From Natrinema salifodinae (GTDB taxonomy: Archaea > Halobacteriota > Halobacteria > Halobacteriales > Natrialbaceae): DNA of 64,000 bases. This document shows, piece by piece, positions 1 through 64,000 of the stretch. Location: contig NZ_FOIS01000001.1 in NCBI RefSeq assembly GCF_900110455.1, positions 806,001 to 870,000 on the forward strand, given 5' to 3'. Within the stretch, counting starts at the first letter, position 1, and each line of letters opens with the position of its first letter. Both the position numbers and the translations under genes were made by a program. The notes under the pieces are model-generated. The model was not told where the DNA came from, did no database searches, and worked only from the letters and a program-made list of their open reading frames with translations.

Positions 1-181
1 CGGGAAACGGCGGTTGGAGGTCGGTTACGGCGTCGCTCGGAAACAGCGATTCGAGCGTCGGCGTCCGCTCGGCGTCGACGTGCTCGGGTTGCAGGCCGAC
101 GACGTCGAGGACGATCACGCGGTCGGGCGTCTCGGTCGGGTCGGCGATCGTGGGATCGGAGTCGGGATCGGGATCGGACAT
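1..181 (-). CDS. Alkaline-phosphatase-superfamily protein (type I phosphodiesterase/nucleotide pyrophosphatase-like), 3' part outside window
   Basis: Only about 60 N-terminal residues are inside the window; the rest lies to the left. After an acidic Asp-Pro-rich leader the protein enters a beta strand (VIVLDVVGLQPEHV) followed by TPTLESLF, the usual opening of alkaline-phosphatase-superfamily phosphodiesterases, where the Asp after the first strand binds metal. The start is the ATG at 181, 16 bases after the stop of the cyclase gene, so the two form one minus-strand operon. In bacterial ebo/edb clusters a protein of this superfamily is a standard member, which fits the neighbours. The catalytic Thr/Ser and the remaining metal ligands are not visible, so the family call rests on little sequence. 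Confidence 0.6.
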   Translation of the reverse strand, partial: MSDPDPDSDPTIADPTETPDRVIVLDVVGLQPEHVDAERTPTLESLFPSDAVTDLQPPFP

Positions 182-197
182 GGCTTCGCGGTGAGAG

Positions 198-1412
198 TCA
201 GCTGTGTCGGTCGGCGTAGTCGTACAGGCGATCCAACTGTCGGGAGAAGTCGTGCTCGTCGACCCCGAGCGGGGCCTTGAAGAACGAGGCCAGCTGCGGC
301 TGGAGTCCGCCCGAACCGTGCTCGTCGGCGTGAGCGATCAGCCGCACGAGGTCGAGCACGAGCGGCGCGGCCAGCGCGGAGTCCGAACCCTCCCAGGTGA
401 ACTGCATCTTCATCTCGGTGTTCAGAAAGCCCCGGAAATGGACGTAGTCCCACGCGGTCTTCCAGTCGGCCAACGAGGGCGTGTAGTCGATCCGGACCCG
501 GCTGTGGCCGATGTCGGGGAGGATCGAGTCGAGCACGTCGCCCTTGCTCGCGAGCTTGCCCGCGGCGTTTTCCTCGTCCTCGAGCACGAGCCCGTCCTCG
601 TTGCCGAGGATGTTGTGCCCCTCCCAGCTCATGACGTGCAGGTTTCGGCCGGCGAACATGGGCGCGAGCGCCGACTTGACGAGCGTCTCGCCGGTCTTCG
701 CGTCCCGGCCCGTGTGCGGGACCGACTCCTCGACGGCGAGTTCGCGCAGGCCGCCGAGCGCATTGCCGGTACTCGGCGTGAAGTTGACGAACGGGTGGCC
801 GGCCGTCATCGCGGCGGAGGCGTAGAGGACGCTGGCCGGCAGATCGCGGTCGTCCTCGTCGATCGCGCGTTCGAGCGCGTCGCGGGTGTCGTACCGTTCC
901 GGGTCCGCTAACTCGGGCTCCGTCGAGGCGACGTTGACGACCACGAGCCGATCGAGGTCGCGGCGCTCGCGGAACCGCTCGTAGTCGTCGCGGATCAGGT
1001 TGACGACGTCCCGGATCGCCAGGCTCTCGTCCACTTGCTCGCTGTCCGCTGAGACGGCGGCCCCGCAGTTGACCGCCGTCCCGACTTCGATCCGCTCGTC
1101 GATCTCGGCCAGATCCTCCCGGACGGCGTCGAGGGTCTCGCCGTCGGGGACGCCGTTGCGGTCGCGCTGGCGCTCGGCCCGGTCGACGAGCGATTCCGGT
1201 GCGATGTCGTGGCCGCCGAAGACGAAGCCGTCGACCGGCGGGAGGTCGAGGCTCGCGACCGGTTCCCGGGCCGTGACCATGCCGGTCTCACCGGTTACGC
1301 CCCGCGCGATGGCGCGGGCGCCGACGATCGCCATCGTCGCGACGTTCCCCCGGGCGCCGATGAGCCAGACGCCGGTCCGCCGGTCGGCCTCGCGCTCGGT
1401 CTCCCGGTTCAT
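198..1412 (-). CDS. Myo-inositol-1-phosphate synthase-like NAD-dependent cyclase
   Basis: 404 residues. The N-terminus has a glycine-rich nucleotide-binding loop (LIGARGNVAT, about 17-26). Further on are the inositol-phosphate-synthase signatures NFTPSTG, a lysine block TGRDAKTGETLVKS and SWEGHNILGNEDG, then DYTPSLADWK. Family members use NAD+ to cyclise glucose-6-phosphate to inositol phosphate by oxidation, enolisation and aldol closure. The length matches archaeal members, but the motifs are divergent, so the substrate may be another sugar phosphate. It is divergent from the TatD/TIM-barrel/UbiA genes and upstream of the phosphatase-superfamily gene. That context suggests a cyclitol step in a dedicated pathway rather than general lipid inositol supply (inference). 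No clear TATA box was found. Confidence 0.82.
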   Translation of the reverse strand: MNRETEREADRRTGVWLIGARGNVATMAIVGARAIARGVTGETGMVTAREPVASLDLPPVDGFVFGGHDIAPESLVDRAERQRDRNGVPDGETLDAVREDLAEIDERIEVGTAVNCGAAVSADSEQVDESLAIRDVVNLIRDDYERFRERRDLDRLVVVNVASTEPELADPERYDTRDALERAIDEDDRDLPASVLYASAAMTAGHPFVNFTPSTGNALGGLRELAVEESVPHTGRDAKTGETLVKSALAPMFAGRNLHVMSWEGHNILGNEDGLVLEDEENAAGKLASKGDVLDSILPDIGHSRVRIDYTPSLADWKTAWDYVHFRGFLNTEMKMQFTWEGSDSALAAPLVLDLVRLIAHADEHGSGGLQPQLASFFKAPLGVDEHDFSRQLDRLYDYADRHS

Positions 1413-1724
1413 CGGGAATCAGCCCGCCTGGCCGGGCCGCCGTGGTGAGACTTCGGCGCGGTTCGTCCGCCGAGGCCGTCGGGCTCGGCCGGCGGCGGAC
1501 GCGCCACTCTCGTCGCGCGGTCGATACGAGTCATTCCAGCGTGAGTCGTGACCGGACGGGTTTCGTTATGACTCGCGTAGCGGAAGTAAAGCCGTATTGC
1601 CCCCTCACAACGGAGTATAACACCGTATTCCGCGGTCGGAACTGCCCTCACCCCCGCTTTCAATGACACGTTTGCCTGTCGAACGACCGGCACCCCCAAG
1701 CCCGCTGCCGGTGGGTCGGCCACT
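1413..1724. other. Divergent intergenic region
   Basis: About 310 bases between the divergently transcribed cyclase and TatD-type genes. It contains short A+T-richer patches (around 1565-1630) that could be promoter elements for either side, and no ORF I can support. A heptamer (CCGTATT) occurs twice, near 1592 and 1623, which may be chance. Confidence 0.5.
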
Positions 1725-2525
1725 ATGCGAATTATCGATCCTCACATGCACATGATCTCGCGCTCGGCCGAAGACTATCGGCGAGCGCGACGTGCGGGCA
1801 TCGAGTGCTGTATCGAGCCCGCGTTCTGGAGCGGCCAGGACAAGCGCCACGCGGGATCGTTCTTCGACTACTTCGAGCAGATAATCGACCACGAGACCGA
1901 CCGCGCCGAGCGCGCGGCCGGGATGGACCACTACGTCACGATCGGCCTCGAACCGAAGGAGGCCAACTACCGCGACATGGCCGAGGAGGTCGTCGACCGG
2001 CTCCCGGAGTACCTCGATCGCGACCCGGTCGTCGGCGTCGGCGAGATCGGCTTCGATCAGGTCACCGACGACGAGGAGTGGGCCTTCCGCCGCCAGCTCG
2101 AGATCGCGGAGGACCGCGAGCTACCCGTGATCGTCCACACGCCCCACACGGACAAGCCGTCGGGGACCGAGCGCATCGTCGAGATCATCGAGGAAACGGG
2201 CGTCACCCAGGAGCGGATCATCATCGACCACAACACCGAGAACACGATCGATATCTCGACGCGGACCGACTGCTGGATCGGCTTCACCCTCTACCCCGGG
2301 AAGATCGAGGCCGAGGCGGCGATCGACCTCTTAGAGGAGTACGGCACCGACAACATGATCTTCAACAGCGCCGCCGACTGGGATCCCTCGGACCCGCTTG
2401 CGGTGCCGAAGGCCCGCGACGAGATGCTCGACCGCGGCTGGGACCGTGAGGCGGTCCGGAAAGTCGTCTTCGAGAATCCCTACGAGTTCTTCGACCAGTC
2501 GCCGAACTTCGACTACGAGGCCTGA
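1725..2525 (+). CDS. TatD-family metal-dependent hydrolase (EboB-like)
   Basis: 266 residues with the amidohydrolase TIM-barrel metal ligands in order: DPHMHM (His7, His9), VGVGEIGFD (Glu107), IVHTPH (His138), IIDHN (His169) and NSAADWDPS (Asp218 or Asp220). TatD-type enzymes are metal-dependent hydrolases; in bacterial ebo clusters a TatD-like protein (EboB) is a conserved member of unknown substrate. The gene starts with ATG and is followed after 2 bases by the first TIM-barrel gene, so it opens a four-gene plus-strand operon. A DNase role as in classical TatD cannot be excluded, but the operon argues for small-molecule chemistry. Confidence 0.85.
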   Translation: MRIIDPHMHMISRSAEDYRRARRAGIECCIEPAFWSGQDKRHAGSFFDYFEQIIDHETDRAERAAGMDHYVTIGLEPKEANYRDMAEEVVDRLPEYLDRDPVVGVGEIGFDQVTDDEEWAFRRQLEIAEDRELPVIVHTPHTDKPSGTERIVEIIEETGVTQERIIIDHNTENTIDISTRTDCWIGFTLYPGKIEAEAAIDLLEEYGTDNMIFNSAADWDPSDPLAVPKARDEMLDRGWDREAVRKVVFENPYEFFDQSPNFDYEA

Positions 2526-2527
2526 CG

Positions 2528-3358
2528 ATGCAGTTCGGATTCTCCACCAACGCCTTCCGAGAGTACCAACTCGAGGACGCCATCGAGGCCGTCGCCGACG
2601 CGGGTTACGACGGCGTCGAACTCCTCCTCGACGAGCCCCATCTCTATCCGCCCAACGCGACCGACGAGGAACGCGAGCGTGTCTCGGACGTCCTCGAGCG
2701 CCACGGGATCGCGATCAGCAACGCCAACGCGTTCATGCTGACCGCGATCGAGGGCTTTCACCACCCCTCCTACATCGAACCTGACGAGGAGTACCGGCAA
2801 CGACGCGTCGACTACACCCTCGCGGCGCTCGAGACCGCGGCCGACCTCGGCCACGATTACATCTCGATCGAACCAGGCGGCCCGATCCCCGAGGGCAAGT
2901 CCCGCGAGTGGGCGATAGACACCTTCGTCGACAGCCTCGAAGAAGTCATCCCGACGGCCGAGGAGCTCAGCGTCGACCTGCTCGTCGAGCCCGAACCCGA
3001 CCTGCTGATCGAGACCGCCGACGAGTTCCTCGCACTGCTTGAGCGCGTCGACTCCGAGCGCGTGAAGTGCAACTTCGACGCCGGCCACTTCTATGCCGTC
3101 GGCGAGGACCCGGCCGAACTGGTCGAACCGCTCTGGGACCACACGGAACACTACCACCTCGAGGACATCCCGGCCGATCGGAGCCACGAACACACACAGC
3201 TCGGCGATGGCGCGATGGACATCGACGCGTTCCTGAGCGAACTCGAGGCCCGGAACTACGACGGGTTCGTCACCGTCGAACTCTACCCCTACGAGGAGGC
3301 GCCGATCGAGACCGCGCGGGCGGCGATGGACTACCTCGAAGAACACGGGTGGGCGTAG
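2528..3358 (+). CDS. Sugar phosphate isomerase/epimerase, xylose-isomerase-like TIM barrel (EboE-like), copy 1
   Basis: 276 residues. It begins directly at barrel strand 1 (MQFGFSTNAF) and keeps the family metal ligands: Glu154 (LLVEPEPD), Asp184 and His187 (CNFDAGHFY), His210 (EHYHLED) and Glu251 (VTVELYP). Such enzymes isomerise or epimerise sugars and cyclitols with a divalent metal. Its stop is one base before the UbiA GTG start, so translation of the three genes is probably coupled. A clear paralogue lies on the other side of the UbiA gene. EboE of bacterial ebo clusters is in the same fold family; the assignment to EboE function is by context only. Confidence 0.82.
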   Translation: MQFGFSTNAFREYQLEDAIEAVADAGYDGVELLLDEPHLYPPNATDEERERVSDVLERHGIAISNANAFMLTAIEGFHHPSYIEPDEEYRQRRVDYTLAALETAADLGHDYISIEPGGPIPEGKSREWAIDTFVDSLEEVIPTAEELSVDLLVEPEPDLLIETADEFLALLERVDSERVKCNFDAGHFYAVGEDPAELVEPLWDHTEHYHLEDIPADRSHEHTQLGDGAMDIDAFLSELEARNYDGFVTVELYPYEEAPIETARAAMDYLEEHGWA

Positions 3359-3359
3359 G

Positions 3360-4367
3360 GTGGCCGGCGGCGTCCGGTCGGGAGCCGGCGGGAACGGGGA
3401 CGCGGACGCGAATACGGCCGACGACGCGGCCCTCGATTCCGACGCCGGACTCCGAGCCACAGCCGGCGCGTACGCGGACCTGATCCGCGTCCCGAACCTC
3501 TTTACCGCCCCGCCGGACGTGCTCCTCGGCGCCTCGCTGGTCGCCGCCGACGCCGACTCGGCCCTCCCGCGCTCGATTTCCGTCACCAGCGTCGCCGGCC
3601 TGGCGGTCGCCTCCGTGCTCCTTTACGCCGGCGGCACGACGCTCAACGACGCGTTCGACGCACCCGTCGATGCGCGGGAACGACCGGAGCGACCGATCCC
3701 GTCCGGCCGCATTCCCCGGCAAACCGCCTTCGCCCTCGGAGTCGGGTTGTTGCTCGTCGCCGTCGGCGTCGCGTTCGCCGTCGCGGGCGTCCCGGCGGCC
3801 GTCGCCGCCGGCCTGGTCGCCGTCGCGATCGGCTGCTACGACGGGCTCCTGAAGGGGACGGCGGCCGGGTTCCTGACGATGGGCGCGACCCGCGGGCTGA
3901 ACGTCGTTCTGGGGACGACCGCGGCGGGCGCGGCGGTCCTCGAGTTGCCGCCCGTCGCGCTCGCGGTTCCCGCGATCGTCATCGTCTACATCGCCGCCGT
4001 CACGTTCATGGCCGCGCGGGAGACCGACGGCGGCAACCGGGGCGCCGTGACGGTCGCCGCCGTCGGATCGGTCGCGGCGGTCGGCGGACTCGCCTGGTAC
4101 CTCGCGGCCGTCGACCCGGCGCCGGGAGCGGCCGGGGTCGCGCTCGCGTTCGCCGTCGCGTTCTGCTGGTGGGTCGGACGGCCCCTGCGGGCTGCTTACG
4201 CCGACCCGATCCCGGCCACCGTCGGCCCGGCAGTCGGCGCGTGCGTCTTGGGACTCATCCTATTCGACGCGGCCGTCGCCGCCGCTGCCGGTATCGGTTG
4301 GGGGATCGCCGCGGGAGCCTTCCTCGTCCCGGCGGCGGGTCTCTCGCGGGTCTTCGACGTGACCTGA
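3360..4367 (+). CDS. UbiA-family prenyltransferase (EboC-like)
   Basis: 335 residues starting with GTG. An approximately 35-residue acidic N-terminus is followed by about eight membrane segments. The first prenyl-diphosphate motif is intact: NDxxDxxxD at Asn96-Asp104, followed by RPIPSGRI. The second region is degenerate (CYDGLLKG near 159-166) instead of the usual Asp-rich motif, as in EboC-type members. UbiA enzymes attach isoprenoid chains to polar acceptors at the membrane. Sitting between two TIM-barrel genes and after a TatD-type gene, it probably prenylates a product of this operon. Menaquinone or archaeol-lipid UbiA proteins are alternatives, but their pathway genes are not nearby. 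Confidence 0.85.
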   Translation: MAGGVRSGAGGNGDADANTADDAALDSDAGLRATAGAYADLIRVPNLFTAPPDVLLGASLVAADADSALPRSISVTSVAGLAVASVLLYAGGTTLNDAFDAPVDARERPERPIPSGRIPRQTAFALGVGLLLVAVGVAFAVAGVPAAVAAGLVAVAIGCYDGLLKGTAAGFLTMGATRGLNVVLGTTAAGAAVLELPPVALAVPAIVIVYIAAVTFMAARETDGGNRGAVTVAAVGSVAAVGGLAWYLAAVDPAPGAAGVALAFAVAFCWWVGRPLRAAYADPIPATVGPAVGACVLGLILFDAAVAAAAGIGWGIAAGAFLVPAAGLSRVFDVT

Positions 4368-4480
4368 TCTTTCGCGACGGAGCCGATGGCGGTTCCCGCG
4401 GAAACGAGCCGGTTCGGAGCGCATCGCGCAGTGTGAGGGCCAACGAATTAGTGGTCGTTCGGCGTACGACGGCCAGATCG

Positions 4481-5329
4481 ATGGTGGAACTCGCCTTCTC
4501 GACGAACGCGTACACGGAATACGAGCTGTCCGAAGCCGTGCGTCGGATCGCCGACCGTGGCTACGCCGGCGCCGAACTGCTCGGCGACGAGCCCCACGCC
4601 TACTTTCCCGCGTTCGGCGACGCGGACCGCCGGACGCTTCTCGACGCCCTCGCGGACACCGGCCTGGCCGTCTCGAACATCAACGCCAACACCGCGATGG
4701 GCTACTACGACGACGCGCCACCGTCGTCGTTCTTCGAGCCGAGCGTTATTCGGGCCGACGACGCGGCCCGAGAGTGGCGCGTCGACTACACCAGGCGGGC
4801 GATCGACCTCGCCGAGACTGTCGACGCGCCGGCGGTCTGCCTGGCGACCGGGCGTCCGCTACCGGGAACTCCGCCCGAGGTGGCCCGCGAGTACCTTCAT
4901 GAGTCGCTGTCCGAGATCCTCGACTACGCCGAGGAGCGCGACGTCGAGGTCGGCATCGAGTTCGAACCCGAGTTGCTGATCGAGAATACCGAGGAGGCGC
5001 TCGACCTGATCGACGAACTGGATCGGGACTCGCTGGGAATCAATCTGGACGTCGGGCACGCGGCCGTCTACGGCGAGGACGTCCCGGAGAGCATCCGAGC
5101 CAGCGCCGGCTCCATCACGGGGCTCCACCTCGAGGACATCGTCGGCGGCCGTCGCGGGAAACACTACCACCGGATTCCCGGCGAGGGCGATCTAGACTTC
5201 CGGGGGATCTTCGACGCGCTCGACGATATCGGCTACGACGGATTCGCGACGCTGGAGCTCTACACCTATCCCGACGAACCCGATCGGGCGGCCCGCGAGG
5301 CCTACGCGGAACTCGAGGAGTACGTGTAG
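4481..5329 (+). CDS. Sugar phosphate isomerase/epimerase TIM barrel (EboE-like), copy 2
   Basis: 282 residues. The ATG at 4481 is chosen because the protein then opens exactly like copy 1 (xxxAFSTNAYTEYEL versus FGFSTNAFREYQL); an upstream in-frame extension is only GC-rich open frame. Metal ligands: Glu160 (VGIEFEPE), Asp190 and His193 (NLDVGH), His216 (GLHLED) and Glu259 (ATLELYT). It also carries RRGKHYHRIPGEGDLDF, a substrate-loop signature of xylose-isomerase-like epimerases that copy 1 lacks. There are 113 bases after the UbiA stop and a possible TATA (GAATTAG, about 4445), so it may have its own promoter. Likely acts on a related substrate in the same pathway. Confidence 0.82.
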   Translation: MVELAFSTNAYTEYELSEAVRRIADRGYAGAELLGDEPHAYFPAFGDADRRTLLDALADTGLAVSNINANTAMGYYDDAPPSSFFEPSVIRADDAAREWRVDYTRRAIDLAETVDAPAVCLATGRPLPGTPPEVAREYLHESLSEILDYAEERDVEVGIEFEPELLIENTEEALDLIDELDRDSLGINLDVGHAAVYGEDVPESIRASAGSITGLHLEDIVGGRRGKHYHRIPGEGDLDFRGIFDALDDIGYDGFATLELYTYPDEPDRAAREAYAELEEYV

Positions 5330-5453
5330 TCGATCGGTCTCTCTCCGTCCGGTGACTCGCTTCTGGGTCGCCTGACCGTCGACTCATCCGTTCCAGTCCG
5401 TGTCGCGGTCGTTGCGGAGCCTGTCGATTCGCCCCCGTTTTGTCCGACTTCTC

Positions 5454-5463
5454 AATACTTTTT
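5454..5463 (+). promoter_or_regulatory. TATA-like box of the fumarylacetoacetase-family gene
   Basis: AATACTTTTT centred about 29 bases before the ATG at 5488, the spacing expected for a leaderless haloarchaeal transcript. Confidence 0.5.
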
Positions 5464-5487
5464 ACCCCATGTCACCATCCACCGAGC

Positions 5488-6225
5488 ATGAGATACGTTC
5501 GCTTCCGCGATCCCGCCGGCGCGGTCCGCCGCGGCGAGTACGAGAACGGTACCGTGCACTTCGCGAACGAGAGCTACGCGCTCGAGAGCGACGAGATCGA
5601 CGTTCTGCCGCCATCCGAGCCGACGAAGATCGTCTGTATCGGCCGCAACTACGCCGACCACGCCGACGAGATGGGCTCCGATCTCCCGGACCGCCCGATG
5701 CTCTTCCTGAAGGGACCGAACGCGGTCGCGAGCCACGGCGACACCGTCACCGCGCCCGCCGGCAAGGACCGGATCGACCACGAGGCCGAACTCGGCGTCG
5801 TCATCGGCGAGCAGTGCCGCCACGTTCCGGAAGACGATGCGATGGACGTCGTCGAGGGATTCACCTGCGTCAACGACGTCTCAAACCGTGACGACCAGCG
5901 CCAGGAACAGAACTGGATCCGCGGGAAGGCCTTCGACGGCGCCGCGCCCATGGGACCGGTGCTCGCGACCCCCGACGAGGTCCCCGAGGACGCGGCCGTC
6001 CGATCGCGGGTCAACGGCGAGCTGAAACAGGACGGCTCCCGCGAGCAGCTCATCTTCTCGATCCCCGAGCTGATCGCCGAGATCACGACCTACCTCACCC
6101 TCGAACCGGGCGACGTGATCGCGACCGGCACCCCCGAGGGCGTCGGCCCGCTCTCGGACGGCGACGATGTCGAGATCGAGGTCGAGGGCGTCGGCACGCT
6201 CGAGCACTCGATCCGCCGCCCCTGA
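5488..6225 (+). CDS. Fumarylacetoacetate hydrolase family protein
   Basis: 245 residues. Core signatures: IVCIGRNYADHADEMG, DHEAELGVVIG with the metal ligands Glu99 and Glu101, CVNDVSNRDDQ with the next acidic ligand, GKAFDGAAPMGP, and the closing LEPGDVIATGTPEGVGP. The family includes acylpyruvate hydrolases, oxaloacetate decarboxylases and 2-hydroxyhepta-2,4-diene-1,7-dioate isomerases; the exact reaction cannot be read from these motifs. The start at 5488 is preferred over an upstream in-frame codon because the TATA box at 5454 leaves it leaderless. Apparently monocistronic. Confidence 0.9.
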   Translation: MRYVRFRDPAGAVRRGEYENGTVHFANESYALESDEIDVLPPSEPTKIVCIGRNYADHADEMGSDLPDRPMLFLKGPNAVASHGDTVTAPAGKDRIDHEAELGVVIGEQCRHVPEDDAMDVVEGFTCVNDVSNRDDQRQEQNWIRGKAFDGAAPMGPVLATPDEVPEDAAVRSRVNGELKQDGSREQLIFSIPELIAEITTYLTLEPGDVIATGTPEGVGPLSDGDDVEIEVEGVGTLEHSIRRP

Positions 6226-6323
6226 CCGCGGAATCGAGATCCGAGTCCCGAGAGCGTCGCCCAACCGCGAGCCCGAGAACCGAACGCGTACACTTTTCGG
6301 CCCGCTCGAGAAAGAGTCGCGAC

Positions 6324-7028
6324 ATGACCGTCCGCTTCGACGCGGTAACCGTCGACTGGTTCGGCCTGGCGACCGTCCGCCTCGCGGGCCGGACCGGCGC
6401 AGTGATCTACACCGACCCTGGTCCGGAACGGTACGGCGTCCTGGATGGCCTCGAGCCCCGCGACGGGGACCTGATCCTCGTCTCCCACGCCGACCACTAC
6501 GACCCCGACTCGATCCGACGGGTAGCGCGCGATGACGCGCTGGTCGTCGTCCACGAGTCGATCGACGCGAGCGAGATCGATCGGGTCGACGAGCGCCCCG
6601 AGGACCTCCCGTTCGAGGTCGAGCGCGTCCGTGCGGACGAGTCGTTCGTCCTCGGACCGCTGGACCTGTTTACCACGCCGGCGTACAACGATCCCGACGG
6701 GCCACACACTGATGCGGACGGGGAGCCCTACCACCCAGAAGGAAAGGGGTGTGGCTTCGGCGTCACCGTCGACGGCATCACCGCGTTCTGGCCCGGCGAC
6801 ACCGACGCGCTCCCGCTGCACGACGACGTCGCCGCCGACCTCCTCCTCCCGCCGATCGGCGGGACGTTCACGATGGACCGCCGCGAGGCGGCGCGCCTGG
6901 CCGAGCGGCTCGATCCCGATCTCGTCCTGCCGGTCCACTACGACACCTTCGAAGCGATCGAGATCGATTCCGAGGCGTTCGTCGTCGACGTCGCGCGCCG
7001 CGGGGTGCCGGTCGTCCTCGACGAGTAG
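6324..7028 (+). CDS. Metallo-beta-lactamase-fold hydrolase, UlaG-like
   Basis: 234 residues. The metal loop reads LILVSHADHYDP where the family normally has HxHxDH, so the first His of the motif is replaced by Val while the second His, Asp and third His remain. Later ligands look normal: FWPGDTDAL for the bridging Asp and LPVHYDTFEA for the last His. Domain layout and length match the YtkL/UlaG-type group of L-ascorbate-lactonase-like hydrolases. A TATA-like TACACTTTT near 6287 puts the ATG about 30 bases downstream. Function unknown; the altered motif may mean one metal site is weakened. Confidence 0.82.
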   Translation: MTVRFDAVTVDWFGLATVRLAGRTGAVIYTDPGPERYGVLDGLEPRDGDLILVSHADHYDPDSIRRVARDDALVVVHESIDASEIDRVDERPEDLPFEVERVRADESFVLGPLDLFTTPAYNDPDGPHTDADGEPYHPEGKGCGFGVTVDGITAFWPGDTDALPLHDDVAADLLLPPIGGTFTMDRREAARLAERLDPDLVLPVHYDTFEAIEIDSEAFVVDVARRGVPVVLDE

Positions 7029-7042
7029 CCGACGGCCGCCGA

Positions 7043-7348
7043 TCAGACGCCCACGCGCGACCAGGCGAACACCGCGAGGGCGATGAAGATCAAGACGCCG
7101 AACGCGGCCCACTGCCCGAGTCCGGTGTCCGCGATCGGCGCGAAGAAGTCGACCAGGCCGGTGCCCTGTAGGAGGCCGATGGCGAGCACGACCATGGCGC
7201 CGATCGCAACGAGGCCGACCGTGATCCCCTCTTTCATCATCCAGGCGCCTTCGTCGGCCTCCTGGGCGCTGGAGGTCGTCGGCTCGTCTATCGCCTCCTC
7301 GTCCGGGTCGCTGTGCAACGGCCGTTCGCTGTCGTTGTCGTCAGCCAT
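7043..7348 (-). CDS. Small two-helix membrane protein
   Basis: 101 residues: an acidic N-terminal tail of about 38 residues, then two hydrophobic helices (about 43-62 and 79-97) separated by a short loop, ending SRVGV. No recognised domain. It converges with the hydrolase gene, with only 14 bases between the two stops. A small integral membrane protein of unknown role. Confidence 0.7.
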   Translation of the reverse strand: MADDNDSERPLHSDPDEEAIDEPTTSSAQEADEGAWMMKEGITVGLVAIGAMVVLAIGLLQGTGLVDFFAPIADTGLGQWAAFGVLIFIALAVFAWSRVGV

Positions 7349-7431
7349 GTCACCGTTCTAGCCCGAATGAACCCTCGCAGACGGGAACCGGTTGCACCTG
7401 CAGTCACAGGGCGGCGACGGCGATCAGCGAA

Positions 7432-7440
7432 GTTATATGC
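7432..7440 (+). promoter_or_regulatory. TATA-like box upstream of the first Nramp-like gene
   Basis: GTTATATGC centred about 30 bases before an ATG at 7466 that opens a 34-codon ORF, and 124 bases before the Nramp start. The spacing makes the short ORF leaderless. Confidence 0.45.
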
Positions 7441-7465
7441 GCCCGGTGGAGAGTCTCCGGTATCG

Positions 7466-7570
7466 ATGATGCGGACTGTTACCATGGTTGAACTGACGAC
7501 ACGACCCGCGGCGTCTCGCCCCGGGATCGAAACCGCGACGCGGGCGCTCGGTGATCGCGATGGCCGGTGA
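7466..7570 (+). CDS. Possible 34-codon leader ORF overlapping the Nramp-like gene
   Basis: Begins MMRTVTMVEL and ends with TGA 11 bases inside the Nramp gene. Its ATG lies at leaderless distance from the TATA box at 7432. It contains GGTGATC (7550-7556), an exact match to the anti-Shine-Dalgarno complement, just before the Nramp ATG. It could be an upstream ORF controlling the transporter by coupling, or simply a 5' leader that happens to be open. Confidence 0.3.
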   Translation: MMRTVTMVELTTRPAASRPGIETATRALGDRDGR

Positions 7571-8912
7571 GCCGGCGAAGGTCGCCGAGCCGGAGCTCGA
7601 GTACCCGGAACGGAACTGGCGCGGCTTCTTCAGGGAACACTTTGGCCCGTCGATGCTGTGGGCGCTGATCGGCATCGGCGGCAGCCACATCGTGCTGGCT
7701 CCCACCCTCGGCGGGACGTTCGGCCTGGTCGCGATCTGGATGTTCGGGCTCATCTATGCCGCGAAGTACGGCGCCTGGGAGCTGGGCATCCGGTACAACT
7801 ACGGCGCCGGCGCGAACCCGATCGAGGCCTACGACCAGCTTCCCGGGCCGAAGAACTGGGCGCTGTGGGTGACGGTCCTCGTGTTCACGGGGATGTACAC
7901 GTTCATCACCGCCAGCGTCGGGATGAACACCGCGGCGTTCGCCGCCGCGCTGACACCCGAGTGGTTCACCGCTACCATGGCGTACGTCGTCTTCGTCGGC
8001 GGCGCGGGGTTGCTCGTCGTCGTCTCGCGGTACGACCTGCTCGAGACGGCCCTGATCGGCTTCACGGTCGCGCTGGGCGTGCTCGTCCTGCTGGGCGCGC
8101 TCGTCGGCCCGCCCTCGGGCGAGGTCGTCGCCGAGACGATGTTCGCGGTGCCCGGCCTGACTGACCCGGCGTTCGTCGCGCTGTTCGCGGCCGCCGCGGG
8201 CTTCGCGCCGACCGGGTTCAGCACGAGCATCCTGATCGGCAGTTGGAGCATGGCCAAAGGCGACGGCGCGAGCGAACTCGAGGAGAAGGGGCTGGACCCC
8301 CACGATCCGAAACACCACGACTACATCCGGGCCTGGATCGAGACCGGCCGCCGCGACTTCAACATCGGCTACGCCTTCAGCTTCCTGCTGATCGTCTCGA
8401 TGGTCGTCCTCGCGTCGAACGTCCTCTATCCGAACCCGCCGACGGACGCCAACCTGGCGTTCGCGATCGGGTCGATCCTGAGCGACTCGTTCGGCGAGTG
8501 GTCGTACTACGCCATGTTGCTCGGCGGGTTCGCAGCCCTGTACTCGACGGTGATCACCCTGCTGGACGGCTCCGCGAGAGCCACCGGCGACATCCTGCCG
8601 CTGGCCCTCGAGAACGACGACATCGACAGCGAGCGCGTCCGAAAACTGGTCGTCCTCGGCGTCGTCGTCGGCAGCAGCGCGATGGTCGTCGCGCTCGGCG
8701 AAGTCCCCGTCACGCTGTTGCTCTACGTCGCCGCGCTCCTCGCGGTGACGGAGATCTTCTTCTACCCCGCGAACTGGTACGTCGTCGAGAAGAACCTCCC
8801 CGAGCCGTTCCGGCCCTCGCGGGCCTGGCACGCCTACTACGTCGTCAGCCTGGTCCTCGTGCTCGTCTTCGGCGCGATGGGCGCGGCGGTCCGACTCGGC
8901 CTTATCGGGTAG
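7560..8912 (+). CDS. Nramp-related divalent metal transporter with altered metal motifs
   Basis: 450 residues from the ATG at 7560 (a GTG three codons upstream is the alternative). About 11-12 membrane helices. The fold opens as in Nramp (FGPSMLWALIG...), but the helix-1 metal motif DPGN is replaced by GIGGSH and the helix-6 MPH motif by APTGFST. The intracellular loop after helix 6 is charged (DPHDPKHHDYIR). Nramp proteins couple protons to Mn2+ or Fe2+ uptake; the altered motifs make another cargo plausible. The ATG is preceded by a Shine-Dalgarno match inside a short ORF. The protein is an inner-membrane transporter; cargo unknown. Confidence 0.8.
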   Translation: MAGEPAKVAEPELEYPERNWRGFFREHFGPSMLWALIGIGGSHIVLAPTLGGTFGLVAIWMFGLIYAAKYGAWELGIRYNYGAGANPIEAYDQLPGPKNWALWVTVLVFTGMYTFITASVGMNTAAFAAALTPEWFTATMAYVVFVGGAGLLVVVSRYDLLETALIGFTVALGVLVLLGALVGPPSGEVVAETMFAVPGLTDPAFVALFAAAAGFAPTGFSTSILIGSWSMAKGDGASELEEKGLDPHDPKHHDYIRAWIETGRRDFNIGYAFSFLLIVSMVVLASNVLYPNPPTDANLAFAIGSILSDSFGEWSYYAMLLGGFAALYSTVITLLDGSARATGDILPLALENDDIDSERVRKLVVLGVVVGSSAMVVALGEVPVTLLLYVAALLAVTEIFFYPANWYVVEKNLPEPFRPSRAWHAYYVVSLVLVLVFGAMGAAVRLGLIG

Positions 8913-9056
8913 GTTCCGACTCGCTTTTCGGTGCGGACTCGTTCGACGGCGGTCCTGTTGCTGACCGGCGCAAAACGGTGCTACAGCTGGGAGGCGTCTC
9001 GCCAGCCGCGACTTCCAACGAAAATCTCGACTTCGGCTCGCGGTCGCTCCCCGTCC

Positions 9057-10148
9057 TCAGAGGACGCCCATCTCGTCGAGTCGTTCGGGAAGATAGGTGT
9101 CCGTCACGAAGTCCAGGCCGTGCGACGCCAGCGACTGCTGTTCGGACTTCTTCTCGAGGTCGAGCTGGAGTTCGATCTGCTCTTCCCAGTAGTCGGTCTG
9201 GAAGCGCGGGTCCTCGAGTTCGCTCTCCAAGGCATTGACGTCCGAGTCCGAGAGCGGGTCGGTCGGCAGTTCGTACTCGACGATGTCGGCGGGCTGGATG
9301 CCGATGAACTTCGCCTCGGGGGTCGCCAGGTACTCCGAGAGGTGGGCGGACTTGATCGAGCCGTACGCGACGGAGCCGTAGATGCGGTACGACCACGGGT
9401 CACCGTCCGTAAACACGGTGACGGGGAGATCGAGTTCGTCGTGGAGGCGCTTGGTGATTCGGCGAGTCGCGCGTGCGGGCTGGCCCTTGAGGTGGACGAT
9501 CAGGGCGTTGTACTCGTCGTCGAAGCCGTTCTCGACGAGCCGGTCGCGCATACCACCGGTCTCGACGGCGAGGATGAAGTCGGCGTCGGTGTCCAGAAAC
9601 TCGATCGTGTCGGGGTTGTTCGGAATCTGGTACCCCCCTTCGCCGACGTCCTCCTGGCAGTGGATCTCGCGCTCGCCGCGGCGGGTCTGCTCGCGGAGGT
9701 GCAACGGTCCCATGATCGTCGCGCCCGACTCCTCGGGGCGCATGTGGAAGTCCTCGCGGGTGACTCCCGAGACGATCTCTAAGTCCTCGATGAGGCCGTT
9801 CGACTCGTCCTGATCGTTGAACTGAGCTTCTTCGTTGTCCCAGCTCTCCGAGAGGTAGTAGAGTTCACGCAGGGTCGAGGAGCGGTCTTCCTCGAGCTGG
9901 TCGGCGAGGAACTCGATGGTGTAGACCGCCTTCAGGAGCTTCCGCGCGCCGCGGACGGAGTTGGCCGATCGGGTCGACTCGCGGTCGCCGTAGACCCAGA
10001 CGTCCTTGTCCTCGTCGTACTCGATGTTGTTCTTCGTCCGCGTCGGCACGGACATGTGCGGGATCTCGCCCAGTTCGAACTGGTCGTAGAACTGTGCCGC
10101 GAGATCGATCAGCTGCTCTCTGGCCTGCTGGGTGTCGTCTGCGCTCAT
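9057..10148 (-). CDS. top6A: DNA topoisomerase VI subunit A
   Basis: 363 residues, the usual length. It is the Spo11-like DNA-cleaving subunit: the winged-helix 5Y-CAP part carries [12 protein letters not shown] with the catalytic Tyr at 97 or 98, and the Toprim domain has [11 protein letters not shown] and [11 protein letters not shown] for Mg2+ binding. With the B subunit it forms an A2B2 ATP-dependent type IIB topoisomerase that decatenates and relaxes DNA. Its ATG overlaps the top6B stop by 4 bases, so the subunits are translationally coupled. Confidence 0.97.
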
Positions 10149-12670
10149 TGGTCAGTCACCGTGAGTTTCTCGCTCTCGACGCCTTTGACGTTCAGATCGA
10201 ACGTCGCGTCGTCCGGTACCTCGTACTCGAGTTCGGCCTCGTCGCCGCTTCCGACGTCGGGTTCCCACTTGACGAACCACTCGCCGTCCATCTCGACGAC
10301 CGTCGCGCCGTCCGAAAGGGCGGTCGGCTCGGCCGAGACGATGTCGGTCACTTCCAGCGACTCGCTGGTGCTCGCGTTGTTCTCGACGACGACGGAGACG
10401 CCCTTCCCGTCGCCGTTCTCCTCGACCCGGCGCTCGACGAGCACGTTGTTCATGATCCGGGCGATCGCGTCGTCGATGTCGGGCTCCCCGCGGCCGGTGA
10501 CCTCGGCGACCTTCTCGGCCATCTCCGGGAGAATCTTCCCGAGGACGTTCTGCTTCTTCCGGCGCTTCTGCATCGAACGGCGCTTGTTGAGGAAGCTCTT
10601 GAGTTCGCGTGCGGCCTCGCGGATCGCGAGTTCGATCTCGTCTTCGATCTCCGGAACGTTCGCGACCGCGTCCTTGGACTCGCTGGTAAAGGGCACGTTC
10701 GTCGAGGCGACGTGGATCATGATGACGGCGGGGCCGTTCGGCAGCCCGGAGCCGCCTGGCTGGTCGAGTCCGTAGTTGCGCCAGCCGATGGACTTGACGA
10801 CGTCGGTCGTCGCACACGCGCCGCGCTGGTAGACCAGCGGTACGCGGTTGGCAAAGCGCATGACGTCGACGCTGCCCTCGCTCCCGATCTCGCCGCCGTA
10901 GGCGATCCCGGCCTCGACGATGAACGGGTCGCCGCCGTGGACCTCGGCGTCCCGCGTCGCGGAGGCGTAGAAGTCGGCCTCGAACTCCTTCTCGAGGCCG
11001 GCGGTGATGAGATCCTCGGAGATGGGGGAGAGACACCGCGTCGGCGGCGCCATGATGTCGGTCCCGCGCATCGCGTCGACCAGGTCGCTGGTGGCGTCGC
11101 GGTCGCCGTTGAGTTCGCGGACGAGCGGCGGCTCGTCAGGCACGGTAGCCATCACGTCCCAGATTTCCTCGACGACGTTTTCGCGGGCCGTCTCGCCGAA
11201 GGAGACGTCGTCGTACTCCTCGGTGAGGTCCGCGGCTCGATCGATGTGCTCTCGCAGCTGCGTCCGGGTGAGTCGGTGGCGGACGTTCTCCGCGTCGCGT
11301 TCGTCCTCGAACTTGGCGGCGAGCCGGTCGGCGAACCCGCGGATCACCGCGTCGTCCTTCCGGGTGCTCGTCGCCTGGTCGGCGAGTGCGTACAGGTCGG
11401 CGACGAGTCGCGAGCGGGTGTCGGCATCGCTCTCGGCGTCGGCCTGGTCGTCGCGTTCTCCCTCGCTCTCGGCGTCGGCCGCGGCCTGGCCTGGCTCGGC
11501 GGCGCCGATCAGTTCGAGCCAGACGGCTTCGACGGCGTTCTCGCGAACGGTGTCGCCGAACGTCGTTCCGTGGTCGGTCTGGACCGTCTCGGCGGCCGAA
11601 TCGACGGCCGCGAGCAGTTCGTGGTAGGCGATACGGTCGAAATCGTCGACGGCGTCGGCGATGGCCGCAGCGAAGGCCGCCGTGGCCTCGGGGCCCTTGT
11701 TCGCCGTCGCGGCCTCGACGGCGGCTTCTAAGTCGACTCGCTCTCGCGGGCGATGCCCGCTCGAGTCAGCCGGAGAACTCCAGCGCATCTCGCGCCCGTA
11801 GTGGCGGTCGCGGAACTCGTCGATGATCGAGTCGGCGGTCTTCTTGCCGACGCGGGTGAACTCCTCCTGAAGGAAACCCGAGATCGTCTGGGAGTCCGTC
11901 GCCGTCAGCATCTTCATCACGGTGCCGAGTTCGACGCCGTGAGGGTGGGGCCGGATCTCCTCGGTCTCCTCGGGGAGCTGGTCGGTCGCGCGCTCGAACT
12001 TGAAGTGTTCCTGCGGTTCGCGCAGTTCGAGGCGCGCGTGGGGGTTGACGACCGCCGTGTGCTTGATGTAGTCGTGGAGCTGCTGGCGGGCGCGCATGTT
12101 CGCCTCCATCTCGAGTTCGATGCGCGTCCCGTGGGGGCGGTCCCAGGTGGTCGTCTCCTCGACGCTGATCTCGGGTTCGTTCTCGTCGGTGTCGACGATC
12201 AGTTCGAAGTACTCCGCCTCGCTCGATCCCTGGGTTCGACTGGTGATCTTGGCGGGTTTCCCGCTCGTGAGCTGCGAGTAGAGCACGGCGGCGGAGATCC
12301 CGATCCCCTGCTGCCCGCGGGATTGTTCGCGCGCGTGGAACCGAGAGCCGTAGAGCAGTTTCCCGAAGACCTTCGGGAGCGATTCTCGCGTCAACCCGGG
12401 CCCGTTGTCCTCGACGATCAGGCGGTAGTAGTCGCCGGCTTCCTGAATCTCGACGTAGATATCCGGGAGAATGCCCGCTTCCTCGGCGGCGTCCAGGGAG
12501 TTGTCGACGGCCTCCTTGACGGCCGTGACCAGGCCCCGAGCGCCGCTGTCGAAGCCGAGCATGTGCTTGTTCTTCTCGAAGAACTCGGCGATGGAGATCG
12601 ACTGCTGGCTCTCCGCCAGCTCCTCGGCGATCCCCGGCTCGTCACCGAGTGTCGACTGGAACGACGTCAT
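10145..12670 (-). CDS. top6B: DNA topoisomerase VI subunit B with a large internal insertion
   Basis: 841 residues. The GHKL ATPase domain shows Asn57 ([12 protein letters not shown]), VEDNGPGL (88-95) and the lid GQQGIG (119-124). A helix-two-turn-helix part follows ([16 protein letters not shown]). About residues 280-540 form a long acidic, helix-rich insertion absent from compact Topo VI B proteins such as that of Sulfolobus (about 530 residues). The transducer domain then resumes ([19 protein letters not shown]). It hydrolyses ATP to drive strand passage by the A subunit. First gene of the top6B-top6A operon. Confidence 0.96.
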
Positions 12671-12814
12671 CGTCTTCCCTTACTAACGGTGGGGCTAAAA
12701 GGTGTGCGCTACCGGAGTGAAAGTGAATCTACAGCGATGACTGCGGGCGGTTTGCTTCGCGCGGTGATGCATCGTCCGCTCTCGCCCGTCTCCCGTCGGC
12801 TCGTCGACCGCGAC

Positions 12815-13171
12815 TCAGAACGTGATGATCTCGTAGTCGTCGTCGACCAGCGAACGAATGCTCGGGTGACCCTCGTTCTCGTCGACGGTGACGACGTCCG
12901 TGGTGCCGACGGCGTCTTCCACCCCGAAGGCGTTGGCGCAGTAGTCACAGACGGCCGCCTGGTCGCTGACCGACTGGTAGAGTTCGTGGTAGTCGTGGTC
13001 CTCGTCCTCGAGTTCCGGGATCCACTGAGTGCCGGCGCCGTCGAAGATCAGCTCTAGCTCGTCGTCGGGGTTCTCATCGAACTCCCTCGCGGCTTCGAGC
13101 CCGTTGACGAGCCGGCCGGTGTCGCTGTGCGATTCGGTTCCTGCCAGAATGACGACGGCTGCCTTTACCAT
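12815..13171 (-). CDS. DsrE-family protein
   Basis: 118 residues with a single alpha/beta domain: strand-loop MVKAAVVILAGTESHSDTGR, then a central Cys pair in VCDYCANAFGV. DsrE/DsrF-like proteins act in sulfur relay or are of unknown function; the CxxC position here matches the conserved Cys of that family. It stands alone, 144 bases from top6B. The role in haloarchaea is not established. Confidence 0.75.
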   Translation of the reverse strand: MVKAAVVILAGTESHSDTGRLVNGLEAAREFDENPDDELELIFDGAGTQWIPELEDEDHDYHELYQSVSDQAAVCDYCANAFGVEDAVGTTDVVTVDENEGHPSIRSLVDDDYEIITF

Positions 13172-13303
13172 GACGACTACAACTGGGTCTCGGGATCACA
13201 AAAGGCGACTGCGGTCGTGTACGGGGCACGCAGATCCGATCGTTCGAGAGCGCCGGTTATCGGCGGGCGATCGGCGATCCGGATCGGCGGGCCAGGCGAG
13301 GCG

Positions 13304-14818
13304 TCAGTGGCCGTGATCGTGACCGGCGTGATCGTGGTCATGCTCGTGGCCGTGCCCGCGTCCGTGATCGTGCTCGCCGCCGAGGGTGAACTGGCCGGAG
13401 AACGCCCGCTGGACGACCTCCGAGAGCGCGGGGTGGACGTGGACTGACCGCCGGATGTCCTGTACGGTCCCGGAGCCGGCCGTCATCGCGACGACGACCT
13501 CCTCGATCAGGTTCGACGCCTCGGGGCCGATGATGTGACAGCCGAGGATCTCGCCGTCGAGGTCGATGAGCGGCTTGACGAACCCCTCGGCCTTCATCGC
13601 CGAGCCGCGGGCGGTCTCCTCGTAGCGGTAGGTGCGCTTGGCGTACTCGCGGTTGGCGGCGCGCAGTTCCCGTTCGGTGAGTCCGACGCCCGCGACCTCC
13701 GGCGAGGCGAACACCGCGAACGGCATCGCCGAGTAGTCGACCGGTTCGGGATCGTCGCCGAAGACGTTGCGCGCGACGGTCTCGGCCTCGTGGTTGGCGT
13801 TGTGTTTTAGCAGGTACTCGCCGACGATATCGCCGAGCGCCCAGACCCCATCAGCGGTCGTCCGGAGGTACTCGTCGGTCTCGACGAACCCGTCCGCGTC
13901 GGTCTCGATGCCGGCGGCCGCAACGTTCAGCGTGTCCGTGTTCGGGACCCGACCGGCCGCGACGAGCAGTTCGTCGCCGGTGACGGTGACGGGTTCGTCG
14001 CCGTCCCCCGTGCCGTCCGCCGCGTCAGCGTTCGCTGCGTCGGCGCCGGCGTCGGGATACGGCCGAGCTTCGACCGTGATCGAACCCGCACCGTCGCCGC
14101 CCGAGACGGCGGTGGCCTCGTAGCCCGTGTAGAGATCGAACCGGTCGGCGTACCGCTCGGTGAGGGCCGTGGCCACCTCCTCGTCGGCGTCCGGGAGCAG
14201 GCGGGGCCGGCGGCCGACGATCGACACGTCGCTGCCGAAGGTCCCGAAGAACTGCGCCAACTCGGCCGCGATGTACCCGCCACCGACGATCACCAGGCGA
14301 TCCGGCGGCGTCTCCAACTGGAGCGCTTCCTTACTCGTGAGGAAACCCACGTCCTCGATGCCCTCGATCGGCGGGATCGCCGGCCGCGTGCCCGCCGCGA
14401 CCAGAACAGTGTCCGCCCGGAGGCGCTCGCCATCGTGGCCGCCGCCGGAGAGTTCGAGCGTCCGCTCGTCGACGAATCGGCCCTCCGCCTGGTACAGGTC
14501 GTGCCGATCCGACGAGCGCAGGCCGCGCCGGATCGAGTCCGAACTCCCGTGGACGTCCTCGGTCACCTCGCGGACGATATCGGCGAACCTCACGCCGTTG
14601 ACCGTCGCGTCGACGTGGAACTCGTCGGCGCGCTCGATCGTCTCCACGACCTCGGCGTGGTACAGCAGCTTCTTCGACGGGATACAGCCGCGGTTGAGAC
14701 AGGTCCCCCCGAGCCGGCCCTTCTCGACGACCGCGACCGACTGTCCCTGGTTGGCCGCTACGTTCGCCACGTCCAGCCCGGAGCCGGAACCGATGACGAG
14801 AAAGTCGTACTCCTCCAT
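13304..14818 (-). CDS. FAD-dependent pyridine nucleotide-disulfide oxidoreductase with His-rich tail (bis-gamma-glutamylcystine reductase-like or Lpd-like)
   Basis: 504 residues from the ATG at 14818; an in-frame ATG at 14845 would add nine residues, but 14818 places the FAD strand (YDFLVIGSGSG) at the usual distance. The redox-active pair is GGTCLNRGCIPSKK (Cys40, Cys45). A second Rossmann motif is VIVGGGYIAAELAQFF, and the partner-subunit His is in HVHPALSE. The family includes dihydrolipoyl dehydrogenase, mycothione reductase and haloarchaeal bis-gamma-glutamylcystine reductase, which keeps gamma-glutamylcysteine reduced. The last 25 residues are almost only His, Asp, Glu and Gly, a likely metal-binding extension. 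A 30-residue Ala/Asp-rich loop interrupts the NAD domain. Confidence 0.85.
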   Translation of the reverse strand: MEEYDFLVIGSGSGLDVANVAANQGQSVAVVEKGRLGGTCLNRGCIPSKKLLYHAEVVETIERADEFHVDATVNGVRFADIVREVTEDVHGSSDSIRRGLRSSDRHDLYQAEGRFVDERTLELSGGGHDGERLRADTVLVAAGTRPAIPPIEGIEDVGFLTSKEALQLETPPDRLVIVGGGYIAAELAQFFGTFGSDVSIVGRRPRLLPDADEEVATALTERYADRFDLYTGYEATAVSGGDGAGSITVEARPYPDAGADAANADAADGTGDGDEPVTVTGDELLVAAGRVPNTDTLNVAAAGIETDADGFVETDEYLRTTADGVWALGDIVGEYLLKHNANHEAETVARNVFGDDPEPVDYSAMPFAVFASPEVAGVGLTERELRAANREYAKRTYRYEETARGSAMKAEGFVKPLIDLDGEILGCHIIGPEASNLIEEVVVAMTAGSGTVQDIRRSVHVHPALSEVVQRAFSGQFTLGGEHDHGRGHGHEHDHDHAGHDHGH

Positions 14819-14924
14819 GGAAGCATACTCGATCCGGAGCGCCATGAAGAACGGTCCGGGGTATTCCGGGCCGCGAGCGGAACCCGTCTCGCTCGGAGCG
14901 GAGTCGCGAGCGAGGCGAGCGCGC

Positions 14925-15923
14925 TCACTCCTCGACCGGCGGCCACTCCCAGGCGTCGCCGCGGACGACCCCGAGCAGCCGTCGCCGGCGTTCGGTCAGG
15001 TCCTCGAGGGCGTCCGCGAACTCCTCGTCCGAGACGGTCGGGATGTCGTCCTCGCGGAGTCGGTCGAGATCGGGTGGCGGCGGCACCTCCTCGGCCGGAT
15101 CGATAAACGCGGTGTCGAGCGTCTCGAGGTAGCTCTGTGCGCTCGAACGGCCGTTTTCGATGATCGCTGGGTCCGGGCTGTCGTCGTCCGGAACGCCGTG
15201 GAGAAAGAGCGTGAGCGCTTCGTCGTAGATGGGAACTGCCATGGCCGAGGCGCGCTCGCCCTGCTCGCTGTGGTAGTAGTGCAAGATCGGATACGACTTG
15301 TGTTGCTCGGCGAGCAGGCTCAGTTCCGCTGCGAGCGTCTCGAGGGTGAGATCGAGCCCCTGAAAGTCCTCCCCGGTCCAGCCCGTTCGGACGAGGGCTT
15401 CGCTTCGCTCTCCCAGCCCCGTGACGGAACTCGCGAACGAGCGTTTATCGGAGACGGCCCCGAGGACGGTGAGGATGTAGGAGACGCCGAGCGTGACGAA
15501 CGCCATCCCCGTGGCCGTCGTGAGCGCGCTAGCCATCTCCCAGACGTCGCCGATGGGGGTGTAGTCACCGTTGCCGTCCGTGAACATCGTGTAGGCGACG
15601 TAATACAACCGGCCCGACCAGTCCGCGACGGCCCCGGTGCGCGTGCTGATGAGGGCGGTCGGATAGCTGGCGAAGATGAACGTCCAGCCGATCCAGATGA
15701 GACCGATCCACGTCGCGAGCGTCAGCGTGAGAATGAGCGGGCCGGCAAGGCTGAGCGCCTTCTTGTGATCGCCAGTCATGACCCGAAGCCCGCGCCAGAC
15801 GGCGGTCGTGAGTCGGCCGGAAATGGGACCGGAACCCCCGTCGACCCAGAGAGTAGTCCAGAGAATGTCTACGATCGCACCGACGAGCAAGACGAGTCCG
15901 GCGACGAGATAGACCGGATTCAT
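14925..15923 (-). CDS. Two-helix potassium-channel-like membrane protein
   Basis: 332 residues. A first helix (about 4-24) and a second (about 61-85) precede a re-entrant pore segment, RLYYVAYTMFTDGNGDYTP, and a last helix (about 130-155). The pore reads TDGNGDYTP (115-123) where K+ channels have TVGYGD-x-P, so the filter Tyr is replaced by Asn while the GxGD frame is kept. The remaining 175 residues are cytoplasmic, helical and acidic. It overlaps the end of the SGNH gene by 4 bases. Whether it conducts K+ or another ion is open. Confidence 0.7.
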   Translation of the reverse strand: MNPVYLVAGLVLLVGAIVDILWTTLWVDGGSGPISGRLTTAVWRGLRVMTGDHKKALSLAGPLILTLTLATWIGLIWIGWTFIFASYPTALISTRTGAVADWSGRLYYVAYTMFTDGNGDYTPIGDVWEMASALTTATGMAFVTLGVSYILTVLGAVSDKRSFASSVTGLGERSEALVRTGWTGEDFQGLDLTLETLAAELSLLAEQHKSYPILHYYHSEQGERASAMAVPIYDEALTLFLHGVPDDDSPDPAIIENGRSSAQSYLETLDTAFIDPAEEVPPPPDLDRLREDDIPTVSDEEFADALEDLTERRRRLLGVVRGDAWEWPPVEE

Positions 15924-17179
15924 TCCACGACTGCCCGCTCCTCAATGACGTCCGTCAGCACCGTCGCAATTTCCGCGTTGGTCTCGGGGCTGTAGTGGCC
16001 GCCCTCCCCGCGTTCGACGTACAGTGACTCGACGTCGCCGTCGTCGGGCGAGAGGTGGGTCGCCATGTCGATCGTCGTCAGGTCGTCGTACCGCTCGTCG
16101 AGCCGATCCATCAGGTCGCCGTAGATTGGGCCGTGCTCGGACTCGTACTTCGCGTACCGGAGCTGCTGGACCATCACGAACACCGGCTCGAAGTCCTGTT
16201 CGTCCGCGTAGTCGACGAACTCCTCGATGAGCGCGTCGAACAGGTACTCGTGGGTGTCGAACAGCCGCTCGTGGTACCGCACGCGGGGTTGTTCCAGCCG
16301 CAGGGCCGACTGCGTCTGGGCCAGATCGAAGTCGATCCCCGGAATCGAGCGCTCGAATTTGCGTTCGATCTCCTTTCCGGCGGTATAGCCGGCGTACCGG
16401 AGGTGTTCGGGCTTGTCGAACAGGTCCGTCGTATAGGGCCGCGAGGCGAAGTGCGGCTTGAACCAGTGCTCGTAGTGGAAGTCGTACTCGCGCAGGAACG
16501 CCGCCTTCGACTCGAGGTCGAGCAGGTCCTCCTTCTCGTCGACGGGGCTCTCGACGCGCTCGAGGTCGCCGTCCTCGAGGACGTACCGGGGTTTGACCGC
16601 CAGAATGTTGCCGAACTCCTGATAGTGTTTCCAGACGCTCAAGATGCGCGCGATCGACGAGGCCGTGACGACCATGAAGACGTAGTCGGTCGGATCCTCG
16701 GGGTACTTGCGCTTGAGCCGCATCAGTGCCTGGTCGAGCCCGTAGTTGCCGCCGCCGTAGTTGGCGACGTGGGTGTCCAGTTCCTGGGCCAGGTAGTTCT
16801 GGAAGGTCTTGTCGTTGTCGACCTCCCGGCAGAAACAGTAGGAGTCGCCGTAGGTCGAGACCGTGAGGTCGGCGTCGGGATCGCGCTCCTTGGCGGGACA
16901 GATCCGGCTCGCGTACTCGTCAGTCGAGTACGTGACCGTGGTCCGGACCTCTTCCCCGGGGAGGTGATCGCCCGTGTCCTTCTGTTTCTCCCGGTTCGGC
17001 TGCGGTACCCAGCCCAGTTCCGGATCGAAACTGCTGAATTTCCCTAACAACTCCCGGTCGATCTCGGGGAACTCCTCGGTGGCGACCGAGGGAATCCGTT
17101 CGAGCGCGCGAAACGAGGCGTACTCGAGCACCACCACGCCGATCACGAGCGCGAGCGCTATCGCGACGAGCGGAAGCAT
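15920..17179 (-). CDS. Membrane-anchored SGNH/GDSL-hydrolase-like protein
   Basis: 419 residues. An N-terminal hydrophobic segment (about 2-19) acts as signal anchor. The hydrolase block I is STYGDSYCF (nucleophile Ser113), followed by ANYGGGNYGLDQAL for blocks II/III, and a late GGHYSPETN that can supply the catalytic His. SGNH hydrolases remove acyl groups from polysaccharides or lipids; similar proteins occur near surface-glycan genes. Here no glycan genes are adjacent; the downstream partner, by ATGA-type overlap, is a channel-like protein. The active site probably faces outside the cell. Confidence 0.7.
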   Translation of the reverse strand: MLPLVAIALALVIGVVVLEYASFRALERIPSVATEEFPEIDRELLGKFSSFDPELGWVPQPNREKQKDTGDHLPGEEVRTTVTYSTDEYASRICPAKERDPDADLTVSTYGDSYCFCREVDNDKTFQNYLAQELDTHVANYGGGNYGLDQALMRLKRKYPEDPTDYVFMVVTASSIARILSVWKHYQEFGNILAVKPRYVLEDGDLERVESPVDEKEDLLDLESKAAFLREYDFHYEHWFKPHFASRPYTTDLFDKPEHLRYAGYTAGKEIERKFERSIPGIDFDLAQTQSALRLEQPRVRYHERLFDTHEYLFDALIEEFVDYADEQDFEPVFVMVQQLRYAKYESEHGPIYGDLMDRLDERYDDLTTIDMATHLSPDDGDVESLYVERGEGGHYSPETNAEIATVLTDVIEERAVVE

Positions 17180-17297
17180 CGGGCCACCACTACCAGCACG
17201 CGGGATAAGTGGATTGTGCCGTAACGTGCCACTTTCCGGGCGAGAGGAAGGAGACGCCGGACGCCCCCGGGCGCACGGCGCTGCGAGCCGAGACGAC

Positions 17298-17834
17298 TCA
17301 GGTCGCCGTCCGTCGCGGGATCGCCGACCGCCGCCGATTCCGGATCGCGTACGCGCTGTAGGTGCCGAGTCCGAACGCGACCAGGCCGGCGACGATATCG
17401 GTCCAGAAGCCGACCGCGCTCGTCGTCTCGGCGCCGCCCGCGGTCGCGCTTCCGGCGCCGAGCAGGAACGGCGCAGCGACGAGCCACAGCCCGACGAGCG
17501 CGACGAGGACGGCGACGCCGAGGCTCCCGAACTCCGCGTTCGCCCGCCGGTAGTAGTTGTACCCGCCGGCGGCGAGCAGCGTCGCCCCGACGAGCGCGTC
17601 GTTCCAGAACTGGCCCGCGGCGAGGTCGACGAGGGCCGCCTGGCCGAGCAGAACGAGGCCGACCAGGCCGACGGCGGCCGACAGCCGTTTGCCGCGTTCG
17701 TCGGGGTTCGGTTCGTAGGGGAGTCGGTCGCGGCCGGTCAGGTCCTCGTCCCCGCGGCCGTCGTGTTCCGACGCGCCGTCGTCACCGCTGTGCCAGGGAG
17801 TATCCGGGTTTTCCGTCCCGTCGTAGTCGCTCAT
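17298..17834 (-). CDS. SPW-repeat-type membrane protein
   Basis: 178 residues. A 45-residue acidic N-terminal tail is followed by four membrane helices. The helices carry the repeat pattern FWNDALVGATLLAAGGYN and FWTDIVAGLVAFGLGTY, typical of SPW-repeat proteins. No enzymatic motif; function unknown. Confidence 0.65.
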   Translation of the reverse strand: MSDYDGTENPDTPWHSGDDGASEHDGRGDEDLTGRDRLPYEPNPDERGKRLSAAVGLVGLVLLGQAALVDLAAGQFWNDALVGATLLAAGGYNYYRRANAEFGSLGVAVLVALVGLWLVAAPFLLGAGSATAGGAETTSAVGFWTDIVAGLVAFGLGTYSAYAIRNRRRSAIPRRTAT

Positions 17835-17923
17835 CGTGGCTCTCCACGGGGACTCCGCTTGACAGCGCTAAGAGTCCGGTGCCCGTGTGTGCAGGCGTCC
17901 CATACACCGGGCCGCCGACCGCG

Positions 17924-18352
17924 TCACCGGACCACGGTCACCGGTACTGGCGAGTGCCTGACGACGACCTCCGCGACGCTGCCAAGCAGAATTCGGGCGA
18001 CGCCCGATCGACCGTGACTCCCGATGACGATGTGGTCGACGGGCCGGTTCTCGGCGTACTCGAGGACCTCCTGGGCCGGGGTTCCGAGTCGCGCCTGGGT
18101 CTCGATCTCGATCCCGTGCTCGTCCGCGATGGACTCGGCGACCTCGATGCGGGCCGCGGCCTCGCCGAGGAGTTCTTGGGTCTCCTCGTCCCCGCCGCCC
18201 TCGGACGCAGCATTGGGGATAAAGGGCAGTGACGTGGTGTCGACGACGGTGAGGACGACGAACTCGCCGTCGGGGAACAGCTCGAAGGCGTGGTCGAGCG
18301 CCTGGCGGGCCGGCTCGGAGTCGTCGAAGGGAACGAGGATCCGCGGTGGCAT
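17924..18352 (-). CDS. Universal stress protein (UspA family)
   Basis: 142 residues, one Usp domain. It starts with strand 1 MPPRILVPFDDSEPARQAL and ends with the ATP-binding signature GSHGRSGVARILLGSVAEVVV and the final strand SPVPVTVVR. The ATG at 18352 gives the family length; the open frame upstream is not coding. Usp proteins bind ATP or other nucleotides and help in stress survival. A monocistronic gene. Confidence 0.92.
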   Translation of the reverse strand: MPPRILVPFDDSEPARQALDHAFELFPDGEFVVLTVVDTTSLPFIPNAASEGGGDEETQELLGEAAARIEVAESIADEHGIEIETQARLGTPAQEVLEYAENRPVDHIVIGSHGRSGVARILLGSVAEVVVRHSPVPVTVVR

Positions 18353-18441
18353 TCGTCTCGCGGTTCGACGGGTGCCGTCTTTAGTCTGGTTCCCGCAGCG
18401 AGACCGAATCGAAACGCCGCGTCGGGTCCGGGAGGGACCGA

Positions 18442-19221
18442 CTAAAGCGCGAGATAGGGGCCGACGCCGAGCAGAACGACCCCCAGCGCCGCCTTCAGCC
18501 GCTCGGGATCGACGGCGTGGGCGACGCGCCAGCCGACGACGACGCCCAACAGCAGCGGCGTTCCGATGACGACCGCCAGCGGGACGAGGACGTTCCCCTG
18601 GAGGAAGTAGCCCGACGCTGCGAAGATTGCGATGAAGATCGACTGGACCTGCGCGACCGCGACGGCCAACAGCATGGGCACGCCGACGAGCACCAGCGTC
18701 GGCACGGCGAGCACCGGCCCGCCGATACCCAACAGGCCGCTGCACACGCCGAGCGCGAAGCCCAGTCCGGCGAGGACCGCCCGACCGGATCGGGTCCGGG
18801 GTTCGACGTCGTAGACGGGGCTGAACCCGCGCCGTTCGCGGTAGAGGATGGTCCCGCCCACGGACATCGCGATGCCGCCGAGCAGGAGCCCGAACACGGA
18901 GCGGGGAACGAAGGTGTTCACGTACGCGCCGACGAGCGCGCCGGCGACGCTCGAGGTGCTGAGCACGATCGCGATCGCCCGACTCTTGCCCGTATTCATC
19001 TCCCCCGAGTAAAGGTAGGCGGCGCTGCCGACGAGTCCGGTAACGACGAACGTCGCGTGGGCGGTGCCGGCGACCTGGCTCGAGGCCAGCGGCGTCAGCG
19101 AGTACAGTGCGATCGTCACGAAGATGCCCCCGGGGCCGATGGTGGTAATGCCGACCCCCGAGAAGAACGCGATCGAGACGAGCAACAGGACGAGCGAGAG
19201 GCTGAACGGTAGTTCTAACAT
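18442..19221 (-). CDS. TauE/SafE-family (TSUP) anion exporter
   Basis: 259 residues with about eight membrane helices and two related halves. The first half has GVGITTIGPGGIFVTIALYSL and the second GVCSGLLGIGGPVLAVPTLVLVG; the Gly-Gly-Pro signature of each half is typical of TSUP proteins, which move sulfite, sulfoacetate or other small anions across the membrane. No sulfonate genes are adjacent, so the cargo is unknown. Confidence 0.85.
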   Translation of the reverse strand: MLELPFSLSLVLLLVSIAFFSGVGITTIGPGGIFVTIALYSLTPLASSQVAGTAHATFVVTGLVGSAAYLYSGEMNTGKSRAIAIVLSTSSVAGALVGAYVNTFVPRSVFGLLLGGIAMSVGGTILYRERRGFSPVYDVEPRTRSGRAVLAGLGFALGVCSGLLGIGGPVLAVPTLVLVGVPMLLAVAVAQVQSIFIAIFAASGYFLQGNVLVPLAVVIGTPLLLGVVVGWRVAHAVDPERLKAALGVVLLGVGPYLAL

Positions 19222-19428
19222 CGGGCCGACGGGACGTCGTTATCGACGTGTTCGGCCCGGGTCCCCTGACTCTTCCGATCGGCGACGAGGTCGCGCGGTC
19301 AGCGAAGCGCGACGATCGACCGCGCGACCGCGGCCGAGCCGAGCGGAGTTCGACGAGCGACCGTGCGAGGGTACGGAACGCCGGTCATCTCGTCCTCGAC
19401 AGCAGTCCGAACGGCGGTATGCGGACCG

Positions 19429-20703
19429 TTACAGAATGTTCATGATCGTCTCGTAGAGCGACTGGATCGTCAGGAGGCTCCCGGCCAGCAAGATGAATCC
19501 CGCGGCCAGGAACGCGATGTTCTCGTACCACTTGACGTCGTAGTACCTGTTGACTGCCCCGATGAGCGCGAAGACGGTCACCGGGAGCCCGATCGCACCG
19601 TTGATGGCCGGCATGATGATCGCCATTTCGATGGGACCGAAGCCCGTGAGGGCCAGTATCGGCACCGCGGTGATCGCGGAGAGCGCGATCAGCGCGACGA
19701 CCGTCCGGCGGAAGGCCTGGTCGCCGAAGACGGTGTCCTGCCCGAGCGATTGCGGGATCATGAACCCGGCGCCGAATAGCGTCCCCGTAGCGGAGGAGAT
19801 CGACGCGAGGAACGCCGCGAGCATGAACACGATGAGCGCGTACCGGCCGAGGATCGCCGCAAGCGGCTCGCCGGGGCCCGTCAGCGTCATCTTGCCTTCC
19901 GTGAGCGTGATCGCCGAGACGATCATCACGAAGCTCCCGATGATGAGCGTCGTCGCGATGCCTGCGGCGTTGTCGCGGCGGTACTTCCAGATGTCTGTCC
20001 ACTCCTTTGTCGGCTGGATGCTCGACTGGATGAAGAAGTTCGGCCAGTAGACCGTCGTCCCCAGCAGAGCGATCACCGCGGTGAGGTAACCGATCTCGCT
20101 CTGCAGGAGCGGCTGCAGACCCGCGGCGACGGACTGCCAGGGGATGTCGAGGCCGACCAGCAACAGGCCGTACGAGCTGAAGACGGCGAACACCATCGCG
20201 GCGATCGCTGCCTCGATCCGGTCGTAGACCTTCATCTGCACGATGGCGATCCCGATCCCGGCCGCGAGCACGATCCCGACGAGGACGTTGTCGAGTCCGG
20301 GCACGAGCCAGGCGAGTGCCGCGCCGGCCACGGCGTAGTTCGAGACGGCCCACAGCGCCGACATCAGCGAGATTCCGACGACGACCGTCGTCCCGCCGAT
20401 CGGGAGCGCGTCGACGATGTAATCGGCCAGCGGTTCGTCGGCGACGGCCAGGCGCGCGCTCATGTCGTGGAGCGCGATATCGACGAGGAACGCGAGCGGG
20501 AGGACCCACAGCAGGGAGAACGCGAAGTTCGCCCCCGTGTCCGCGAGGATGTATACCGACCCGGCGCCGAAGACGTTCGCAGCGAACAGGACGCCCAACC
20601 CGTACCTGTACAGCGCCTTGTGGATCGTCTCGCCGCCGGGAACGACGTCGACGACCGTCGAGGTAGAGGGAGACGTCGACGCGGACGCCGACTGTTTACT
20701 CAT
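19429..20703 (-). CDS. Nramp-related transporter, second divergent copy
   Basis: 424 residues with about 11 membrane helices after a Ser/Thr-rich leader. The family is recognised from helix layout and from GTTVYWPNFFIQSS at helix 6, as in archaeal Nramp-related proteins with a TxxxPxxFFxQ motif instead of MPH. Helix 1 has FAANVFGAGSV where classical Nramp has DPGN. It differs strongly from the copy at 7.6 kb. Cargo is probably a divalent cation but cannot be fixed; an APC-superfamily amino-acid transporter is the alternative. Preceded by a 690-base gene-free stretch. Confidence 0.72.
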   Translation of the reverse strand: MSKQSASASTSPSTSTVVDVVPGGETIHKALYRYGLGVLFAANVFGAGSVYILADTGANFAFSLLWVLPLAFLVDIALHDMSARLAVADEPLADYIVDALPIGGTTVVVGISLMSALWAVSNYAVAGAALAWLVPGLDNVLVGIVLAAGIGIAIVQMKVYDRIEAAIAAMVFAVFSSYGLLLVGLDIPWQSVAAGLQPLLQSEIGYLTAVIALLGTTVYWPNFFIQSSIQPTKEWTDIWKYRRDNAAGIATTLIIGSFVMIVSAITLTEGKMTLTGPGEPLAAILGRYALIVFMLAAFLASISSATGTLFGAGFMIPQSLGQDTVFGDQAFRRTVVALIALSAITAVPILALTGFGPIEMAIIMPAINGAIGLPVTVFALIGAVNRYYDVKWYENIAFLAAGFILLAGSLLTIQSLYETIMNIL

Positions 20704-21128
20704 GCGCGATCACCCCGGATGGCGAACCGAGCGGCGGTCGCATCGACGCGCGGGACTCTCGCGAACCGTCGTTCGTCTCAGTAGTCGTTTCTATCAGGAT
20801 AGTGCCGGACTCGGATGCGAACGTATTCGACGGAAAGCAGGGTCCGAGTCCGCAGGTCAGAATTGTTTCGGTTGCCGGTTCGACAGAATCGTCCGCCACG
20901 GTACTGTGGGGTGCCATGTGTGGGGGGTCGTGGAGAATCGTCAGAGTACGACTGCTCGAGCGCCCGGTCGACCGGCTGCGGCACTCGAACAGGCCCGTTC
21001 GGTGTACTGCTACCGTTTATCTATTGTACGGAACTGTGTATTCGAAACAAGGATAGGGATTTGTTTGAGTACCAAGCTTGAGATAGCAGCCGGCCTTTCA
21101 TATGGCGGGGCGAGTAAGAAGAACTTAC

Positions 21129-21314
21129 GCGGTCGCACCGCTGTGATCCGCAGGGCCAACGGTCATCCGGCTGGTCCCGTGATCACCACCACGGGCCGAA
21201 GCGCAATCCGGGTCCGAACGATACCCCACCGACGAGTCCTGGTCGGCTTCTTCCGACACGGACTCAGTTTCGCCAGGCGGACCACACCGAGATCGGCCCG
21301 CGCCCTCGGCGGGC
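21129..21314 (+). ncRNA. Candidate structured RNA upstream of psmA
   Basis: Five perfect or near-perfect hairpins lie within about 190 bases in a region without an ORF, after a TATA-like element near 21096. Two GTGATC elements (about 21143 and 21179) recall kink-turn sequences of archaeal guide RNAs, but no complete H/ACA or C/D box set is visible. Class unknown. Confidence 0.22.
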
Positions 21315-21336
21315 GGACTTGCCCCCAGAAGAAGGC

Positions 21337-21344
21337 ATATAAAT
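21337..21344 (+). promoter_or_regulatory. TATA box of psmA-psmB
   Basis: ATATAAAT centred about 51 bases before the psmA ATG, predicting a 5' leader of roughly 25 bases. Confidence 0.6.
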
Positions 21345-21391
21345 GGCAGTCCCTTACCTCAGGTGAAGGTCAACAGAGACCGGAGACTCCA

Positions 21392-22132
21392 ATGCAAGGA
21401 CAATCCCAACAGCAGGCCTACGATCGGGGGATCACGATCTTCTCCCCGGACGGACGCCTCTATCAGGTCGAGTACGCCCGCGAAGCAGTCAAGCGCGGGA
21501 CCGCGAGCGTCGGTGTTCGCACGCCCGACGGTGTCGTCCTCGCCGCCAACCGGCAGGTGAGTTCGCCGCTCATGGAGCGCTCGAGCGTCGAGAAGCTCCA
21601 CAAGGCCGATGACCACGTCGGCGTCGCGAGCGCCGGCCACGTCGCCGACGCCAGACAGCTGGTCGACCTCGCCCGCCGCCGCGCGCAGGGCGAACAGCTC
21701 CGTTACGGCCAGCAAATCGACGTCGAGACGCTGACGCGGTCGATCACCGATCACATTCAGGAGTACACCCAGACCGGCGGCGCGCGCCCGTTCGGCGTCG
21801 CCCTCCTCGTCGGCGGCGTCGACGACGGCGAGCCGCGACTGTTCGAGACCGACCCCTCGGGGACGGACTACGAGTGGCAGGCCGCCGCTATCGGCAGCAA
21901 CCGCGACGCGATTCAGGGGTACCTCGAAGCGGAGTACCGCGCCGATCTCGACGTCGACGCGGGCATCGAGCTCGCCCTGCGCGCGTTGAGCGAGCCCGAA
22001 GACGAGACCGTCGAGGCCGAGTCGGTCGACGTCGCGACGATCACGAACGACGACCAGGGGTACCGCTCGGTCCCGGCCGAGGACCTCGAATCGATCGTCG
22101 CCGAAATCGACGCGGGAGGCGACGATGACTAA
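21392..22132 (+). CDS. psmA: 20S proteasome alpha subunit
   Basis: 246 residues. The N-terminal gate segment QAYDRGITIFSPDGRLYQ and VEYAREAVKRG are those of archaeal alpha subunits, and Lys68 (SVEKLHK) corresponds to the pocket lysine that binds the C-termini of the PAN ATPase. At 50-60 the usual LAvDKrxxSPL reads LAANRQVSSPL, so the conserved Asp-Lys is Asn-Arg. It forms the outer rings of the 20S core with the beta subunit. The last 8 bases overlap psmB, so the two are coupled; an additional alpha paralogue elsewhere in the genome is likely in this group. Confidence 0.93.
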   Translation: MQGQSQQQAYDRGITIFSPDGRLYQVEYAREAVKRGTASVGVRTPDGVVLAANRQVSSPLMERSSVEKLHKADDHVGVASAGHVADARQLVDLARRRAQGEQLRYGQQIDVETLTRSITDHIQEYTQTGGARPFGVALLVGGVDDGEPRLFETDPSGTDYEWQAAAIGSNRDAIQGYLEAEYRADLDVDAGIELALRALSEPEDETVEAESVDVATITNDDQGYRSVPAEDLESIVAEIDAGGDDD

Positions 22133-22853
22133 CTGGACGACCGGGAGCGGGAACGCGTCGGGTCCCCGGGACGCCGGCGAGCCGTCGCCGTACGCACCGG
22201 AGCTCGGTCGGGTACCAGGCGACGGCTCCGCCGACGATCACGGCGACACCGTCAACAAGACGGGGACGACGACCGTCGGTATCGCGACCGACGAGGGCGT
22301 CGTCATCGCGACGGACATGCGCGCCAGCCTCGGCGGCCGGTTCGTCTCGAACAAGGACGTCCAGAAGGTCGAGCAGATCCACCCGACCGGCGCGTTGACT
22401 CTCGTCGGCTCCGTGGGCGGCGCGCAGTCGTTCATCCGGACGCTGCGGTCCGAGGTCAACCTCTACGAGGCTCGCCGCGGCGAGCCGATGTCCATCGAGT
22501 CCCTGGCGACGCTGGCCGGGAACTTCGCCCGCGGGGGTCCGTTCCGGGCGATCAACCCCATCCTCGGCGGCGTCGACGACGAGGGCAGCCACGTCTACAG
22601 CATCGACCCCGCCGGCGGCGTCATGGAAGACGACTACACCGTCACCGGCAGCGGGATGCAACTGGCCTACGGCCTCCTCGAGCAGGAGTACGAGGGCGAC
22701 CTCTCGCTGTCCGACGCGCGGACCGCGGCCGCTCGCGCGGTGAAAAGCGCCGTCGAACGCGACACCGGCTCCGGCAACGGCGTCTTCCTCGCCGAAGTCA
22801 CGGACGAGGGCGTCGACATTCGGGGTCATAACGAATTCGACGCGCTCGTCTGA
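22125..22853 (+). CDS. psmB: 20S proteasome beta subunit
   Basis: 242 residues, made as a proprotein. A 47-residue acidic propeptide ends NKTG, and autocleavage before Thr48 exposes the N-terminal catalytic Thr (TTTVGIATDEGVV). Other catalytic features follow: DMRASLGG with the Asp of the triad region, KVEQIHPTG with the lysine side, and TGSGMQLAYGLLE near the end. It forms the inner proteolytic rings. Translational overlap with psmA would balance subunit synthesis. Confidence 0.95.
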   Translation: MTNWTTGSGNASGPRDAGEPSPYAPELGRVPGDGSADDHGDTVNKTGTTTVGIATDEGVVIATDMRASLGGRFVSNKDVQKVEQIHPTGALTLVGSVGGAQSFIRTLRSEVNLYEARRGEPMSIESLATLAGNFARGGPFRAINPILGGVDDEGSHVYSIDPAGGVMEDDYTVTGSGMQLAYGLLEQEYEGDLSLSDARTAAARAVKSAVERDTGSGNGVFLAEVTDEGVDIRGHNEFDALV

Positions 22854-24926
<2,073 letters not shown>

Positions 24927-24942
24927 CTGAGGTGATGACTAC

Positions 24943-27435
24943 ATGAGTTCAGACGTACCCGATCCAACTGACGTAGAGGCACGGGCGGTCGAAAACGTCC
25001 GCATCGAAAACGAGATGGAGCAGTCGTATATCGACTACGCGATGAGCGTCATCGCGGGTCGTGCGCTCCCCAGAGTCGAGGACGGGCTAAAGCCCGTTCA
25101 CCGGCGCATCCTGTACGCGATGCACGAGATGGGGGTTTCCTCGGGCTCCTCTCACCGCAAGTCGTCCTCGATCGTCGGGGAGACGATGGGTGACTACCAC
25201 CCCCACGGCGACAGCGCGATCTACGACACTCTGGTCCGGATGGCCCAGGACTTCTCGATGCGCTATCCCCTCGTCGACGGCCAGGGGAACTTCGGCTCGA
25301 TGGACGGCGATCCGGCCGCCGCACAGCGGTACACCGAGGCCCGGATGTCGCCCATCGCCGAGGAACTGCTCGAGGACATCGACAAGGACACGGTCGACTT
25401 CTCCGCGAACTACGACGACCGCCTGCAAGAGCCCGACGTACTCCCCGCGGCGTTCCCAAACCTCCTCGTGAACGGCTCCTCGGGGATCGCCGTCGGAATG
25501 TCGACGAACATTCCGCCGCACAACTTAGGCGAGGTCATCGACGCAACCATCGAACTGATCGACGACCCTGATGCCACCGTCGACGACCTGATGGAGCACG
25601 TCAAGGGGCCCGACTTCCCGACCGGCGCGAACATCGTCGGCCGCGACGCCATCTACTCCGCCTACAAGACCGGCCGCGGCCGCATCCGCGTCCGTGCCGA
25701 GTTCGAGGTTCAGGAGTGGAAATCCAACCGCGAGCGGATCATCGTCACCGAACTCCCCTTCCAGGCCAACAAGGCCCGCCTGGTCGAGCGCATCGCCGAG
25801 GACGTCAACGAGGGCGAGATCGAGGGGATCTCGGACCTGCGCGACGAGTCCGACCGGGACGGCGTCCGCATCGTCATCGAACTCAAGCGCGGCGCCAACG
25901 CCGAGGTCGTCAAGAACAAGCTGCTCGAGAACCACCTCGAGCGGACGTTCGGCGTCATCAACCTCGCGCTGGTCGACGGCCAGCCCCAGGTGCTCTCGCT
26001 CAAGGAGACCTTAGAGGAGTACATCGCCCACCGTCGCGAAGTTGTCCGACGGCGCAGCGAGTACGACCTCGAAGAGGCCGAGGACCGCGCGCACATCCTT
26101 GAGGGCCGGTTGAAGGCCGTCGAGAACGCCGAGGACGTCGTGGAACTGATCCGCGACAGCGAGGACCGGTCGGCGGCCAAGGACGCCTTGCGGGAGACCT
26201 ACGGCTTCTCGACGGACCAGGCCGACCACATCGTCCGGATGCAACTGGGTAGCCTCACCTCGATGGAGGCCGCCGAGATCGAGGACGAGTACGAGGACGT
26301 TCAGGCCGAGATCGAGCGGCTGACCGCGATCTTAGAGAGCGAGTCGGAACTGCTCTCGGTCATCAAGGACGAACTCCGCGAGGTCAAAGACGAGTACGGC
26401 GACGAGCGCCGGACCTCGATCGTCGAGGACGAGGGCACGGTCACTCACGAGGACCTCATCCCCGAGGAGGAGGTCTTCGTGGTCATGACCGAGGACGACT
26501 ACGTCAAGCGGATGCCCATCGACGAGTTCGACCCCCAGGGTCGCGGCGGGAAAGGGATCATCGGCGCGGACGTCAAGGAGGACGACCGCGTCGCGACGGT
26601 CTTCCGAGCCAACACCCACGACTACCTGCTGTGCTTTACGAATCAGGGCGAAGTCTACCAGCTCAAGACCTACGAGATCCCCGAGATGGGCCGGACCGCC
26701 CGCGGAAAGTCCGCGGTCAACATCCTCGATCTCGATCCGGGTGAGGACATCACGGCCATCGTCGACACCGACGCCTTCGGCGACGACGAGTACGTGACGA
26801 TGGTCACCCGGCACGGCTACGTCAAGCGCACCGCCGGCGAGGAGTTCGACAACATCCTCTCGACGGGGATCATCGCCGCCGACTTAGAAGAGGGCGACGA
26901 ACTCGTCGACGTCGAGGTCACCGACGGCTCGAAGGACCTGGTCATCGCGACCGAACACGGCATGACGATCCGCTTCGACGAGGACGAAGTCCGCCCGATG
27001 GGCCGCAACGCCCGCGGCGTCAACGGGATCAAACTCGAGGGCGACGACGCCGTGGCCGGCCTGGTCGCGACCGGCGAGGGCGACGAACAGGCGCTGTTGA
27101 CGGTCACCCGGAACGGGTACGGCAAGCGGACGCCGCTCGCGGAGTATCGCACGCAGTCCCGATACGGCAAGGGGCTAATCGACATCAAGACGGGCGACCG
27201 CAACGGGCCCGTGACGGCCGTCAAGGCGGTTTCGGAAGACGATCAGCTCGTTCTGATGAGCGAGGACGGCCAGATCGTGCGGAGCCGCGTCGACGAAGTC
27301 TCGACGGTCGGGCGCAACACGATGGGCGTAATCGTGATGGACGTCGAAGACGGCGACGCAGTCGCGAGCGTCGACGTGATTCCGGCCGCGGCAGCCGCCG
27401 ACGCTGACGACGAAGCGGTCGACGAGACGAACTGA
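24943..27435 (+). CDS. gyrA: DNA gyrase subunit A
   Basis: 830 residues. The breakage-reunion domain includes the [21 protein letters not shown] opening region, [14 protein letters not shown] and the catalytic Tyr130 in [12 protein letters not shown]. The C-terminal beta-pinwheel has the GyrA box QGRGGKG at 532-538, which wraps DNA and marks true gyrase rather than Topo IV. A strong Shine-Dalgarno GAGGTGAT (24929-24936) lies 6 bases before the ATG, and the gene is 16 bases after gyrB. The quinolone-determining stretch reads GDSAIYDT. Confidence 0.97.
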
Positions 27436-27566
27436 GCGATCCGCCGCCGGGATCGCAGAGAGATAGAGACTCGCTCTCCTCCGCGGCATGTCACCGTCTC
27501 TCGTTATTCGGGCGCGCGAGAGCGATCGCTAGAAGAGAAAAGCGGAGAAAACCGCATTCCGTCGAC

Positions 27567-28100
27567 TTAGTGGTTCGGCTCTTCCGCGGGCGCGACCATG
27601 TCGTCGATCCGCAGGATGAGGATGTTGTTCGTGTCGTCCTTGCCGTCGACGGTTCCGTCGATGACGAGCTTCGACAGCGGCGTCGGGCCGACGGTGACGT
27701 CGTCGTCCTCATGGATGTCGCTGAGCGAGCCCTGAATGTGGATCTCGGCGCGACAGAGTTCCGGATGGTGGACGCTCGAGAGGTCGATTTCTTCGATAAT
27801 CGTGTCGGTAACGGGTTCGCCCTCGTGTTGCATCGGGACAGAGGCGGGATCGTCCATCTGCTGGATCTCGAGGGCCTCGTACGCCGCGGCCGTCGGTTTG
27901 TAGCCGCCTTTCGGACCGGGTACGCCTTCTACCAGCTGGAGCGCTTTGAGACTCTGCATCTGGTTGCGGATGGTCCCGGGGTTGCGGTCGACCTGTTCGG
28001 CGATGTCCTCCCCCTTGATCGCGTCCTCGGACTCCTTGTGGAGGTTCGTCAGCGCGCGGAGGATTTTCTTCTGGCTCGGGGTGAGTTCGATCGATGACAT
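27567..28100 (-). CDS. Winged-helix transcriptional regulator with C-terminal sensor-like domain
   Basis: 177 residues. The first 75 form a winged helix (LTPSQKKILRALTNL ... EDIAEQVDRNPGTIRNQMQSLKALQLVEGV), followed by a basic GPKGGYKPT wing. The C-terminal half is acidic, with EEIDLSSVHHPELCRAEIHIQGS and ILRIDDMV near the end; no ligand domain is recognised. A TATA-like TTTAAGG is about 28 bases before the ATG, so the gene looks leaderless. It converges with gyrA. Targets unknown. Confidence 0.75.
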   Translation of the reverse strand: MSSIELTPSQKKILRALTNLHKESEDAIKGEDIAEQVDRNPGTIRNQMQSLKALQLVEGVPGPKGGYKPTAAAYEALEIQQMDDPASVPMQHEGEPVTDTIIEEIDLSSVHHPELCRAEIHIQGSLSDIHEDDDVTVGPTPLSKLVIDGTVDGKDDTNNILILRIDDMVAPAEEPNH

Positions 28101-28243
28101 AGATATTTATTCGTATTTGGTTTCCTTAAACCCGGCGGGTGAGCCCCGCCGTTTCGTCGGGATCGGACGGTTAACACCGGGCCCGGGAAGATGTTTCTCT
28201 TTGGATCCGCCCGAGACGGCTGGCATGCGTTTACTTCCCGTAC

Positions 28244-29173
28244 TCACCCCGGAACGAGCAGGTCGACCACCACTCCCCCGAGGACGTCCTCGAGGAGGAG
28301 CATCAGTGCGAAGCCGACGGCGAACGTCGCCACGTTGGTCCGGGTGACGATCGCCTCGGCATCGAACCGAATGAACTGCCCGAGTTCGACGAGGACCTGG
28401 CCGATCGCGCCGACGGCGACCGCGTAACAGGCGACGGCGATCAGCGCGGAGCCGGCAAAGCTCCCGAGCCAGCCGCCGAGGATGACAGGGCCACCGGCCA
28501 GCAGCCCCATCGCGGCGAAGTGACGAAGCGGCGGCGCGGCACCGTCGCGGGCGACCGCCGACACCACGATCGGCCCCTCCATCACGTTGTGCATCACGAA
28601 TCCGACGACCAGCAGAGAGACCAGGCGACCGTTGCCATCGACGACCGCGGTGCCGATGGCCAGGCCCTCGCCCATGCTGTGGAGACCGAGCGCGACGGCC
28701 ACGAGATACGCGACCGCCAGGCCGGTCCGCTCGACGTCGACTGTCGCCTGCCGGCGCCATTCGCTGAGCGCGTACATGGCGCCGAAGGTGGCGAGCAGGC
28801 CGGCGCCGGCCACGAGCGTCGCGACCGACGGGCGGCCCGCAGCGCCGGCGTTGGCGGCGATCTCCGCGACCATCTCGAGGCCGATGAAGGCGAGGACGCC
28901 GGCCGAGAGCGCGAGGAAGGCGTGGATGTACCGGTCGTCGAGCCCTCTGATGACGGGGAACCAGCACATCCCGATCGCGACCGGGACGATGCCCGCGAGC
29001 GTGCCGATCCCGGTGAGCAGCCACAGGAGTTCGGGTGTACTCGCATCTGCGGCTGCGGCGAGGTCGCCGAACGGCGTCGATAGGGACAGGAGGGCGACGA
29101 CCACTCCGAGCAGGGCGACAGGCGCCAGCGCCTGTACCCAGCGAGGGGGATCGACCGGGGTCCGACCGCTCAT
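28244..29173 (-). CDS. ZIP-family metal transporter under a DtxR-type operator
   Basis: 309 residues, eight membrane helices. The metal sites are HSMGEGLAIG (His165, Glu169) in helix 4 and HNVMEGPIV (His195, Asn196, Glu199) in helix 5, the binuclear centre of ZIP proteins. ZIP transporters import Zn2+, Fe2+ or Mn2+. The promoter carries a 14-base palindrome nearly identical to that upstream of the DtxR-family gene 160 bases away, so uptake of Fe2+ or Mn2+ under metal repression is likely. A 12-codon ORF ends 1 base before the ATG. Confidence 0.88.
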   Translation of the reverse strand: MSGRTPVDPPRWVQALAPVALLGVVVALLSLSTPFGDLAAAADASTPELLWLLTGIGTLAGIVPVAIGMCWFPVIRGLDDRYIHAFLALSAGVLAFIGLEMVAEIAANAGAAGRPSVATLVAGAGLLATFGAMYALSEWRRQATVDVERTGLAVAYLVAVALGLHSMGEGLAIGTAVVDGNGRLVSLLVVGFVMHNVMEGPIVVSAVARDGAAPPLRHFAAMGLLAGGPVILGGWLGSFAGSALIAVACYAVAVGAIGQVLVELGQFIRFDAEAIVTRTNVATFAVGFALMLLLEDVLGGVVVDLLVPG

Positions 29174-29174
29174 C

Positions 29175-29213
29175 TCACGGCCACACCTCCGCGGCGTCGG
29201 GCGTCGTACTCAT
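29175..29213 (-). CDS. Possible 12-codon leader ORF upstream of the ZIP gene
   Basis: MSTTPDAAEVWP then TGA, one base before the ZIP ATG. The ATG is about 32 bases after the TATA centre, so it would be at or near the 5' end of the mRNA. A Shine-Dalgarno GGAGGTG (complement of 29184-29190) inside it serves the ZIP start. May tune ZIP translation; could also be an open leader by chance. Confidence 0.3.
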   Translation of the reverse strand: MSTTPDAAEVWP

Positions 29214-29223
29214 CGGATCATAG

Positions 29224-29237
29224 TTAGACGGATCTAA
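29224..29237. promoter_or_regulatory. DtxR-type operator in the ZIP promoter
   Basis: TTAGACGGATCTAA, an inverted repeat TTAGA-N4-TCTAA located between the TATA box and the predicted transcription start. The same half-sites form the palindrome before the DtxR-family gene. Binding here would block transcription of the ZIP gene. Confidence 0.7.
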
Positions 29238-29240
29238 TCC

Positions 29241-29249
29241 TTATATGTT
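29241..29249 (-). promoter_or_regulatory. TATA box of the ZIP gene
   Basis: AACATATAA on the minus strand, just upstream of the operator at 29224-29237. Confidence 0.6.
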
Positions 29250-29334
29250 TTCCACGCACGGGCGACTAGAGTGTATCTAAATCAACCCTCGATACGATAT
29301 CGTAGCTGAATGTAACGCGATTTCGGCCCGTCGC

Positions 29335-30015
29335 CTACGGTTCGGCTTCCGCGAGCGCCGACACGCGGACGTGGTGGGCGACGGACTCGGGCAGCGACAC
29401 GGGCTCGTCGGCCTGGTCCGAGCGCGCGGTCACCATGCCGAACGGCGCGATCTCGAGGATTTCGAGCTCGACGCCCGGCTCGACGCCGTGCTCGGCGAGA
29501 TACGAGAGCACCGCCGGGTCGCGGTCGGCGACCTCCGCGACGGTGACGACGGCCCCTTCCTCGAACTCCGAGATGGCCCGACCGGCGGGACGCTCCGGGG
29601 GTTCGAGGTCGGCGCTGGGGATCGGCGAGCCGTGCGGGTCGACATCCGGTTCGCCGAGGGCGTTGGCGACGCGGGCCTCGAAGTCCTCGCTGATGTGGTG
29701 TTCGAGCCGGTCGGCCTCGGCGTGAACCTCCGACCAGTCGTAGTCTAAGTGTTCGGTGAGGTACGCCTCGAGCAGCCGGTGGTGGCGGACGATCTCGAGG
29801 GCGACGGTCTCGCCCTCCTCGGTGAGGGTGACGCCGCGGTACTTCTCGCGGTCGACGAGGTCTCGATCCTCGAGTTTGTCGAGCATGCTGGTGACCGTCG
29901 GCGACGTGACGTCCAACTCCTCCGCGATCTCCGAGGTCTTGATCCGCTCGTCGCTCTCGCGTTGGAGCTGGTAGATGACCTTCAGATAGTCTTCCATCAC
30001 GTCGCTCATCATCAT
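29335..30015 (-). CDS. DtxR/MntR/SirR-family metal-dependent repressor
   Basis: 226 residues. The N-terminal winged helix (VMEDYLKVIYQLQRE ... TSEIAEELDVTSPTVTSMLDKLEDRDLV) is followed by the metal-binding/dimerisation domain (TVALEIVRHHRLLEAYLTEHL, ADRLEHHISEDF) that supplies His, Glu and Asp ligands, and an SH3-like FeoA domain (about 148-222). Three ATG codons in a row open the gene; the first is leaderless relative to a weak TATA (CCTTTAGGG). The perfect palindrome between them implies autorepression. Neighbour and probable target: the ZIP transporter. Confidence 0.9.
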   Translation of the reverse strand: MMMSDVMEDYLKVIYQLQRESDERIKTSEIAEELDVTSPTVTSMLDKLEDRDLVDREKYRGVTLTEEGETVALEIVRHHRLLEAYLTEHLDYDWSEVHAEADRLEHHISEDFEARVANALGEPDVDPHGSPIPSADLEPPERPAGRAISEFEEGAVVTVAEVADRDPAVLSYLAEHGVEPGVELEILEIAPFGMVTARSDQADEPVSLPESVAHHVRVSALAEAEP

Positions 30016-30027
30016 GCTGTCCCGGCT

Positions 30028-30041
30028 TTAGACGCGTCTAA
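30028..30041. promoter_or_regulatory. DtxR-type operator of the repressor gene
   Basis: TTAGACGCGTCTAA, a perfect 14-base palindrome, placed between the TATA-like element and the ATG of the DtxR-family gene. It shares TTAGA-N4-TCTAA with the ZIP operator, so the protein very likely represses its own gene and the transporter. Confidence 0.75.
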
Positions 30042-30144
30042 CCCTAAAGGTGTCGCCGACAGCTTGGTGCGAGAATCGAGCCCGGGAGAGCGGACGGGAA
30101 CGACGAATCGCCACGACCAAACCGGGTGCTGGCGAAGGAAGCGT

Positions 30145-31065
30145 ATGAGCCGAACCGTCAGAATCATCGGCGCGCCGATGGACTACGGGGCGAACCGACG
30201 CGGCGTCGACATGGGACCGTCCGCGATCCGCTACGCCGACCTGGCCGACGGCCTCGAGGCGGCGGGCGTCGAGCCGGTCGACGACGGCGATCTGTCGATG
30301 CCGCGGGCGGAAGAGCGCGATCCGGACGTCGGCCAGCCCAGCCGGGGGAACGCGAAGTTCCTCCGGGAAGTCGAGGGGGTCTGTACGAAGCTGAGCGATC
30401 GCGTCGCGGCGACGCTGGCCGACGGCGAGTTCCCGCTCGTGCTGGGCGGGGACCACTCGCTGTCGATCGGCTCGCTCGGCGGCTCGGCGCGGGAGACCGA
30501 CCTCGGCGTCGTCTGGTTCGACGCCCACGCCGACATCAACACGCCCGAAACCTCGCCCAGCGGCAACGTCCACGGGATGCCCCTGGCCGCGGCCCTCGGC
30601 CGCGGGCTGTTCGGCGAGACCGACTGGGCGCCCGCGCCCGGGTTGCGAGAATCCTCGGTCGCCTACGTCGGGCTTCGCAGCATCGACGAACAGGAGCGCG
30701 AACTGATCCACGACAGCGAGTTAACCGCCTTCACCATGGCCGACATCGACGAACGGGGCATCTCCGCGGTCGTTCAGGACGCCCTCGACGTGGCGACCGA
30801 CGGCACCGACGGCGTCCACGTCAGCCTCGATCTCGACTGGCTCGATCCGAAGACCGCGCCTGGCGTCGGGACGCCCGTCCGCGGCGGCGTCACCTACCGG
30901 GAGGCTCACGCCGCGCTCGAGACCCTCTCTCGGCGCGACGACCGCGAGGGCTTCCTCCGGTCGATGGACGTCGTCGAGGTGAACCCCATTCTGGACGAGG
31001 CCAACGAGACAGCGACGCTGGCCGCCGAACTAACCGCGAGCGCGTTCGGCAAGCGCATTCTGTAA
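30145..31065 (+). CDS. rocF: Arginase/agmatinase-family ureohydrolase (probable arginase)
   Basis: 306 residues. The Mn2+-cluster signatures are all present: GGDHSLSIGS, WFDAHADINT, NVHGMPLA and VSLDLDWLDP, closing with VVEVNP. The opening VRIIGAPMDYGANRRGVDMGPSAIRYADL is arginase-like rather than agmatinase-like. The reaction is L-arginine to ornithine and urea. The ATG at 30145 is selected; the long upstream open frame is antisense to the DtxR gene. No urease or ornithine gene is adjacent. Confidence 0.87.
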   Translation: MSRTVRIIGAPMDYGANRRGVDMGPSAIRYADLADGLEAAGVEPVDDGDLSMPRAEERDPDVGQPSRGNAKFLREVEGVCTKLSDRVAATLADGEFPLVLGGDHSLSIGSLGGSARETDLGVVWFDAHADINTPETSPSGNVHGMPLAAALGRGLFGETDWAPAPGLRESSVAYVGLRSIDEQERELIHDSELTAFTMADIDERGISAVVQDALDVATDGTDGVHVSLDLDWLDPKTAPGVGTPVRGGVTYREAHAALETLSRRDDREGFLRSMDVVEVNPILDEANETATLAAELTASAFGKRIL

Positions 31066-31179
31066 GGCCGCGTCGCCGCGGAGCAGCCCGAGAATGTCGA
31101 TCCGCAGACGTTTGTGAGGGAGGAGCACACTGATTCTCGTTCCAACACCTTTGTATCATAGTGTTTCGCAGTGTCGTGT

Positions 31180-32349
31180 ATGACCGAGAACGTCGTCGTG
31201 CTCGGTGCCGGATACGCCGGCACCGGCGCGATCACAACGCTCCAGTCGGAGCTCGGGGGCAACGCGCGGTTGACCTGGATCGCAGACGTGGACTACCACC
31301 TCGTGCTGCACGAGGCCCACCGCGTGATCCGCGATCCGTCCGTCCGCTCGGACATCACGTTCCCCGTCGACGAGGTCGCGGCCCCGTCGACTAGGTTCAT
31401 TCAGGACGAAGTCACTGGTCTCGACGTCGACGAGCAGGTCGTCGAACTCGCCGACGGCGACGACGTCGAGTACGACTACGTTCTGGTCGCGCTCGGCAGC
31501 CAGACCGCGTTCTACGGAATCCCCGGTCTCAAGGAGCACTCCCTGACACTGAAGAGCTTAGACGACGCGCTCGAGATCCACGAAGCCGTCAAAGAGGCCA
31601 GCCAGGAGGCAACCCGCGGCGAGCCCGCACAGATCGTCATCGGCGGCGCCGGCCTCTCGGGCATCCAGACCGCCGGCGAGATCGCCGAGTTCCGCGACGA
31701 GCACCGCGCGCCCGTCGAGATCCATCTCGTCGAGGCGCTCGAGGAGATCTTCCCCGGCAATGATCCGGAGATCCAGCAGGCCCTGCGCGACCTGCTCGAA
31801 GAAGCCGGCGTCCACATCCACACGGACGACCCGATCACCGAGGCCACCGACGAGCAGATCGAATTCGACGAGGGCGAGCCCCTCGAGTACGACATCCTCG
31901 TCTGGACCGGCGGAATCACGGGCCGGGACGCCCTGAACGGCGCCGACCTCGAGAACGAGCACAACCGGCTCACCACCGAAGCCAACTTCCAGACCTCTAA
32001 CGAACGCGTCTTCGCCATCGGCGACTCCGCGGTCATCGACCAGGGCGACCAGCCCGCACCGCCGACGGCCCAGGCCGCCTGGCAGGCCGCGGACGTCGTC
32101 GGCGAGAACATCGCCCGCGCCATCGAGAACCGTCCGCTGAAGACCTGGGAACACGAGGACAAGGGGACCGTCATCTCCGTCGGCGAGAAGGCCGTCGCCC
32201 ACGACGTCAAGCCAGCCATGGGGCTGTCGCTGCCCGTCGACACCTTCGGCGGCGTGCCGGCCCAGACGCTCAAGAAGATGATCGCCGCGCGCTGGATCGC
32301 CGACATCACCTCCTGGAACGAGGCGCGCAAGTCCTGGTCGTCGCTGTAA
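31180..32349 (+). CDS. Type II NADH dehydrogenase-like FAD oxidoreductase
   Basis: 389 residues. FAD-binding motif VVVLGAGYAGTGAI (5-18), then ADVDYHLVLHEAHRV, a second NAD-binding Rossmann IVIGGAGLSGIQTAGEIAE, and the late FAD motif RVFAIGDSAVID. The layout is that of membrane-associated NDH-2 or sulfide:quinone reductases; the two Cys of the latter are missing. Likely passes electrons from NADH to menaquinone. The start at 31180 follows a TATA-like TTTGTATCAT about 28 bases upstream. Confidence 0.85.
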   Translation: MTENVVVLGAGYAGTGAITTLQSELGGNARLTWIADVDYHLVLHEAHRVIRDPSVRSDITFPVDEVAAPSTRFIQDEVTGLDVDEQVVELADGDDVEYDYVLVALGSQTAFYGIPGLKEHSLTLKSLDDALEIHEAVKEASQEATRGEPAQIVIGGAGLSGIQTAGEIAEFRDEHRAPVEIHLVEALEEIFPGNDPEIQQALRDLLEEAGVHIHTDDPITEATDEQIEFDEGEPLEYDILVWTGGITGRDALNGADLENEHNRLTTEANFQTSNERVFAIGDSAVIDQGDQPAPPTAQAAWQAADVVGENIARAIENRPLKTWEHEDKGTVISVGEKAVAHDVKPAMGLSLPVDTFGGVPAQTLKKMIAARWIADITSWNEARKSWSSL

Positions 32350-32439
32350 GCGCCGCCGCCGACCCGACTACCGACCCGTATTCTCCGCTCGTTTTGGTTT
32401 TCGGTTCTCCGTTCTCGGATCGAACGCGACCGGGCAGTC

Positions 32440-32976
32440 TCAGGTCCGCGAGTCGTCCGCATCGCTCGACTCGCCCATCGGTTCCGCCGGCACGCCCGCG
32501 ACCGTCGTCCCCGGCGCCACGTCGCGGGTCACGAGCGAGTTCGCCGCGACGCGGGCGTCCGCGCCGATCTCGACGCCAGGCAGGACGATCGCGCCGGCCC
32601 CGATCATTGCCCGCTCGCCGACGACGACCTCGCCGGTCCGGTACTCGTCCTGGAGGAACTCGTGACAGAGCAGGGTCGCGTCGTAGCCGACGATGGCGTC
32701 GGCCTCGACCGTGATCAGGTCGGGCCAGAAGACGTCCGGCGTGGCCTCGAGTCCCCAGGAGACGCCCGGACCGACCGTGACGCCGATGCGGCGCAGGAGC
32801 CAGCGCTTGAGTCGGAGGCTCGGCGAGATCCGGACGAGCCAGACGACGACGTAGTTGATCGCGACCCGGAGGGGGTGGCGGGCGGTCGTCCAGTGGGCCA
32901 ATGAGTTGCGCGGCCCGGGCGTCGCGTGGCGGGCGATGCGCTCGTGGCGCGGCGTCGCGTCGTCGGAAGTCGTCAC
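32440..32976 (-). CDS. Left-handed beta-helix (hexapeptide repeat) acyltransferase
   Basis: 178 residues if translation starts at the GTG at 32976 (MTTSDD...), about 25 bases after a TATA-like stretch near 33000; an in-frame ATG at 33051 would add 25 residues. An amphipathic start is followed by repeat turns: VGPGVSWGLEATPDVFW, ITVEADAIVGYDATLLCHEF, VVVGERAMIGAGAIVLPGVEIGADARVAANSLVTRDVAPG and AGVPAEPMG. Related to maltose/serine acetyltransferases; acceptor unknown. Confidence 0.82.
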   Translation of the reverse strand: MTTSDDATPRHERIARHATPGPRNSLAHWTTARHPLRVAINYVVVWLVRISPSLRLKRWLLRRIGVTVGPGVSWGLEATPDVFWPDLITVEADAIVGYDATLLCHEFLQDEYRTGEVVVGERAMIGAGAIVLPGVEIGADARVAANSLVTRDVAPGTTVAGVPAEPMGESSDADDSRT

Positions 32977-33075
32977 TGGCACACCGTTTGACGTGTCGGT
33001 ACATGAAACCGATCGATGCGGAGTGCGGTGTGTCGGCCGGCGGACGATCACGATCGCGCCGACGAGCGACCGCAG

Positions 33076-33903
33076 CTACGGCGTCTCCGACCGCTCAGGG
33101 GACGGATCGGGGGCGGCGGACCGCTCGCCGGGAATTCCGACCAGATCCCGGAAGGCGGATCCCGAGAGGGCGCAGCGATAGGCGGGCTTGAACATCATGT
33201 TCGCTCCGCCGGCGCGAACGTTCCACGCCGACTCGATCTCGTCGCGCAGGTAGTACTGCGGCCGTTCGTTGCCCTCCCTGACGTAGTAGTCGCTGAGCCG
33301 GATCGGATCGCGCTCGAACAGGCCGCCAGGCTCGCGGCCGTCGACGATGACGACCGGTTTGTCGAGGTAGAGGTCGCCGTCGCGGGCGCGTTTCGCGTGG
33401 GCGTTCTCGGGATGCGCATCCAGGATCGCCTGGCGTTCGGCCGGCGGCGTCTCGGGGCCGACGACGACCGCGCGGTCGACGGTAAAGTACCCGATCAGGT
33501 AGCGGTGAGCGCGGTCCCCGCCTGGCCGTCGCAGCCCGGCGTAGAAGCCGACGACGTCGCCCGGTTCGAGCGCGCGCAGCCGCGAGACGTAGCCGCTGGT
33601 CCGGTGCTCGCCGTAGGTCAGCGCCTCGAAATTTGGGTCGCGATGCAGCGGCCACGACTCGAGCGCATCGCCGGCGACGGACTCGGCGCCGTCGTGGATC
33701 GGCTGCGGGGTGATGCGGGTCGTCAGGTCGGCGGCGACGCCATCGCCGACCCGCAGGTCCCACGACCCGAGGGTCTCGGATTCGGTCGTCTCGCGGGTCT
33801 TCTCCGGGATCGGCACGTACTCGAAGCGCCCGTCGTCGTAGAGCGGAGCCAGCGCGCCGACGTTCGTGCTATCGGCGCCGACACCGGCGAGAACGACCGT
33901 CAT
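33076..33903 (-). CDS. Nmad3-like protein (putative nucleotide-modification associated)
   Basis: 275 residues from the ATG at 33903. The opening MTVVLAGVGADSTN and FEYVPIPEKTRETTES, then a long central region (LGSWDLR, GYVSRLRALEPGDVVGFYAGLR, HRYLIGYFTV) match my memory of haloarchaeal proteins annotated as Nmad3, a domain proposed to work with DNA base-modification systems. No methyltransferase or other modification gene is adjacent. Function here is unproved. The low-complexity C-terminus (PDPSPERSETP) is probably disordered. Confidence 0.55.
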   Translation of the reverse strand: MTVVLAGVGADSTNVGALAPLYDDGRFEYVPIPEKTRETTESETLGSWDLRVGDGVAADLTTRITPQPIHDGAESVAGDALESWPLHRDPNFEALTYGEHRTSGYVSRLRALEPGDVVGFYAGLRRPGGDRAHRYLIGYFTVDRAVVVGPETPPAERQAILDAHPENAHAKRARDGDLYLDKPVVIVDGREPGGLFERDPIRLSDYYVREGNERPQYYLRDEIESAWNVRAGGANMMFKPAYRCALSGSAFRDLVGIPGERSAAPDPSPERSETP

Positions 33904-34050
33904 TGGTGGGTAGTCGATCCGTCGGGCCGACACGGCGATAAACCCGCCGATAGCGCGCGCCGGACGCGGCGTCGACCGGACGCCCGTCGCGGGAACGAGC
34001 ACAGCACATCGACCGTCGCCAGGCGACAGCGACGGCGGACCGTCCGGCGG

Positions 34051-35112
34051 TCAGAACTCCGTAACGACCTCGATGCCGCTCGTCTCGTACTCGGTCATCG
34101 CGGCGAGGCGGTCGGACACGTCCGCGAGGGCGACCCGCCGGGTCACCAGGCGCTCGGGCTCGAGGCGACCGGAGTCGATCAGCCGGAGGAGTTCGTCGTA
34201 GCGCGAGGGCGGCATGCCCCGCGAGCCGACGACGGTGACGTCCCAGCGGGTCAGTTCGTCGATCGGAAGGGCGATCTCGCCGCGCTCGGCGTCGGTCGTC
34301 AGCCCGATCTGGACGTGCGTTCCCCGAATCCGGAGGCAGTCGAGGCTGTTCCGACAGGTCTCGGCGCGGCCGAGCGCGTCGACCGAGACGTGGGCGCCCT
34401 TCTCGGTGATCGATTCGATCTCGTCCGGCACGTCGTCGACGGCGGCGCCGTTTACGGTCGCGTCCGCACCGAGTTCGGTCGCTATCGCGAGTGGCTCCTC
34501 GCGGACGTCGACCGCGATCACGCGCGCCCCGAGTGCGCCCGCGATCTGGACGGCCGCCAGGCCGAGCCCGCCGCAACCGTGGACGGCGACCCAGTCGCCC
34601 GCGCCGACGTTGGCGCGGTGGGCCAGCGCGTGGAAGGCGGTGACGTACCGACAGCCGAGCGCGGCGGCCTCGGTCGCAGAGACGCCCTCCGGGAGCGCGG
34701 CGACGTTGAACTCGGCGTGGGGCACGTGGATCCGCTCGGCGAAGGCGCCGGGGACGTTCGGCTCGAACCCGAGCGCGTAGCCGTCCTCGCAAACGTTTCC
34801 GTGGCCGTTCCGGCACTGATAGCACGAGCCCTCGCCGAGGTTGAACGGGACCGCGACCCGATCGCCCGGCGCGAGCGTCTCGACATCCGCGCCGACCTCT
34901 GCGATCCGCCCCGCCGGCTCGTGGCCGAGGATCTGTCCGCGAGGCACTCGATCGTCGGCCCACTCGCCGTGGCCTCGCCAGGCGTGCCAGTCGCTGCGAC
35001 AGATCCCACAGGCCTCGACGTCGACGACGACGCCGTGGGGGTCGAGTTCGGGCGGATCCACCGACCGGATCGCGAGCGACTCTCCGTACTCCTCGAGGAC
35101 TGCAGCGCGCAT
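34051..35112 (-). CDS. Zinc-dependent medium-chain alcohol dehydrogenase
   Basis: 353 residues. Catalytic zinc: CGICRSDWH, then GHEPAGRI. NAD(P) site: VAVHGCGGLGLAAVQIAGALGARVIAVDV. In the structural zinc lobe, EGSCYQCRNGHGNVC keeps three Cys; the position of the usual first Cys is Glu, a variation known from haloarchaeal enzymes. Oxidises an alcohol or polyol with NAD(P)+; the Asp after the second strand (AVDV) favours NAD+. Substrate unknown. Confidence 0.88.
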   Translation of the reverse strand: MRAAVLEEYGESLAIRSVDPPELDPHGVVVDVEACGICRSDWHAWRGHGEWADDRVPRGQILGHEPAGRIAEVGADVETLAPGDRVAVPFNLGEGSCYQCRNGHGNVCEDGYALGFEPNVPGAFAERIHVPHAEFNVAALPEGVSATEAAALGCRYVTAFHALAHRANVGAGDWVAVHGCGGLGLAAVQIAGALGARVIAVDVREEPLAIATELGADATVNGAAVDDVPDEIESITEKGAHVSVDALGRAETCRNSLDCLRIRGTHVQIGLTTDAERGEIALPIDELTRWDVTVVGSRGMPPSRYDELLRLIDSGRLEPERLVTRRVALADVSDRLAAMTEYETSGIEVVTEF

Positions 35113-35241
35113 ACGGGCAGGTCGGCCGCCGCCGAGTTATACGTTCGCTGTTGGCGGCGGTCGTCGGTGACCCGCCGTCGGCGACCGACGATGAACCCGC
35201 GAGCGGTACCCTTTATCGGCCCGGGCGTGCCACTTCCGCGT

Positions 35242-35976
35242 ATGCGCGTTACCTTTCTCGGCACGGGCAGCGCGATGCCCACCGGCGAACGCTTCCAGGC
35301 GGGAATCCTCGTGCAGGACGACGGCCGAACGGTGCTCGTCGACTGCGGCGCAGGCGCCCTCCAGCGGCTCCAGCAGTCCGGCGTCGGCTACGAGAACGTC
35401 TCGACGGTCCTCCTAACTCACCACCACCTCGACCACGTCTCGGACCTCCTGCCCCTGATGAAGGCCCGCTGGCTCGCCGGCGAGGAGCACCTCGAGATCG
35501 TCGGCCCGCAGGGGACCAAGGGCCTGGTCGACGACCTGCTCGACGTCTACGAGTACATGCAAGACAAGATCGACCTGCAGGTCCGAGAGGTCGTCCCCGG
35601 CGAGTTCTCGGTCGCGGGGTTCGACGTCTCGGCCTACGAGACCCGCCACTCGCTGCCGTGTCTCGCCTACCGCTTCGGCGACCTGTTCACCTTCAGCGGC
35701 GACAGCGAGGCCTTCGCCGGCCTGGCGAACTTCGCGGAGGGGTCGGCGATCCTGGCCCACGACTGCTCGTTCCCGGACGACGTCGACGTCTCGAACCATC
35801 CCACGCCCGAGCGCCTCGGGACGGAACTGGCCGGTCGGGAGATCGGACGGGTCTACCTGACCCACCTCTATCCCCACACCGACGGGCGCCACGAGGAGAT
35901 GCTCGACTCGATCGGCGCCCACTACGACGGCGACGTCCGATTCGCCGAGGACCTCCAGACTGTCTCGATCGAGTGA
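35242..35976 (+). CDS. RNase Z-like metallo-beta-lactamase-fold hydrolase
   Basis: 244 residues. The opening MRVTFLGTGSAMPTGERFQ and the metal loop LLTHHHLDHVSDLLPLM are RNase Z/beta-CASP-type; further ligands are YETRHSLPCLAYRF (His), ILAHDCSFPDD (Asp) and VYLTHLYPH. The tRNA exosite arm of true RNase Z is not evident, so it may be another phosphodiesterase. The ATG at 35242 is where the homologous sequence begins; the very long open frame to its left is not coding. Confidence 0.87.
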   Translation: MRVTFLGTGSAMPTGERFQAGILVQDDGRTVLVDCGAGALQRLQQSGVGYENVSTVLLTHHHLDHVSDLLPLMKARWLAGEEHLEIVGPQGTKGLVDDLLDVYEYMQDKIDLQVREVVPGEFSVAGFDVSAYETRHSLPCLAYRFGDLFTFSGDSEAFAGLANFAEGSAILAHDCSFPDDVDVSNHPTPERLGTELAGREIGRVYLTHLYPHTDGRHEEMLDSIGAHYDGDVRFAEDLQTVSIE

Positions 35977-36096
35977 CCGGATACCGCCGCCACTGCGTCG
36001 GCTCCTCTCGACGGGCCTCTTGACGATAATTCTTCGTTACGTTGGTTCTCAGACCCGGTACCGATAGAATAGCGTACTGATACGAAGACCGAACAC

Positions 36097-36105
36097 GTAT
36101 ATACG
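36097..36105 (+). promoter_or_regulatory. TATA box of the RND-exporter operon
   Basis: GTATATACG lies about 32 bases before an ATG at 36133 that opens a 15-codon ORF, and 76 bases before the RND start. The surrounding CGTATATACG is itself palindromic. Confidence 0.55.
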
Positions 36106-36132
36106 ATTGAGTTTGTAGGATCATAACAACAG

Positions 36133-36180
36133 ATGGCCTCAACTGACTTCGGACGAATCGATCGAGAGGTGAACGGATGA
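36133..36180 (+). CDS. Possible 15-codon leader ORF coupled to the RND exporter
   Basis: MASTDFGRIDREVNG, with its TGA overlapping the RND ATG (ATGA). It starts at leaderless distance from the TATA box and contains the Shine-Dalgarno GAGGTGA (36166-36172) for the exporter start. Either a coupling uORF or an open leader. Confidence 0.33.
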   Translation: MASTDFGRIDREVNG

Positions 36181-39100
36181 GTCTCCCGGACCGACTCGCC
36201 GACGCGCTCACCGCACATACGCGCGTCGTCCTCGTCGTTCTGCTGCTTGCGACGGCCCTGGTCGGCGCCGGCATGCCGATGGTCGACGACGACTCCTCGC
36301 TCGACCAATTCGAGAGCGACTCGGCCGAGGCACAGGCCCTCGAACGCATCGAGGGGAACTTCACGAGCGACCAACAGGAGAACGCGACCAACGTTCAGGT
36401 GATCTCCCGCGACGACAACGTTCTCACCAAGGAGTCGCTGCTATCGTCGCTCGAGTTCCAACAAGAGATTCGAGCGAACGAGTCGATCAATTCGACGCTC
36501 GTCGAGGACCAGCCGATCACCGGGGTCGAGAACGTCGTCGCCATCACGGCGATTCGCAACGACCAGGCCGCCGACCTGAATCAGACGAGAGCGGGACTCG
36601 AAGACGGGCTCAACGAAACGGTTGGCCTCCAGCGCCAGTACGAGCAGTTAAACGAGTCGTCCGACGAGTCCGATCCCGAATATCAGCAGCAAGCGGCCGA
36701 ACTCGAGGCCCAGTTCGACGCCGTCGTCGAGAACGCGACGGTGGGACTCACCGAGAACCAGACCGCCGAGTACGAGGAAGCGGTCCGGCAGGCCCGCCAG
36801 ATCGAATCCCAGCGCTACGAGATCCGCTCGCAGACCGAGTCGCCGGAGGAGAATCCCGAGTACCAACAGCTGTCCGACCAGCTCGAGGGCGTCTACCAGG
36901 CGGGGACGTTCGGCGTGCTCGAGGACGAGTACGCCGCACTGGAGAGCGACGAGCAGCCGCCGATCGACGAGCAGATCGAGGCCCTCGAGAACCTCGACGA
37001 CGAGGAGTTCGAGCGAACGATCGAGGAAACCCTCTCGGGTGACGCCGACGATAACTTCGCGATCGCGTTGATGGCGACGTCCTACGATCCGGGGAGCACG
37101 CAGGCCGACGTCCGGATGACGTCGCTCACGCAGTCGTCCGACAGCGACGGCGCAGAAGCGGAAGCGATGGGCGGCGTCGACGACCGCATCGTCGAGAGCC
37201 AACTTCAGCTCCACGACCTGGCGGAGAGCCAGGGGCACGAGCAGGAGTACCTGGTCTTCGGTAGCGGCGTCATCACCGACGAGATCGACCGCTCGATGGG
37301 CGACAGCCTGGCCATCGTCGGTCCGCTCGCGCTGCTGTTCGTCGTGGTCGCCCTGTTCGTCGCCTACCGCGACCTGCTCGACATCGTCCTCGGCGTGGTC
37401 GGCATCGCCGCCGTCCTCGTCTGGACGTTCGGCTTCATGGGCTGGGCGGGGATCGCGTTCAACCAGATGTTCGTCGCGGTGCCCGTCCTCTTGATCGGGC
37501 TGTCGATCGACTACGCGATTCACGTCTTCATGCGCCACCGGGAGCAGCGCGAGACGCGGAGCCGCTCTGAGACGCAAGCGGACGCCGGGACCGCCGGCGA
37601 CGTCCGCGGCTCGATGACGGTCGCGCTCGCCGGCGTTGGCGTCGCCCTCGTCTGGGTGACGGCGACGACCGTCATCGGCTTCCTCTCGAATCTGGTCAGC
37701 CCGATCGGTCCCATCCGCGAGTTCGGGATCGTCAGCTCCGTCGGCATCGTCGCCGCGCTGATCGTCTTCGGCGCGCTGATCCCCGCCGCCAAGGTCGAGT
37801 TCGACGAGTTCCTCGAGGCCCGCGGGATCGATCGCCGCAAGCGCGCGTTCGGGACCGGTGGCGGCCGCTTCAGCGAGCTCCTGACGGTCGGCTCGACCGC
37901 CGCGCGGAAGGTCCCCATCCTCGTGCTCGTGCTCGTGCTCGTCCTCTCCGCCGGCGGCGCCTACGGCGCGACCCAGGTCGACACCAGCTTCGAGGAGGAG
38001 GACTTCCTCGCCGAGGACCCGCCGGCCTGGACCGAGAACCTGCCGGGCGGGATGAGCCCCGGCGAGTACCACGCCAAGAACGACCTCGAGTTCGTCAACC
38101 AACACTTCCAGCGCGAGGGTAGCCAGGCGCAGCTCCTCGTCGAGGGCGAGGTCGACGACCCCGACGCGCTCGCGCAGATCGACGCGGCACGCGACGACGC
38201 CGCGGAGAGCAGCGTCGCCTACGAGTTGGCGACCGGTGAGGAGGACGTCCAAGATCCGCTGTCGACGATGGAACGGGTCGCCGCGCAGAACGAGTCGTTC
38301 AACGAGTCGTTCCACGCGGCCGACACCGACGACGACGGCGTCCCCGACGAGAACGTCTCGGCGCTGTACGACCAGCTGTTCGAGACCGACGAGGAGGCCG
38401 CGAGCCAGGTCCTCTCCCGGACCGACGGCGGCGACGGCGGAGACGAGTACGACGCGGCCCGCCTGGTCATCGGCGTGGAGGGCGACGCCAGCGCGGCCGA
38501 CACGACGGACGAGATGCGCGACATTGCCGACGGAATCGAGGACGGGAGCGACGGTCGCTGGACCGCCACCGCGACCGGCGATCCGATCGTGAGCCACATC
38601 GTCGAGCAGGACTTGCTCAACACCGTCCTCGAGAGCCTGCTGATCACGCTCGTGGCCGTGTTCGCCTTCCTCGCGGTCGCCTACTGGCTGACGGGCAACA
38701 GCGCGTCGCTGGGCATCGTTACGCTGCTCCCGGTCGCGTTCTCGGTCAGCTGGATCCTGGGCACGATGTACCTCATCGGCATGCCCTTCAACGTGTTGAC
38801 GGGGATGATCACGAGCCTCACCATCGGGCTCGGTGTGGCCTACAGCATCCACATCAGCGCCCGCTACTCGCTCGAACTAGAGCGTCAGGGCAACGTCTGG
38901 TCGGCGCTGCGGACCACGGTCACCGGGACCGGCGGCGCACTGCTGGGCAGCGCAGCGACGACCGTCGGCGGGTTCGGCGTCCTCGCGTTCGCGATCCTGC
39001 CGGCGCTCCAGCAGTTCGGCATCATCACGGCGCTGACGATCACGTACGCGTTCCTCGCGAGCGTCGTCGTCCTGCCGGCGTTGTTGGTGCTGTGGACCAG

Positions 39101-39227
39101 GTACTTCGGGCCGGAGGTTTCCTTCGATCCGTCAGGTGCGAGCGGGCCGACGCCGGCCGCGAGCGACGGCGGAACACCGGCGTCGGCGGCCCACGACGGA
39201 TCGAAAAACGACGGTGACGGCGAATGA
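36177..39227 (+). CDS. RND-superfamily (MMPL-like) exporter
   Basis: 1016 residues, 12 predicted helices in two halves. Each half has one helix, a large external domain, and a five-helix bundle. The first bundle begins ...DSLAIVGPLALLFVVVALFVAYRD and includes GLSIDYAIHVFMRHREQ; the second includes GLGVAYSIHISARYS, the paired Asp/Tyr-rich motif typical of proton-driven lipid or sterol RND exporters. The external domains are acidic and helical. It is followed by a TrmB-type regulator overlapping by 4 bases. Cargo is unknown; membrane lipids or hydrophobic drugs are the likely classes. Confidence 0.88.
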   Translation: MSLPDRLADALTAHTRVVLVVLLLATALVGAGMPMVDDDSSLDQFESDSAEAQALERIEGNFTSDQQENATNVQVISRDDNVLTKESLLSSLEFQQEIRANESINSTLVEDQPITGVENVVAITAIRNDQAADLNQTRAGLEDGLNETVGLQRQYEQLNESSDESDPEYQQQAAELEAQFDAVVENATVGLTENQTAEYEEAVRQARQIESQRYEIRSQTESPEENPEYQQLSDQLEGVYQAGTFGVLEDEYAALESDEQPPIDEQIEALENLDDEEFERTIEETLSGDADDNFAIALMATSYDPGSTQADVRMTSLTQSSDSDGAEAEAMGGVDDRIVESQLQLHDLAESQGHEQEYLVFGSGVITDEIDRSMGDSLAIVGPLALLFVVVALFVAYRDLLDIVLGVVGIAAVLVWTFGFMGWAGIAFNQMFVAVPVLLIGLSIDYAIHVFMRHREQRETRSRSETQADAGTAGDVRGSMTVALAGVGVALVWVTATTVIGFLSNLVSPIGPIREFGIVSSVGIVAALIVFGALIPAAKVEFDEFLEARGIDRRKRAFGTGGGRFSELLTVGSTAARKVPILVLVLVLVLSAGGAYGATQVDTSFEEEDFLAEDPPAWTENLPGGMSPGEYHAKNDLEFVNQHFQREGSQAQLLVEGEVDDPDALAQIDAARDDAAESSVAYELATGEEDVQDPLSTMERVAAQNESFNESFHAADTDDDGVPDENVSALYDQLFETDEEAASQVLSRTDGGDGGDEYDAARLVIGVEGDASAADTTDEMRDIADGIEDGSDGRWTATATGDPIVSHIVEQDLLNTVLESLLITLVAVFAFLAVAYWLTGNSASLGIVTLLPVAFSVSWILGTMYLIGMPFNVLTGMITSLTIGLGVAYSIHISARYSLELERQGNVWSALRTTVTGTGGALLGSAATTVGGFGVLAFAILPALQQFGIITALTITYAFLASVVVLPALLVLWTRYFGPEVSFDPSGASGPTPAASDGGTPASAAHDGSKNDGDGE

Positions 39228-39970
39228 CCGACGACGAGAACACGGCGGTTGACGCCTTCGAAGGGCTCGGGCTGACCAGCTACCAGGCCAAGGTGTTCAT
39301 CGCGCTTCACCGGCTCGGTGCGGGGACGGCCCGCGACGTCGCCGACATCACCGACGTGCCCCGGTCGCAGGTCTACAGCGTCGCCGAGAGCTTGGAGGAG
39401 CAGGGGCTGCTCGAGGTCCAGCAGTCGAATCCGATCCGGTACCGGCCGGTCAGCGTCGACGAGGCCCGGGAGACGCTGCGCGATCAGTTCGAGCGCGAAC
39501 AGGACCGGGCCTTCGAGTACGTCGAGTCCGTCAGGGACGACGCCGCCGGGGAGGAGACTCAGGAGGACATCTGGACGGTTCGCAGCCGCGATCGGATCGA
39601 CGATCGAGTCGTCGACCTCCTCTCCGAAGCGGACGAGAAGATCGTCTTCGGGACGCGACTCCCCGAACTCGTCACCGACGCGATCGAGCGGGTCCTCGCT
39701 GAGCGGGCCGCGGCCGGCGTCTCGGTCCACGTGATCAGCAGGACCGACGCGATCCGCGACCGCCTCGGCGCGCTCGAGGGGGTGACCGCCGAAATTCCGC
39801 CGTTCTACCGCGAGGAGGAGGAGCGATCGGGACGGTTCGTCGTGGTCGACGACGACGGTCTCCTGTTGAGCGTCGTCGGCGACGACGGCAGCGAGACGGC
39901 GATCTGGAGTTCGGGCTCGCTGTTCGCGTCCGTCCTGATCCAGCTCATCGAGGCGGGCGACGAACTGTAG
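39224..39970 (+). CDS. TrmB-family transcriptional regulator
   Basis: 248 residues. The winged helix (LGLTSYQAKVFIALHRL ... DVPRSQVYSVAESLEEQGLLEV) is TrmB-like, and a coiled stretch (about 78-110) links it to a phospholipase-D-like sensor domain with IVFGTRLPELVTDAIERVL and a final IWSSGSLFASVLIQLIEAGDEL. It overlaps the RND gene by the ATGA sequence, so it probably controls that exporter. The ligand is unknown. Confidence 0.85.
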   Translation: MTDDENTAVDAFEGLGLTSYQAKVFIALHRLGAGTARDVADITDVPRSQVYSVAESLEEQGLLEVQQSNPIRYRPVSVDEARETLRDQFEREQDRAFEYVESVRDDAAGEETQEDIWTVRSRDRIDDRVVDLLSEADEKIVFGTRLPELVTDAIERVLAERAAAGVSVHVISRTDAIRDRLGALEGVTAEIPPFYREEEERSGRFVVVDDDGLLLSVVGDDGSETAIWSSGSLFASVLIQLIEAGDEL

Positions 39971-40089
39971 GCCGTTTCGGGGGTCGGTAGCCGCTCGGCG
40001 GCGCGGTTCGTCGGACCGCCAGCGGCCTGGTCCGTGCCGAAGCGGTTGCAAGCACGCAGCGGATATCGGATCGCTCACCTAAGTTCGAC

Positions 40090-40416
40090 ATGGTCGAGCA
40101 GCACGGCGACGTGTACAAGGGTCGCGCCTGGTTGCTGTCGGCGCGCGGGACCGTCCTCGCGCCGATCGTGCGATGGTGTCTCCGGCGACCGTCGCCGTAC
40201 CGGGCCATGATCGTCCCGACGCTCGTCTCGCTCCTCTCGACGGGCGTCTGTTACTGTCTCGTCCGGTTCGCCGCGGCCAGCGTCATCCCACCGGCGGTCG
40301 GTATCGGGTTGACGCTGCTCGTCTTCTGGCCGCTGGCGCTGGCGGCGGCGCTCGTCGCGGACATCATCCAGAAGGAACACAAGTTGCGGGGGCGCTCGCG
40401 AGACGGCGCTCGATAG
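40090..40416 (+). CDS. Small two-helix membrane protein
   Basis: 108 residues: a basic N-terminal third (RAWLLSARGTVLAPIVRWCLRRP), then two hydrophobic helices (about 40-61 and 69-90) and a short basic tail. No recognised domain. It converges with the pelota gene, with 9 bases between the stops. Confidence 0.65.
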   Translation: MVEQHGDVYKGRAWLLSARGTVLAPIVRWCLRRPSPYRAMIVPTLVSLLSTGVCYCLVRFAAASVIPPAVGIGLTLLVFWPLALAAALVADIIQKEHKLRGRSRDGAR

Positions 40417-40425
40417 CCGTCCCAG

Positions 40426-41493
40426 TTACTCGAGCCGGTACCGGAGCAGCGCCGCGATCCCGCCGAGGTTGGCGAGTTGCTGGCCAGGCGGGAACTCGCT
40501 CGAGAAGACGGTCACCTCGCCGCCTTTCTGTTCGGTCGTGCGGACGATCTCGTCGGCGTCGATGTGCCACTCGCCCTCGGGGCCGCGTTCCTTCCGGAGC
40601 CGGTCGTCGAGAACGAGCAGGCGATCGATCGCGCCGAACTCGGCGGCCTGCTGGACCTGCTCGGGGCCGTAGGCCGCCTTCGCGCCCTCGGCGATCCGCT
40701 TCGTGAGTTCGTCGATGTACTCGGCCTCGCTCTCGATGCGGGTCTCCTGTTGGACGTCCGCGACGGCGCCGCGCTTTAACACCTCGTGGACCCCGCGGTC
40801 GCCGACGCTTGCCGTGTCGACCATCGTTACGTTTTCGGCGACCGCGGGCTCGTTGTCCTCCAAGTACTTGTAGGCGTCCTGCTTCGTGAAGCCGGGGCCG
40901 GCGAGGATGACCGCGTCGGCGTCCTGCCGTTTGAGCACGTTGCCGAGCTCCGAGAAGAGCTCCGAGCGCTCGCGGGCGTACTCGCCCTTCCCCGTGGGAC
41001 CGGTGATGGTCGCCCGCTCCTCGGTCCCGTACTGGGCGACCGTGTGGACGTGCGCCTGGCCTTCCTCGACGGTCGCGATGGCGACGTCCGGGTTCTCGGT
41101 GGCCTCCTCGGCCTCCTCGAGGCGTGCCTTCTGATCGGGCTTGAACCGCTTCTCGATGGAGAGCTCGTCGCGCTCCTCGACGTTCAGCGTGTGGTGGAAG
41201 CCGAGTTGGTCCTCGCGCGAGCAGGCGACGATCTCGCCGCCGACACGCAGCCGGTTGGCGAACTTGTGGAACTCGATATCCTCGACGGCGATGGCGACCC
41301 ACATGTGTTCGCGCTCGCCGCCGGTGTCGCGCATCTGGTCGTCGTTGCGCTGGATCCGGCGCGTCGTATCGCCCGCGACGCGGTCACCGGGCTCGAGGAC
41401 GTACTGCAGGTGCCAGAGGTCGTCCACGCTCTCGGGGACGACGGTAACCCGTTCGCGTCCGCCCTCGACCTGCTCCCGGTCTTTGATCTGCAT
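40426..41493 (-). CDS. pelA: Pelota (mRNA surveillance/ribosome rescue factor, Dom34)
   Basis: 355 residues, three domains. The N-terminal SH3-like domain starts [21 protein letters not shown] and includes GDTTRRIQ. The central eRF1-like domain has [12 protein letters not shown]; it has no GGQ motif, as expected for Pelota. The third domain contains [11 protein letters not shown]-like [11 protein letters not shown] and [12 protein letters not shown]. With the archaeal EF1A-type GTPase it splits stalled ribosomes. The ATG at 41493 is chosen because the conserved N-terminus starts there. Confidence 0.93.
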
Positions 41494-41633
41494 GCGCCTG
41501 GCTTCGCGGGGCGGCGGTAAGTGGACTGCGATCCCTCGACGATCGGTTCGTGGCGGGGTCAGCCCCGAATACGCGGTCGGCGGAGTTCGACGTTTGGCGG
41601 CAGCGTTATCTCCGTTACGAGCCACTGTATACC

Positions 41634-42182
41634 ATGAGGCTAGCACACGTATCTCTCTTCGAAGACTTCGGGACGCGCTCGCTTGCGACCCACGCACTCA
41701 TGGTACTCGCACTGGCGAACGGCATCTTGGCGGGACTGTTCGTCGAGGGGCAACTCGGGCTCGTCTCGTTCGTCTCGCTACTCGGTTTCACCGCCGGGTT
41801 GTGGATCGCACAGTCGATTCACTCGCTCGGGAACGCGGCGTCCGACGGCGAGTACGAGGGTATCCTGAACGAACTCGTCGACTCGACCGGTGACGAGCGG
41901 AGCCAAGGATTCGATACCGGTCGGTTCGGCCGGCTGCTCGCACTGATCGCCGCCGTGACGGCCGTCTCGCTGTTGACCTCGGCACAGGTCCTCCCAGGGA
42001 CGATCCTCCCGATCGCGATCGTCGCCGTCGGCAGTATCGCCGTCGTGACCGCGATCATCGGCTTCCTGATCGCCCTCGGTGCGTCCTACGACGCGGCCCA
42101 ACGGGACACACTCGAGCGGACCGCTCCGATCGGAGCAGTATCGTCGGAGGACGACCCGGCCGAGGAGAGCATGGACCAGTAA
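41634..42182 (+). CDS. Four-helix membrane protein of unknown function
   Basis: 182 residues. The ATG at 41634 is about 27 bases after a TATA-like GCGTTATC, so it is leaderless. Helices lie around 20-37, 40-60, 104-124 and 128-150; an acidic loop and a short acidic tail ([11 protein letters not shown]) face the cytoplasm. No known domain. Confidence 0.7.
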
Positions 42183-42378
42183 CGGCCACCGATTTCAGCC
42201 GAGAAGCGAGCACATCTCGTCCGTTCCGAGATAGCTTTCGGAAGATAGTGCCGCTATTCCGCATCCGGTTCTCGACAGTCTCTCTCCCATCCCACGGACG
42301 ATTGCCGTCCGCATCGGCGTCGCCGGTAAGCATTGCCCGGGGCGACGGACGAAGGCCCGTGGGCCACGAACCGTTCGT

Positions 42379-42702
42379 ATGACGATCGCACTGCGGACGC
42401 TCGACGACGGCGCGTGGATCAGCGTCAACGACAGCCGTCAAGTGAGCGTCAGCGACGTCTGGGCGCTCTCGCACGGAGTCTTCTGTGATTGCGAACCCGC
42501 GTACGTCCTTCTCGAAGCGTTCGTCGACGTGGACGTCGACGGCTCGATCGTGGTCGCGGACGCCGTCGGGCAGTGTCTCGAGTGCGGCACTCGGGACCCG
42601 ATCGACCGGTTGCCCGTCGGCCGCATCGTCGACGGCGAGTTTCGACCGTACGGCCCCGAGAGCATTCAATGGCGCGTCGAACCCGACGGTGAACCAGCGT
42701 GA
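42379..42702 (+). CDS. Small Cys-containing protein, possible zinc site
   Basis: 107 residues, no membrane segment. Two Cys pairs, HGVFCDCEPAY (CxC) and GQCLECGTRD (CxxC), could bind zinc. The rest is acidic and beta-rich with no recognised domain. It stands 130 bases upstream of the siroheme reductase gene on the same strand, with no evident shared function. Confidence 0.6.
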   Translation: MTIALRTLDDGAWISVNDSRQVSVSDVWALSHGVFCDCEPAYVLLEAFVDVDVDGSIVVADAVGQCLECGTRDPIDRLPVGRIVDGEFRPYGPESIQWRVEPDGEPA

Positions 42703-42829
42703 GATGGGACAGCAGACTGCGGACAGGGAACGAGACTCATAGTGGCAAGGACAGCCGCAACCAGTGAGATCCGGGGAGAACTGACGACAGAAAGGGAGGC
42801 TTATACGCTCCCACCATATAACGGCTCCA

Positions 42830-44608
42830 ATGGTCAGCGACGTCGAGCAGTGGAAGGACGAACTATACGGCACCGACATTCGCGACGAAATCGAGCGCTT
42901 CGCCGAGGAAGGGTGGGAGTCGATCCCCGACGACGAGCAGGACGCCTGGTTCGAGCGGTTCAAGTGGTTCGGTCTGTACCACCAGCGAGCCGGCCAGGAA
43001 TCGTACTTCATGCTGCGGATCGGCCCGCCAGGCGGCGTCCTCGAACCGGGTCAGTTCCGGCGGATCGTCGAAATCGCGGACGAGTTCTCCCGCGGCCCCG
43101 CCGAGAACCCCGAGTTCGGCAACGGCTGGCTCGACGTGACGACTCGCCAGGCCATTCAACTGCACTGGATCCGCCTGGAGGACATCCCCGAGATCTTCGA
43201 GCGGCTGGAGGACGCCGGCCTCTCGACGGTTCAGGCTTGCGGGGACTCGTGGCGCAACATCGTCGGCTGTCCGGTCGCCGGCAAGGACAAACACGAGCAC
43301 GTCGACGCGGGTGCCCTCGCGAACGAGCTCCACGACACCTTCAAACAGAACGAGGCTCACTCGAACCTGCCCCGGAAGTGGAAGGTGTCGGTGACCGGCT
43401 GTGACGAGGGCTGCGGGCAGGGCGACATTAACGACCTGGCGTTCGAGCCCGCACAGAAGGAGATCGACGGCGAGACCGTCACGGGCTACAACGTCCGCGT
43501 CGGCGGCGGCCTCTCGCGCAACGAACCGCGGTTCGCGCGCAATATCGACGTCTTCGCCACGCCGGACCAGGCCGTCGAGGTCGCCGGCGGGCTCTCCGCG
43601 CTGTTTCGCGACCACGGCGACCGCGAGGACCGCTACAACGCGCGCATCAAGTTCCTCGTCGACGAGTGGGGGCCGGAGAAGGTCCGCGACACGCTTCAGG
43701 CGGACTACGTCGACTTCGAACTCGAGACCGCGGGCGAGGACCTCCGCGACTCGTACTCGTACAACGCGGGCGAGGCCGACGGCAAGCACGACCACGTCGG
43801 CGTCCACGAGCAGGTCGACGGGAACTACTACGTCGGCCTGAACGTCCTCGTGGGCCGGATCGGCGTCGATGAGGGGTACGACCTCGCCGACGCGGCTGAG
43901 GAGTACGGCTCGGGCGAGGTGCGGCTGACCCAGCGCCAGAACATCATCTTCACCGACGTCGCCGAGGAGAACCTCGACGACCTGCGCGCGGAGCCGGTCC
44001 TCGAGGAGTACAGTCCCGATCCGCACCCGTTCCAGCGCGGCTCGATCGCCTGTACCGGGACCGAGTTCTGTTCGCTCTCGATCGTCGAGACGAAGAACCG
44101 CCAGGTCCGGTTCGCCCGCTGGCTCAAGGCGAACGTCGAACTGCCGGAGGGCGTCGAGGACTTCCACATCCACCTCTCGGGTTGTACCGCTTCCTGCGCT
44201 CAGCCCCAGATCGCTGACGTCTCCCTGCGCGGCATGAAGACGCGCAAGGACGGCGAACCCGTCGAGGCCCTCGACATCGGCCTCGGCGGCGGCCTCGGCG
44301 AGGAGCCCCAGTTCGCCTCGTGGGTCACCGAGCGCGTCCCCGCCGACGAGGTGCCCGGCGCGATCGCGAACCTCCTCGAGAACTTCGCCGAAGCGCGCGA
44401 GAGCGAGGAACAGAGCTTCCGCGAGTTCGTCCTCGAGCGCGACGACGAGGAACTCGCCGAACTGGTCGAACCCGAGGAGACCAGCTACGACGACCCGTAC
44501 ATGCACAACACGAAGCGCACCTGGTACCCCTACGTCGAGGACGACGGCCTCGATGCGAGCCCCGCGCCGGCCCGCGCCGACGGGACGCCGATCACCTCGG
44601 ACGACTGA
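42830..44608 (+). CDS. Ferredoxin-dependent nitrite/sulfite reductase
   Basis: 592 residues with the duplicated ferrodoxin-like and siroheme domains of NirA/Sir. The [4Fe-4S]-siroheme ligands are Cys408 and Cys414 (ACTGTEFCSL) with Cys452 and Cys456 (SGCTASCAQPQ). The first siroheme half shows TTRQAIQLHWIRLEDIP. It reduces nitrite to ammonia or sulfite to sulfide with ferredoxin. No nitrate reductase is adjacent, so nitrite versus sulfite cannot be decided. A TATA-like CTTATACG lies about 28 bases before the ATG, making the gene leaderless. Confidence 0.92.
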   Translation: MVSDVEQWKDELYGTDIRDEIERFAEEGWESIPDDEQDAWFERFKWFGLYHQRAGQESYFMLRIGPPGGVLEPGQFRRIVEIADEFSRGPAENPEFGNGWLDVTTRQAIQLHWIRLEDIPEIFERLEDAGLSTVQACGDSWRNIVGCPVAGKDKHEHVDAGALANELHDTFKQNEAHSNLPRKWKVSVTGCDEGCGQGDINDLAFEPAQKEIDGETVTGYNVRVGGGLSRNEPRFARNIDVFATPDQAVEVAGGLSALFRDHGDREDRYNARIKFLVDEWGPEKVRDTLQADYVDFELETAGEDLRDSYSYNAGEADGKHDHVGVHEQVDGNYYVGLNVLVGRIGVDEGYDLADAAEEYGSGEVRLTQRQNIIFTDVAEENLDDLRAEPVLEEYSPDPHPFQRGSIACTGTEFCSLSIVETKNRQVRFARWLKANVELPEGVEDFHIHLSGCTASCAQPQIADVSLRGMKTRKDGEPVEALDIGLGGGLGEEPQFASWVTERVPADEVPGAIANLLENFAEARESEEQSFREFVLERDDEELAELVEPEETSYDDPYMHNTKRTWYPYVEDDGLDASPAPARADGTPITSDD

Positions 44609-44795
44609 TCGACCGACCGCCGAATCGCTCTTCGGGTTCCGTTTTCCGCCGTTTCGCGGTCTTCGTATCGAATAGCGATAGCGGGGCTAGGACTGCGGAG
44701 CACGCGACCGCTGCGAACAGTTCGACGAGCAGCGCGGTTACTCCGCGCGTTCGTCCCTCGTGTTGACTAAGTGCGTTCGCCTGCTCCCGTACGAT

Positions 44796-45083
44796 ATGAC
44801 CGACCGACTGATGAAGGTCAACGCCTACACGACGCTCGACCTTGTCGACGCCGTCGCGACGGGCCAGGACTTCGAGACCGAGGCGTTCGCCGTCGCGAAC
44901 GCGACGTCCGATAAGGAGAACCCCGACTGCGTTCGACTGCAGTTCGAACTCGACAACATGACCGAGGAGCACCTCCCCGCACATATGGAGGAACTCGAAC
45001 TGACGGCCGACCAGGCGCGGACGCTCGCGTCGGCCCTCGAGAAACACGCGACCCGCGTCGAGGAGGCGGCTGTCGACGAGTGA
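44796..45083 (+). CDS. Small conserved haloarchaeal protein (DUF6360-like)
   Basis: 95 residues, starting at the ATG at 44796 (MTDRLMKVNAYTTLDLV). Acidic, with a beta-rich N-terminal half and a helical C-terminus (LTADQARTLASALEKHATRVEE). It resembles my memory of the haloarchaeal DUF6360 group; no function is known. Nothing in the neighbourhood suggests one. Confidence 0.7.
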   Translation: MTDRLMKVNAYTTLDLVDAVATGQDFETEAFAVANATSDKENPDCVRLQFELDNMTEEHLPAHMEELELTADQARTLASALEKHATRVEEAAVDE

Positions 45084-45359
45084 GACCGCCGAGAGCGAGC
45101 ACGATACCGCCGGGCGGTCCGTGACGCGAATCGACGATGGGCCATCGAACCGACGCCTCACGGTGACCGACAGTCGATACGGGTGGTGTAAGGGACTGTT
45201 ATTGGCCCCTGTGTCGAGGTTCGGACCGTCACCGCCGAGCGGCAATCGGGCGGCGTGATTCGCGGGGAGAGAGTCGACGTCAGCCATACGTTGTTAGCTT
45301 TATGGTCGTGAAGGGTGGCGCGGTGTCTATGGCTGCGACCGAGCGCCAGCCGGTAGACA

Positions 45360-45899
45360 ATGACAGCGCAACCGACAGAGTCGACGGCAACGGGGACGAT
45401 ACGAGTGGAGCTGTTTCTCCGAAATCACGGGTCCGCAGCCGTCGTCGACCCACTCAGACGGGTCGTCGCGCGAGCGCGCCGCCTCGAGGACGAGATCGGC
45501 GCGACCGTTCGGGTCGAGACGTGGGCGTCGGTGCGGCCCGCGATCGAGGAACTCAGCGATAGCGGCACGTCGACTTCGCTCACCGTCGACGCGTTTCGAT
45601 CCTGGGCCGAGCGAGAGGGATACACGCTCCGACCGAGTTTCGAACGACACGAAACGCCCTCGATGCTCGGCCAGTGTGCGGTCGAGATCCGGGTTCCGAA
45701 CGTTTGCGTCGCCGTTTACGAGGACGGGGATCTCCAGTGTGTCGCGCCCTGTGCGGACCGGGAAAACGAGAAACGGACCTACACCGTCGAGCGGTGTCTC
45801 GACGCGCTCGAAGCCGGCGTTACGGAGCCGTTCGTCGACGACGATCCGCAATCGACCGACGATGAGGACGCCGTAGAACGGCGTGGAGATACCGAGTAG
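45360..45899 (+). CDS. Hypothetical haloarchaeal protein
   Basis: 179 residues. The first two thirds have an alpha/beta pattern (IRVELFLRNHG, LEDEIGATVRVETWA, SLTVDAFRSWAEREG, VCVAVYEDGDLQCVAPC), with Cys residues in VEIRVPNVCVAV and QCVAPC that could form a site. The end is acidic and disordered. The ATG follows a TATA-like GCTTTATGG by about 55 bases. Not recognised further. Confidence 0.65.
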   Translation: MTAQPTESTATGTIRVELFLRNHGSAAVVDPLRRVVARARRLEDEIGATVRVETWASVRPAIEELSDSGTSTSLTVDAFRSWAEREGYTLRPSFERHETPSMLGQCAVEIRVPNVCVAVYEDGDLQCVAPCADRENEKRTYTVERCLDALEAGVTEPFVDDDPQSTDDEDAVERRGDTE

Positions 45900-45974
45900 C
45901 GCGACCAGAGCGGCTCGAGTGAAGCGCGAAATCGTCTCTCCCACGAGACGACCGCATCGATCGGGTGCGAGCGG

Positions 45975-46268
45975 TCAGTCCCGGAGGTCCTCGAGCTTTC
46001 CTTTCGCCTTTTCGAGGCCGGACTCGAACGTCTCCTCGAGTTCCTCGACGGAGCGCTCGACGTAGTGCACTCGCTGCTTGGGAACCCGCCGAACCACGTC
46101 GTTGCCGTCCTCGTCGGTCCCGTACGCGAACAGCCAGTGGTCCTGAAAGTACGCGATCCGATCGTTGTCGACGGTGACGCGCTCGATCTCTCCGTCGGTC
46201 GGCTCGTAGACGATGGTCGCGGTCCCGAGCTCCGGCTCAGTGTCGGTGTCGGTGCTGATCTCCACCAT
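45975..46268 (-). CDS. Small acidic protein with helical tail
   Basis: 97 residues from the ATG at 46268. A beta-rich half (TATIVYEPTDGEIERVTVDNDRI ... FAYGTDEDGNDVVRRVPKQRVHYVE) leads to a charged amphipathic helix (SVEELEETFESGLEKAKGKLEDL). Conserved-looking, function unknown. Confidence 0.65.
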   Translation of the reverse strand: MVEISTDTDTEPELGTATIVYEPTDGEIERVTVDNDRIAYFQDHWLFAYGTDEDGNDVVRRVPKQRVHYVERSVEELEETFESGLEKAKGKLEDLRD

Positions 46269-46385
46269 GGGCGGTGGGTCCACCGTCGGCCGTGTAGTCG
46301 TGAACCCGGCAAGTGCAGTCTCCGCAGGGCCCGCCGACGGAGCGATCGGGTGACCGAAAACGACGACGGCCAGGCCGCCGCGCCG

Positions 46386-46646
46386 TCAGCCGGACCTCGA
46401 CTCCCGCGGCGAGTCCGCCCCCTCCTCGGTGTCGGTCTCGGTCCCGGCGTCGCGAACGGCCGTATCGTCGGTCGGCGTCGGTTCGGCCTGCTCCGCCTGG
46501 TACGGTTGGGTGCCGGGACCGAGCGCCAGGAACACCACGAACGCGACTAAACCAACCATCGCGGCGATGATGACCCAGCCGACGATGACGGGGACGTCGA
46601 GACCGCCGCCGACGACAGCCGGGACGAGCGCCTCAGGTGGTGCCAT
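46386..46646 (-). CDS. Small single-helix membrane protein
   Basis: 86 residues: one hydrophobic segment (about 18-43, VPVIVGWVIIAAMVGLVAFV) and an acidic Thr/Glu-rich tail. No domain recognised. Confidence 0.55.
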   Translation of the reverse strand: MAPPEALVPAVVGGGLDVPVIVGWVIIAAMVGLVAFVVFLALGPGTQPYQAEQAEPTPTDDTAVRDAGTETDTEEGADSPRESRSG

Positions 46647-46780
46647 TGGGAGAACCCTACCGTCGTCGCGCCGATCAGTATTGACCCGGCCATCTCGGGG
46701 TCACGGGTCCGCGTGGGGCGAGGTTGGGTCGGGGTCGCCGACGGCCGGCACCGGGACCGGGACCGGGTCCGCTGGTCGAC

Positions 46781-48961
46781 TCAGTCCTCCTTAATTCGGC
46801 TCCCGCCAGGCGGCATGAAGTGCTGGATCCGGTCGGGACTCGCGATCTTGCGGACGAACGACTCGTCCGCGAAGCGCTCGCGGAAGCGCCGGTACATCCG
46901 TTTCGCCGCGTCGGCTTGCGCGTAGCGGCCGGGCTCGAGTTCGATCGTCGTCACCGCCCGGTCCTCGATGGCCGACGGCGGCCCGCCGATGACGCGGGTG
47001 TAGGGTTCACATTGGATGCCGACGGCCGCGCCGACCGGCGTGTCCCGGTAGTAGGTCCGGTCGCCCCGGATCGCGAACCCGCCCTTCTCTAAGTACTCGC
47101 CGCTCTCGGGCGTCTTCGAGACCTGGTCGGCGTCGACGGCGTAGACGTCGCCCGCGTAGCGGCCGTCCTTCCAGACCGACGCGTAGGTGACGGCGAACTG
47201 GGCGGCCTCCTCGATGCTCGACTCGGGGAGTTCGATGTCCGAAGAGGACGACTCGCTGGGATCGGTCGCCTTCAGGACGGTGACGGGGCCGCCGTGGGCC
47301 TGCGTGTGGAGCACTTTATCTCCCGGTTCGAGGTACTTCTTGACCAGTTCCTCGTTCTGGTCGGCGTTGCGGCCGCCGATCACGAGGTAGTCGTCGCTGG
47401 TGTGGAACCAGCGGAACCGGTCGAACCAGGGTTCGTTCTCGCGGATGGGGACGGACGGCTCCGAAAGCCAGTCGCGCTTCGCGTCCTCGTCTTCGTCCCC
47501 TTCGTCCTCGTCGGCGTCCGCGCTCCCGCTCTCGTCGGCCTCCCACTCGTTGCGGCGGCGCTTGACCGCTTCGAGGTCCTCGCGAGTATCCTCGATGGCC
47601 GCCAGCGCGCCCTCCTTCTTCTCCTCGACGCGCTTGGCCTCCGTATAGAGCCGATCGGCGTTCTGCTCGACGCCCCGGTTCGCGTTGAGGTCGATGCGCT
47701 CGCCGTCCAGTTCGACGGTAACCGTCCCCTCGCTGCCGTCGACGTCGGCGACTGCCTCGGCGGCCTCGATGCCGCGCTCGGCGCCCTCCGCGAATCGCTC
47801 CTCGATCTCGTCCCACGAGCGATCCTGATCGCGGGCCTCCTGAATCGTCGAGAGGATCTCGTCGACCAGGCCGTACTGGGCGTACAGCAGTTCGGCTTGC
47901 TCGCGCAGCGATTCAGCCTCCTGTTCGAACCCCTCGATCGCGCCCTGCTGTTGCTCGATGATCCGCTCGTGTTTGGCGATCTCGGACTCGAAGTCGGGTC
48001 GCCGCTCGGTCGGCTCCTGCTCCTCCTCGTCGTCCAGAACGAGCCGGAAGAAGTAGTCGTCCAGCGCGGCGAGGAAGGAGTCGTAGGGATCGGCGGCCAG
48101 GTCCGAGCGCTCTTCGAGCGGGAACGGCGTGACGTCGACGACGCGGCCCTCGTCGGCGTCGGTGTCGTCGTCGCCTTCGGCTTCGTCCCCGCCGTCGCTC
48201 CCCTCGTCGTCCGACTCGAGGTAGAGCCGCGGGTCGAAGTTCCCGTTCCGGATGTCGAGCGCGAGCCGCTCGATGGCCTGGTAGACGCGATCGTAGACCG
48301 CCTCGTCGGCGTCGTCGATATCCATCGCCTTCTCGACGCCGGCGCGGGTACAGATCTCCTCGGCGTAGAGGCCGCCGAAGTTGAGCTGGGTCGCGAGCGT
48401 CCGGACGACGTCGGTGTCGGAGTCGTCCATCTCCCGGTCGAAGGCCTCCCTGGAGACCGTCAGCGGGTTCGTCCGGGACTCGGGGAACTCGTAGCGCGAG
48501 CCGGGGACGACGGTCCGCGATTTGAGCCGAACGGTCTCGAGGCAGTCGATCACCTCGTACTCGCCGTCGGTGACCGCGACGTTACCCTGGCCGAACAGTT
48601 CGACGATGATTCGGGTGATCCCGTCGTCGCGCTCGAAGGTGAACTCGAGGATGCGGTCGAACTCGTACTGCTCGACGCCGACGAAGTCGGCGCCCGACAG
48701 CCGGTTTCGGAGCATCATCGCGAACTGCGGCGGTCGGCCGGGGGCGTCGGGCACCCGCTCGGGGGCGACCGTGTGGGCCCGCTTGACCTCGCCGACCTCG
48801 AAGATCAGTTCGACCCGTCCGCGGTCGAAGTCCCGCATCTTGAGCCGGACGAGGTCGTCGCCGTAGAGATAGGCCTTGTCGACTTTCGCGCCCTCGTAGG
48901 CCCCGAGCTCTCCGACGAGCGCGGCGAGGTCGACGCTGGTGAGTTCCCGCTTCGGATCCAT
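46781..48961 (-). CDS. rqcH: RqcH/NEMF-type ribosome quality-control factor (NFACT protein)
   Basis: 726 residues. The NFACT-N domain opens MDPKRELTSVDLAALVGELG and contains RLKMRDFDRGRVELIFEVG; a long coiled coil (about 330-510) follows, interrupted by a strongly acidic segment; the C-terminal NFACT-R domain has EPWFDRFRWFHTSDDYLVIGG and KVLHTQAHGGPVTVLKA. In bacteria, RqcH recruits tRNA-Ala to add Ala tails to chains stuck on split large subunits; archaeal members are thought to do the same. Together with Pelota in this window it covers ribosome rescue, but the two are 5 kb apart and not an operon. Confidence 0.9.
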   Translation of the reverse strand: MDPKRELTSVDLAALVGELGAYEGAKVDKAYLYGDDLVRLKMRDFDRGRVELIFEVGEVKRAHTVAPERVPDAPGRPPQFAMMLRNRLSGADFVGVEQYEFDRILEFTFERDDGITRIIVELFGQGNVAVTDGEYEVIDCLETVRLKSRTVVPGSRYEFPESRTNPLTVSREAFDREMDDSDTDVVRTLATQLNFGGLYAEEICTRAGVEKAMDIDDADEAVYDRVYQAIERLALDIRNGNFDPRLYLESDDEGSDGGDEAEGDDDTDADEGRVVDVTPFPLEERSDLAADPYDSFLAALDDYFFRLVLDDEEEQEPTERRPDFESEIAKHERIIEQQQGAIEGFEQEAESLREQAELLYAQYGLVDEILSTIQEARDQDRSWDEIEERFAEGAERGIEAAEAVADVDGSEGTVTVELDGERIDLNANRGVEQNADRLYTEAKRVEEKKEGALAAIEDTREDLEAVKRRRNEWEADESGSADADEDEGDEDEDAKRDWLSEPSVPIRENEPWFDRFRWFHTSDDYLVIGGRNADQNEELVKKYLEPGDKVLHTQAHGGPVTVLKATDPSESSSSDIELPESSIEEAAQFAVTYASVWKDGRYAGDVYAVDADQVSKTPESGEYLEKGGFAIRGDRTYYRDTPVGAAVGIQCEPYTRVIGGPPSAIEDRAVTTIELEPGRYAQADAAKRMYRRFRERFADESFVRKIASPDRIQHFMPPGGSRIKED

Positions 48962-49057
48962 ACCAGCAACTGCCCGGTCCGGTCAAAAAGGCGTGTCGCT
49001 CCGGGGCGAACGGCCGGAGTCGGAAGGCCTAATCGGTGCAGGGCCGTTCGTCGAACT

Positions 49058-49150
49058 ATGATGGACGCGAGCGAGTCACTGCGCGGAGGAGCCGTCCCCG
49101 CGGGCGTGTCGCGCGGTTCGATCGACGCGAACGGAGGTCACTATCGATGA
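49058..49150 (+). CDS. Possible 30-codon leader ORF coupled to the next gene
   Basis: Begins MMDASESLRG and ends with a TGA overlapping the downstream ATG (ATGA). It starts about 27 bases after a TATA-like CCTAAT (near 49031), so it would be leaderless, and it contains the Shine-Dalgarno GGAGGT (49133-49138) of the next gene. Confidence 0.3.
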   Translation: MMDASESLRGGAVPAGVSRGSIDANGGHYR

Positions 49151-49797
49151 GCGTCGAGGACGGGGGAGAGCAACCCTGGACCGACGTCTCGCGGTTCCCG
49201 GACTTCCTCGATCACCTCGAGGATCAGGGTGGGGCCACCGTCAAAGGCATCGTCGACCGGATCGACGCCGACATCGACGCGGACGGGGTCGTCTACCACG
49301 ACCGCGGGATCCGCGCGCCCGGCTACGACGCCACGTTCGTTCCGGAGCCCGAGGGATCGCAGGTCGTTCCCGCGTTCAGCGTCGAGGTCCACACTATCGG
49401 CCCCCGCAGCGTCTGGGCGGTGTTCGACGCGACGCTGTCATGGGACTTCTATCTCCTCCAGTCCGACGGCGTCGCAGCGATCGCCTGGGTCAGCGACGAG
49501 GAGTACAACGCCGAGGAGGCCGGGATGTTCCTGTCGAAACGCGACGCGCTCGCCGCGGGCCGCTTCTCCTTCGGCACCTTCATCTACGCCGACGAGGAGT
49601 GGGAGGAACAGCGCGACCTAATCGAGGGCACGAACGCGCCGGCGTTCCTCCAGCGCGACGACGGCAGCACGCTCGTCCCGACCAGCCAGGCCGAGTTCTA
49701 CGACGTCGTCAACTCGACCCCCGAGGATTTCCGCACGAACGGCGGCGGGGCGCCCTCGCACCTCGGGCTGCTCGAACTCGAAGTCACGATCGACTGA
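49147..49797 (+). CDS. Hypothetical haloarchaeal protein
   Basis: 216 residues, soluble and acidic. Recognisable segments are WTDVSRFPDFLDHLEDQGGATV, YDATFVPEPEGSQVVPAFSVEVH and DFYLLQSDGVAAIAWVSDEEYNAEEAG. No known domain. The ATG at 49147 is chosen because of the Shine-Dalgarno GGAGGT nine bases upstream; the in-frame upstream extension is antisense to the RqcH promoter. Confidence 0.65.
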   Translation: MSVEDGGEQPWTDVSRFPDFLDHLEDQGGATVKGIVDRIDADIDADGVVYHDRGIRAPGYDATFVPEPEGSQVVPAFSVEVHTIGPRSVWAVFDATLSWDFYLLQSDGVAAIAWVSDEEYNAEEAGMFLSKRDALAAGRFSFGTFIYADEEWEEQRDLIEGTNAPAFLQRDDGSTLVPTSQAEFYDVVNSTPEDFRTNGGGAPSHLGLLELEVTID

Positions 49798-49902
49798 CGG
49801 CCGGCCACACCACCTCCGACGCTACCGCCGCCACAGACGACCGCGCCGACGATTGCAACCGGTACCGTTTTGCTCGCAGCGCCGGACTCGACTGACACGG
49901 AC

Positions 49903-50736
49903 ATGTCGCCGCTCGGTGAGGTCGTCCTCGTCGCCACGATCGCGGGTTGTACGACCGGAATCGGTGCGCTTCCGCTGTTGCTCACCGACCGCGTGAGCCA
50001 CCGCGTCTACGACGGCGCGCTCGGCCTGGCCGCGGGCATCATGGTCGGCGCCGCCGTCTTCGCGCTCGTATTGCCCGGACTCGAACTCGGCTCGCCGCTC
50101 GAGGTCGTGATCGGCATCCTCGCGGGCGGCGGGTTCCTGCTCGGCGCCAACGCCTTCTTCCCGCACCTTCATCTCCTGTTCCGCGGCGAGCAGGTCGAGG
50201 GAACCGCGGCCGTTCGCGATCCCGCGGGCGACCTGCCGACGCTCGCGGACCGCGTCAGCGAGGGCTCCGACGACGGTCACGGGGACGACCTGCGCCGGGC
50301 CGCGCTCGTCGGCGGCACCGTCACCATCCACAACGTGCCCGAGGGCCTGGCGGTCGGCATCGCGTTCGCCAGCGGCGAGACGGCGCTGGGGCTCGCCATC
50401 GCGACGGCGATCGCCGTCCAGAACGTGCCCGACGGGTTCGCGATGGCGGTCCCCGCGGTCCGGGCGGGCGTCTCCGGCCCGCGGACGCTCCTCTATACCA
50501 CCCTCTCGGGCGGCGTGCCGGAGCCGCTGGCCGCGGCCGTCGGCTTCGCGCTGGTGACGGTCGTCGCGGACCTGTTCCCCGTCGCGGCCGGCTTCGCCGC
50601 CGGCGCGATGATCGCGGTCGTCTTCCGGGAACTCGTCCCCTCGAGCCACGGCCACGGCTACGCCGACACAGCGACAGGGACCTTCGTCCTCGGGTTCGCG
50701 ATCATGCTGCTCGTCGACACCGTCCTCGCGGTCTGA
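49903..50736 (+). CDS. ZIP-family metal transporter, second copy
   Basis: 277 residues from the ATG at 49903. Eight helices; the binuclear site is TIHNVPEGLAVG (His, Asn, Glu) and VQNVPDGFAM (Asn, Asp in place of His/Glu). The loop before it is His/Asp-rich (SDDGHGDDLRRA). Unlike the copy at 28 kb, no DtxR-type palindrome is seen upstream, so it is regulated differently. Likely Zn2+ or another divalent ion. Confidence 0.85.
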   Translation: MSPLGEVVLVATIAGCTTGIGALPLLLTDRVSHRVYDGALGLAAGIMVGAAVFALVLPGLELGSPLEVVIGILAGGGFLLGANAFFPHLHLLFRGEQVEGTAAVRDPAGDLPTLADRVSEGSDDGHGDDLRRAALVGGTVTIHNVPEGLAVGIAFASGETALGLAIATAIAVQNVPDGFAMAVPAVRAGVSGPRTLLYTTLSGGVPEPLAAAVGFALVTVVADLFPVAAGFAAGAMIAVVFRELVPSSHGHGYADTATGTFVLGFAIMLLVDTVLAV

Positions 50737-51047
50737 GATCGCGACGCGTCCGCCCGCCGGGCTACAGACCTACTAGCCGCGATCGACATCGGACGGTCGA
50801 CGCGTCACGGACGCCAGGCCGACCGCTACAACACGGCCTCGAAGCGACGGACACCGCCGCCACCAGCGACTCCGAGCGCTGCGATCAGGCGGAGATATCG
50901 TCGTCCGACATCGGTGGCTGCGCCCGCTCGATCTGCGGCAAACGATCGACGCACCGCCGACCGGATCGGTCCGAACACCGAGCGGCGGCCGGCGACGTTG
51001 CACTCGACGGCCAGGCGTCCAAACGGTTCGGGGACGAACGATCGACC
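50737..51047. other. Gene-free stretch
   Basis: About 310 bases between the second ZIP gene and the acidic small protein. I see no ORF or element to name. Confidence 0.4.
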
Positions 51048-51248
51048 ATGGCCGAAGACGATGCCGACAGAGCGAACGAGTACGAGGCGGAACGAGAGGC
51101 CGAAATAGAGGAAGAACTCGAACGAGTCGACCGCGATCCGGACGAGGTCGACGACGGCGACGACGACCTCGGCACCCAGAACGCCCCGCGCGAAGAGGCG
51201 GACGACCTCGAAGAGGCCGAAGGAGCCGAGGAAGCGGACGAGAGCTGA
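51048..51248 (+). CDS. Very acidic 66-residue protein
   Basis: Almost entirely Glu, Asp, Ala and Arg, with a helical first half (DADRANEYEAEREAEIEEEL) and an acidic tail. No domain. It is one of the small acidic proteins common in haloarchaea; function unknown. Start at the ATG of ACCATGGCC. Confidence 0.55.
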   Translation: MAEDDADRANEYEAEREAEIEEELERVDRDPDEVDDGDDDLGTQNAPREEADDLEEAEGAEEADES

Positions 51249-51334
51249 GACGCACAGACGGCGTCTTCGACTCCCGGTCAGCCGAAACCGGTCCGAATCC
51301 GACCCGGTTTCGGACCAACTGCCGACGGGGGTCG

Positions 51335-52288
51335 TCAGAACGACGGCAAGACTTCGTTTTCGTAGAACTCGACGAACGCCGCCTGGTTCGTCCCGATCTG
51401 GTGGACCGTGACGTGATCGTAGCCGGCGTCGACGTACTCCTCGAGCGCGGCGACGTGGGCGTCGGGGTCGTCGCCGCAGACGATCAGGTCCGCGATTCCG
51501 TCCTTGGTAACCGACTGGACGGCCTGCTCGAGGTGGGCCGGCGTCGCCAGCTCCCACATTAGTTCGCCGGGCAGCCCTTCGATGGGCCAGACCTCGTGTG
51601 CGCGTTCGACCGCGGCCGTCTCGTCCTCGTCGTAACAGACGGTGACCTCGCCGTACTTCGGTCGGTCGCCATCACCGGCCTCCTCGAACGTCTCGATCAG
51701 GTTCGAGTCGGGACTGACGCCGACCAGGCCGTCGCCGTGCTCGCCCGCGAACCGCGCTGCGTTGGGGCCGTCCGCGGCGATCGGGATCGAGGGGAGCTCG
51801 TCGGGCAGCGTGAAGAGCCGCGCGTTCTCGACGGTGTAGTACTCTCCGCGGTAGCTGGTCGTCTCGCCCTGCCAGAGCCGCCGGATGATCTCGATCGCCT
51901 CGTCGAGCATCTCGAGGCGGACCTCGTGTTCCGGCCAGCGGTGGCCGAGGACGTGCTCGTTCAACTGCTCGCCGGCCCCGACCCCGAGGAAGAATCGGCC
52001 GGGCATCATCGCCGCCGCGGTCGCGGCCGCCTGGGCGACGATCGCCGGGTGGATCCGAATGATCGGGCAGGTGACCGCGGTTCCGAGCCGCAGGTCGTCG
52101 GTCGCGTGCGCGATGGCCCCGATCACGTTCCAGACCATCGGGCTCTCGCCCTGGCTCGCGAGCCAGGGATGGTAGTGATCGGAGATCATCGCGAACTCGA
52201 AGGCTGACTCGTCGGCCAGCTCGGCGTATTCGACGAGATCGGTCGGTCCGTGTTCCTCGCAGATGAGTTTGTGGCCAATAGCGGTCAT
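51335..52288 (-). CDS. F420-dependent LLM-class oxidoreductase (glucose-6-phosphate dehydrogenase-like)
   Basis: 317 residues, one luciferase-like TIM barrel. Signatures are AMISDHYHPWLASQGESPMVWNVIGAIAH near the N-terminus, then LRLGTAVTCPIIRIHPAIVAQAAAT and RFFLGVGAGEQLNEHVLG, which bind F420. The group includes F420-dependent glucose-6-phosphate dehydrogenase. Its start overlaps the HtrA stop by 4 bases, so the two are cotranslated. The substrate cannot be read here. Confidence 0.87.
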   Translation of the reverse strand: MTAIGHKLICEEHGPTDLVEYAELADESAFEFAMISDHYHPWLASQGESPMVWNVIGAIAHATDDLRLGTAVTCPIIRIHPAIVAQAAATAAAMMPGRFFLGVGAGEQLNEHVLGHRWPEHEVRLEMLDEAIEIIRRLWQGETTSYRGEYYTVENARLFTLPDELPSIPIAADGPNAARFAGEHGDGLVGVSPDSNLIETFEEAGDGDRPKYGEVTVCYDEDETAAVERAHEVWPIEGLPGELMWELATPAHLEQAVQSVTKDGIADLIVCGDDPDAHVAALEEYVDAGYDHVTVHQIGTNQAAFVEFYENEVLPSF

Positions 52289-53568
52289 GGCTCGGACTCC
52301 GGTTCGGATTCGGGTGGAGTCGGCTGGTCTCCAGGGTCGCTCGGGACGTCAGGCTCGCTCGGCCCACCCGGATGACCCGGTCCACCCGGAACCCCGGGGC
52401 CGCCGCCGATCGGGGACTGCGGCCGTTGAACGTCCGGTCGTTCGTCCAGCGTCAACTCGACCGTTTCTCGCTCGCCGTCGCGGACGACCTCGATCTCGAT
52501 CGTGTCGCCTGGCGAGGTCTCGAGCGCGAGGTACGACGAGAGCTGTTCCTGGTTCGGGATCGCCTGGCCGTCGATGGCGACGATCACGTCGCCGCTCCCC
52601 GGTCGGGTGGTCGCCGGCTCGAGGGTGCCGTCGGCGGGCGAGTTCGGAACCACTTGCGTGACGAGCACGCCGGACGGTTCCTCGAGGCCGATCTCCTCGG
52701 CGATCGCCGGCCCAACCGGCACCACGCCGACGCCCATGAAGGAGTGTTCGTACGTCCCGTCTTCGACGAGCGCGGGGACGACCCGGTTCGCGAGCCGCGC
52801 CGAGATGGCGAACCCGATCGTCTGGCCGGCGCCGGCGAAGACGACGCCCAGCACCTCGCCGTCGAGGTCGACCAACGGTCCGCCGCTGTTGCCGGGGTTG
52901 ATCGGGGCGTCTGTCTGGATCGCGGCCGGAATGGAGAACCCGGTCGGGCTGGGCAGCGATCGGTTGGTCCCGCTGACGATCCCCTGGGAGATCGAGGCGT
53001 TGAGGCCCAGCGGGTTGCCGATCGCGAGCACCTCCTGCCCGATCACGGGCTCGGACTCGGACAGCGTCAGCGCTTCGGCGACGTCGGGCATGTCCTCGAC
53101 CTGAAGGACGGCGAGGTCGCTGTAGGCGTCCGTACCGACGACCGACGCGGTCCGCCACTCCTCGGTGCTGAACTGGAGTTCGATCCCGCCCTCGGCGGCA
53201 GCCTCGACGACGTGGTTGTTGGTCAGGACGTACTCGTCGTCGATGACGAAGCCGGAACCGAGTCCGCCACCGCCACCGTCGAGACCGCCCGTCCCGGAGA
53301 CCGAGACGAGCACGACCGAATCGATCGTCTCCTGATACACCGACGCGTACTCGCTGTCGACGTCGGCGTCGGCCTGGTCCGTCGAATCCGCGTCCGACTC
53401 GTTCGCGCCGGTGGATTCGTTTTGCGCACTGCCGGCACCGGAGCCGCCGAGGCCGAGCGCCGCGACGGCCCCGACCGTTCCGACGGTGCCGAGTAGCCGC
53501 CGGCGAGTACACTGATCCGGGTCGGACTTGAGGTCGAAATCGAGATCTCGATCGGGAGTCACGCCCAT
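52285..53568 (-). CDS. Tat-exported HtrA/DegP-type serine protease with PDZ domain
   Basis: 427 residues from the ATG at 53568. TATA-like CCGTTTTATG (about 53587-53596) lies about 24 bases upstream, which favours this start over the in-frame ATG at 53589. The N-terminus has a twin-arginine signal (CTRRRLLGTVGTVGAVAAL, 20-38). The trypsin-like domain carries the triad His119 (LTNNHVVE), Asp151 (YSDLAVLQ) and Ser228 (NPGNSGGPL). One PDZ domain follows, and a long Pro/Gly-rich tail. It would degrade or refold proteins outside the cell. It is coupled to the F420-oxidoreductase gene. Confidence 0.9.
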   Translation of the reverse strand: MGVTPDRDLDFDLKSDPDQCTRRRLLGTVGTVGAVAALGLGGSGAGSAQNESTGANESDADSTDQADADVDSEYASVYQETIDSVVLVSVSGTGGLDGGGGGLGSGFVIDDEYVLTNNHVVEAAAEGGIELQFSTEEWRTASVVGTDAYSDLAVLQVEDMPDVAEALTLSESEPVIGQEVLAIGNPLGLNASISQGIVSGTNRSLPSPTGFSIPAAIQTDAPINPGNSGGPLVDLDGEVLGVVFAGAGQTIGFAISARLANRVVPALVEDGTYEHSFMGVGVVPVGPAIAEEIGLEEPSGVLVTQVVPNSPADGTLEPATTRPGSGDVIVAIDGQAIPNQEQLSSYLALETSPGDTIEIEVVRDGERETVELTLDERPDVQRPQSPIGGGPGVPGGPGHPGGPSEPDVPSDPGDQPTPPESEPESEP

Positions 53569-53698
53569 TCCCACCCCGACGAGCGACATAAAACGGCCAC
53601 CAGCACCAGCAGCCGCTACGCTGCGGGTTCGAACCGGCTCGTGGGCGGTTCCGCGAGAATTCGTACCGGTCGCGTCGGTCGGGTCGTTGCCGACTCGC

Positions 53699-54352
53699 CT
53701 ATTCGCTTCGGGCCGCCTCGACGGCCGCGACGAACGACGCGGCCGTCTCCCGGACTTGCTCCATGTCGCCCTCGGCGATGGCCTGGTCGTCGACGATGGC
53801 GCCGCCCGCGCCGACGGCGACGGCGCCGGCGTCGAAGAAGTCGGCGACGTTGTCCCGCGAGACGCCGCCGGTCGGGATGATGTCGACGTCGCCGAGCGGA
53901 CCCGTGAGCGCGCCGATGTGGCCCGGTCCGACCGTCGACGCGGGGAACATCTTGAGCACGTCGGCACCGGCCTCCATCGCCGTGACGGCCTCCGTGGGTG
54001 TCATGACCCCCGGTGCTGCGAGGACGCCGTGGCGGTTGCAGGTCCGCACGACGTCGGTGTCGGTGTGAGGCGAGACGACGAACTCGGCGCCGGCGTCGAT
54101 CACGGACTGGGCGGTCGCCGCGTCGAGGACGGTCCCCGCGCCGACGACCGCGTCAGTGTCCGCGAGTTCCCGGTCGACGGCGGCGATCTTCTCGGCCGCG
54201 CGCGTGCCGTCGGCCGTGACCTCGAGCGCGGCGACGCCCGCGTCGTGGATCGCACGGGCGACCGGAACGATTTGGTCCTCGTCGACCCCGCGAAGGACGA
54301 CGAGGACGCCGCCGTCGACGATGCGCTCTCGAACCATCTGCGTCGCCGTCAT
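53699..54352 (-). CDS. KDPG aldolase (2-keto-3-deoxy-6-phosphogluconate aldolase)
   Basis: 217 residues, one class I aldolase barrel. The active site shows Arg21 (VVLRGVD), Glu44 (ALEVTADG), GAGTVLDAATAQ and Lys134 (ADVLKMFPASTVG) for the Schiff base. It splits KDPG (or the galactonate analogue) to pyruvate and glyceraldehyde-3-phosphate, the last step of the semi-phosphorylated Entner-Doudoroff route. The dehydratase and a TrmB-type regulator follow upstream. A 31-codon ORF overlaps the ATG (ATGA), and GGGAGGG lies 8 bases before it. An alternative start, MVRERIV, is five codons in. Confidence 0.88.
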   Translation of the reverse strand: MTATQMVRERIVDGGVLVVLRGVDEDQIVPVARAIHDAGVAALEVTADGTRAAEKIAAVDRELADTDAVVGAGTVLDAATAQSVIDAGAEFVVSPHTDTDVVRTCNRHGVLAAPGVMTPTEAVTAMEAGADVLKMFPASTVGPGHIGALTGPLGDVDIIPTGGVSRDNVADFFDAGAVAVGAGGAIVDDQAIAEGDMEQVRETAASFVAAVEAARSE

Positions 54353-54444
54353 TCGTCCGCCCCTCCCGTCCGGCGCCGCGAGGCGACGGTCGTTCGATAC
54401 CCGGTTTCGCTCCGTTCGATCGATTCGACGGGACTGTCTCTCAT
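54349..54444 (-). CDS. Possible 31-codon leader ORF coupled to KDPG aldolase
   Basis: Begins MRDSPVESIERSET and its TGA overlaps the aldolase ATG. The ATG is about 31 bases after the TATA-like GTAAACTTATTG (54469-54480, minus strand), so it would be translated from a leaderless mRNA. It contains the Shine-Dalgarno GGGAGGG (complement of 54361-54367). Confidence 0.33.
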   Translation of the reverse strand: MRDSPVESIERSETGYRTTVASRRRTGGADE

Positions 54445-54468
54445 ACCGAGCAGTTCGCCCCTCCCGCA

Positions 54469-54480
54469 CAATAAGTTTAC
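54469..54480 (-). promoter_or_regulatory. TATA-like box of the KDPG aldolase gene
   Basis: GTAAACTTATTG on the minus strand, about 31 bases before the leader ORF ATG. Confidence 0.45.
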
Positions 54481-54545
54481 TCACGGCCGGAAAAACGGTT
54501 CGCGGCTTCTTCGCGGTCAACCGCTTGCGAGTCGTAGCGCTCTGC

Positions 54546-55625
54546 TCAGCGATCGTCGCTCTCGTCTCGCCCTTCGATCGTCCGGAGGGTGACCGATTCG
54601 GCCTCGTAGTCCTCGAGGAACGAGCCGGCGCCGCCGATGGCGTACCGGTCGCCGCCGACGTCGATCTCGAACGCGTTCTCGATCGGGAGCGTCGAAGTGA
54701 CCGGCCGGACCAGGCTCTGCCGGACGTCGACGACCTCGCCGGACAGCGACGACGGGAGGTCCCGCTCGCCGACCGGCGAGCCGGTGACCGACGCCTCGAC
54801 GCGCGCGTCCGTCGCACGGTGGAGCGCGATCTGGAAGACCGCGTTCCGGAAGCCCTCGTAGGTCCGGGGCAGTTCGTCGGGTGTGGTGACGTACCGCTCC
54901 TCGGCCGTCGGCCAGTAGTTCGCCAGGAACGAGCCGGCCAGGACGGGCACGAGCTGATCCTGGGAGAGCGCGATCGCCCGGGTGTCGCTCGTCGAGGTCG
55001 TGAGGAGTCGGCTGGGGGCCAGCAGGCCGTGGGCGCCGTCGACCGTCAGCATCGTCGGCACGAGCGCGTCCCACGTTCGGACCGCGCTGGCGGTGCCGGC
55101 CAGCGAGGCGACGTCCCGATCGCCGTCGGCCGCCCCCAGCAGGAGCAAGACGAGCACGCCGCGCTCGACGGTCGCCTCGAGCGTCGGCCGGATCCGCGGC
55201 AGCACCTCGGCGGGCAGGGAGAGCGTGACCTCCGTCTCGGCGCTCGCAAGCAGGCTCTCGATCCGCTTGCGCACCGTCTGGCGGGACTTGATCACCTCGA
55301 ACTGGTCGCCGGACCGTTCGGTCGCCGTGTACCGCGATCGGAGTTCGGGCTCGATCTCCTCGACGCTCTCCGTGAGCCGCTCGACGACCGTTTCCGGTTG
55401 TACCGGCCGGATGATCGTCGGCACCGCGTGATCGTCGACCTCGACGAACCCGCGATCCTCGAGCGCCTCGCCGATGCTGTAGACGTAGCGCTTTGACACG
55501 TCGGCGGCGTCGGCGATGGTGCTCGCCTTCGACTCCCCGCGTTCGAGAATCGCGAGGTAGGTGTCGATCTCCTTCTCCGAGAGGCCAAATTGCTCGAGCA
55601 ACCCGGCGAGGTCGTCGTCGTCCAT
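54546..55625 (-). CDS. TrmB-family sugar-sensing regulator
   Basis: 359 residues, the length of the two-domain TrmB type. Winged helix: EQFGLSEKEIDTYLAILERGESKASTIADAADVSKRYVYSIGEALEDRG; coiled linker; then a sugar-binding-like domain including SLVRPVTSTLPIENAFEIDVGGDRYAIGGAGSFLEDYEAE. In Halobacterium the related TrmB binds TACT-N7/8-GAGTA and represses or activates sugar-metabolism genes with glucose as effector. Such a site sits in the dehydratase promoter here. It is between the two Entner-Doudoroff genes. Confidence 0.87.
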   Translation of the reverse strand: MDDDDLAGLLEQFGLSEKEIDTYLAILERGESKASTIADAADVSKRYVYSIGEALEDRGFVEVDDHAVPTIIRPVQPETVVERLTESVEEIEPELRSRYTATERSGDQFEVIKSRQTVRKRIESLLASAETEVTLSLPAEVLPRIRPTLEATVERGVLVLLLLGAADGDRDVASLAGTASAVRTWDALVPTMLTVDGAHGLLAPSRLLTTSTSDTRAIALSQDQLVPVLAGSFLANYWPTAEERYVTTPDELPRTYEGFRNAVFQIALHRATDARVEASVTGSPVGERDLPSSLSGEVVDVRQSLVRPVTSTLPIENAFEIDVGGDRYAIGGAGSFLEDYEAESVTLRTIEGRDESDDR

Positions 55626-55768
55626 TGTCTCTTACGGTACCGATTGCGAGGACAGCGTGAAATATGCTCGGCCGAAACCGCATCGTGGCGGCGATCTCAC
55701 GGTCCGATCCGGGTTCCCGCGAGTTCGGCCCCGATCGTCCGAAAAACGAGAGTGCAGCGGAACGTTCG

Positions 55769-57007
55769 TTACGCTTCGTCGAAGAGCTCCTCGCCCTCGA
55801 CCATGTGCTCCTCGACGACGTCCAGATCGAGCGTGACGCCGAGACCGGGTTCCTCGGGGACCTCGATGTAGCCGTCCTCGATGACGTCCTCCTCGACTAA
55901 GTCCTCCCACCAGCCGAGTTCGTAGGAGTGGTACTCGACGGCCAGGGAGTTCGAGATGGCCGCGCCGACGTGGGCGCTGGCCGTCGTCGCGACCGGCGAG
56001 GAGACGTTGTGCATCGCGACCGGCACGTAGTAGAGATCGGCGAGGTCGGCGATCTTCCGCGTCTCGCGCATGCCGCCGACCTTGGGCATGTCCGGCGCGA
56101 TGATGTCGACGGCCTGCTCCTCGAGCAGGCGGCGCTGGCCGTGCTTGCGGTAGACGTTCTCGCCGACGGTGATCGGCGTCGACGTGCTCTGCGTAACCTC
56201 CCGCTGGACGTCATGGTTCTCCGGCGGGACCGGGTCCTCGAGCCACCAGACGTCGTAGTCCTCTAAGCGCTTCGCCAGGCGCTTGGCACTGCCGCCGGAG
56301 AAGGTCCAGTGACAGTCGAAGGCGACGTCGGCGCGGTCGCCGACGCGCTCGGTCACGTTCTCGACGATCTCGGCCTTGTGTTCGATCTCGGGCTCGCGGA
56401 GGTGACGGTTCGCGCGGTCCTTCTCGTGGCCCGAGGGGACGTCGAGGTCGAACTTCAAGGCGTCGTAGCCCAGGTCCTCGACGACGCGTTCGGCCTCGTC
56501 GGCGCAGGCCTCGGGGTCGGCTTCTTCTTCGGTGTGGCAGTCGCAGTAGACGCGGACCTCGTCGCGGTACTTGCCGCCCAGCAGCTGGTAGGCCGGGACC
56601 TCCAGGATCTTGCCCGCCAGGTCGTGGAGCGCGACCTCGATGCCCGAGATCGCAGTGACGGTGACGCCGCCGATCGACCCCTCGCCGGACATCTTCTGGA
56701 CCAGGTGCTCGGTCAGGCGGTCGATGTCCAGCGGGTTCTCGCCCACGACGAACGGCTTCATGCGCTCGATGAGCTCCGGCACGCCGGCGCCCCAGTAGGC
56801 CTCGCCGGTGCCGACGACGCCCGCGTCGGTGTAGATCCGGACCAGCGTCCACGGGAAGTTCCCGTCGACCATGGTCGTCTGGACGTCGGTGATCTCGATG
56901 TCACGCCCGTCGCCGCGCTCTCGGGTGACTCCCATCGTCTCCGCCGAGAGGTCCCGCATCGTATACTCGGCGTTCGGGTCGTGTAACTGTGAGTAATCGA
57001 CTCCCAT
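55769..57007 (-). CDS. Enolase-superfamily sugar-acid dehydratase, probable gluconate dehydratase
   Basis: 412 residues. Enolase-superfamily layout: capping domain with VPELIERMKPFVVGENPLDI, then the barrel with ALKFDLDVPSGHEKDR, VAFDCHWTFSG (metal Asp), VWWLEDPVPPENH (metal Glu), TPITVGEN (metal Glu) and VAMHNVSSPV (catalytic His). It resembles haloarchaeal gluconate dehydratase (gnaD) and xylonate dehydratase, both about this length; the adjacent KDPG aldolase favours gluconate. Reaction: D-gluconate to 2-keto-3-deoxygluconate. A leaderless promoter with a TrmB-like site precedes it. Confidence 0.85.
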   Translation of the reverse strand: MGVDYSQLHDPNAEYTMRDLSAETMGVTRERGDGRDIEITDVQTTMVDGNFPWTLVRIYTDAGVVGTGEAYWGAGVPELIERMKPFVVGENPLDIDRLTEHLVQKMSGEGSIGGVTVTAISGIEVALHDLAGKILEVPAYQLLGGKYRDEVRVYCDCHTEEEADPEACADEAERVVEDLGYDALKFDLDVPSGHEKDRANRHLREPEIEHKAEIVENVTERVGDRADVAFDCHWTFSGGSAKRLAKRLEDYDVWWLEDPVPPENHDVQREVTQSTSTPITVGENVYRKHGQRRLLEEQAVDIIAPDMPKVGGMRETRKIADLADLYYVPVAMHNVSSPVATTASAHVGAAISNSLAVEYHSYELGWWEDLVEEDVIEDGYIEVPEEPGLGVTLDLDVVEEHMVEGEELFDEA

Positions 57008-57018
57008 AGCCCAGCGTT

Positions 57019-57034
57019 CACTCGCACGGTAGTA
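57019..57034 (-). promoter_or_regulatory. TrmB-like operator in the dehydratase promoter
   Basis: On the minus strand: TACT-ACCGTGC-GAGTG, one base from the Halobacterium TrmB consensus TACT-N7/8-GAGTA. It lies just downstream of the TATA-like element and before the ATG at 57007, as expected for a repressor or a TrmB control site. A TrmB-family gene is 1.4 kb away. Confidence 0.6.
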
Positions 57035-57042
57035 ATAAGTTA
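57033..57042 (-). promoter_or_regulatory. TATA-like box of the dehydratase gene
   Basis: AACTTATTA on the minus strand, about 30 bases before the ATG at 57007; it slightly overlaps the TrmB-like site. Confidence 0.5.
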
Positions 57043-57138
57043 CACTTTCGTGTGACTATCATCGCCGATTGTCCTGTCAGCGGAGATATTCGACCGGCTC
57101 GAACTCGATCGAACGGCAGAATCGGTTGTAGACCGTTC

Positions 57139-58035
57139 CTACGCGCGATCGACACCGCCGTCGAGCTCGTCCGGCACGTCCGCGAGGTCGGCGTCGAGCG
57201 CGGTCGTCGCCGCGAAGGCGGCGCGTTTCTCGGCCGCCCGTCGGTCGATCGCGCGCGGTCCGACCGCCAGTTCGATTCGGTAGACGCCATCCGTCGGGCG
57301 CGACCCTCCAAGCACCGTGACGGGACCGACCTCGCGCGTGTTCCGGACGTGGGTCCCCCCGCAGGCCCTGGCGTCCCACGGGTCTCGCGACCCAGTCGTC
57401 CTCGTCGCCCCGGCCAGGCGGGTTCCGTTTCGGCCCCCGGTCTCGCCCTCGGCGGCGATCGTTACGACCCGCGCCCGGCCCATTTCGACGGCCGCAGTGT
57501 GGCGCTGCTCGTCGAACGCGATGTCGGCGCGCTCGCGCGCGTCGGCGATCGGCACGTCGTCCCAGGAGATCGGCCGCGACTCCCAGACGACGCGGTTCAC
57601 GCGCTCGTCTAACGCGACCAACGTCTCGTCGTCGACGGAGGCGTCTGTCGCGAGGTCGACGCGGACCGTCTCCGGTCCGATTTCGATCCCCGCGGTCGTC
57701 GCCCCGTCGAGCAGCCGTCGCGCGGTCCCCGAGAGGATGTGGGCGGCGGTGTGGGCTCGCATGCAATACATTCGAAACGACCAGGCGACCGAACACAGGA
57801 CGCGGTGGCCCGGCTTGAACGCGGGGGCCTCGGCGAGCACGTGAATCTGGTCGCCGTCGACCAGTTCGACGTCGGTGACGTCGATATCGCCGATCGTCCC
57901 GCGGTCGGCCGGTTGGCCGCCGCTCGCACCGTAGAAGTGACTGCGCTCGAGCCAGACCCGTCGGCCGTCGACCGACGTGACTTCGGTTTCGAACCGCGTG
58001 GCGTACGGCTCCGCTGCCGCCCGTTGCCCGATCAT
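57139..58035 (-). CDS. AlaX-type alanyl-tRNA editing protein
   Basis: 298 residues, corresponding to the editing half of AlaRS. The zinc site has His95 and His99 (MRAHTAAHIL) with Cys225 and His229 (RACGGTHV). An N-terminal domain with HFYGASGGQPADRG resembles the AlaX-M/L group. It hydrolyses mischarged Ser-tRNA-Ala or Gly-tRNA-Ala in trans. Monocistronic. The ATG is preceded by GTGACCG and no clear TATA box. Confidence 0.9.
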   Translation of the reverse strand: MIGQRAAAEPYATRFETEVTSVDGRRVWLERSHFYGASGGQPADRGTIGDIDVTDVELVDGDQIHVLAEAPAFKPGHRVLCSVAWSFRMYCMRAHTAAHILSGTARRLLDGATTAGIEIGPETVRVDLATDASVDDETLVALDERVNRVVWESRPISWDDVPIADARERADIAFDEQRHTAAVEMGRARVVTIAAEGETGGRNGTRLAGATRTTGSRDPWDARACGGTHVRNTREVGPVTVLGGSRPTDGVYRIELAVGPRAIDRRAAEKRAAFAATTALDADLADVPDELDGGVDRA

Positions 58036-58114
58036 CGGTCACAGTCTGTCGCCGATCACTAAAAGTCTGCCCGCCGTGAGTGTGGGTTCGTCCGACAGAA
58101 TTGCGAGAGGACGG

Positions 58115-58654
58115 TTACTCCGAGAGGGTGACGCCGAGGCGGTCCTCGAGCGCCTCGATCAGGCCGCCGCCGATGCCGGCTTGGGTCGCACGGCCCTGTT
58201 CGACCGCGAGCACGTCCGTCTCGGGGACGCCCAACTCCTCGGCGAGTTCCTCGCGCTGGAGGCCGGCGTCTCGCCTGGCCTCGACGACGACTTCGCCGTA
58301 GTCCGAGACGAGGTACGGCAGCGGGTCGTCGTCGTAGTTGGTTCCCTCGCTCTCCCAGTGTTTAGAGTCGCCGTCCCAGACCGGGTTCGCCTTCGCGACG
58401 TTCTGGGCGGCCTTCTGCTTACGGCTGGGTTCGTCGTTCGATCCGCGTCCGCCCGTACTCGTCTCCTGGTCGGACCGGTTCCGATCTCGGCCCCGGTCGT
58501 GCGTCTTGGAATCGTCGTGTGGCGCGCAGTCGGGACACACCTCGAGTTCGGCTCCGGCGACCGACGCGAGTGTGAGCGAATCGCTCTCGGTACCACAGAG
58601 TTCGCAGGTCGTCCCGCCGCCACCGCTGGACGACCCGGTCGAGTACTTGGTCAT
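58115..58654 (-). CDS. Multiprotein bridging factor 1-like regulator
   Basis: 179 residues from the ATG at 58654 (MTKYSTGSSSGGGG); an in-frame ATG five codons upstream is possible. The zinc ribbon Cys17, Cys20, Cys40 and Cys43 (TTCELCGTE, EVCPDCAP) precedes an acidic linker, and the C-terminal Cro/C1-type helix-turn-helix (VVVEARRDAGLQREELAEELGVPETDVLAVEQG) follows. Archaeal MBF1 contacts the basal transcription or translation machinery. It is the last gene before the AT-rich island. Confidence 0.9.
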   Translation of the reverse strand: MTKYSTGSSSGGGGTTCELCGTESDSLTLASVAGAELEVCPDCAPHDDSKTHDRGRDRNRSDQETSTGGRGSNDEPSRKQKAAQNVAKANPVWDGDSKHWESEGTNYDDDPLPYLVSDYGEVVVEARRDAGLQREELAEELGVPETDVLAVEQGRATQAGIGGGLIEALEDRLGVTLSE

Positions 58655-59108
58655 GCGAGATTTTGGCATCTGTCGCATTTCAACTGTTCGGTAGCGCGGA
58701 GTGGCCGGTCGGCGGCCAGCCTCGGAGTCGATCGATCGAACCGCGATTTCATCGTGGATTACCACGGACATACTGTCTCGACAATATAATATACCATATT
58801 TTTAAAGGAGTGATGATCAGATTCAGTCCCTGTTTTAGCTAGGATATCGAGTATAAATGGAATAAAGTGGCCGAGTATTTACTAAAGTCCATATTTAGAC
58901 GAATAAGATCTTTTTATAGAGCCATATAGGAACAATTGGGCATTTATATTTAGGAGTTCATTTTGAACCTCGTTCGAGCTGTTATGGGGTTATTCGCCTA
59001 TTTCGACCAGCGTTAGAATTTTGTGGTTATACATCTTATATGACTCTTTTTCTATAGTACGATACATTACCCAGATATCTTATGTCTGTTACGCCGTTGC
59101 TCGACCGT
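58655..59108. other. AT-rich gene-free island
   Basis: From about 58780 to 59085 the sequence is visibly AT-rich (long A/T runs such as ATATAATATACC and TTTTTAAAGG), in sharp contrast to the GC-rich flanks. No ORF longer than about ten codons fits. It separates the MBF1 gene from the catabolic group and may mark the edge of an acquired segment or hold promoters. No integrase, tRNA or direct repeat was found in it. Confidence 0.55.
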
Positions 59109-60086
59109 TCAGCCGTGCGTCGACGGGAGTTCGTCGGCGTTGATCGTCGTTTCGGGAACGGCGCCGTCGTACGCGGTCCGAACGTTCGCCGCCGATTCTC
59201 TGCTCATCGCGGCAAGCGCCTCGGTCGTCCGAGCACCGACGTGCGGCGTCGTCACGACGTTATCGTACTCGAGGAGGGGATGGCTCGGGGACGGCGGCTC
59301 GGCGGCGAACACGTCGATCCCGGCTCCGGCGATCGCATCGGACTCGAGTACCGCGACGAGCGCGTCCCTGTCGACGATTTCGGCTCGCGCCGTATTGACG
59401 AGGATACCCGACGGCGACAGCCGCCGTAATTCCGCCTCGCCGATCGCGTTCCGGGTTTCCGCCGTCAGCGGTGCGTGGATAGAGACGGCGTCGGCCCGGT
59501 CGAACAAGGCGGCCGGCGAGTCGACGGCCGCGACGTGCGCCGGGAGGTCGGCGGGGTCGACGTACGGATCGTAGACGCAACAGTCCATGTCGAGGCCCGA
59601 CGCCAGGCTGGCGACTTCGAATCCGATATCGCCACAGCCGTACAGCCCGACGGTATCGCGCCGGAACTCGTCGGTGAGGACGTCGTAGTCGTCCGCGTTC
59701 CCCGCGCGAACGGCGGCATCCGCCGGCCGGAGCCGCCGTCGCACGGCCAGGAGTAGCGTGATCGCGTGTTCGGCGACCGCGCGCGAATTGACGCCTGGCG
59801 TATTGCTCACGAGGACGCCGTTTTCGGTCGCGGCGTCGACGTCGACGTTGTCGTATCCGACGCCGTGTTTGGAAACGATCTCGAGATCGGTCGCCGTTTC
59901 GATGAACTCTCCGTCGATCGGTTTCGTCCGGGTAATGACCGCGTCGAATCGGTCTGCGTCGGCGAGCAGCGCCGCTCGGTCGTCGTATTCGTCTCGTCTC
60001 ACGGTCGTCGCGATATCGGCGATCGATTCCGGTCCCGCCGGGTGAATCCTCTCGGGAAGCAATACCGTCCATTCGTCCGTCGCCAT
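59109..60086 (-). CDS. D-isomer-specific 2-hydroxyacid dehydrogenase
   Basis: 325 residues. The NAD motif is TVGLYGCGDIGFEVAS (GxGxxG), and catalytic residues follow in order: NTARAEIVD (Arg), GIDVFAAEPP (Glu) and VTTPHVGARTTEA (His). Substrates include glyoxylate, hydroxypyruvate and D-lactate-type acids. It is divergent from the CoA-transferase-family gene and on the edge of the AT-rich island. Start at the ATG at 60086. Confidence 0.88.
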   Translation of the reverse strand: MATDEWTVLLPERIHPAGPESIADIATTVRRDEYDDRAALLADADRFDAVITRTKPIDGEFIETATDLEIVSKHGVGYDNVDVDAATENGVLVSNTPGVNSRAVAEHAITLLLAVRRRLRPADAAVRAGNADDYDVLTDEFRRDTVGLYGCGDIGFEVASLASGLDMDCCVYDPYVDPADLPAHVAAVDSPAALFDRADAVSIHAPLTAETRNAIGEAELRRLSPSGILVNTARAEIVDRDALVAVLESDAIAGAGIDVFAAEPPSPSHPLLEYDNVVTTPHVGARTTEALAAMSRESAANVRTAYDGAVPETTINADELPSTHG

Positions 60087-60455
60087 ACGGTGGTAGAACG
60101 GAACACGTTACATAATCACTTTGTTTCGAATTTGACGGGTCCTGACGCCGACGAGCGTCCGCTACCGACCGGTGAGAACGCCGCGCTCGCGAACCCTATC
60201 GCGACAGTGGGTGCTGGGAGGTTTTTTGTCCGTTTACCCGTAAGTAGCGATCGACGGTACCGGACGGCTCGCCACCGGGAGACGGCATTCGATCGCTTCC
60301 GGTGACGAGTCGTTCGACTGTAACGGTTTGAGGTAACTGATGATTCGAACTACCTACCGCGGGGCCTCGATTGCCGCCCCAGACGGACGAACAGGGAGCG
60401 AAGAACGCCGCGTGTGTGCGGTCCGCGCGAACGGATCGGGAGTCGTGTGGCGGGT
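60087..60455. other. Divergent intergenic region with a possible leader ORF
   Basis: About 370 bases between the dehydrogenase and CoA-transferase genes. Plus strand: an ORF from 60340 overlaps the next ATG. Minus strand: AT-richer DNA near 60105-60125 (TTACATAATCACTTTG) may be the dehydrogenase promoter. No other element recognised. Confidence 0.45.
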
Positions 60456-60459
60456 ATGA
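60340..60459 (+). CDS. Possible 39-codon leader ORF coupled to the CoA-transferase gene
   Basis: Begins MIRTTYRGAS and ends with TGA overlapping the next ATG (ATGA). Unlike the other short leader ORFs in the window, no good TATA box or Shine-Dalgarno supports it; weak candidate. Confidence 0.18.
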   Translation: MIRTTYRGASIAAPDGRTGSEERRVCAVRANGSGVVWRV

Positions 60460-61934
60460 CCGGACGCAGAGAGCCGGCGACGGACACCGTCGACCGGCGG
60501 TTGAACGGCAATCTCCCGCTCCTCGACGCCGGCGCCGCCGCGGCGCGAATCGACGCCGACGCGACGGTACTCACGAGCGGTTTCGGAAGCGTCGGCTATC
60601 CGAAACTGATTCCGCTGGCGCTCGCCGATTCGGATCGCGACCTGTCGCTGACGGTCGTGAGTAGCGGCAACGTCGGCGACGAGATCGACGTCGCGCTCGT
60701 CGAGTCGGGCGCGATCGATCGCCGCTTCACGTACCAATCGTCGGCCGTCGCTCGGGCCGCGACGAACCGACGCGATATTGCGTTCAGTGATCGAAACGCG
60801 TCGTCGATCGGCGACGAGGTTCAGTACGGCGGCCTCGTCGAGCCCGATATCGCAGTCGTCGAAGCGGTCGCCGTCGGTGAAGACTGGTTCGTCCCGTCGA
60901 CCTCGGTCGGCCAGGTACCGGCGTTCGTTGAAGCCGCCGACGAGCTCCTCGTCGAAGTGAATCACAGACAGCCGTTGAAACTTCAGGCGCTCCACGACAT
61001 CTATCGTCCGGAGGCGCCGCCGAACCGAGGTCCGATCCCGCTCACGGACCCGGGTGAGCGAATCGGAACGTCTCGCATGCACTTCGATCCCGAGAAACTC
61101 GTCGGCGTCGTGGAGACGGACCGCGTCGATTCGACCTACTCGTTCCGGGAACCGGCAGACGACGACCTCGCGATCGCCGCCAATCTCGGCGACTTTCTGG
61201 CCGAAGAGATGGAACGAACCGCGGCGTTCGAAGACGCCGTCCACTTACAGTTCGGCGTCGGGTCGCTCGGAAACGCGCTGATGGGCGAACTCGAGGGCCT
61301 CGAGTTCGGGGACCGCGATGTCGTATACTACGGTGAACTCATTCAGGACGGACTGCTCGATATGCTCGACGCCGACCGCCTGGCGTGTGCGAGCGCGACG
61401 TCGATGGCGCTCACGGACGAGGGTCAAGAACGGCTCTTCGCGAGCGTCGAGCGCTACGCGCGGGACGTCGTCCTCCGGCCGGCGGATGTCTCGAACCATC
61501 CCGGACTGATCGATCGGTTCGGCGTGATCGGCGTCAACAGCGCGATCGAGGTCGACATCTACGGCAACGTCAATTCGACCCACGTCGGCGGTAAACGGAT
61601 GATAAACGGCGTCGGCGGCTCCGCGGACTTCAACCGCAACGCGCTGGTGACGATCTGTGCGCTCCCCTCGACGCACGACGACGGCGAGATCTCGCGCGTC
61701 GTTCCGATGACGTTCCACGTCGATCACACCGAACACGACATCGACGTCTTCGTCACCGAACAGGGGGTCGCGGACGTCCGCGGACTGTCGCCGGTCGAAC
61801 GCGCCGAACTGATCGTCGAAGAGTGTGCGCATCCCTCCTTCAGACCGCGCCTCCGCGATTATCTGGACGACGTTCGGAGCCAAGACGACCACATCCCCCA
61901 CGACGTCGCGCGAGCCGCGGACTGGCCGGAGTAA
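60456..61934 (+). CDS. Acetyl-CoA hydrolase/CoA-transferase family protein (Ach1/Cat1-like)
   Basis: 492 residues from the ATG at 60456. N-terminal CoA-transferase domain: TVLTSGFGSVGYPKLIPLAL and SSGNVGDEIDVALVESG. C-terminal half: YYGELIQDGLLDML (active-site Glu294), NHPGLIDRFGVIGVNSAIEVDIYGN and INGVGGSADFNRNA, then VFVTEQGVADVRGLSPVER. The family moves CoA between acids or hydrolyses acyl-CoA. It is the enzyme centre of a group that includes a TRAP permease and a 2-hydroxyacid dehydrogenase, so a role in organic-acid uptake and activation is likely. Confidence 0.88.
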   Translation: MTGRREPATDTVDRRLNGNLPLLDAGAAAARIDADATVLTSGFGSVGYPKLIPLALADSDRDLSLTVVSSGNVGDEIDVALVESGAIDRRFTYQSSAVARAATNRRDIAFSDRNASSIGDEVQYGGLVEPDIAVVEAVAVGEDWFVPSTSVGQVPAFVEAADELLVEVNHRQPLKLQALHDIYRPEAPPNRGPIPLTDPGERIGTSRMHFDPEKLVGVVETDRVDSTYSFREPADDDLAIAANLGDFLAEEMERTAAFEDAVHLQFGVGSLGNALMGELEGLEFGDRDVVYYGELIQDGLLDMLDADRLACASATSMALTDEGQERLFASVERYARDVVLRPADVSNHPGLIDRFGVIGVNSAIEVDIYGNVNSTHVGGKRMINGVGGSADFNRNALVTICALPSTHDDGEISRVVPMTFHVDHTEHDIDVFVTEQGVADVRGLSPVERAELIVEECAHPSFRPRLRDYLDDVRSQDDHIPHDVARAADWPE

Positions 61935-62016
61935 CCGCCGGCCGCCGATTGTCCTTCGAAACGAGATCCTCTGAAAAGCGCGCGAAGTGTCCGGGACGGG
62001 AGCGCGACGCCGACGC

Positions 62017-62250
62017 TTACGCCGCGAGGTAGAGGGAAAGCCAGTAGAGGTAGCCGCCGGTGAGGACGAGGGCGATGATCGCCTCCGCGAATTTGACGTA
62101 TGTCCGTCCGTATGCGCTGCGGAAGTCCTGAATCAGTTGAATCCGGCGCCAGATCGGCATGAGCCGTGGCGGAACGATCTCTTCGAGTCCACCGACGTTC
62201 TCGGTGTCGACCGCCTCTTCCGGATCGTCGTCGGCAGGGCGCGCGCTCAT
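62017..62250 (-). CDS. Small membrane protein coupled to the TRAP permease
   Basis: 77 residues: an acidic N-terminal half and one hydrophobic helix (about 53-75, YVKFAEAIIALVLTGGYLYWL). Its ATG overlaps the permease stop by 4 bases. Perhaps an accessory TRAP subunit; not recognised as a small DctQ, which normally has four helices. Confidence 0.6.
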   Translation of the reverse strand: MSARPADDDPEEAVDTENVGGLEEIVPPRLMPIWRRIQLIQDFRSAYGRTYVKFAEAIIALVLTGGYLYWLSLYLAA

Positions 62251-64000
62251 TGTCCCACCCCCTTGAGGAACGGCAGGTTCCTGTCGCGGACCATCACCTT
62301 CTCTATGACGAAGACGCCGGCGAAGAGGGTGATTCCGGCGAGTTTGACGAAGCGGCCGGGATAGACCATCACGATCGTCCCGAGCACGGTCAGCCCCAGC
62401 CGCAGTGCGAGCCGGCGGCCCGCTCGCATCTTGAACGGATAGTTCAGACCGTAAATCATCGCGATCGCACCGAGGAGCACCAACGCACCGGCGATCACGG
62501 TCGCGAGGCCGAACGACATGGAGACGAGCGCCGGATTGTAGACGAACGCGATCGGCAGGACGAACAGCGGTGCGGCGATCTTGATCGCAGCGCCACAGAC
62601 CCGCCAGAAGTTCGCCTCGGCGATGCCGGCCGTCACGACCGCGGCTGTCGCGACCGGCGGCGTGATCCCGGCCAGGATAGCGGCGTAAAACACGGTGTAG
62701 TGGGCCGTGATCTCGGGAATGTTGAAGTCCGAAATGAGAGTGGGCGCGATGAGGATCGCGACGATGACGTACGCTGCGACCGTCGGCATCCCGATACCCA
62801 TCAGGATGCTCACGAGCATCGCGAGGAGCACGGCGAACAGCAGGACCCCGCCCGAGAGATCGATCAACAGCAGCGCGATCTTGTTCGGCACGCCGGTCAC
62901 GCTAAAGATGTCGACGACGCCGTTGACCGCCGCCAGGATGATCGCGATCGGGGCGAGGATGATCGCCCCGCGGCGGAACCCGCGGATCGTGTTCCAGAGC
63001 TGCGTGAGCAACTCGTTTAGGAGTTGCATGAGCAACTCGACGGCGTCGGACGCCGATCCGTCATACAACCGCTGGCCCACTGGGAAGAAGACGCCGGTGG
63101 TGATCATCGCCACGATCGTCCACAGCGCGGACGTCATCACGGTGTACTGGACGACCCCCAGCAGATAGATCAGGACGAGAAACGGGATCCCGAACCGGAC
63201 CGCTTCGACCAGTTTTTCCCGGTTGGTCATCCGTTCGTCGAAGAACTCGTCGAAGTCCATCTCCTGGGTGCTCGCGTCGCTGATCGCCGTGTAGTGGACG
63301 GCGATGCCGACCGAGGCGACCAGAATTGCCGCCGGAATCAGGCCCGCGACGACGATGTTGAGGTAGGCAACGCCGAGGTACGACGCCATGACGAACGCGG
63401 ACGCGCCCATAACGGGCGGGAGGACCTGGCCGGACGTCGACGCGACTGCTTCGATGGCCGCCGCGCGGTGGCTCGCCATGCCGCTGTCTTTCATCGTCGG
63501 GATAGTGAACGAGCCGGTCATGGCAGCGTTCGCGGTGTACGAACCGTTGATCGATCCGATAACGGTCGACGCGAGCACCGCAGTCTGGGCGACGCCGGAC
63601 CGGATGTAGTTCGCCGACTCGATCGCGACCCGCAGGATCAGGTCGAACGCACCGTAGGCGAACAGCAGGCCGGCGTACAGGAGGAAGGGGGCGATCCACG
63701 CGGCGGTCAGTTGCGTGAGGCTCCCGTAGAACCCGTACAGGTCTGTGACCAGCGACTGCAGGAGCGTCAGTTCGGTCATCCCCCCGTGGTTCAGGATTCC
63801 GGGGGCGAGGTCCCCGAACATCCCGTATATAATGACGCCACCGACGAGCCCGAGGAACAAGTTCCCGAACTCGCGCCACGTGAGATACAGGATCGAGACG
63901 ATGATGAGCCGCGCGAGCATGTACTCGTGATCGAGCGCGTAGCCCTGTTGGTGGACGTAGACGCGTTCGAAGTTGAGGGCGAAATAGACCGACGCCGTTA
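62247..64000 (-). CDS. TRAP transporter fused permease (4TM/12TM type), 5' end outside window
   Basis: At least 584 residues; the frame remains open through the right edge (YFALNFERVYVHQQGYALDHEY before the first Met in view), so the N-terminus is outside. It has 12 or more helices. Signatures of the fused TRAP permease are MTGSFTIPTMKDSGM, QVLPPVMGASAFVMASYLGV and GITPPVATAAVVTAGIAEANFWRV. These transporters take up organic acids with Na+ and a TAXI-type extracellular binding protein, which is not in the window. Next to it are a hydroxyacid dehydrogenase and a CoA-transferase family enzyme. Confidence 0.87.
   Translation of the reverse strand, partial: TASVYFALNFERVYVHQQGYALDHEYMLARLIIVSILYLTWREFGNLFLGLVGGVIIYGMFGDLAPGILNHGGMTELTLLQSLVTDLYGFYGSLTQLTAAWIAPFLLYAGLLFAYGAFDLILRVAIESANYIRSGVAQTAVLASTVIGSINGSYTANAAMTGSFTIPTMKDSGMASHRAAAIEAVASTSGQVLPPVMGASAFVMASYLGVAYLNIVVAGLIPAAILVASVGIAVHYTAISDASTQEMDFDEFFDERMTNREKLVEAVRFGIPFLVLIYLLGVVQYTVMTSALWTIVAMITTGVFFPVGQRLYDGSASDAVELLMQLLNELLTQLWNTIRGFRRGAIILAPIAIILAAVNGVVDIFSVTGVPNKIALLLIDLSGGVLLFAVLLAMLVSILMGIGMPTVAAYVIVAILIAPTLISDFNIPEITAHYTVFYAAILAGITPPVATAAVVTAGIAEANFWRVCGAAIKIAAPLFVLPIAFVYNPALVSMSFGLATVIAGALVLLGAIAMIYGLNYPFKMRAGRRLALRLGLTVLGTIVMVYPGRFVKLAGITLFAGVFVIEKVMVRDRNLPFLKGVGQ

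Follow-up and report, generated by a model that had tools for sequence, protein, structure and literature searches.

The DtxR-family regulator encoded in a 64,000-nt stretch of the genome of the haloarchaeon Natrinema salifodinae probably belongs to an autoregulated, manganese-type (MntR/SirR) branch of its family, with the adjoining ZIP importer gene as its local target, and with a second ZIP operator (O2) and a leaderless mini-ORF acting as proposed below. The stretch, here called the window, spans positions 806,001-870,000 of NZ_FOIS01000001.1 (GCF_900110455.1), part of a 4.27-Mb genome (G000). The core of this system, an autoregulated DtxR/MntR-type regulon, is of a known kind; what may be new is a ZIP promoter bracketed by operators of N4 and N5 spacing, together with a recurrent mini-ORF.

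We propose that, when Mn2+ is sufficient, a metal-loaded dimer would occupy TTAGA-N4-TCTAA between the TATA box and the transcription start, and would thereby block RNA polymerase recruitment at both the dtxR and the ZIP promoter, so that the regulator represses its own gene as well as ZIP. Under Mn2+ shortage the regulator would leave and ZIP would rise. A second dimer on the N5-spaced O2, upstream of the TATA box and four helical turns away, would give a tighter switch, probably by cooperativity. The ZIP mRNA would begin at the leaderless mini-ORF, where a ribosome would be loaded, to terminate at its end and reinitiate at the start codon of ZIP.

Matched operators at dtxR and ZIP

The matched palindromes that an earlier note had described from this DNA are real, and both lie at the positions it had given. 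The dtxR operator is a perfect 14-bp palindrome, TTAGACGCGTCTAA (30028-30041; -26 to -13 from the dtxR ATG), with 12 nt between its end and the ATG. The ZIP operator O1, TTAGACGGATCTAA on the plus strand and TTAGATCCGTCTAA along the direction of transcription (29224-29237), is a TTAGA-N4-TCTAA site located between the TATA box and the start of the mini-ORF. The arms of the dtxR operator pair over 6 bp (TTAGAC/GTCTAA), and the sixth position of O1 is unpaired. A TATA-like element read from the sequence, CTTTAGGG (30042-30049, minus strand), abuts the dtxR operator and is kept, as judged by eye, across the genus; at ZIP, the box ATATAAG (29240-29246, minus strand) has O1 directly downstream, and by eye TATAAG- or TATATG-like boxes precede O1 in most ZIP orthologs. 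AT profiles likewise peak immediately before the operator, both in 18 dtxR promoters from across the order and, at O1, in 21 ZIP promoters.

MDR1, a regulator in Archaeoglobus fulgidus (Bell et al. 1999), is reported to bind an operator that borders the TATA box downstream, where it blocks RNA polymerase recruitment (PMC2995911, PMC4158304). Our regulator shares with MDR1 an archaeal, presumably metal-dependent character and an operator downstream of the TATA box, and it is this position between TATA box and start that leads us to propose the same block. MDR1 differs from the dtxR-ZIP system in its target and operator arrangement, the ZIP promoter having its TATA box flanked by an N4 site on the downstream side and an N5 site on the upstream side.

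Within the window, the two exact TTAGA-N4-TCTAA sites compare with a mean of 0.00 in 100 dinucleotide shuffles. The genome-wide search that the earlier note had proposed returned three exact sites, and none for a control pattern of the backwards type: besides dtxR and ZIP, a third site (G000:C4:755817-755830) lies 39 nt ahead of the start of an ArsP_2 gene (PF11449, E 2.8e-118). Scans of the genome that allowed one mismatch revealed no enrichment for either spacing (N4, 12 matches against 19 for the control; N5, 15 against 24); only exact sites are therefore informative in a genome scan, and we did not extend the regulon with relaxed searches.

The regulator is present in all 29 genomes of the genus, at 85-90% identity in the other 28. 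Its operator occupies the same place as an exact copy in 22/29 genomes and with at most one mismatch in 25/29, the remaining four having 2, 2, 3 and 4 mismatches. The ArsP_2 operator is found at the same distance in 28/29 genomes (27 exact, one with one mismatch), G003 being the exception. Palindromes arising by chance, conceivable given how short the TTAGA arms are and how the one-mismatch genome counts fall under the control, are nevertheless a practically negligible explanation: none is expected in the window, the control has no match in the genome, and conservation at dtxR, ZIP and ArsP_2 refutes it.

The ZIP gene has a different history. No close relative occurs in the other 28 genomes of the genus: a homolog of 38-44% identity is present elsewhere in six and a weak match in another six, leaving 16 with none. 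Directly behind dtxR, with no ZIP gene in between, 27 of the 28 have a winged-helix gene, which the flank of the remaining locus (L040) did not show. The window locus has ZIP at 28244-29173, and the genus loci L034-L061 lack it between dtxR and the next gene. In other genera, ZIP lies behind dtxR at 22 of 22 loci, with proteins 55-61% identical; two of these loci come from a single strain, one (L089) on its chromosome and the other (L090) on a plasmid, and have identical promoters. This synteny suggests that ZIP was lost in the rest of the genus and retained in the window genome. O1 is kept within one mismatch at 20/22 loci (13 exact, seven with one mismatch) and is absent from two (L088 and L092). 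For the dtxR operator, 10 of the 22 loci have no mismatch, 11 have one and a single locus has two. The pair is flanked by a divergent arginase-family gene (30145-31065), found at 17/22 related loci, and by the 177-aa winged-helix gene (27567-28100), found at 21/22. Protein domains, fold, synteny and conserved sites, together with a position reported for archaeal repressors, support the earlier proposal of a DtxR-family operator common to the regulator and ZIP genes.

The regulator and the transporter

The dtxR gene (29335-30015, minus strand) encodes a three-domain regulator of 226 aa of the MntR/SirR type, composed of a winged helix, a metal-binding and dimerisation domain and a FeoA/SH3 domain. 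All three matched Pfam above the cut-off (PF01325, E 6.5e-19; PF02742, E 6.6e-29; PF04023, E 1.7e-12). The closest solved relative is 5zr4 (E 1.9e-44), which we take to be M. tuberculosis MntR. In an alignment of 72 rows, two of which hold the window protein (one of them under the locus name L033), the position of DtxR Met10 is Asp (D9) in every row, position 102 is Asp in 70 and Glu in two, and H79, E83, H98, E105 and H106 are invariant. IdeR has Cys where the regulator has D102; the iron-repressor ligands Cys102 and Met10 of IdeR/DtxR are thus both replaced by Asp in the window protein, and alignment with 5zr4 and IdeR places acidic ligands at these positions as in the MntR type. The ligand set therefore appears MntR-like rather than IdeR-like. 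Bacillus subtilis MntR similarly uses acidic rather than Cys/Met primary ligands; it is a two-domain protein without FeoA, has Lys instead of Glu11 and reads a different DNA motif. Against the curated NCBIfam MntR equivalog, the best match (NF047407) scored 212.5 bits and missed the cut-off of 350, and the regulator may work like MntR though not filed under it. A further genome match over both domains of the regulator (C2:629586, 35% identity, E 1.6e-14) was found, as were two weak matches. In two other genomes (G014:C32, L180; G015:C3, L182) an exact operator is located roughly 3 kb away from a DtxR paralog with 44-45% identity.

The gene behind dtxR (28244-29173, minus strand) encodes a 309-aa protein that, on the Pfam matches, fold and motifs described here, is a ZIP-family divalent-metal transporter. 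Searched by itself, the protein had no PF02535 or other Pfam match at E up to 10, and Pfam, NCBIfam and PDB sequence searches with it alone returned nothing relevant; its identity was resolved through its homologs and its fold. PF02535 (Zip) was matched at E <= 0.1 by 30 of the 31 members of its alignment, the best at 2.8e-14. The AlphaFold model (pLDDT 77, pTM 0.80) resembles BbZIP, with a Foldseek E of 1.5e-6 and a Z score of 23.2 over 246 residues. All eight Foldseek matches with E <= 0.001 are bacterial ZIP transporter entries, for which Z was 20.9-23.2, as compared to 8.6 for the next row, the first non-ZIP entry. HxxxEG motifs in TM4 and TM5 characterise the ZIP family; the protein carries HSMGEG at 165-170 and HNVMEG at 195-200, and H165, E169, G170 and N196 are invariant across the 31 rows. 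The transporter is accordingly modelled as a divergent ZIP with the BbZIP fold.

A probable second operator and a predicted leaderless mini-ORF at the ZIP promoter

The earlier account of the ZIP promoter was correct in O1 and overlooked two elements, O2 and the mini-ORF. O2, TTAGATACACTCTAG (29266-29280), is a TTAGA-N5-TCTAA site with one mismatch upstream of the TATA box, 42.5 bp from O1 centre to centre. Across the 21 promoters that keep O1, the window included, an N5 site with at most one mismatch is found in 17, as compared to 0.04 expected by shuffling, though these promoters are related and the 17 are not independent events; the other four have no N5 site. A second palindrome was not found in these promoters with spacers of 0-4, 6-9 or 11 bp, and an N10 palindrome is present in three. 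The distance between the centres of O1 and O2 in the 17 promoters is 37.5-44.5 bp, and 40.5-42.5 bp in 15 of them. Since 42 bp is close to four turns of B-DNA, both operators would face the same side of the helix, one on either side of the TATA box. This pairing offers a natural test of how a single DtxR dimer could read two half-site spacings. The only exact TTAGA-N5-TCTAA site of the genome is elsewhere (G000:C4:307123-307137, L137), and no reference metal gene was found in its 3-kb locus.

The mini-ORF (ATG...TGA, 12 codons, MSTTPDAAEVWP; 29175-29213, minus strand) is predicted to be leaderless from its distance to the TATA box, and ends 1 nt before the ZIP ATG. Inside it, before the ZIP start, the sequence contains a Shine-Dalgarno-like GGAGGTG (29184-29190, minus strand), and GAGGTG- or GGGGTG-like stretches are visible by eye in many orthologous leaders. 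All 21 promoters with O1 have an ATG 9-10 nt after it, opening an ORF of 12-16 codons that stops at the ZIP start, overlapping it by 4 nt in 17 and by 8 nt in three (if ZIP is taken to start at its most upstream in-frame GTG); in the window the two are 1 nt apart. GDT1 genes under the operator, one of them from the genus and nine from other families, have a mini-ORF in 10/10 cases, of 11-39 codons and with a 4-nt overlap. Mini-ORFs also precede a ZIP gene from another family (L169, 1-nt overlap) and one of 25 ZnuA genes. The start of dtxR itself lies 8-14 nt from the site in 21/21. In a strict geometric test that allowed an ATG 8-17 nt after the site, and from which L090 was omitted as equal to L089, 30 of 31 ZIP and GDT1 leaders passed, as compared to 1.03 expected by shuffling; because the leaders are related, this count should not be read as a probability, although two distinct families, ZIP and GDT1, contribute to it. 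The sole failing leader (L242) has its ATG 7 nt after the site.

We discarded a further candidate, before an ArsP_2 gene (L243), as spurious: this gene has its own start codon, an ATG, 2 nt past the site. We also set aside a metal-sensing leader peptide, as the mini-ORF peptides, compared by eye, share little beyond the Shine-Dalgarno-like codons.

Haloarchaea reportedly do not use Shine-Dalgarno sequences for de novo starts in a 5'-UTR, and in view of the work of Huber et al. 2019 (PMC6728339) on upstream translation, the mini-ORF would supply such upstream translation. A Haloferax start-site paper (PMC4983044) analysed, in its accessible part, leaders of 150-250 nt for uORFs, and the literature excerpts available contained no report of coupled mini-ORFs of this kind in short haloarchaeal leaders. 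The leaderless coupled small ORFs of mycobacteria, as described in the accessible part of Shell et al. 2015 (PMC4633059), are likewise short, with unconserved peptides and an RTGA overlap with the gene start, whereas those described here are haloarchaeal, tied to one metal operator and placed before ZIP and GDT1 transporters. They offer a natural set for studying how haloarchaea express genes that are not themselves leaderless.

A wider generalisation, to which we would give not quite an even chance, is that haloarchaeal manganese-type DtxR regulators use a bracketed promoter, in which the TATA box has an N4 site on its downstream and an N5 site on its upstream side, four turns apart, and that leaderless translation is obligatory for any gene whose operator abuts the TATA box. 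Transporters of unrelated families that start further downstream (ZIP, GDT1 and one ZnuA) would then have gained a throw-away leaderless mini-ORF more than once, for termination-reinitiation.

The regulon across the order and its metal

We searched 195 genomes of the order with the strict pattern TTAGAC-NN-GTCTAA and a control, and obtained 102 sites against 12, with a match in 82 genomes. Neighbours were assessed at 75 of the 102 sites, namely all those listed, using reference families from an earlier search that shares two of the 75. Of the sites assessed, 63 precede metal genes or dtxR: 24 have a gene for a ZnuA-type ABC binding protein within 300 bp downstream, 19 dtxR, nine GDT1, seven ArsP_2, two a multicopper oxidase, one ZIP and one NRAMP. 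No metal gene was recognised at the other 12 of the 75 (L161, L162, L173, L175, L176, L177, L203, L213, L225, L226, L229 and L233). The earlier notion of a two-gene regulon thus gives way, both to the third site at ArsP_2 in the genome itself and to the ABC, NRAMP, GDT1 and ArsP_2 genes that follow the site across the order. With sites at dtxR, ZnuA-type ABC, GDT1, ArsP_2, multicopper oxidase, NRAMP and ZIP genes, we read the system as a manganese-type regulon of known archaeal kind, apparently part of an old and widely shared metal-balance system rather than a two-gene circuit. Its metal, which the earlier note had left at Fe2+ or Mn2+, is narrowed to probable manganese by the ligand set (D9, D102, E105 and H106) together with the target genes. 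The operator is thereby precisely defined, and the order-wide manganese regulon becomes open to testing, along with transporters for which the literature excerpts available name no regulator.

According to a review (PMC3600143), SirR of Halobacterium (Kaur et al. 2006) represses its own gene in dependence on Mn(II), and an ABC importer for Mn rises when it is deleted. That report fits the autorepression and the control of Mn transporters proposed here. As in the SirR and archaeal MntR regulons, the window has a presumably autoregulated DtxR-family regulator with a palindromic operator and probable Mn transporter targets; apparently unlike in those regulons, the ZIP promoter has two operators of different spacing around the TATA box plus a mini-ORF, and GDT1, ArsP_2 and multicopper oxidase genes of relatives also carry the site. 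Leyn and Rodionov (2015, J Bacteriol 197:451) are said to have inferred MntR regulons of archaea, with ZIP and TroA-type transporters among the targets.

AT profiles, for which near and far promoter sets were assigned by eye, revealed three arrangements of site and TATA box. The box abuts the site in 18 dtxR, 21 ZIP, 10 GDT1 and five ZnuA promoters, lies 27 bp upstream of it in four ArsP_2 promoters, and lies 33-39 bp downstream of the site start in 19 ZnuA and four ArsP_2 promoters. In 19 of the 24 ZnuA promoters profiled the site is thus upstream of the TATA box, and GDT1 genes have it in the same repressor-like place as ZIP. Pfam describes GDT1 as a cation/proton antiporter and ArsP_2 as a putative exporter; because these are named as efflux-type families, simple repression does not fit every target. 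An antiporter family at the ZIP-like position and ZnuA sites upstream of the TATA box make a single rule, by which Mn represses uptake, insufficient, and the promoter arrangements do not follow a simple split into importers and exporters.

Control that depends on position would accommodate the three classes (TATA peak at -9 to -3, -27, or +33 to +39 from the site start), with repression where the site falls between TATA box and start (dtxR, ZIP, GDT1 and a few ZnuA) and activation where it falls upstream (most ZnuA, some ArsP_2). Precedents, each from sources available in part, are the archaeal position-dependent repressor and activator TrmBL1/Tgr (PMC4158304) and MntR of Bacillus subtilis, whose dual role extends to uptake and efflux genes (PMC11275975). 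We nevertheless consider it rather unlikely, as repression of antiporter-family GDT1 and activation of the importer ZnuA would be odd signs for Mn balance, and SirR is reported to repress Mn ABC genes (PMC3600143, available in part). That O2 is bound by another DtxR paralog or by an activator, such that ZIP integrates two signals, is possible and somewhat doubtful: the 17 O2 copies have N5 spacing and O1 has N4, one base pair apart, and the further match at C2:629586 and the two weak ones could provide such a regulator, but the arms of O2 equal those of O1, and the estimated separation of O2 from the TATA box, some 30 bp, resembles that of the single N4 site in ZnuA promoters, some 32 bp. As for the metal, an iron sensor of the IdeR/Idr kind with ZIP as iron importer would agree with the DtxR family in general, with the three-domain build of IdeR and with the role of Halobacterium Idr1 and Idr2 in iron homeostasis (PMC11349517, available in part). 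Asp rather than Cys at 102 in 70/72 rows and Asp at the Met10 position in 72/72 make it improbable, as do NRAMP, ZIP, ZnuA-type ABC, GDT1 and ArsP_2 targets; none of the 75 listed sites had a recognisable iron-uptake gene beside it, though for the 12 unassigned ones the neighbours are only partly annotated.

Several neighbours of the site bear separate mention. DoxX-like genes of one family (f6) adjoin strict sites L225 and L226, by Pfam, and L229, by resemblance, and no metal transporter was recognised there. Multicopper oxidase genes follow the operator at a distance of 66-295 nt at L028 (G019), L212 (G187) and L237 (G100), and the one in G019 has a ZIP homolog (L066) downstream; the Mn-type regulator may thus control a Mn-related oxidase. 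One ArsP_2 gene (L125/L127, G016:C3:2427851-2429073) is read as two overlapping fragments of 89% and 93% identity and looks frameshifted or misassembled. The GDT1 family motif is ExGD(K/R)(T/S); in four GDT1 relatives (L023, L204, L207 and L236) the first motif is LPGE(K), and their transport direction or substrate may differ.
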